Source of the DNA: a virus
Direction: 5' to 3' (one strand)
Virus record (IMG/VR): IMGVR_UViG_3300004461_000262
Location: 1-20,910 of that record
Length of the DNA: 20,910 nt
Part shown: piece by piece, positions 1 through 20,910 of the stretch
Position numbering within the stretch: the stretch's first letter is position 1
Layout: the number at the start of each line of letters is the position of its first letter
Notes under the pieces: model-generated
Told to the model about the DNA's origin: nothing
The model's input: only the letters and a program-made list of their open reading frames with translations
Database searches by the model: none
Position numbers and translations under genes: made by a program

Positions 1-1
1 G

Positions 2-75
2 TGTCACCCGTCATCTGGTCACCCTCTGGTCACCCGTCATCTGGTCACCAGTCAGTCAGTCCAAAATCGGTCACC
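2..75. repeat. 26-bp-period GGTCACC iteron-like array
   Basis: GGTCACC occurs exactly at 17-23, 28-34, 43-49 and 69-75. A one-mismatch copy (TGTCACC) lies at 2-8. The sites at 17, 43 and 69 are each 26 bp apart, and those at 2 and 28 are also 26 bp apart, so the array is a tandem repeat of a two-site unit. Positions 3-23 and 29-49 are a perfect 21-bp direct repeat; the third unit is degenerate. The array may continue to the left of the window. Confidence 0.75.
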
Positions 76-112
76 ATATGCTGGCTGCGACGCAATTTCC
101 GAAAAAAAATCG

Positions 113-142
113 GTTGCCCCGGTAAAAGTTGCCCCGGTAAAA
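113..142 (+). repeat. 15-bp tandem direct repeat (two units)
   Basis: The unit GTTGCCCCGGTAAAA is present twice head to tail, at 113-127 and 128-142, and runs into an A-tract. It lies between the 26-bp array and the purine-rich tract. Function unknown; it could be another iteron class or a replication-slippage duplication. Confidence 0.8.
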
Positions 143-190
143 AAAAAATTTCAACCGCCAGGGAATGCAGAAAAAAGTCCGCGCCGCATA

Positions 191-268
191 GATACCCGGT
201 AAGAGTAAGAGTAAGAATAAGAGTAGGGGTAAGAGGTAAGAGAAGGGGTAAGAGTATAAGAGAAAAGG
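191..268 (+). repeat. GATACCCGGTA element followed by TAAGAG-rich purine tract
   Basis: GATACCCGGTA (191-201) leads into about 70 bases of imperfect TAAGAG/GTAAGA repeats that are almost pure purine plus T on this strand. The same 11-mer recurs at 2660-2670 and is again followed by TAAGAG repeats (2709-2742), so this is a two-copy non-coding module in the genome. Strand asymmetry of this kind can mark origin-proximal or unwinding sequence, but no function is demonstrated. Confidence 0.6.
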
Positions 269-340
269 ACTTACAGAAGCCTATAAGAGATGAATCCAGT
301 CGAACAGAGGGCGAGGAATCCTCTGTATCCAGTCAAAAAT

Positions 341-543
341 GGGTGACCCTTTATCATAAATCTTACCAAATGGGTGACCCTTTTTAACACAATATTGACC
401 AATATCGGCATAAATGGGTGACCCTTTTATTGCCAAATACCGTCAGGATAGGCATAAGGGTGACCCTTTTTAGATCAGTCGGGAGAAAAATGGGTGACCC
501 TTCTCTTCAAATTCCTATCATATTCCTATCAAATGGGTGACCC
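341..543 (+). repeat. Six GGGTGACCC palindromic iterons/operators
   Basis: GGGTGACCC occurs at 341-349, 372-380, 416-424, 458-466, 492-500 and 535-543. Copies are usually preceded by AAAT and followed by CTTTT, so the symmetric core extends towards AAA-GGGTNACCC-TTT. Start-to-start distances are 31, 44, 42, 34 and 43 bp, close to three or four helical turns, which would place bound proteins on one face of the DNA. The core is a dyad with a single central base, as expected for a dimeric DNA-binding protein. A hairpin reading is possible but weak (3-nt loop). Related copies lie at 1208, 1354, 1455, 2225, 2605, 2647 and 10297. Confidence 0.85.
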
Positions 544-588
544 TTTTGGAAACTGTTTGGACGCAAGGGGTAACGCCAAAAGAAAGTC

Positions 589-618
589 TTGCAATATGTC
601 GGGCAGCCGTGCTATATT
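589..618 (+). promoter_or_regulatory. Candidate sigma70-like promoter for the early operon
   Basis: TTGCAA (589-594) and TATATT (613-618) are separated by 18 bp. Four of six and five of six bases match the -35 and -10 consensus. Transcription from here would begin around 625 and give a leader of about 45 nt before the first start codon at 670. The last GGGTGACCC copy ends 45 bp upstream of the -35 element. Motif match only. Confidence 0.4.
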
Positions 619-669
619 AAGCAATCGATTGGCAATCTGCCATTCATTAACACCAAAGAAAGGACACCA

Positions 670-1635
670 ATGTGCTTAATTATTCATAAGCCATATAAGA
701 AACGTATCCCGTCAGATATTCTCGACCGGGCTAAAAAGATCAATCCACACGGGTTTGGAATCACCTATCTGGACAACGGTCAGACCAAGCGAAAGCTGAC
801 ATATAACGGCATTGATAAGATGCTAGAGACAGACAGACCATTGGTTTGTCATTTCAGATATGCAACGGTTGGTAAGATTAACCTTAACAATGTTCACCCG
901 TTCAACGTAAACAACCGAACTGTCATTTATAGCAACGGCACGGTGGACGGGTTTGGCAACGGTCACGAATCAGACATTGCACACATTGCCAAGCGAGTGC
1001 TTCCCAAGCTCCGCAAACTGGACTGGAAGCCATTCCTAGAGCTTACAGAGACAAGGTTCTGCATCGTTGACAGTAAGAGCTTGCAGGTGCAACGCATCGG
1101 CAAATGGCACGACAAGGATGGCGTGTTCTATAGTAAGGCAAATTGCTTCTACCAGCCAACGTATCATTCACCCTATGGCTCAAAGAATTGGGGCTACAAC
1201 CATACAGGGGTCACCCATAAATCAGAGGATCAAATGAATAGAGTCGCAGTATATGGAACGCTGAAGAGCGGATTTAGTAACAATCGTTTATTGCAGAAAG
1301 CTGACTTAGTCGGAACTGGTAAACTCAAAGACCGCTATCCTCTAGAGGTAAAGGGGTTACCCTATCTCTACGCGGAGAAAGGTGTCGGTGAGTTTGTGGA
1401 TGTCGAGGTTTACGACGTAGATGACGAACTGCTAGCTAGGCTCGACCAGCTAGAGGGTCACCCTAATTGGTATAAGAGAGAAAGGGTTCTGGTAGATATG
1501 GATGACTGGAGCCAATCCACCGCTTGGGTTTATTTCCTTGACGAACCAACGCCGCGGGGCGTAGCGTTTACAGATTCCTATACGGGAGCCGATACAATTA
1601 CAGCAGATCCTTATCTGCCTAACTTTACACTATAA
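670..1635 (+). CDS. Class II glutamine amidotransferase-like / gamma-glutamylcyclotransferase-like fusion protein
   Basis: The 321-residue protein starts at ATG 670, preceded by AAAGAAAGGA at a good distance, which places a cysteine at residue 2 as class II (Ntn-type) amidotransferases require after Met removal. Supporting motifs are HFRYAT (61-66) followed by HPF, and SNGT (88-91), the usual substrate-binding loops. A second domain begins about residue 189: VYGTLK (194-199), then GEF with a candidate catalytic Glu at 241, LDQLEGHP (258-265) and YKRERV, the hallmarks of gamma-glutamylcyclotransferase/YtfP-type proteins. The first domain would hydrolyse or transfer glutamine amide; the second would release 5-oxoproline or remove gamma-glutamyl-amine adducts. 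An in-frame ATG at 1234 with AGAGGA just upstream could produce the second domain alone. Domain assignments are from motifs; the substrate is unknown. Confidence 0.75.
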   Translation: MCLIIHKPYKKRIPSDILDRAKKINPHGFGITYLDNGQTKRKLTYNGIDKMLETDRPLVCHFRYATVGKINLNNVHPFNVNNRTVIYSNGTVDGFGNGHESDIAHIAKRVLPKLRKLDWKPFLELTETRFCIVDSKSLQVQRIGKWHDKDGVFYSKANCFYQPTYHSPYGSKNWGYNHTGVTHKSEDQMNRVAVYGTLKSGFSNNRLLQKADLVGTGKLKDRYPLEVKGLPYLYAEKGVGEFVDVEVYDVDDELLARLDQLEGHPNWYKRERVLVDMDDWSQSTAWVYFLDEPTPRGVAFTDSYTGADTITADPYLPNFTL

Positions 1636-1651
1636 CAAAAGAAAGGACACT

Positions 1652-1855
1652 ATGACATTGTTTATTAAAACATATAAAGAAACCAATTGCTTTGGAACTA
1701 GATGGGTTTGTCAGCCAACGAACTTGGGTAGCTTCGGCTACGAAGGCGGGGCTAGTGATGACAACGAACTAAAGGCAATCTCGAAATGCTTCGCAAAGTA
1801 TCGCGGTAAATACAAAAGCTATTACCAGACAGAGCGAAACGGCAAAGCATATTAA
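1652..1855 (+). CDS. Hypothetical protein, 67 aa
   Basis: This small protein is not recognised. The start ATG is preceded by AAAGAAAGGACACT, the same Shine-Dalgarno cassette used by the genes on either side, and the gene follows the fusion gene after 16 nt, so it is probably co-transcribed. The sequence is soluble-looking, rich in Lys, Tyr, Gly and Asn, with two cysteines in the first half (residues 13 and 20) and one further on. No membrane segment, signal peptide or domain motif is visible. Expression is likely from spacing and ribosome binding site; function is open. Confidence 0.6.
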   Translation: MTLFIKTYKETNCFGTRWVCQPTNLGSFGYEGGASDDNELKAISKCFAKYRGKYKSYYQTERNGKAY

Positions 1856-1874
1856 CCCAAAAGAAAGGAAAAAA

Positions 1875-2189
1875 ATGGACACAAAAAAACACAACGGATG
1901 GACTAACTACGCAACGTGGCGTATCGCTCTCGAAATGTTCGACGGCTATGAAGTAAAGAGGGCAACCAGAGAGGACTGCAAGCAATACGTTGAGCAGTAT
2001 CTTGAAGACAGCACAATGGGAAGGGAACCTTTGCTTTACATTAGCGGGTGGGCAAACGCTTTCCTTATGGATGTCAACTGGCAGGAAATCGCAGACCACC
2101 TTAACGACGAAGCCTCGGAGAACGAGAGCAGGTCTGGAGAGCCAAAGCACATTGACGAAATCATTGATGCTCTATGTCTATTGACATAA
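1875..2189 (+). CDS. Phage NGWTNYATW-type protein, 104 aa
   Basis: The N-terminus reads NGWTNYATWRIALEMFDG, a sequence start seen in many short phage proteins of unknown function (family resemblance from memory). A second conserved-looking part, GWANAFLMDVNWQEIADHL, follows about residue 58. The protein is acidic and probably helical, without membrane segments. Its ATG is preceded by AAAGAAAGGAAAAAA. It ends shortly before a strong hairpin-plus-T-run at 2212-2240, so it may close the first transcription unit. Biochemical role unknown; antagonism of host metabolism or defence would be a guess. Confidence 0.7.
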   Translation: MDTKKHNGWTNYATWRIALEMFDGYEVKRATREDCKQYVEQYLEDSTMGREPLLYISGWANAFLMDVNWQEIADHLNDEASENESRSGEPKHIDEIIDALCLLT

Positions 2190-2211
2190 ACACAAGACAG
2201 ATGTAAAACAG

Positions 2212-2240
2212 GGGTGATCCGAAAGGGTCACCCTTTTTTT
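2212..2240 (+). terminator. Hairpin with GAAA tetraloop and T7 run, built from two repeat copies
   Basis: GGGTGATCC (2212-2220), loop GAAA (2221-2224) and GGGTCACCC (2225-2233) form a continuous 9-bp stem with one G-U wobble, capped by a GNRA-type loop and followed directly by seven T residues (2234-2240). This is textbook intrinsic terminator architecture. The right arm is an exact GGGTNACCC repeat and the left arm a one-base variant. The T run ends at the ATG of the next gene (2241), so the structure would also restrict ribosome access to that start. Confidence 0.75.
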
Positions 2241-2603
2241 ATGGATACACAAAAAAGCAAATTACCAGATAGTGGCAAAAGGTCGGAGTTTTCGACGGGA
2301 GCTGTTCGTGATGCAATGCAGGGCAAGGGAATGCCGTCTCTATTGCCTACAGAGGCTCTAAGGATGGCTTCCAGACGCTTTGAGGATGGTGCTACCAAGT
2401 ATGGCAGGGACAACTGGCGTAAAGGCATTCCTTTGTCCAGATACGTGGATAGCATAAACCGACACTTGTGGGCTTATACCGACGGCTGCACGGAAGAGGA
2501 TCACCTTGGGGCGGTCATTTGGAACTCTATGTGTCTAGCCCAAACCCAGAAGTGGATCGATGACGGAACTCTGCCTAGAGACCTGGATGATTTACACCTA
2601 TAA
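2241..2603 (+). CDS. dATP/dGTP diphosphohydrolase-like (MazZ/MazG-related) protein, 120 aa
   Basis: The sequence GAVRD, then FEDGATKYGRDNWRKG, then SINRHLWAYTDG with EDHLGAVIWNSMCL matches, by memory of motifs, the phage dATP/dGTP diphosphohydrolase N-terminal-type family related to MazZ. Acidic and His residues on successive helices would bind Mg for hydrolysis of dNTP to dNMP. MazZ supplies dGMP for 2-aminoadenine (Z) DNA in some phages, but no PurZ or DatZ partner is visible here, so nucleotide-pool control or host dNTP depletion is equally possible. Start chosen at ATG 2241; an upstream in-frame GTG at 2214 lies inside the terminator hairpin. No good Shine-Dalgarno is free, suggesting structure-controlled translation. 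Confidence 0.65.
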   Translation: MDTQKSKLPDSGKRSEFSTGAVRDAMQGKGMPSLLPTEALRMASRRFEDGATKYGRDNWRKGIPLSRYVDSINRHLWAYTDGCTEEDHLGAVIWNSMCLAQTQKWIDDGTLPRDLDDLHL

Positions 2604-2604
2604 G

Positions 2605-2655
2605 GGGTCACCCTTTTTGTAGCAGCCCGCAGCCAAAAGAGAAAAGGGGTCACCC
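2605..2655 (+). repeat. Pair of GGGTCACCC palindromes, 42 bp apart
   Basis: GGGTCACCC lies at 2605-2613, one base after the stop codon of the diphosphohydrolase-like gene, and again at 2647-2655. The 42-bp spacing equals four helical turns and matches spacings in the left-end array. Each copy is preceded by A/G and followed by a T run. Placement at a gene end resembles stoperators (repressor sites at gene ends known from mycobacteriophage L5); the analogy is inference. Confidence 0.8.
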
Positions 2656-2659
2656 TTTT

Positions 2660-2742
2660 GATACCCGGTAATAGTGATTACCGAGAATGGAGCTACTATA
2701 TATAGTGCCTAAGAGTAAGAGGTAAACTATATCTAGTAAGAG
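2660..2742 (+). promoter_or_regulatory. Non-coding control segment with hairpin and palindrome
   Basis: After GATACCCGGTA (2660-2670) there is a perfect 7-bp hairpin CGGTAAT-AGTG-ATTACCG (2666-2683) without a T run, then a perfect 12-bp palindrome ACTATATATAGT (2695-2706), then TAAGAG repeats (2709-2742). The first and last elements also occur together at 191-268. The segment lies between two gene groups and next to a promoter-like sequence, so a regulatory role is plausible but unproven. Confidence 0.45.
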
Positions 2743-2747
2743 AAGGC

Positions 2748-2776
2748 TTGACAGTAACCGGGTCCATCCTGAGAAT
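2748..2776 (+). promoter_or_regulatory. Candidate promoter TTGACA-17-GAGAAT
   Basis: A perfect -35 hexamer TTGACA (2748-2753) is followed after 17 bp by GAGAAT (2771-2776), which matches four of six -10 bases. Transcription would start close to 2783, almost at the ATG at 2784, which would make the next transcript nearly leaderless. It sits downstream of the hairpin/terminator cluster, where a new transcript would be needed. Confidence 0.35.
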
Positions 2777-2783
2777 GGGGCCT

Positions 2784-3065
2784 ATGAATATATTCCAAAG
2801 AAAAAAGAACCCGCAAAAAAACCAGGACAACCTATCTCTAAGAGAAGCAGACGAAATCATTAAGGACTTCGTTGTGGAATCCAAGAACATCGCTAAGAGA
2901 ACGAAGGAACTAAGAAAAGCATTTATGCTTAACAACCACATACCAAAGTCCTACTTGCAGGATGCTGAGTGGGAATTCGTGCAAAAAGGTCTGCCCTTTT
3001 ATGCTTGCAAAGTATTTGCACTATCAAAGTGTATTGATGAATCTCTGCATCGCAGAGGTAATTAA
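2784..3065 (+). CDS. Hypothetical helical protein, 93 aa
   Basis: Not recognised. ATG 2784 is chosen because GAGAATGGGG lies a few bases upstream; ATG 2775 in the same frame is an alternative that adds three residues. The N-terminal 20 residues are strongly basic and Gln/Asn-rich. The remainder is predicted helical with alternating Lys/Arg and Glu/Asp, and there are two cysteines near the C-terminus. No membrane segment is visible. It begins the second early gene group after the non-coding control segment. Confidence 0.5.
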   Translation: MNIFQRKKNPQKNQDNLSLREADEIIKDFVVESKNIAKRTKELRKAFMLNNHIPKSYLQDAEWEFVQKGLPFYACKVFALSKCIDESLHRRGN

Positions 3066-3085
3066 CAAACCAACAAAGGAAAAAA

Positions 3086-3265
3086 ATGGACACAATAAAC
3101 TGGCTATCCGAAGAGGATAAGAGAGGTCTTTTTGAACAGCAAGAAGACGAAATGCGTAGAGATGCTAACAAGCAACTCCTACAGGAAGAGAGAGACAGAG
3201 AGATGGCTATTAGGGTCAGAGCTTTGGCTAACTATAAATATATTACTTACTACGAAGGACGCTAG
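3086..3265 (+). CDS. Small charged coiled-coil-like protein, 59 aa
   Basis: The frame begins with ATG 3086 after AACAAAGGAAAAAA, the ribosome-binding cassette typical of this region, and ends at TAG 3263-3265. The product begins MDTINWLSEEDKRGLFEQQE and continues with a highly charged Glu/Arg-rich stretch (about residues 17-45) that looks like one long helix, then a Tyr-rich end (YKYITYYEGR). Its last codons contain GAAGGA, which serves the next gene at 3267, so the two are translationally linked. No family recognised. Confidence 0.6.
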   Translation: MDTINWLSEEDKRGLFEQQEDEMRRDANKQLLQEERDREMAIRVRALANYKYITYYEGR

Positions 3266-3266
3266 T

Positions 3267-3554
3267 ATGTGGATAGTAACCTGCAACCCAAGAGGAACTT
3301 ATTCCCAGTATGCAAACGTATTTAACAAGAGAGAAGAAGCCGAGAAGCTATACGATCTCTTTGCCGCGGATGGTTTGCCCTGCACCTTGTGTATGGCAAT
3401 TGAGTCCTCGAACAAAACGGAAACCGACGACCTGCAACCTTTAGAGGTTATGGGTAGGAAAAGGTTTGAACAAGAGATGAACAAGATGGCAGACTATTAC
3501 GAATGCACGACCAACAATCATTCCTCAAGACTCACGCTGAAAAGTATGGTCTAA
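3267..3554 (+). CDS. Hypothetical protein, 95 aa
   Basis: Start ATG 3267 (MWIVTCNPRG) is chosen over longer in-frame starts because GAAGGA lies seven bases upstream and the longer frame would overlap the preceding gene extensively. The N-terminal 50 residues (WIVTCNPRGTYSQYANVFNKREEAEKLYDLFAADGL) look like a compact strand-helix fold with a helix rich in Glu/Lys. The C-terminal part is charged and ends in a Thr/Asn/Ser-rich tail that overlaps the next gene by 52 nt. No family identified. Confidence 0.55.
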   Translation: MWIVTCNPRGTYSQYANVFNKREEAEKLYDLFAADGLPCTLCMAIESSNKTETDDLQPLEVMGRKRFEQEMNKMADYYECTTNNHSSRLTLKSMV

Positions 3555-3928
3555 GGGAATCCGTGATTCTGCACACAATTATATTCTTTGTTTTGTTAAA
3601 CGAAAAACATAACCGCAATAAGAGAGAAGGGAAGTATTGGACTTACAACTCAGCCAAGGGTTGGATTCCTTACTTCCCTTTTTTGACGGAACAGCAGATA
3701 GCTAGAACCTTTAGATCATTATCCAAGCAGGGTGCTTTGACCGTATCTAACTACAATAAGAAGAGATACGACAAGACCAAATGGTTTACACTATCACCCG
3801 GTCTTTACCGAGAAGTTAAGCGATCTGATTACTGGAAAAGAGTGGTGTCCAGCATCAGGACAGCCTCGATCAAAACTGATCAACCAATACCAGATATAAA
3901 TATAATAAATATAAAGCCTTATGTATAA
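3503..3928 (+). CDS. Winged-helix replisome-organiser-like replication protein
   Basis: The 141-residue protein shows the layout of phage replication-initiator N-terminal domains: a helix AEKYGLRESVILHTIIFFVLLNE (12-34), then GKYWTYNSAKGWIPYFPFLTEQQIARTFRSLSKQGALTVSNYNKKRYDKTKWFTL split over about 43-97. Elements such as YW.YNS...W...FPF, the recognition helix QIARTFRSLSKQGAL and NKKRYDKTKWF are typical of winged-helix replisome organisers and DnaD/O-like proteins (family knowledge from memory). Such proteins bind origin iterons and recruit helicase. The start overlaps the previous gene by 52 nt without a clear Shine-Dalgarno, suggesting coupling. The C-terminal 40 residues are probably a flexible tail. 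Iterons at 2-75 and 341-543 are candidate targets. Confidence 0.65.
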   Translation: MHDQQSFLKTHAEKYGLRESVILHTIIFFVLLNEKHNRNKREGKYWTYNSAKGWIPYFPFLTEQQIARTFRSLSKQGALTVSNYNKKRYDKTKWFTLSPGLYREVKRSDYWKRVVSSIRTASIKTDQPIPDINIINIKPYV

Positions 3929-4088
3929 CAAAAATAAACAAAATAAAGAAGCTCAAGAAGAGCGGATACAAACAAGGATTGAAATGATTCGGACAGAATC
4001 TAGAATCCTTTCTCATAAGATAGACCGTATGCAAGAGCAGCGGAAAGAACTCCAAGAAGAAAAGAAAAGACTAAAGGAAATATTATGA
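3921..4088 (+). CDS. Small coiled-coil protein, 55 aa
   Basis: The frame begins at ATG 3921, overlapping the end of the replication protein by 8 nt, and ends at TGA 4086-4088, overlapping the next ATG (4085) as ATGA. The protein is one long, very polar helix of Glu, Lys, Arg and Gln with regularly spaced Ile/Leu/Met, consistent with a short coiled coil. No Shine-Dalgarno is obvious, so expression would depend on translational coupling. The tight overlaps on both sides support a real gene. Position next to the initiator-like gene hints at an accessory role, but this is a guess. Confidence 0.55.
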   Translation: MYNKNKQNKEAQEERIQTRIEMIRTESRILSHKIDRMQEQRKELQEEKKRLKEIL

Positions 4089-4849
4089 GCCATTTCTACG
4101 ATTGCACCCAAGAGCCATTCCTAACGAAGGCTAGAACCCCAAGCCAGGCAAAGAAGCTTGGTGCGTTGCCCTCAGTAACAACTATATTATCGAGCAAGAA
4201 GAGCGACTTCTTAGATAATATATGGACACCCAGAAAACTCGTGGAACTAGCACGACAACATCCGCACGCCAGTAGCCGTGACCTCTCGGAAATGAAGTAT
4301 GGATTTCGCACTAATCCAATAGATGGAAAACCCATTAGTAGCTCCGAATTTGGAACTGCCGTTCACGCTAGACTAGAGCATCAAATAGAATCCATTATGC
4401 GGACTGGCAACATAGACCAAGAATCCGTTGTAGTTTGGGATAGATGGGCTTTACCATTTATAAATTTTATGTCTGATAACGACATAGAGCCAATAGCTAC
4501 AGAGAAGATTTTGTTTTGTAATAAATTTAAGTCAGTTGGGTCTGTTGATTTGATAGCCAAGGTGGAAGGCAAGTATCATTTATTTGATTACAAGTGCAGA
4601 GATACCAAGGGAACTGGTGGTAAGTTTTACGAAGACAAGGACTGCACCCAGTTGGCAATAGAAGCAAGGTTCCTCAAGGACACTATGGAGTTGGACTACG
4701 ATCCGGGCATTACAAGCGTTTGTATATGCGTGGAATCCAAGAAGCACTACCACAAGAACTGGACTAAGGCTCAAGCTAAGAAGGGCGTGACTAGGTTCAG
4801 ATACTTATCTAAGCTATACTGGATGGACTGGATGCCCAAAGGCAAATGA
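4085..4849 (+). CDS. PD-(D/E)XK nuclease, RecB/Cas4-like phage exonuclease
   Basis: The 254-residue protein has the order of motifs expected of this nuclease fold: LPSVTTILS (28-36), the helix GTAVHARLEHQIE with His 94, the acidic TEK (139-141), VGSVDLIA with Asp 155, LFDYKC with Asp 168 and Lys 170, and QLAIEARF with Gln 189. These correspond to the His, D and D-x-K active-site residues and the downstream Gln of RecB-type exonucleases. It would degrade or resect DNA ends using a divalent metal. ATG 4085 is preceded by AAGGA seven bases upstream. With the ERF annealing protein at 7768 it would make an exonuclease/annealase recombination pair (inference). Confidence 0.8.
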   Translation: MSHFYDCTQEPFLTKARTPSQAKKLGALPSVTTILSSKKSDFLDNIWTPRKLVELARQHPHASSRDLSEMKYGFRTNPIDGKPISSSEFGTAVHARLEHQIESIMRTGNIDQESVVVWDRWALPFINFMSDNDIEPIATEKILFCNKFKSVGSVDLIAKVEGKYHLFDYKCRDTKGTGGKFYEDKDCTQLAIEARFLKDTMELDYDPGITSVCICVESKKHYHKNWTKAQAKKGVTRFRYLSKLYWMDWMPKGK

Positions 4850-5253
4850 AAGAGAACGAAGTGGCAGATCAGTTAATGGTTTTGTTCCCCAAGATGAATA
4901 AGCTCATCAAGGCTATAGACCAATTTAGTTATTTCGATTACGAAAATGACAACTACCTGTTTGAAATAAAATCCAGAAGAAAGTCTTACGACCCTTGGAT
5001 AATCGAGCAGCTGAAGGTGGATACCAATACTGGCATTGCCGAATCAGTTAAGAAGGACTTCATATATGTGAATGAGTTTGAATTTTCACTTTACATCTGG
5101 AACATTTCAAAATTAATTAGGAACAACTATGACTTTAGGTTCCAAGAAAGAGAGATGCCTTGGCATACGGACTTCAAGAAAACCGAGGCAATTAATAAAA
5201 TGGTTGGATATTTATACAACAAGGACGCACTAATTGTTAGTGCTAAACAATAA
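4846..5253 (+). CDS. Small PD-(D/E)XK-like nuclease candidate, 135 aa
   Basis: The segment FDYENDNYLFEIKSRRKSYDPWIIEQLK contains Asp 31 (or 35), Glu 40 and Lys 42 in the spacing of a D-x(n)-E-x-K active site on adjacent strands, followed by a helix, as in small restriction-like endonucleases and resolvases. No second domain is visible. It overlaps the larger nuclease by four bases (ATGA) with AAAGG upstream, so the two are likely made together. The motif is short and could be coincidental. Function could be endonuclease, resolvase or a structural partner; no family name is claimed. Confidence 0.5.
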   Translation: MKENEVADQLMVLFPKMNKLIKAIDQFSYFDYENDNYLFEIKSRRKSYDPWIIEQLKVDTNTGIAESVKKDFIYVNEFEFSLYIWNISKLIRNNYDFRFQEREMPWHTDFKKTEAINKMVGYLYNKDALIVSAKQ

Positions 5254-5276
5254 TAACAAAATAAAAAAAGGATACA

Positions 5277-6413
5277 ATGTGGATAATACCAAAGAACTTA
5301 CACACCTCTCGCTATGTAGCGGATATGAAGGGATTGGGCGTGGACTGCGAGCAGTTTTCCCAACTCTCAGAGAACTCGCTTATGTGGAGATCGAAACCTA
5401 CTGCATCGCCAACCTGGTCAAAGAGATGGAAACGGGTGTCTTGGATACAGCACCTATCTTCTCTAATCTTAAAACCTTCCCATACAGAAAGTTTCGTGGA
5501 AAGGTGGACATCCTCTCTGGAGGCTTCCCCTGCCAGCCTTTCTCAAATGCGGGATCGCGTCGCGGAACTGAAGACCCAAGACATCTGTTCCCTTACATCC
5601 GAGACGGAATTAGAGAGTGCAAACCTAGAATTGTTTGGCTCGAAAATGTTGAAGGAATTATCTCAGCAAAAACAGCCGAAGGAGAATCGGTTCTCCAATA
5701 TGTCCTCCGAGAACTGGAAGGACTGGGTTATATCGCAGAGGCAGGAGTATTCTCAGCGAGTGAAGTTGGCGCACCTCACCAAAGAAAAAGGGTCTTCATC
5801 TTGGGCTACTCCAAACACGATGGACACACTACCACCAAGGAGTTACGAAGCCGCGATGAGACAAGCGACGACAAGTCGAAAGGGCAGAACAGATCCGTCG
5901 AACTTGAGGGAGCAAGTGGACGAAACGTCGGTGCAAGCCTACAAGGATGCGATAAACTTTCCGACACCGAGAACATCGGATGCGGAGGGCGGTCGGATCG
6001 AGACGGTGATAGAGGACGGAGTATTCAAGAGCAAGAGGCACAAGAGCAACCAGACCTTTGGAGCCAAGCTGAGGGATGCGGTGGAAACTCACGAGGAGCA
6101 GAAGAAGTGGGCAACGCCAAGAGCGAGGGATTACAAGGGTGGCTACAGACCAGAGAGTATGATCCGCAAGGATGGCAAGAGCAGGATGGATGCCCTGCCC
6201 CAGATGGTAGAATACGATCCATCGAGCCGTCCAACTACCGATTCCCCAGTAGACCTGGAGAGCGTCAACAAGAATGGGAAGCACCAAGAGTCACCGCCAA
6301 ATCTTCAGAGATCAAGCGGACAGTTAAACCCAGATTGGGTGGAGCAGCTAATGGGTCTAACCATAGGATCGACAGACTTAGGCTCTTGGGGAACGGAGTT
6401 GTCCCACAAGTAG
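5277..6413 (+). CDS. Overlapping-frame phage protein (378 aa) inside the methyltransferase gene
   Basis: A second frame, offset from the methyltransferase, stays open for 378 codons from ATG 5277, two bases before the methyltransferase GTG and four bases after AAGGA. It contains three similar modules, SSWATPNTMD (174-183), FPTPRTSDAEGG (228-239) and WATPRARDYKGG (278-289), then LNPDWVEQLMGL (350-361). From memory these resemble phage hypothetical proteins with TP-x-x-x-D repeats and an LNPxWVExLMG end, whose frames also accompany Dcm genes. The modules fall opposite LGYSKHDG, LSDTENIGCGG and VGNAKSEGLQGW of the methyltransferase. Either it is a true dual-coded protein or a persistent shadow of a conserved enzyme; I lean slightly towards real. 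Function unknown. Confidence 0.5.
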   Translation: MWIIPKNLHTSRYVADMKGLGVDCEQFSQLSENSLMWRSKPTASPTWSKRWKRVSWIQHLSSLILKPSHTESFVERWTSSLEASPASLSQMRDRVAELKTQDICSLTSETELESANLELFGSKMLKELSQQKQPKENRFSNMSSENWKDWVISQRQEYSQRVKLAHLTKEKGSSSWATPNTMDTLPPRSYEAAMRQATTSRKGRTDPSNLREQVDETSVQAYKDAINFPTPRTSDAEGGRIETVIEDGVFKSKRHKSNQTFGAKLRDAVETHEEQKKWATPRARDYKGGYRPESMIRKDGKSRMDALPQMVEYDPSSRPTTDSPVDLESVNKNGKHQESPPNLQRSSGQLNPDWVEQLMGLTIGSTDLGSWGTELSHK

Positions 6414-6457
6414 CTACAAAGGCTTTCGTCACTTTATTTACTAGGTTATATGAATGA
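5279..6457 (+). CDS. DNA (cytosine-5-)-methyltransferase, orphan phage type
   Basis: The 392-residue enzyme would transfer methyl from S-adenosylmethionine to C5 of cytosine. Visible motifs: I, SLCSGYEGIGRG (11-22, AdoMet binding); IV, GGFPCQPFS with catalytic Cys 85; VI, VWLENVEG (119-126); VIII, GAPHQRKRVFILG (164-176); X, GNGVVPQVA (about 371-379). Residues about 180-340, between VIII and X, are hydrophilic and Gly/Arg/Glu-rich instead of a clear target-recognition domain, and this stretch is more GC-rich than its surroundings. GTG 5279 is chosen with AAGGA six bases upstream; the upstream TTG at 5234 lacks support. No cognate endonuclease is adjacent, so it probably protects phage DNA from host restriction or marks its own sites. 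Confidence 0.9.
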   Translation: MDNTKELTHLSLCSGYEGIGRGLRAVFPTLRELAYVEIETYCIANLVKEMETGVLDTAPIFSNLKTFPYRKFRGKVDILSGGFPCQPFSNAGSRRGTEDPRHLFPYIRDGIRECKPRIVWLENVEGIISAKTAEGESVLQYVLRELEGLGYIAEAGVFSASEVGAPHQRKRVFILGYSKHDGHTTTKELRSRDETSDDKSKGQNRSVELEGASGRNVGASLQGCDKLSDTENIGCGGRSDRDGDRGRSIQEQEAQEQPDLWSQAEGCGGNSRGAEEVGNAKSEGLQGWLQTREYDPQGWQEQDGCPAPDGRIRSIEPSNYRFPSRPGERQQEWEAPRVTAKSSEIKRTVKPRLGGAANGSNHRIDRLRLLGNGVVPQVATKAFVTLFTRLYE

Positions 6458-6641
6458 ATATAAAATAACCATACGGAGAGACGACATCCCAGCTAACAAT
6501 CTACAGGAATCTGACAAGTGGGCTAATGATGAAAATCAAGCCCTAGCTTATATTTTTAAAAACAGATTGAGAAAAGACGGGATCGGAACTCTAAGAAAAG
6601 GTGGATGTGCAAAATTAATATCAATAAAAAGGATAAAATGA
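6450..6641 (+). CDS. Hypothetical protein, 63 aa
   Basis: Not recognised. The ATG overlaps the end of the methyltransferase gene by 8 nt and the stop overlaps the next start as ATGA, the compact arrangement seen throughout this operon. The product is basic, with strand-like N-terminus (EYKITIRRDD), a central helix (ENQALAYIFKNRL) and a Lys/Arg-rich end (LRKGGCAKLISIKRIK), compatible with a small nucleic-acid-binding protein, though nothing proves it. Shine-Dalgarno is weak (AGG), so coupling is probable. Confidence 0.55.
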   Translation: MNEYKITIRRDDIPANNLQESDKWANDENQALAYIFKNRLRKDGIGTLRKGGCAKLISIKRIK

Positions 6642-7012
6642 AAAAAGAAATAAATGTAAACAGGGGAGAGTTTTTTCTCCACAAGGGAAGGATGCTTCGA
6701 TTCAAAGGAACTAAGAGACTATCGGATAGAATGAATTATTCGTTTGAAGACTGGAGATTTGCGGGCGGTATGGTCTTGTCTATATTTCACAGCGAAGAGG
6801 ACGAGAAGAAAGCGTTTGATAAAATAGTTGATTGGGGTCAGAAAAAAATGCTTGATAATAACCGACGCTTGGATAAAAAAAAGGAAATCCTTAATATAAT
6901 GTCTAACCCAATAACCTGCCCTGCGATTATTGATGGATGGGAGAAAGCCAAAAAAGAACAAGACCAAGAGGTATATAAATTCTATGAAAGGAATCCACAA
7001 ATAAATGATTAA
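6638..7012 (+). CDS. Hypothetical protein, 124 aa
   Basis: ATG 6638 is preferred over the in-frame ATG at 6605 because AAAAGGA lies just upstream and the start then overlaps the previous stop as ATGA. The protein has a basic, strand-rich N-terminal half (GEFFLHKGRMLRFKGTKRL) and a charged helical C-terminal half (DKKKEILNIMSNPITCPAIIDGWEKAKKEQDQEVYKFYE). No catalytic motif, membrane helix or signal peptide is visible. No family assigned. Confidence 0.6.
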   Translation: MKKEINVNRGEFFLHKGRMLRFKGTKRLSDRMNYSFEDWRFAGGMVLSIFHSEEDEKKAFDKIVDWGQKKMLDNNRRLDKKKEILNIMSNPITCPAIIDGWEKAKKEQDQEVYKFYERNPQIND

Positions 7013-7322
7013 TAACGATTACGACGCAATCGGCAGAAATTCTATAAGTAGCTTTATGACTTGGGCAGCAGACAGAATAGAGAGGGAATTTTTGGAGAAC
7101 GAGAAGGTGGCGAGAGAATCCGGGGGCATAGATTTTATGCCTTCAGCCAAAAACGTCCAAGGCAGAAGGGTGGTCACCAAGGAAAAGTTACATATTATCA
7201 AATCAATCGAAGAGATGAGAGAGAAGGGCTACACGGTAAAGTATGGTTGTGAGCAGATGGGAATACACTCCTGCACCTTTAGCAGGTGGAAGGCTCTGTT
7301 AAAGGAGGAGGGTCTTCTTTGA
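7005..7322 (+). CDS. Helix-turn-helix DNA-binding protein candidate, 105 aa
   Basis: Residues 58-103 (VTKEKLHIIKSIEEMREKG, then YTVKYGCEQMGIHSCTFSRWKALLKEEG) have the form of a helix-turn-helix of the transposase/MerR-like winged type: a helix, a turn at GIHS and a recognition helix containing TFSRWK. The first 50 residues form a polar helical segment. The gene overlaps its neighbours by 8 nt at the start and by TTGA at the stop. It may be a small regulator, and it is a candidate ligand for the GGGTNACCC palindromes, though nothing in the sequence ties the two. AAAGGA lies 12 bases before ATG. Confidence 0.55.
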   Translation: MINNDYDAIGRNSISSFMTWAADRIEREFLENEKVARESGGIDFMPSAKNVQGRRVVTKEKLHIIKSIEEMREKGYTVKYGCEQMGIHSCTFSRWKALLKEEGLL

Positions 7323-7765
7323 AATATATACCATATACCAAGATTGCAAAGTTCCGTAAGGAGAACAAGCCAGACCAATGCCCCATTTTTGAATGCTCGC
7401 TAGAAGATGCCGTTCTGGATCACAACCACGATACTGGGATGGTTCGAGGAGTGCTTCATAGGCAATCTAATTCCTGGCTGGGAAAGATAGAAAACTCTTG
7501 GAAAAGATTTGGGTCTTGTGCCTCGGTCGATCTTTCATCTGCCTTGAAGAACGTATGTGCATATATAGACAAAGGAGATATGGATTATCTGCACCCTAGG
7601 GGTCTTAGGCAAATAATTTCACGGTTTAATAGATCGAGTAAAGAAGAGCAGGTAAACATACTCAAAAAAAATAAATGCTCCGAAATGCAAATTAGTTCTT
7701 GCAACAGCACTTCCGATAGGTCTTTGTTGTATCGAACCTCTTTAATCAAGAGAAAGTATAAATAA
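7319..7765 (+). CDS. Recombination endonuclease VII-like (His-Me finger) nuclease, 148 aa
   Basis: The motif CPIFECSLEDAVLDHNHDTGMVRGVLHRQSN (split about residues 21-51) matches endonuclease VII-type nucleases: first metal-site cysteines C21 and C26, catalytic DHNH (34-37), TGxVRG, and the Asn 51/Leu 54 helix. In the usual family the segment after VRG carries further zinc-binding cysteines; here it reads LHRQSN, so that pair is missing. The enzyme would cleave branched DNA such as Holliday junctions. Start TTG 7319 is chosen: it has AAAGGAGGAGGG upstream and overlaps the previous stop as TTGA; an in-frame GTG at 7286 lacks comparable support. It precedes the ERF gene by 2 nt. Confidence 0.75.
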   Translation: MKYIPYTKIAKFRKENKPDQCPIFECSLEDAVLDHNHDTGMVRGVLHRQSNSWLGKIENSWKRFGSCASVDLSSALKNVCAYIDKGDMDYLHPRGLRQIISRFNRSSKEEQVNILKKNKCSEMQISSCNSTSDRSLLYRTSLIKRKYK

Positions 7766-7767
7766 TT

Positions 7768-8259
7768 ATGGACAAGCCAAAAAAGACAGTAACAAAAAAG
7801 TTGACTATACGTCACAAAATGCAGGGGATACAATCCTCTTTGAAAGCTCCTAAGGGGCAGACTAATAACTTCGGTAACTACAACTATCGATCTGCAGAAG
7901 GTATACTATCAGCACTAAAGCCTTTATTGGGCGAGTGGTGCTGTATTCTTGTCAGCCAAGACCAGATGGTAGAGATGGGCGGTAGGGTATATGTGCAGAC
8001 AACATCCACCTTGACTGATGTGGATACGGGTGATTTCATTTCCACGACCGGGCTTGCCAAGGAAGCGGAAAACAAGAAAGGTATGGATGATGCTCAGATT
8101 ACTGGTAGTGCCGCATCCTACAGCTTGAAGCGAGCATTAGGCAATCTCTTCTGCATTTCAGATTCTTCGTTAGACCCAGATGCAACTAATACGCACGGAA
8201 AGTCCAACGCAACCAAAACAACAACTCGGAGAGTTCAACAACTCGACGACATCATATAA
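7768..8259 (+). CDS. erf: ERF-family single-strand annealing protein
   Basis: The 163-residue protein contains the ERF signature: NNFGNYNYRSAEGILSALKPLL (33-54), the VYVQTTSTLTDVDTG strand region (74-88), and GMDDAQITGSAASYSLKRALGNLFCISD (105-132). ERF proteins (type P22 Erf) form rings on single-stranded DNA and anneal complementary strands in phage recombination and circularisation. Its C-terminal 30 residues are polar and probably disordered. It lies between endonuclease VII and the SSB-like small protein, completing a recombination module. No strong Shine-Dalgarno; the 2-nt gap suggests coupling to the upstream gene. Confidence 0.9.
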   Translation: MDKPKKTVTKKLTIRHKMQGIQSSLKAPKGQTNNFGNYNYRSAEGILSALKPLLGEWCCILVSQDQMVEMGGRVYVQTTSTLTDVDTGDFISTTGLAKEAENKKGMDDAQITGSAASYSLKRALGNLFCISDSSLDPDATNTHGKSNATKTTTRRVQQLDDII

Positions 8260-8267
8260 TACTAACT

Positions 8268-8507
8268 ATGGCTCAATACGATGATACAAACTCGTTTGCC
8301 TTGTTTCCGAACAAGAACAAACAGAACGAAGGTCAACCAGACGTAACTGGCAAAATCAACATCGATGGCGTTGAAAAACGCTTGGCAGGTTGGAAGAAGC
8401 AGTCCAAGACTGGAGTGAGCTTCATTAGCGGAAAGGTGTCCGACTTCCAAGAGAAGAAGGAACAACCTAAGGCTGCCGTTGAAGCGGACGACGTAATGCC
8501 GTTCTAA
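8268..8507 (+). CDS. Small protein with SSB-like acidic C-terminal tip, 79 aa
   Basis: The core FALFPNKNKQNEGQPDVTGKINIDG, then KRLAGWKKQSKTGVSFISGKV, resembles small phage proteins made of short beta-strands (common type, unnamed here). It ends ADDVMPF, close to the acidic DDDIPF-type tail by which single-stranded DNA-binding proteins recruit partners. Together with the adjacent ERF gene this suggests a role on single-stranded DNA or as an adaptor for host SSB-interacting proteins; inference only. The gene is followed directly by an intrinsic terminator. Confidence 0.65.
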   Translation: MAQYDDTNSFALFPNKNKQNEGQPDVTGKINIDGVEKRLAGWKKQSKTGVSFISGKVSDFQEKKEQPKAAVEADDVMPF

Positions 8508-8513
8508 TTAACT

Positions 8514-8543
8514 TAGCCCCTCAGAGATGGGGGGCTATTTTTT
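8514..8543 (+). terminator. Intrinsic terminator after the recombination genes
   Basis: TAGCCCC (8514-8520) pairs with GGGGCTA (8531-8537) around an unpaired loop of about ten bases (TCAGAGATGG), followed by six T residues. It begins a few bases after the stop codon of the small acidic-tail protein and before the helicase ribosome binding site. Confidence 0.8.
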
Positions 8544-8579
8544 ATAGTTAAACTAAAAGGATGAACAAAAGGAAAAAGG

Positions 8580-9902
8580 ATGAGCAACAAGGACGTTTTA
8601 CAGCCGCACGACATTGAGTCAGAGCGAGTCATTATAGCATCTTGCCTTACGGATGGGCAAGATACATTTGATAGAATTTCAGCCGTAATCAGTAAGGAAG
8701 ATTTTTACGATACGGCTTGCAAGATACTATATGAAGCAATCATAGAGCTTGCCAACGAGAGTAAGCCTCTAGACGAAATAACGGCTTATGACAAGGTAAG
8801 GGAAAACAACAAGGAAAACGCTATAGGCGGTTTACCTGGACTCTACGCTACTATGCACTACGCACAGTCATATCCTGTAGCTATGGCTGCATCTGAGATT
8901 GTCAAAGAGAGGTCACAGGCTAGAGACATCCTTAAAGCGTCTAGATTAGCCATAGAATCCATTTTGACTGGAGTCAAGGCAGATGTGGTGTGCAGCGACA
9001 TAGACAGCCATATACGCAAGATAAGCGACAGCAATGACAAGTCAGTAAACGTCAAGCAAGCCTCTACTGATCTAAAAAACAAGCTCACCCAGATGGATAG
9101 GGGTGAATACGTCTTTGACACTCTAAGCACTGGCATCGATCATCTGGACGCAAAGCTGGATGAAGGTGGTATCGGCAACGGGGAAGTATTTGTTATATCG
9201 GCTCCAACGTCTTGCGGAAAGAGCCAACTGGCTCTTAATATCGTTTTAAGATCCGCTGTTATGGATAACAAGCCAATAGGCATATTTAGCTTTGAGATGC
9301 CTACAGAGCAACTGACTAAAAGAATCCTGCAAACTGCCAGTGCTGTAAATCTCAGGAGGTTTAGGGATCAGGTGGTGACGCAACAGGAAAGGGATCAAGT
9401 TTATAAGGTTCTAGAGAAGGTCGAGCAAGCTCCTATCTATGTAGAAAATTACGTGCGTGGCATTGGCGATTTGCGCTCCAAGGCTAGGGCAATGAAAAGG
9501 AAGCACGGGATAAAAGCCTTAGTCATTGACTACCTGCAACTTATACCATATGATACAAAGATGTCCAAGAATGACGGGATTGCTTACATCTCGCACGGCA
9601 TTAAGCAGCTTGCCATAGAGCTTAATATACCCATTATTCTCCTTGCTCAAGTTAATCGTGAAGGCGCTAGGCGTGACAGTGGTCTTAACATCCACGACCT
9701 AAAAGATTCTGGAGATATCGAGAATGATGCGGATGTCATCTTGCTAATGTGGGCAAAGGGTGGAGACTTAAATGAGTGCAAGGTGTTTGACGCTGAATAT
9801 CCTTACATAGAACTAAATTACAAAATAGCTAAAAACCGGGAGGGTGAGCGTGACCTAACTGGCAAATTCAAATTCATCAACAATATAGGAAGATTCCAAT
9901 AA
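8580..9902 (+). CDS. dnaB: Replicative DNA helicase, DnaB family
   Basis: The 440-residue protein has a DnaB-like N-terminal domain (about 5-110: HDIESERVIIAS, FYDTACKILYEAI) and a RecA-type motor domain: Walker A APTSCGKS (208-215), FSFEM with Glu 239 (H1a), Walker B LVIDYLQLI (314-322, Asp 317), AQVNRE with Gln 357, and LKDSGDIENDADVILLM (374-390). It would unwind the phage fork as a hexamer. Walker A uses Thr-Ser-Cys where many relatives have Pro-Ser-Met. ATG 8580 has AAAAGGA six bases upstream. It follows a terminator, so it may have its own transcript or receive read-through. Length is close to normal for the family. Confidence 0.92.
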   Translation: MSNKDVLQPHDIESERVIIASCLTDGQDTFDRISAVISKEDFYDTACKILYEAIIELANESKPLDEITAYDKVRENNKENAIGGLPGLYATMHYAQSYPVAMAASEIVKERSQARDILKASRLAIESILTGVKADVVCSDIDSHIRKISDSNDKSVNVKQASTDLKNKLTQMDRGEYVFDTLSTGIDHLDAKLDEGGIGNGEVFVISAPTSCGKSQLALNIVLRSAVMDNKPIGIFSFEMPTEQLTKRILQTASAVNLRRFRDQVVTQQERDQVYKVLEKVEQAPIYVENYVRGIGDLRSKARAMKRKHGIKALVIDYLQLIPYDTKMSKNDGIAYISHGIKQLAIELNIPIILLAQVNREGARRDSGLNIHDLKDSGDIENDADVILLMWAKGGDLNECKVFDAEYPYIELNYKIAKNREGERDLTGKFKFINNIGRFQ

Positions 9903-10097
9903 ATGACCGAAATCGTAAGACAAGTAATTAACGCTAGAAGCGAAAAAATATTAACTGCTGGATTAGATGCTATGGCTAAGTGCTGCGATGCACTTACTGA
10001 GCAAAATAAACAGCTTAACCTTGACATAGGTGGGCTGAAAACTAAGATTCGTAATCTAGAGATTAGACTTTTGGCTAACCAAGAGGAGAGGGAATAA
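9903..10097 (+). CDS. Coiled-coil protein, 64 aa
   Basis: The ATG follows the helicase stop codon directly, with GGAAG upstream inside the helicase gene, so the two are probably co-translated. The product is mostly helical; residues about 32-62 (LTEQNKQLNLDIGGLKTKIRNLEIRLLANQ) have the heptad-like Leu/Ile spacing of a coiled coil. Two adjacent cysteines lie at 27-28. Could be a helicase accessory or a small oligomerisation partner; no family recognised. Confidence 0.6.
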   Translation: MTEIVRQVINARSEKILTAGLDAMAKCCDALTEQNKQLNLDIGGLKTKIRNLEIRLLANQEERE

Positions 10098-10177
10098 AAG
10101 TATAGGGTTAGAAGTTTTTCGTCCTTTCTTCTTTCCCATTACACTTCCCGCCTTTTGGTTAGCCCCTTTTTCTCCAA

Positions 10178-10254
<77 letters not shown>

Positions 10255-10279
10255 ATAGCATTACGAGTAAACAATCATT

Positions 10280-10311
10280 AAAGGGTAGCCTCAAAAGGGT
10301 TACCCTTTTTT
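10280..10311. terminator. Bidirectional terminator between convergent blocks, built on the palindrome
   Basis: AAAGGGTA (10280-10287) pairs with TACCCTTT (10301-10308) followed by T run for plus-strand transcripts. Inside lies the perfect 17-base palindrome AAAAGGGTTACCCTTTT (10293-10309), which can form AAAAGGG-TTA-CCCTTTT in either direction. It sits after the tRNA and five bases before the stop codon side of the first minus-strand gene, so it can stop both operons. The core is the GGGTNACCC repeat. Confidence 0.75.
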
Positions 10312-10315
10312 GCGT

Positions 10316-13300
10316 TTACTTGAGTAGACCAGAGGCTTCTACTTCTGCGTCCGAAGCCAATTCGCTCATTCTGCCAATTAACCTTGGGTCTTCTGAAGCC
10401 ATTTGTGTAAATAACTGGAACGCATTGTCTGAGCTATAAATGGCTGGCAACATAGATAACGTAAAGTCACTAGGTCTTCCAGCATTAACAAAATTAACAT
10501 AATTCTCATTGGCTAAAGCTATACCCAAAAACTTGTTGATTGGGACATCTAGATTTACACCAAGTATTACCCTAGGCATTACTTTGCTTGCGGCTGATCC
10601 GCCTCTAGCAATGAATTGACCTTGGTTTGCTTTAAGCAGTCCAGTAGTATAAATCTGATTTTCCCTGCCAACCCGGTCTAGTATTGTAGCAATATCCAAT
10701 ACATCCTGTAGCCCGTCTTCGCCTAATATTTTTAAGGCTACCTCACGAGGAGTAGATTTACTTTTTCTTAAATCTTCAAATATCTTAGCATCTATATCTG
10801 GCAATTTAGAACCACCAAACATTTCTCCCGTTCTCGACCCGGACCCTAAAGATGCTCCATCAAATATCCTTGCTCTTACCGACGCTCTAATGGCTTCCCT
10901 CGCAGGTTCGTCAAGAACGCTCATAAACTGTTCAACGTCCGCAGCACTTTTAAGACTTAGTAGTGCGTTTACCATACTGTTCGTATTGTCCGTACTCAGA
11001 TCGAAGCCCTTTTTCAATAGATCGAAAGCTTCATTTTTTCCTATTGCCTTTACTCTAAGGGATAGACTTGCTTCATCATTTAGTTTTCCTAAAATAATCG
11101 ACTTTTCCGCAGGGGTCATTATTTCAGGACCTGATTCCAACAATTTCTTTAAAGTACTTGGGGTAACGCTTCCACCAATATTCATTCCCAGTAAATCTTT
11201 TGAATATTTACCCGAGTAAACATTAGCAATTTTTTGTAACCTTTTTATTGTTTGCTTGTCAAAAAACTCATCAACCAAGTCATTGTTTTTTAATATGTCT
11301 TTTAATTTTGGTAAACTAATTAATGAGTCCCCTTGGTTTTCAGCTGCATTAAAAATTAAATCAATTGCAGAGTTTCTTATGGTTTGCGAAAATTCTTCTG
11401 GGTCTGGGGCGGCATTTCTAAGAGCAACTAAACCCTGAACCTGACCCTTTCTTGGTCTTAACAGGGCTTCGCTTATTTCGTTTGGGCTTAATTTTGTCTT
11501 AGTATTACCTAAAATACTCTGAAGGTTTCTATCTTCTAATAATGGAAGGCTTTTCTCTTTCCAGAGTTTGTTAGCATCTTTCAAAACATTAAAGGCATCC
11601 GAGTCGGCATCCTTTGCCATACCCTCAAGAAGTCCGTCTAGACCATCAATCATACTTCTTAGTTGTTTCTTGGCTAGGTAATCTCCTCTGGCAGCTTGAC
11701 CATATACCTGGTTTAATTGCTTTTTGGCGTTTACCAAATTTCTAAATGTCAGTTTTAACGGCTCTCCTGGGTCGGTCACTTCTGCTATACCCTCCAACAA
11801 AGGCATAAAGGTCATTTGATCTCCTTCCTGGAAAAGTGCCTTGTAGTCTTCAAACTCAGCTATTTGTTTTAATCTAGCCCTCGCTTGCTTACTTAAATCT
11901 TTAGCCTTGCTTAATTGTATCAAGACATTTTTTGGAATAAATGATCTAATAATTTGATCATTGGCTCCTCCGGGTAATTCCTTTACCAGAGCGTCCATAT
12001 TAATGATGCGTCTAGCGGCAGATAGCATATCAATACCATCTATGTCATCACCCATAGATAGAGCTTCATCGTAGAGAGAATCTACCTGTGCCTTGTTTGT
12101 CCTGAATATATTTAAAACATTGACTTGCAAGTCTTCGCCCAATTCTTTGGATGTCTTGCGCTGCAAGGTTGGAAGTACGTTTTCAGCCAAATTGTCAAAA
12201 TACTTAGATGTGGCTTTTGCCGCCATATCAAAAGATTCATCTCCAAGGTCTAAAGCTGCTTTAGATAAAGCCTTAAAATTGTCTTCTCCTATTCTTGCTA
12301 TTTGTTCAAAGGGAACCTCTTCTCCTTTTACTACCTTAATTATGGTTGAAAGGGCATCGTTGAATGCCATTCTGCCTTGTACCAGAGGAGCCTGCATATC
12401 GTCAGACACACCAGTAACCCTCAGAGCATCAACAACCTCCCCCTCTCGTATAGTTGCATCTGAACCTGCTCGCATTGATGGAGTAGCTTTTTGGGCTATA
12501 TCTACGCCCGTTCTTTGCTCCATTCTCTGCAGAACTTCCAAGAAGTCTTCGTATGTAACATCAGTTCCTCTAACTCCAGGAGCAGTAAATGCCTTTGCAA
12601 CTAGGGTAAACGGTTTTGAAAATCCGTAATCAAATGCTGCTGCAGTTGCACCCCTAGCAGCCGATTGACCAAATTCTATGTCTTTAAATCCAGTGTCAGG
12701 ATTTCCGTCACTAAAGGATTCAATTCCTTCGGAAACAACTTCTCCTCCTGCGGCTCCCAAACCCGCATATGCCGCTCTAGTAGCTACAGGCATTTTTGCT
12801 AACATCCCCGGAGCTGTTGCTCCCGGCAAAAGTAACGATGCACCCAACTCAGCACCTAAAACTACTGCGGGTCTTGCCAAATCTAGAACGTCGCCAAATG
12901 CAGCACCTTGCTCATCTACTAATACTTGCGTGTCACCCTTTTTAACTAGGAATGATGGCTTATTGCCAATGCTAAATTGAGTAACATTATCTTTTCCATA
13001 CCTATCTGCCAAAAAGTCAAACTTGCCCTCCGTGTCCTCTTGGAAGGACAACAAGCTTCTATTCAAAACGTCCCCAAGTCCAGAGCTTATATCAATTTTA
13101 CTTTCATCTACGTCTAAGGCTGAGGATAGATTACTTAACAATCCTTCTTTAATTCTACGATTTCTTTCTGCGCCATACCCAGGGTTTTTCATAGACATAG
13201 GAGAACCGCCCATTGGCATCATAGGCATAAATCCACCAGTTGTTTCTGGTCGCACAAATGGAAGTATGTTTTCTTCCTGTAGCTGAGTATCTATATCTCT

Positions 13301-13513
13301 AATGAACTGACCACTTAGTATGTTTTGGGTAGCGTCATATCTTTGCTGATAGCCAGTATCAATTGGAGGAGGCGTAAATACGGGCGTATCAAAACCTTGT
13401 CGCCTAGCAAGAACTCCTTCTATAGCCGAGTATTGCTCACCGCTAAGTTGAGGTAGTACACCTTCTAGTTGTTCGTCTGAAAGTGTAGAAATATAATCAA
13501 GATTTAACTCCAT
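10316..13513 (-). CDS. Large virion protein, probable internal/ejection protein, 1065 aa
   Basis: No enzymatic motif is recognised. The N-terminal 110 residues are Pro/Gly/Met-rich (FMPMMPMGGSPMSM), followed by an acidic region and a hydrophobic, Ala/Gly/Leu-rich stretch at about 213-265 that could insert in membranes. The remaining 800 residues are long polar helices. Great length, helix content and a membrane-active segment in a late gene block suggest an internal virion protein ejected with the DNA in podovirus-like phages; a tape-measure-like role is an alternative. The 9-nt gap after the preceding 737-aa gene and the lack of a clear Shine-Dalgarno suggest coupled translation. It is the last gene of the block, ending at the bidirectional terminator. 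Confidence 0.6.
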   Translation of the reverse strand: MELNLDYISTLSDEQLEGVLPQLSGEQYSAIEGVLARRQGFDTPVFTPPPIDTGYQQRYDATQNILSGQFIRDIDTQLQEENILPFVRPETTGGFMPMMPMGGSPMSMKNPGYGAERNRRIKEGLLSNLSSALDVDESKIDISSGLGDVLNRSLLSFQEDTEGKFDFLADRYGKDNVTQFSIGNKPSFLVKKGDTQVLVDEQGAAFGDVLDLARPAVVLGAELGASLLLPGATAPGMLAKMPVATRAAYAGLGAAGGEVVSEGIESFSDGNPDTGFKDIEFGQSAARGATAAAFDYGFSKPFTLVAKAFTAPGVRGTDVTYEDFLEVLQRMEQRTGVDIAQKATPSMRAGSDATIREGEVVDALRVTGVSDDMQAPLVQGRMAFNDALSTIIKVVKGEEVPFEQIARIGEDNFKALSKAALDLGDESFDMAAKATSKYFDNLAENVLPTLQRKTSKELGEDLQVNVLNIFRTNKAQVDSLYDEALSMGDDIDGIDMLSAARRIINMDALVKELPGGANDQIIRSFIPKNVLIQLSKAKDLSKQARARLKQIAEFEDYKALFQEGDQMTFMPLLEGIAEVTDPGEPLKLTFRNLVNAKKQLNQVYGQAARGDYLAKKQLRSMIDGLDGLLEGMAKDADSDAFNVLKDANKLWKEKSLPLLEDRNLQSILGNTKTKLSPNEISEALLRPRKGQVQGLVALRNAAPDPEEFSQTIRNSAIDLIFNAAENQGDSLISLPKLKDILKNNDLVDEFFDKQTIKRLQKIANVYSGKYSKDLLGMNIGGSVTPSTLKKLLESGPEIMTPAEKSIILGKLNDEASLSLRVKAIGKNEAFDLLKKGFDLSTDNTNSMVNALLSLKSAADVEQFMSVLDEPAREAIRASVRARIFDGASLGSGSRTGEMFGGSKLPDIDAKIFEDLRKSKSTPREVALKILGEDGLQDVLDIATILDRVGRENQIYTTGLLKANQGQFIARGGSAASKVMPRVILGVNLDVPINKFLGIALANENYVNFVNAGRPSDFTLSMLPAIYSSDNAFQLFTQMASEDPRLIGRMSELASDAEVEASGLLK

Positions 13514-13522
13514 ATTTTATTT

Positions 13523-15736
13523 TTAAAGATTAAACAAACTGTTAACATTTACTGGTGTATTAATATTTTTATTTCTACCAAGATCTCCCATTCTTACTCT
13601 CTCAATATTATCAGCAGATATAAACGGCAACTCGTTTTCTAATATATCAAAGGTTGTTCTGTATTGGTCATAAACCGTTATTTTCCCTTCAAGTGTTCTT
13701 TTCTTTTTATCTATTAATTGCTGAATAAGCGTAAGACTTGTCTCTCTGTCACTTGTTACACCATAACCACCCATAGCTTCAATAAGTCTTTGTGCATCTA
13801 TTTCTGTCAATACACCCGGACCAAGAACATCTATTCTAATCTCACCAAGCAACGCTTGGAAACCTGCCCTTGAAACAGCATTCCTCATAGCTTGGGGGTC
13901 TAAATCTTGACCAACAAAGTTTTGTATTTTACCTCTTAGGTTCGTAGCAAATTCTGCAAAACCCTCTTGGCTCATCTCTCTTGATTTTTTGAATTTTTCA
14001 AGAGTTCCTACGCCACCAGATTCTTCAAATATACCTGTTTGAAGCTCCATAGCCTTATTCCTAGCATCTTTTACATTTGCGGATGATGTAGGTGACCATT
14101 TGGTTATATCTTCTGGTTTAAATACGCCATCAGTCCCAACAGTTCCCCATTGACCAGTATCCATATTTTGACCCATCATAAGCGTCTCGTTGCTATCTCT
14201 ACTCTTCATCAATGTTGCGTCTTTTAATGATGCGCCATATTGCCCATATCCTTTCATAGAGTCATCAAGTTTGGTTTTTTGAGATGCAGATAAATCTGCT
14301 TGCATTGCTCCATACATCTTAACAAAGGCTTGAGGACTACCCGTAGCTTCTATACCTGCACGAATGCCCTTAATATCTAATTCTGAACCCAGAGGTTTTC
14401 CAGTCGTAGGATCATTATATTGACCCAAAAATCCCTGTATTGCTTCTGCGGATTGATTCAACTGTTTGTCTTGCAGTCTTTTTTGAACTGCCATTTCTGC
14501 CTGAATACCTCTAGCCTTATCTGATAAGGATGCTCTATACATTTTGCCCCTTGCAATAGCATTAGCCTCCGCTTGAGTTATGTCAGGTCCCTGACCTGCG
14601 GCTCTAGCAGATTCTCCTGCAAGAACTTTATTGCCTTGCTTGTCATAGTTGAAAGTAGCATTGAAAGGCAATCTATTCTTGATTTCATTTTGACTTTCGA
14701 GACTATCCTTATCGTAAGCAGCTTTGGATTCCAAAAAAGGTTTTTCCATCTCAGCCATAGCTTTTTGAAACTCTGGGCCTCTAACGTATTCATTATCCGC
14801 ATTTCTTTGTGCAGCAGCTTGTTGATCAGTTCTCATTTTCAACAAAGCGTTCATTTCTTCTACAGTTCTAGGTTCAAATTCACTTCCGTATGTAACACTA
14901 TTATTGCCTGGATTTGCATTAGTACCTATACGCATAACCTGAGCAGGATCACCAGTACCCATTAGCTGACCTAGTTCTTGGGCTTGTTGGAGTTTTTCAG
15001 AATCAAGAAGACCAGTAAAATTATTTGCATTTCTTTGAGCTTCGGCTCTAATGCTTTCTAAAAATCTTGGCTCATCATTAAATCCAGTTTCTCCCTGGAT
15101 AAATGTTTCAGCAGAAGGCAGTCGAGCAGATTGATTTCCAAACATCTGTTCAAACTGACCTATAGTAGGATTGAACCTATTGAATGGCTCTAGTCCAGGA
15201 CCCGGTTCAGACGAAATTCTAGGAGTAAGTGTGTTTTGAAAATCAACTAGATCTTGATTAGCTGCTCTTATATTGCCCAACAACTCGCCTACATCACTGC
15301 CCATAAAACCATTATCTCTAGAATAATGCTGCGTGCCGCCTAGTATAGCCCTATTTATGTTATTAGAACTGGTTTGATATTCTAGATCTTTGGAGGCGTT
15401 TATTGCTTTTTCTAAAGCACTAAAATTGGCAGAACCATAATTGGGAGAACCAAAAGAAGTTCCACCATATTTTTCCAATGCCGCTAAAGTGCCACCCGCG
15501 AGATTATCTGCAAGTCTGATGTTTTCCATCCCATAAACATTATCTACATATTGATCACTAAATCCTCCAGTCCCTCTTGAATTTAAATAGTTGTTTTCAA
15601 AATCAAACGCATCAGCGGGATTGTTAGAAGCGTTGGGGTTAAAAAGATCCGCTGGGGTTGAAGCACCTCCAAAGTTTCCAAAATTAGAGCTTGATCCTCC
15701 ACCGAGAAAGTCGTTTATGTTAAAGTCTTTAGCCAT
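13523..15736 (-). CDS. Large virion-associated protein, 737 aa
   Basis: The N-terminal 250 residues are Asn/Gly/Ser/Phe-rich and low in complexity; the middle (about 250-480) is Gln/Ala/Glu-rich helical; the C-terminal region holds FQALLGEIRIDVLGPGVLTEIDAQRLIEAMGG, a segment I recall from other phage virion proteins, followed by a helical stretch rich in Lys and Arg (IQQLIDKKKRTLEG). These features suit an internal virion or ejection protein acting with the 1065-aa neighbour. No catalytic motif is visible. Start ATG 15736 (MAKDFNINDFLGG) lacks a Shine-Dalgarno but follows the AT-rich sequence TATAATATAA. Confidence 0.55.
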   Translation of the reverse strand: MAKDFNINDFLGGGSSSNFGNFGGASTPADLFNPNASNNPADAFDFENNYLNSRGTGGFSDQYVDNVYGMENIRLADNLAGGTLAALEKYGGTSFGSPNYGSANFSALEKAINASKDLEYQTSSNNINRAILGGTQHYSRDNGFMGSDVGELLGNIRAANQDLVDFQNTLTPRISSEPGPGLEPFNRFNPTIGQFEQMFGNQSARLPSAETFIQGETGFNDEPRFLESIRAEAQRNANNFTGLLDSEKLQQAQELGQLMGTGDPAQVMRIGTNANPGNNSVTYGSEFEPRTVEEMNALLKMRTDQQAAAQRNADNEYVRGPEFQKAMAEMEKPFLESKAAYDKDSLESQNEIKNRLPFNATFNYDKQGNKVLAGESARAAGQGPDITQAEANAIARGKMYRASLSDKARGIQAEMAVQKRLQDKQLNQSAEAIQGFLGQYNDPTTGKPLGSELDIKGIRAGIEATGSPQAFVKMYGAMQADLSASQKTKLDDSMKGYGQYGASLKDATLMKSRDSNETLMMGQNMDTGQWGTVGTDGVFKPEDITKWSPTSSANVKDARNKAMELQTGIFEESGGVGTLEKFKKSREMSQEGFAEFATNLRGKIQNFVGQDLDPQAMRNAVSRAGFQALLGEIRIDVLGPGVLTEIDAQRLIEAMGGYGVTSDRETSLTLIQQLIDKKKRTLEGKITVYDQYRTTFDILENELPFISADNIERVRMGDLGRNKNINTPVNVNSLFNL

Positions 15737-15741
15737 TGCGT

Positions 15742-15762
15742 TATATTATACCATATATGGTT
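15742..15762 (-). promoter_or_regulatory. AT-rich TATAATATAA element plus 12-bp palindrome before the 737-aa gene
   Basis: Read on the minus strand, the palindrome ACCATATATGGT (15751-15762) runs into TATAATATAA (15742-15751) a few bases before the ATG at 15736. TATAAT is a perfect -10 hexamer, but no good -35 sequence is seen. The same TATAATATAA occurs upstream of the 198-aa gene (20728-20737). It could be a late promoter; evidence is motif-level only. Confidence 0.35.
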
Positions 15763-15771
15763 AGTGTTTTA

Positions 15772-16332
15772 TTATATCTTTAAAAAATGAAATTTTTGAC
15801 CCGGTTCCTTTATTGATTTAAATAATTCAATGTCCTTGGCGTAATACTTCTCGACTCTTGCTTTTTGGCTGTCAGTCAATATTAACTTTTTGCTACTTTT
15901 ATTTTCGTGGGGTATTTCACCGTCGTATCCTCCGTCGCGGAGCATTTGTTTGTAATCATCTGGGAATTTGTATAAGTGTATATCATCAAATAAAAAACAA
16001 GCATTTCGTAAAATAGTTGCAATGTCCATAAAATGCAGATTTCTAAAAGTGTTTTGTTCTAGCATTTCAATTAATTCATTAACACTATGCTCGGAGTATT
16101 TCTTATTTTTCCTTACTGTATTAACCGCAGATGCAAAACGCTCTACTGGATTACGGACTGGTATAAACAAAGAATTACGACCTTCATCTGTATCAATATT
16201 TGATATTCTGTTTATTAAGTTTGTGTAAGGCGTTGGATAACCAAGAATTAACGATGTTGAGGAATAACCACTTTTATAAACACAGGCTCCGAGTTTTCCG
16301 TTAGGATATTTAAATACTTTGATTGGAAACAT
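15772..16332 (-). CDS. Sulfotransferase-like protein, 186 aa
   Basis: The N-terminal VYKSGYSSTSLIL (18-30) resembles the 5-prime phosphosulfate-binding loop, and VRNPVERFASAV (59-70), with Arg 60 and Ser 68 spaced as in the 3-prime phosphate-binding motif, is the second cofactor signature of PAPS-dependent sulfotransferases (Sulfotransfer_2 type). The C-terminal LTDSQKARVEKYYAKDIELFKSI is also typical. It would transfer sulfate from PAPS to a sugar or other acceptor. At 186 residues it is short but spans both motifs. GGAG eight bases upstream lies at the end of the preceding virion gene, giving coupled translation. Placement in a virion operon is unusual; a role in modifying host surface or virion glycans is inference. 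Confidence 0.7.
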   Translation of the reverse strand: MFPIKVFKYPNGKLGACVYKSGYSSTSLILGYPTPYTNLINRISNIDTDEGRNSLFIPVRNPVERFASAVNTVRKNKKYSEHSVNELIEMLEQNTFRNLHFMDIATILRNACFLFDDIHLYKFPDDYKQMLRDGGYDGEIPHENKSSKKLILTDSQKARVEKYYAKDIELFKSIKEPGQKFHFLKI

Positions 16333-16333
16333 A

Positions 16334-17056
16334 TCAGTAACTCCAAAGGGTTAAGGATGGAATCTCGTCTGTTTCTGGCAAAAAGCTAGCTGGTTCGCAA
16401 ACAGCATTTCCACTGCCGACTGGATCATCATAAGTTTCAGCATAAAACTCCTTGATTACCGTCTTGACAAACGGTAAGCCGCCTATGGTTGTGCTGCTTA
16501 AATCGACGGTTCTTTTCCTTGCAGCTTTACCGATTGAATAAGTACTACCACCAGAAGTGGTATTGTTTAAAATAGTGCAAGTATATGGTACAGGATCACC
16601 ATAAGGCGAAGGGTTTTCTGCTATGGTTGAAGTATAATAAACGGAGGTAAGCTTTTGTATATTTTCGCCACCACCTTCGAAGGTGCTATATTCAAAAGAA
16701 ATTCCGTGTGCGTAATATGTTTTTTCGTCATCGCCTTGATCCTTAACTTTCCTGGGAGCGCCATTACTAATCGAAAAATTTTCTGAAGGAGGGCCAATTG
16801 AGTTATCGCTGTCCCTTCCTGTATTTGCGCTCGAATTGCATATTAAATCCCTAGGTTGAACTTCTCCTCCATCTTCGTTTGTTGGTTCAAGACTTGCTCC
16901 CGAAAAACTCGCGCTGTGAAAATTCCAATAAGCTGCAACTGCTTGTTTAAGTGTGGCTGGGTTAATAATTCTTGCGCTAGGGACGGTGTAAGTACTTAAA
17001 CATCGGTTAAACCCATTGCCCTTTCCTAGTGTTGTAAATGAAGTTGCGGTTGGCAT
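16334..17056 (-). CDS. Putative virion/tail protein, 240 aa
   Basis: The product is Ser/Thr/Gly/Asn-rich and beta-strand-like throughout (for example TYYAHGISFEYSTFEGGG and PVPYTCTILNNTTSGGSTYSIGK), with few charged helices, as in phage tail fibre or baseplate-like proteins. Four cysteines are spread through the sequence and no signal peptide or membrane segment is seen. It follows the 242-aa protein after 13 bases and precedes the sulfotransferase-like gene by one base. No family name is recognised; assignment rests on composition and context. Confidence 0.5.
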   Translation of the reverse strand: MPTATSFTTLGKGNGFNRCLSTYTVPSARIINPATLKQAVAAYWNFHSASFSGASLEPTNEDGGEVQPRDLICNSSANTGRDSDNSIGPPSENFSISNGAPRKVKDQGDDEKTYYAHGISFEYSTFEGGGENIQKLTSVYYTSTIAENPSPYGDPVPYTCTILNNTTSGGSTYSIGKAARKRTVDLSSTTIGGLPFVKTVIKEFYAETYDDPVGSGNAVCEPASFLPETDEIPSLTLWSY

Positions 17057-17069
17057 TACTGCTAAGTTA

Positions 17070-17798
17070 TTAAGCTACGTATGGTGCGGTTGATAAAATA
17101 TGTACGGTAGCAAGCTCTCCGTCTTTGCAAGCATCAAACTCCCTAAACTTTGCGGGTTCGTCAGCTTGATAACCGCTGTTCATATCTTGCATAAATAATT
17201 GTATTTTTTGCACTCCTCCTGGAGTCTCTATGACAAATCCTCCACCTTCTGCGTCTGGTTTAAAAACCATACCAGAGTAATTTATTTTTACGGCATTTAC
17301 AGTACCTCTTGCATTTGGAGCGCCAATGCCAAGAGCACCGTCTCCGTCAAAAGCATAATCAAACCAATCGTTCGCTCCTGTGTTTGGATCATTAGGATCT
17401 GTTGTGGGAGTTGAATTATCGTTTGGCGCGCCGCCCGAAGCACCACCCTGACTATTGCCGGGAGTGTCCTCACTGCTAATTGTGTCTACACCCTCTTGGT
17501 CGGTTGCTTTTTTATTCGTTTCTTGGCTGTTAAAGGTGGGCTGTGAGTATTGTTTACTGTCATAAATAATACCCTCTTCAAGCTTTCCCCTTTCTTCGTT
17601 TGTGCGATTTTGCACAATCTGACGCATTTCATCCGCAAGACCTCTTATTTCTCTGCTCCTACGACTACCACTAGACTGGCGAAGAGCTTGTTTTTCTAAG
17701 TTTTTAACAAATCTATTATCCGCCCTATCTCGCCTAGTTATTCGTTGGTTAGCGAGAGATATCTGATTCTGTTTATTTCGTTCGTCATCAAGAAACAT
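17070..17798 (-). CDS. Putative virion/tail protein with basic helical N-terminus, 242 aa
   Basis: Three parts are visible: residues about 1-80 form a strongly charged Arg/Lys/Glu/Gln helix, likely a coiled coil; 85-140 is a Gly/Asn/Pro/Asp/Ser/Thr linker (GASGGAPNDN, then TTDPNDPNTG); 142-242 is a compact strand-rich domain (WFDYAFDGDGALGIGAPNARG, VFKPDAEGGGFVIETPGG). This helix-linker-globule plan suits a tail attachment or adaptor protein. It overlaps the 654-aa gene by one base (TAATG). Family unknown. Confidence 0.5.
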   Translation of the reverse strand: MFLDDERNKQNQISLANQRITRRDRADNRFVKNLEKQALRQSSGSRRSREIRGLADEMRQIVQNRTNEERGKLEEGIIYDSKQYSQPTFNSQETNKKATDQEGVDTISSEDTPGNSQGGASGGAPNDNSTPTTDPNDPNTGANDWFDYAFDGDGALGIGAPNARGTVNAVKINYSGMVFKPDAEGGGFVIETPGGVQKIQLFMQDMNSGYQADEPAKFREFDACKDGELATVHILSTAPYVA

Positions 17799-19762
17799 TA
17801 TGCTGGCCCCAATCTATATTTTGATGTGCCATCTAAAGTAGCGGTAAATGCACTGGCGACTGTTACTTCACCGTTTATTCCACCGTAAGCGGTAATATTT
17901 CTGGACTCTCCACTTCCTGCACCCGCAGTAATAGTTAAAGCTACATTTTTAAATACATTGTCAAATGTAGTACTTTGCGGAATTTTAGTTTTAGTATGAT
18001 CTAACAAAAATTTAGTATTAGTAGTTCCTATATTTTGAGATATAAAACCCGTTCTTTCAAACCCATATAGTGTATAAAAAACACTTACTCCCGATGTATT
18101 ATAATCCGCAAAGCGAGTCAAGCCAGAACTAAGTGTTACTTTTTTTGTAGTAGTATTATAGTTAGTAATTGTCCTGGCTTCTTCTATTCCGCTTGTAATC
18201 ACATTATCTGAATTTCTAATAGTCAAACCACCCTTTGTTATTGCAATACAACTATGTTCTAAGTCAGATGCACTCGCAGGAGCCTTGTTGAAATCCAACT
18301 GAAGGACTGGTATGGTGTTAACATCGGAAAGTGTAACCATACCATCTATAACTTGTGAGTTACTAAATCTACCCGATGAACTAGCAAATTCTGATCCTAT
18401 CTGTTTTGTTCCTTCTGGAACATAACTAACTGTTCTTGTGGGAATTGTTGCCGTAGTAATTCTTTTTTTAAATGCAACCGTTCCGTCAATTGTTTCAAAA
18501 GCAGGAACTATAGTTATATCTAAAACAAATTTTGTGTTTTCTGGATCGGAAGGACCACCTTTCATACCTATATTAGCAGAATTTCCATTAAGTATAGGTC
18601 TTCCGTTAATTAAAAAATTTCCACTAAAATCCGAGGCTGGTTCTGTAACTACAATATCTAAATCTAAAAAAGCTCTATAGCCTCGCAGTGCATCCGTTCT
18701 GCTAAATGGATTTTTATTTATATCTACACCAGAAGAATATGAAGAAGCCCAGGATTGGGGGTTATATAAGCCTCCTGTAGCGTTGTCATATTGTTTGTCT
18801 TCTGCAGTAACTGTAGAGCTTTTTTGTATAAAAACAAAAGTTTTGGTATCTATTAAGGACTCAGCGGGGGGAGTTAAATAATATTCAAATGATGTAATGT
18901 CATCTCGATCTGAATATGACCTAGCGTCAATAGTTCTTTCTACTAAATTTACAACCCCTGGATACGTAAATGTATCTAAGCTGCTGTGAGTTGATATAGG
19001 CGTAACTGAACTTAAGGGGTTATCAAGTAATACAGAACTACCCGATTTGTCCTGCAAGGTAGTTACAGTTATTGTTTTTAGTCCAGAGGTATTATCTACA
19101 GATCGCCTGATAATAGGTCCTACCGTAGTTCCTTCTGTTACTAAAAATTCTGTAATTACTTGAATAATTCCATCTTTTAAATTGCTTTTTGAAATGTTAA
19201 GAGTTCCTGGCTCTAGCCAAGTTTCTTGAATTCTAGTGTAGCCTCCCTCGTCAGCATCTAAAACATCTTCTTGCACTGCCCCAAGTGTCAATGTCTTTGT
19301 TCCATAACCAATGGCACTATGATCTACTAGCGTAGCAGTACCTACAACTAAACCATAAGAAGTTCCAGATTTTGCTATTACAGTTCGAGTAACTCTTCTT
19401 AGACCATTTAATTCGTGATCTACTTTTTCCTGATTTTCTTGTACATATGTATCCGTAAGCGTTTCATATGTAAAAGTTATTACATAATCTCCAGTATTAG
19501 TATAACCCGCTTCATTTTGAACCAAAGCCATATTGGGGTATGCTTCCCCAATTCTCGGATCAATGCCCTCGATGGACATTGGATCAATATAGAGAGTTCC
19601 AAAGCTCGCAAAGATTTGAGCTTTATTGGAATTATACCAAGCTTCGGTGTCATTGTTAGCTGTACACCTGACTACAAGCTCATACCTGCCGTTGTGCAGT
19701 TGGGTTACCTCTACACGGCTACCATAAATCTTTAGCCGCTGACTTCTATGGAATACTGGCAT
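17798..19762 (-). CDS. Large beta-rich tail/fibre-like protein, 654 aa
   Basis: The protein is almost entirely short beta-strands with Thr, Ser, Val and Gly-rich turns, lacks cysteine-rich or catalytic motifs and contains repeated strand-loop segments (for example GYGTKTLTLGAVQEDVLDADEG). The N-terminal 150 residues look more globular (RLKIYGSRVEVTQLHNGRYELVVRC), possibly the virion-anchoring domain, and the rest may be an elongated fibre. No lytic or depolymerase motif is recognised. It lies at the centre of the virion gene block; function from composition and context only. Confidence 0.55.
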   Translation of the reverse strand: MPVFHRSQRLKIYGSRVEVTQLHNGRYELVVRCTANNDTEAWYNSNKAQIFASFGTLYIDPMSIEGIDPRIGEAYPNMALVQNEAGYTNTGDYVITFTYETLTDTYVQENQEKVDHELNGLRRVTRTVIAKSGTSYGLVVGTATLVDHSAIGYGTKTLTLGAVQEDVLDADEGGYTRIQETWLEPGTLNISKSNLKDGIIQVITEFLVTEGTTVGPIIRRSVDNTSGLKTITVTTLQDKSGSSVLLDNPLSSVTPISTHSSLDTFTYPGVVNLVERTIDARSYSDRDDITSFEYYLTPPAESLIDTKTFVFIQKSSTVTAEDKQYDNATGGLYNPQSWASSYSSGVDINKNPFSRTDALRGYRAFLDLDIVVTEPASDFSGNFLINGRPILNGNSANIGMKGGPSDPENTKFVLDITIVPAFETIDGTVAFKKRITTATIPTRTVSYVPEGTKQIGSEFASSSGRFSNSQVIDGMVTLSDVNTIPVLQLDFNKAPASASDLEHSCIAITKGGLTIRNSDNVITSGIEEARTITNYNTTTKKVTLSSGLTRFADYNTSGVSVFYTLYGFERTGFISQNIGTTNTKFLLDHTKTKIPQSTTFDNVFKNVALTITAGAGSGESRNITAYGGINGEVTVASAFTATLDGTSKYRLGPA

Positions 19763-19764
19763 TG

Positions 19765-20070
19765 TTATACTATTTGCCTAACGCCATAGGTTGCGCCCTG
19801 CTTGGTTTTTTTTACGGCATAGCTTGGATGTTTATTTCTAATAAATTCTTTTCTTTTAGCTTCCGACATAGCTGGACCTTTTCCATCATCTGCACCAGAA
19901 GCATATGATCGTGTAGATGGTTTTTTAGATGATGGATTAGTACTGGGTCTACCAGACTCGGAGCTTTTTGCCCTAGCAATGACTACACCCATACCTGGGT
20001 ACGACACATCATATTTACTTGTATCAAATGTTGCTATAGGTTTTCTTTGGGGCCAAAATAAAAGAGACAT
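19765..20070 (-). CDS. Hypothetical small basic protein, 101 aa
   Basis: Not recognised. The N-terminal 35 residues are strand-like (FWPQRKPIATFDTSKYDVSYPGMGVVIARA), the middle (about 36-72) is a Ser/Lys/Pro/Gly-rich linker, and the C-terminal part (SEAKRKEFIRNKHPSYAVKKTKQ) is basic and helical, possibly binding nucleic acid or anchoring to the virion. It ends two bases before the 654-aa gene. The leader before ATG 20070 is AT-rich and lacks a Shine-Dalgarno. Confidence 0.5.
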   Translation of the reverse strand: MSLLFWPQRKPIATFDTSKYDVSYPGMGVVIARAKSSESGRPSTNPSSKKPSTRSYASGADDGKGPAMSEAKRKEFIRNKHPSYAVKKTKQGATYGVRQIV

Positions 20071-20099
20071 AATAATTTTAATTTTTTTAGTTTAATCGA

Positions 20100-20696
20100 C
20101 TATTGTACTATTCTTCTAGAAAAATCTATTGTAGGTGCTAGATTTGTAACTACTGGGGGAGCAGAATTTATAACCTGAAAGCGACCTTTTTTCTGTACTG
20201 ATCTTCCCGGGGATGCTCCAATTAAAGGCGCTCTGCTTCCGTATTCTGTCATAGCATCCTGCGCGGATAGACCTCCTAATTTACTCGAAGAAGACATACC
20301 AGTTCCTCTTTGTGCGGCATTTATATTACTTAGAATTTCTTGTCCAACAGTATAATTTTTTACCGGGTCTCTAAAAGTTTTAGAATTTTCCCCCTGGTTA
20401 ACCGTATATGTTTTGGTTCTTTGCGGGTCCGAAATGCGATCCTCCATTAATTGGGTTCGCATATTTTTGTATTTCTCTTTTTGGTCATTTCGTATCTTTT
20501 GACCGCCCGCACCATCAAGATATTTAGCTATATTCATCCTTGACCTATACGGACCTGCCTTACTTGAATCATATTGAGGCAGCACCCTGCCATCGCGACC
20601 TGTAGGTAAATCTTTTTTACTAAATCCGTTGCCATAGAGTCTATTGACATCCTCTATAGCTTTTTTTTGTACTGATCTTTGCAATCTAACTCCCAT
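20100..20696 (-). CDS. Hypothetical basic protein, 198 aa, with repeated RSVQKK
   Basis: No domain is recognised. The sequence is basic, with many Arg, Lys and Gln and low hydrophobicity, and the hexapeptide RSVQKK occurs at residues 7-12 and again at 165-170. The C-terminal 30 residues are Pro/Val-rich (SAPPVVTNLAPTIDFSRRIVQ). The start lacks a Shine-Dalgarno; the leader is a 7-bp TTAATTG repeat tract. Position upstream of virion genes suggests a late gene; function unknown. Confidence 0.5.
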   Translation of the reverse strand: MGVRLQRSVQKKAIEDVNRLYGNGFSKKDLPTGRDGRVLPQYDSSKAGPYRSRMNIAKYLDGAGGQKIRNDQKEKYKNMRTQLMEDRISDPQRTKTYTVNQGENSKTFRDPVKNYTVGQEILSNINAAQRGTGMSSSSKLGGLSAQDAMTEYGSRAPLIGASPGRSVQKKGRFQVINSAPPVVTNLAPTIDFSRRIVQ

Positions 20697-20701
20697 AGTA
20701 T

Positions 20702-20737
20702 TTAATTGTTAATTGTTAATTGTTAATTTATATTATA
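20702..20737 (-). repeat. 7-bp TTAATTG tandem repeat and TATAATATAA upstream of the 198-aa gene
   Basis: TTAATTG is repeated nearly four times (20702-20728, last unit incomplete), immediately before the gene start at 20696 on the minus strand, where it reads as AATTAAC units. It is followed upstream by TATAATATAA (20728-20737), a possible -10 element shared with 15742-15751. If so, the repeat lies in the transcribed leader and would supply an unstructured, A/U-rich ribosome landing site in place of a Shine-Dalgarno. Confidence 0.55.
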
Positions 20738-20755
20738 TATCTATATGCAATGCTA

Positions 20756-20910
20756 TTAACATTTCCATCGCTTTAAAGCAAGTGCCTTGCGGGTAGGTCT
20801 GCCCTTTTTATCTTTCATTGGGCCTTTAACGCCAGACATTCTAGCACAAAATGATTTTTTTCTAGCTAATTTCTTACCTTTTGGGTTAGATTCCGTGACT
20901 GGAGCCTTGA
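20756..20910 (-). CDS. DUF6321-like small basic protein, C-terminal part, 5-prime end outside the window
   Basis: A minus-strand frame enters from the window edge and ends at TAA (20756-20758). The visible 50 residues read KAPVTESNPKGKKLARKKSF and on to CARMSGVKGPMKDKKGRPTRKALALKRWKC. This matches, from memory, the C-terminus of phage proteins annotated DUF6321, with conserved TESNPKGKKLARKKSFCARM and the terminal RWKC. The protein is highly basic, has two cysteines, and is often found among virion or packaging genes of marine phages. Because the start is missing, its full length and neighbours are unknown. Confidence 0.75.
   Translation of the reverse strand, partial: KAPVTESNPKGKKLARKKSFCARMSGVKGPMKDKKGRPTRKALALKRWKC

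Follow-up and report, generated by a model that had tools for sequence, protein, structure and literature searches.

Phased site arrays flanking a phage amidoligase gene may belong to a dispersed, stoperator-like operator set

Iterons of the lambda type lie in or beside the gene of the replication initiator and are conserved together with it. Intrinsic terminators consist of an RNA hairpin followed by a U run. The stoperators and operators of Cluster A mycobacteriophages (L5, Bxb1) are described as many dispersed sites, most of them away from promoters, with a consensus that varies between relatives (PMC6550527). Here we describe a family of sites found in a virus record of 20,910 bases, which was analysed as a whole and is called the window, and in its relatives; the sites occur in three versions, GGGTNACCC, GGGTACCC and GGGTAGCC. 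As in the L5-type systems, the sites are many and dispersed, most are not at promoters, and the consensus differs between relatives; but nearly all of our sites lie in the early region. The consensus of our sites also switches in place. L5 and Bxb1 sites are asymmetric, 13 bp long and served by a known repressor, whereas the sites described here are palindromic in two groups, form phased arrays and have no repressor that we could find. L5-type sites also have mostly one orientation relative to transcription, whereas the GGGTAGCC sites show no preference (five on the coding and five on the template strand in the early coding sequences of genome G019, and 6:5 in L152, 1562-10000); for GGGTNACCC and GGGTACCC, being palindromes, no orientation can be defined. 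Because the orientation feature failed and no known repressor was found, we do not file this as a stoperator system, though it is dispersed-operator-like. Judging by titles and abstract openings, we found no published description of these arrays.

The first-pass annotation of the window had reported six exact copies of GGGTGACCC with spacings of 31, 44, 42, 34 and 43 bp, and both the copies and the spacings were borne out (array A, Table 1). GGGTNACCC occurs 13 times in the window, whereas 100 dinucleotide shuffles contain 0.16 copies on average and never more than 2, and 12 of the 13 lie before position 2656, in agreement with the 2.66 kb claimed earlier. When every 4+4 palindrome with a spacer of 0-4 was scanned in the window, GGGT-N1-ACCC was the most enriched (13 vs 0.14). 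The A-rich left and T-rich right flanks are also real; they are family-wide and lengthen the palindrome to AAAw-GGGT-N-ACCC-wTTT.

Table 1. Positions of sites, genes and signals in the window
Feature	Position	Strand	Remark
Low-complexity sequence; degenerate GGTCACC cores at 17, 28, 43 and 69	1-75	+	longer in L072
Array A, six GGGTGACCC, all with central G	341-543	+	starts 341, 372, 416, 458, 492, 535
Sigma70-like promoter TTGCAA-18-TATATT downstream of array A	589-618	+	
First gene after array A: amidotransferase-like N-terminus and gamma-glutamyl cyclotransferase (GGCT)	670-1635	+	
Site GGGTCACCC inside GGCT	1208-1216	+	
Site GGGTTACCC on conserved codons G-L-P of GGCT	1354-1362	+	
Site GGGTCACCC on conserved codons E-G-H-P of GGCT	1455-1463	+	
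Strong terminator-like hairpin, 3' arm is a site (2225-2233)	2210-2235	+	
Two intergenic sites GGGTCACCC, 2605 and 2647, 42 bp apart	2605-2655	+	
Replication-initiation-like protein REPI (PHROG 11233), O/DnaD-like	3503-3928	+	first candidate binder of the first-pass annotation
Small HTH protein	7005-7322	+	second candidate binder of the first-pass annotation
Terminator-like hairpin at the early/structural gene convergence, holds GGGTTACCC at 10297	10280-10308	+	

IMG/VR contigs were anchored on the GGCT gene (51 loci) and on the amidoligase gene (20 loci). Among public phage records the nearest, and the only close one found, is C75C1 (OQ984151). Array A is not at the start of the early region. 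The window starts between amidoligase and GGCT, and the near-identical contig L072 (= L044; 99.7% identity in the GGCT protein) has the amidoligase gene upstream of array A and, upstream of both, a second array of seven sites, array B. Locus after locus shows the succession TerL(-), TerS(-), array B, AMIDO(+), array A, GGCT(+), early operon; the name TerS is given by gene place only, and a PHROGs search gave no match. In this tailed-phage family, arrays A and B flank the amidoligase gene where early and late genes diverge. None of the 16 distant GGCT relatives (L100-L113, L115 and L116; 35-42% identity) has an array; no version occurs more than twice in any of them, and they lack the other marker genes apart from a weak c11 match in L102.

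Each of the three versions prevails throughout its own genome. GGGTNACCC is the version of the window group and of the L131/L084 groups; the palindromic GGGTACCC is that of C75C1, G015, G016, G017, G018, L085 and others; the non-palindromic GGGTAGCC is that of G019, G022, G023, G024 and others. Mapped on a 25-row tree of GGCT, the versions can be explained by 5 changes, compared with 13.0 for shuffled labels; this clustering is partly due to shared ancestry, and some inner branches of the tree are weak. GGGTACCC and GGGTAGCC are intermixed within one supported seven-member group of this tree. We aligned the DNA of pairs with different versions and asked whether the orthologous place holds the partner's version, for which the random expectation is 0.004-0.014 per site. 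From L085 (GGGTACCC) to G019 (GGGTAGCC), the partner's version stands at 5 of the 6 alignable sites, and in the reverse direction at 5 of 11; the counts are 4/5 from L085 to L152 and 4/6 back, 4/5 from L149 to G019 and 2/5 from L149 to L152, and 2/2 each from G017 to G019 and to L152. The alignable share of sites is limited, being 6/11 for L085 with G019 and 5/25 for L149. In four of these GGGTACCC/GGGTAGCC comparisons the binomial p is 1e-9 to 2e-5, the related phages being non-independent samples. At most of the switched sites viewed in alignment the flanks match and the differences are mainly in the site's own letters, and thus these sites changed where they stood. Between GGGTACCC and GGGTNACCC groups no such switch was seen, which counts against the reading: the partner's version was found at 0 of 1 alignable sites for C75C1 with L131 and 0 of 4 for G015 with L081, and C75C1 with the window, C75C1 with G001 and G015 with the window had zero alignable sites. 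Pairs of the same version agree at 3/3 (L085-L149), 8/11 (G019-L152), 3/5 (window-L012), 2/3 (C75C1-G015) and 1/2 (L131-G001) sites, with none alignable for window-G001. Concerted change in place speaks in favour of the sites being bound by a sequence-specific protein.

The sites are also kept inside genes. With synonymous codons permuted within genes in 12 genomes, early coding sequences hold 61 sites vs 4.73 expected, and late ones 6 vs 0.67. At the W-x-P-F-L motif of GGCT, x is Val in 6 of the 7 GGGTACCC genomes, where its codon GTA creates GGGTACCC, and in 0 of the 14 others, all of which have Lys, Leu, Ile, Thr or Arg at this position. The G-L-P codons read GGG TTA CCC (GGGTTACCC) in 6/10 GGGTNACCC genomes vs 0/11 others (Fisher 0.004, kinship ignored), and the E-G-H-P codons form a site in 7/10 vs 2/11 (Fisher 0.03, kinship likewise ignored).

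The spacings of array A are nearer to whole 10.5-bp turns than random spacings are (p=0.007), as the first-pass annotation had proposed. Its further claim that all six sites lie on one face depends on the repeat: at 10.8 bp all six fall within 2 bp, but a repeat of 10.5 bp puts the final pair out of register by 4-5 bp (about 140-170 degrees). Arrays are present and phased in the relatives as well. The family set comprised 44 of 68 loci with at least three sites of one version, and its 179 raw spacings came down to 83 after alignable spacers had been dropped. These 83 non-redundant spacings fall in classes of 21-25, 29-36, 41-48 and 53-61 bp, plus two at 14 bp and three at 67-71 bp; none is at 26-28, 37-40 or 49-52 bp, so that the family has classes of 2-5 turns. 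They are periodic, with R=0.47 at 11.5 bp (p=0.0003, smoothed bootstrap over the 83 spacings from 44 loci). For GGGTNACCC and GGGTACCC the period that fits best is 11.0 bp and for GGGTAGCC 12.0 bp, somewhat above 10.5 bp, and therefore the window sites can fairly be said to share "one face" only if the repeat is near 10.8 bp. Within 15 of the 16 arrays of at least two sites, every site has the same central base; in the window group this base is G for array A and C for array B.

A sigma70-like pair starts 65-84 bp before the GGCT start codon in 10 of the 18 sequences scanned, seven with TTGACA or TTGACG and three of the window type with TTGCAA; the number of sigma70-like matches in window positions 1-2800 is not above that in shuffles. 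An operator within the promoter core was considered: L072, L127, L130, L092, C75C1, L095 and L149 show such an overlap, not above shifted controls, and over 11 genomes the spacers between -35 and -10 hold 4 sites vs 4.7 at shifted positions (p=0.72). The spacing of a class I activator was rejected as well, as the distance between array A and the GGCT promoter varies. Only the sites at 2225 and 10297, parts of strong terminator-like hairpins, resemble intrinsic terminators. The two array members folded, 341 and 416, hardly form hairpins; their RNAs reach -2.4 and -4.2 kcal/mol, no more stable than shuffled sequences, and an RNA hairpin was rejected as the function of the array. Read from sequence, the GGGTACCC and GGGTAGCC forms have no comparable RNA stem.

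Considering these results, on balance we favor the reading that the array is part of a dispersed, stoperator-like operator set for one putative sequence-specific regulator of the early region. A protein on phased operators is probably the simplest account of the concerted switching, the maintenance in coding sequence and the spacing. The putative protein, dimeric for the palindromic forms, would bind each site, and neighbouring bound molecules 2-5 turns apart would build a nucleoprotein array. This array would hold down two sigma70-type early promoters, together with transcription along the early genes, until the hold is released; repression and the block of elongation are proposed from the likeness to stoperators, as presented in PMC6550527 and PMC9283540. 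The repeated concerted change of sites may be the trace of selection for a new binding specificity, for example one that escapes the repressor of a related phage. A bolder version, which we put forward tentatively and consider rather doubtful, is a genome-wide operator code that would extend into the amino-acid sequences of early proteins and be repeatedly rewritten in place, including a step between palindrome and non-palindrome, following a fast-changing regulator of no described repressor family. The dimeric regulator proposed in the first-pass annotation agrees with the palindromic GGGTNACCC and GGGTACCC but not with the homologous GGGTAGCC sites, which are not palindromic.

Which protein would bind? 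The two candidates named earlier, the proteins at 3503 and 7005, are doubtful, as neither is conserved with the sites, although the HTH protein is possible for the window group. In profile tests, REPI is missing from the site-bearing G017, G018, L085 and G019, and the HTH protein gave matches only within the window group and in some GGGTAGCC genomes of the G019/L152 type. The protein at the TerS place has a weak HTH match; in L082 and L154 the protein at this place has no detectable relation to the others (hhalign probability 0.1, remote homology being possible). As one binder for all site forms, REPI, the HTH protein, the C5-cytosine methylase encoded in the window and TerS each failed the profile test. 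When ten small early ORFs were scanned with Pfam, nothing stronger than weak HTH or DnaA-C matches came up, and these in scattered genomes. In G018 and G017, small ORFs with weak HTH-type matches are located near the slot that separates EXO from endonuclease VII, which is no more than a lead to the place of the regulator; the L085 contig ends in EXO, ahead of this slot. No regulator gene conserved with the sites, and no small DNA-binding protein common to all genomes examined, was found. The annotation of C75C1 holds no integrase and no immunity repressor, so that a lysogenic repressor would be conjectural.

One alternative, which we regard as unlikely, is that the sites serve a host DNA-binding protein, a regulator or nucleoid protein, which the phage exploits or titrates, the versions following the host. 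It would agree with both the lack of a phage regulator conserved with the sites and the switching of versions between close phages. However, the sole genome match of TerL is a binned contig in an Opitutae MAG, which has no arrays, and the flanked GGGTNACCC pattern is absent from this MAG.

The iteron half of the earlier "operator or iteron array" fares worse, and we find it quite improbable that arrays A and B are replication-origin iterons at which an initiator opens the DNA at the early/late divergence. Phased, directly arrayed, repeated palindromic sites are shared with lambda-type origins, as is an O/DnaD-like protein in the same operon, where DnaB is also encoded, but the window's initiation gene contains no site. 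In G001, G016 and G017 cumulative GC skew reaches its minimum between amidoligase and TerS; however, this is also the point of transcription divergence, and in C75C1, G015 and G019 the linear GC-skew minimum is at a record end. The operator half fits better, because the sites are maintained in many early coding sequences and persist in genomes that lack the replication-initiation gene.

It is very hard to see the sites as terminase recognition (cos/pac): array B adjoins the presumed small terminase gene with its weak HTH match, but the sites are dispersed in early genes, and L082 and L154 carry the same GGGTAGCC arrays despite a seemingly unrelated protein at the TerS place. A functionless spread of a mobile or slippage-made palindromic repeat is scarcely credible either: the uniform central base is what local copying would give, but spacers differ, spacings fall in helical classes and orthologous sites differ mainly in their own letters between matching flanks. 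GGTNACC and GGTACC are restriction-type palindromes, and the window encodes a methylase; a target of a DNA methyltransferase or restriction enzyme is nevertheless most improbable, as no match to this methylase family was found by profile in G015, G016, G017, G018 and G019, which all keep sites, and restriction would select against sites, not favour arrays. None of the origin, packaging, methylation, RNA and mobile-repeat readings passes every test.

If the operator reading holds, the concerted change in place among close relatives would be a natural experiment on a regulator and its sites shifting specificity together. The orthologous site set would also offer ready-made probes for fishing out the binding protein in a little-recorded phage family.

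Several further features of these genomes were noted. The amidotransferase-like/GGCT fusion is paired with an amidoligase gene in this phage family (670-1635 of the window and 2892-3917 of L072), and in G019 the GGCT gene is two separate ORFs. The low-complexity stretch that separates amidoligase from array A is built of TCTGGTCACC-like units and occupies 1-80 of the window and 4093-4368 of L072. Between TerS and array B (about 2110-2200 in L072) lies an element of a T-run, GGGGGC, TATATA repeats and the C-rich run CCCCCGCCCC, cos- or origin-like, which is conserved in L072, L095, L130, L092, L149, L085 and L150; L150, the Opitutae-MAG contig, carries it yet is without arrays. Another palindrome, CCTTAAGG, which is set in a TACCTTAAGGATACC-like context, occurs in L148 (9701-9783 and 13284-13366), L149 (about 720-850) and L085 (about 1740-1850); it lies near the terminase-side promoter and, in L148, within the operon of the REPI-less group. 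A full tRNA-Arg (TCT) gene stands at 10178-10254 of the window, at the early/structural convergence and directly before the terminator that holds the site motif.

Follow-up and report, generated by a model that had tools for sequence, protein, structure and literature searches.

Two overlapping reading frames at a phage locus predicted to encode the catalytic and specificity subunits of one C5-methyltransferase

Organization of the locus

The window, i.e. the whole stretch of DNA analysed here, is a 20,910-base phage contig (IMG/VR record) in which genes for a gamma-glutamyl cyclotransferase, replication initiation, an exonuclease, a DNA methyltransferase (MTase), an endonuclease VII, an Erf annealing protein and a DnaB helicase follow one another. 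The same gene order is found in phage C75C1. At the MTase gene, two frames are open on the forward strand. One of them, hereafter beta (5277..6413), starts with an ATG and encodes 378 aa, predicted to form a specificity/motif IX subunit. The other, alpha (5279..6457), encodes 392 aa from a GTG (alternative start: TTG 5234) and is the predicted C5-MTase catalytic subunit. The two starts are 2 bases apart, with a single Shine-Dalgarno (SD)-like AAGGA (5268..5272, forward strand) upstream of both, and the overlap extends over 376 codons; the third frame contains 24 stops across the same stretch. The first-pass annotation had pointed out ATG 5277 and GTG 5279 behind one AAGGA, with more than 370 codons open in both frames, and had put all other off-frame shadow ORFs below 180. 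Both statements hold, the longest other off-frame ORF anywhere in the window reaching 178 aa.

Relatives were collected by a search with the beta protein, which gave 62 viral loci with identity down to 29%, and phages C75C1 and Ssp-JY39 were added (loci are designated below by L numbers). The twin start ATGTGG is conserved in 49 of 51 loci, and in the two others alpha has its own ATG slightly upstream. An SD-like sequence precedes the start in 39 out of 51 loci. Elsewhere in the window, a reverse-strand block of eight ORFs (10316-20696, up to 1065 aa) adjoins the forward replication and recombination genes; a PHROG search with these eight ORFs gave zero matches.

The alpha frame as a catalytic chain

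Alpha matches PF00145 (3.4e-34) and carries, in order and on the forward strand, the C5-MTase motifs I (SLCSGYEGIG, 5309..5338), IV (GGFPCQ, 5519..5536, with the catalytic Cys85), VI (ENV, 5642..5650), VIII (PHQRKRVFIL, 5774..5803) and X (GNGVVPQVA, 6389..6415), so that all five motifs listed by the first-pass annotation were recovered. The motif residues, among which P84, C85 and Q86 in motif IV and E122, N123 and V124 in motif VI, are invariant across 36 relatives. In phage B22 of Propionibacterium (L073, CDS 584-2683), a long insert splits motif IV between PC and CQ; this intein-like insert starts with FVAGTSVLTHDG, ends with FIAAGIVVHN and is absent from the relative L093.

AlphaFold modelled alpha with confidence over most of residues 4-180 and at the helix of motif X. 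Between them, residues 181-371 (5819..6391, forward strand), which lie opposite the beta modules described below, mostly have a pLDDT below 50 and no secondary structure; this stretch of about 190 residues is predicted to be a disordered linker. In Foldseek comparisons with M.HhaI and M.HaeIII, about 173 of the 327 residues were aligned. The disorder of residues 181-371 and this partial structural match indicate that the alpha model is devoid of the DNA-reading small domain, i.e. the recognition domain and motif IX, which was not found in alpha's own chain. Motif IX itself was sought in alpha and is absent from it, being present in the beta frame only. By its motifs and its predicted fold, alpha is therefore a C5-MTase with the small domain missing from its own chain.

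Both frames are open and under selection

The openness of both frames was compared with 500 synonymous shuffles of the window locus, in which the alpha amino acids and codon usage were kept. These shuffles contained on average 6.3 beta stops (minimum 2), and none of the 500 was free of stops. Conversely, 15.7 alpha stops are expected when beta is preserved (minimum 7). Stops in the beta frame of close relatives would have spoken against the dual coding proposed by the first-pass annotation: zero were found in 52 out of 52 distinct loci. In the region of motifs I-VIII alone, 24 loci display 0 beta stops against 82 expected. Alpha is also open through its second half in most loci.

We then compared the divergence at four-fold sites in the first half of alpha with that in single-coded neighbour genes. 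Between the window and its close relatives L003, L004 and L005, respectively, 5/56, 4/55 and 5/55 alpha sites differ, versus 73/264, 77/258 and 78/170 sites in the neighbours (Fisher P = 0.002, 0.0003 and 3e-7), i.e. a three- to five-fold lower divergence in alpha; these counts are small and come from one clade, while the switch of constraint described next recurs in other groups. This strong depletion at synonymous sites of the MTase frame is the second signature that dual coding called for. Frame-specific substitution rates show that constraint bears more on alpha than on beta up to motif VIII (alpha dNN/dSN 0.11-0.25). Beyond it, beta becomes the constrained frame (dNN/dNS 0.11-0.40), with alpha far looser (0.6-0.9). 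Identity counts give the same picture, alpha being more conserved than beta upstream of motif VIII in 880 of 889 pairs and beta more conserved than alpha downstream of it in 843 of 889. The constraint thus passes from the alpha frame to the beta frame at motif VIII. Within the second half, an alpha-constrained island corresponds to the alpha element FPSRPGERQQEWEAPRV (6242..6292, forward strand): at beta codons 325-342, the alpha wobble position is again freer than the beta one.

Overlapping frames can impose patterns on each other, and before motif VIII the beta pattern partly mirrors the alpha motifs, as would be expected if beta only shadowed the MTase frame and were not translated. This explanation is however highly improbable, since no alpha-preserving shuffle leaves beta open in the window, the synonymous sites of alpha are depleted, and beta surpasses alpha in conservation downstream of motif VIII and remains open in about 10 loci in which alpha is broken. 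The last two observations also answer the concern that beta conservation might be fully explained by the MTase frame. On the basis of the shuffles, the neighbour-gene comparison and the frame-specific rates, the shadow explanation was rejected. The alpha and beta frames are both under selection, and chance falls far short of explaining their openness and constraint.

The beta frame: motif IX and swappable modules

Beta matches PHROG 1008, annotated as 'DNA methyltransferase' (4e-15); the profile covers beta and then, farther along, the motif X of alpha. The search of beta against Pfam gave zero matches, a profile search against solved structures yielded no match of beta to a small domain, and the AF2 model is of low confidence (pLDDT 50). 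The protein starts with a nearly invariant MWIIPKNL, from the conserved ATG. Its second half contains the three W/F-x-T-P modules, at residues 176, 228 and 278, and the LNPDWVEQLMG end that had been reported in the first-pass annotation. Together, the W-[AP]-T-P modules and LNPDWVEQLMGL occupy the interval corresponding to the small domain that is missing in alpha. The terminal element (6324..6356, forward strand) is nearly invariant. In phages MidnightRain and B22, its equivalent (LSPRFTEWMMGLPDGWVTD and LSARFVEWMMGLPDGWVTD) shares one frame with motif X, which identifies LNPDWVEQLMGL of beta as motif IX. Two motif IX copies occur in the beta frame of L040 and of L089, a Paenibacillus polymyxa plasmid (LNPRWVETLMG; LNPTWVECLMG and LNPAWVECLMG), which resembles a duplication of the gene end.

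Modules A (WATPNTMD..., 5802..5957) and B (FPTPRTSD..., 5958..6107), both on the forward strand, were each found in 18 of the loci compared, and module C (WATPRARDYKG..., 6108..6227, end approximate, same strand) in 14. After trimming, the beta modules cluster into 73 classes. Their order is A-B-C in the window, Z-A-B-C in L003, A-C in L004, J-A-C in L005, A-B-E-C in L008, D-B-E-C in L013 and B-J-D in the bacterial relative L078: loci that are otherwise similar differ by gain, loss or exchange of entire modules. Such a mosaic is the pattern that we would expect of tandem target-recognition domains like those of the multi-specific Bacillus phage enzymes (PMC8936443), and each module may read its own target, the enzyme being in that case multi-specific. 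A module with a large extra domain (...TIEHWFRYDTSGFSYPSIEDWYTIKPFL...), absent from close relatives, was observed at about residues 320-455 of the beta of L028.

The first-pass annotation had considered three roles for beta, i.e. a modulator of the MTase, an anti-restriction protein or no product at all, none of which is the best reading of these data. The first two amount to an independent protein whose gene merely overlaps that of the MTase. Its own start and its N-terminal half, constrained and free of MTase motifs, fit such a protein, but beta contains motif IX, joined by motif X in some relatives. Moreover, its modules fill the position of the recognition domain absent in alpha, and module, IX and X all sit in the catalytic frame in other relatives. 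We consider an independent beta protein quite improbable. Judged from its sequence, beta is most likely an integral part of the enzyme, predicted to be its target-recognition/motif IX subunit.

Relatives with rearranged frames

Three groups of loci provide natural REARRANGEMENTS, with an altered alpha/beta layout. In the first group (L023, L028, L029, L032, L033, L036 and L038; 10 loci once near-copies are counted), the alpha frame terminates directly after motif VIII and 7-34 in-frame alpha stops lie ahead of motif X, while beta is open throughout. The second case is L084 (Alicyclobacillus fructus), in which alpha ends after motif VIII and beta consists of the modules, motif IX, a QYEWEPPR element and motif X; motifs IX and X are both in beta in L058, L077 and L082 as well. 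The third group comprises L073, L093, L094 and L090, a Euzebya plasmid; there, the catalytic frame contains a PTP module as well as IX and X. All three layouts assign the beta sequence to the place that the recognition domain takes in an ordinary enzyme. In L093 and L094, only the last PTP module is in the catalytic frame with IX and X, the earlier modules being in the +1 frame, and the beta frame of L093 terminates about where the in-frame module starts.

The retention of motif X in the alpha frame past many stops, in about 10 L023-type loci, is not explained by a simple two-chain model. It fits a single polypeptide produced by ribosomal frameshifting, running from alpha (I-VIII) to beta (modules, IX) and back to alpha (X), the remaining halves of the frames being shadow. 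The strongest selection, which runs through alpha, then beta, then alpha, fits it too. Frameshifting nevertheless leaves unexplained the open and constrained first half of beta, from its conserved ATG (MWIIPKNL), and the openness of alpha in its second half in most loci. In addition, inspection by eye of the motif VIII junction revealed no shared slippery sequence. Overall, we regard frameshifting as unlikely. In several L023-type loci, an ATG with an SD-like sequence precedes motif X, which suggests a third polypeptide and possibly a three-piece methyltransferase.

Another irregularity is a TAG at alpha codon 118 of L049 and L050, between motifs IV and VI (VEPL*FFGENV), with beta open; it counts against a two-subunit enzyme.

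A probable two-subunit enzyme from twin starts

Taking these data together, the locus probably encodes one two-subunit C5-MTase, whose alpha and beta chains are translated separately from the twin starts and assembled, alpha catalysing the reaction and beta selecting the target. Alpha (from GTG 5279) would form the large catalytic domain, in which the disordered linker connects motifs I-VIII to the motif X helix. Beta (from ATG 5277) would supply in trans the recognition domain, made of swappable modules, and motif IX. Both chains would be made from the twin start codons and would assemble into one enzyme. By analogy with the family, methylation would shield the phage DNA from host restriction.

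Comparison with known systems

Two-polypeptide C5-MTases are represented by M.EcoHK31I, which recognizes YGGCCR, and by M.EaeI. In a 1995 paper, the small-subunit gene of M.EcoHK31I was reportedly nested inside the large one, in another frame. As at the present locus, the large subunit carries motifs I-VIII and X but lacks IX, which is on a second polypeptide, here a predicted one. According to the published description, M.EcoHK31I alpha bears I-VIII and X and its beta bears IX (PMC3404938). The likeness lies in this division of labour, by which the two systems would work alike. The same source assigns the predicted target-recognition domain of M.EcoHK31I to its large subunit (PMC3404938), whereas the evidence presented here places it in beta. 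New with respect to M.EcoHK31I are the near-complete overlap, beta covering nearly all of alpha from starts 2 bases apart, the several swappable modules of a beta that is probably multi-specific, and the wide spread among phages and bacteria.

In M.AquI, as predicted for the window, motif IX and the catalytic motifs belong to separate chains. However, M.AquI carries IX and X together on its smaller subunit, whereas the window has X on the alpha side and a 376-codon overlap between the genes. The presence of IX and X together in the small subunit, not found in the window, is found in L058, L082 and L084, and L084 has nearly the split of M.AquI (alpha I-VIII; beta modules, IX and X). The multi-specific C5-MTases of the Bacillus phages SPbeta, SPR and H2 have tandem recognition domains between motifs VIII and IX (PMC8936443). 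These enzymes are single chains in a single frame, whereas the tandem swappable modules of the window lie in the other frame.

Among isolated phages, a close counterpart is gp50/gp51 of Paenibacillus phage Rani, with the same second-protein family, the +1 frame relation and motif IX in the internal gene. In Rani, 67 codons of alpha precede an internal beta start, while both frames of the window locus begin at the same start.

Distribution and annotation

The layout of the window is found in isolated phages of Paenibacillus, Rhodobacter, Synechococcus, Acidovorax and Cylindrospermopsis, and relatives are present at 11 loci on bacterial genome contigs. PHROG 1008 matches were obtained in 18 of 399 sampled genomes of the phylum of Shimia and in 3 of 399 of that of Alicyclobacillus. 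In these sampled bacterial genomes, motif IX, where found, is in the beta frame, and IV, VIII or X are mostly in the alpha frame. A plasmid search with the beta of L058 gave two distant matches only. Catalytic and specificity subunits overprinted over almost their whole length might constitute a widespread class in phages and bacteria, with modules gained, lost and swapped as cassettes open in both frames and some lineages in three pieces; we propose this broader view tentatively, the chances being slightly below even.

The annotation of these loci is inconsistent, alpha being called in some records and beta in others. In the Rani record, beta is labelled 'g50 Internal gene' and named DNA methyltransferase, its role as a subunit being unstated. 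A literature search, which covered few subscription journals and is thus weak evidence, did not turn up any account of this phage family.

Implications

A near-complete same-strand overlap of two long genes, both under measurable selection, is rare. Since phages of many hosts, and bacteria too, share this overlap, many annotations as 'DNA methylase' may correspond to half an enzyme, and the specificity half may stand unannotated or as a hypothetical protein. If the two-subunit reading is right, methylation specificity must be read from the other frame and not from the annotated MTase, and the beta modules would be candidate recognition cassettes. The locus is also a natural test of two proteins sharing one DNA sequence.
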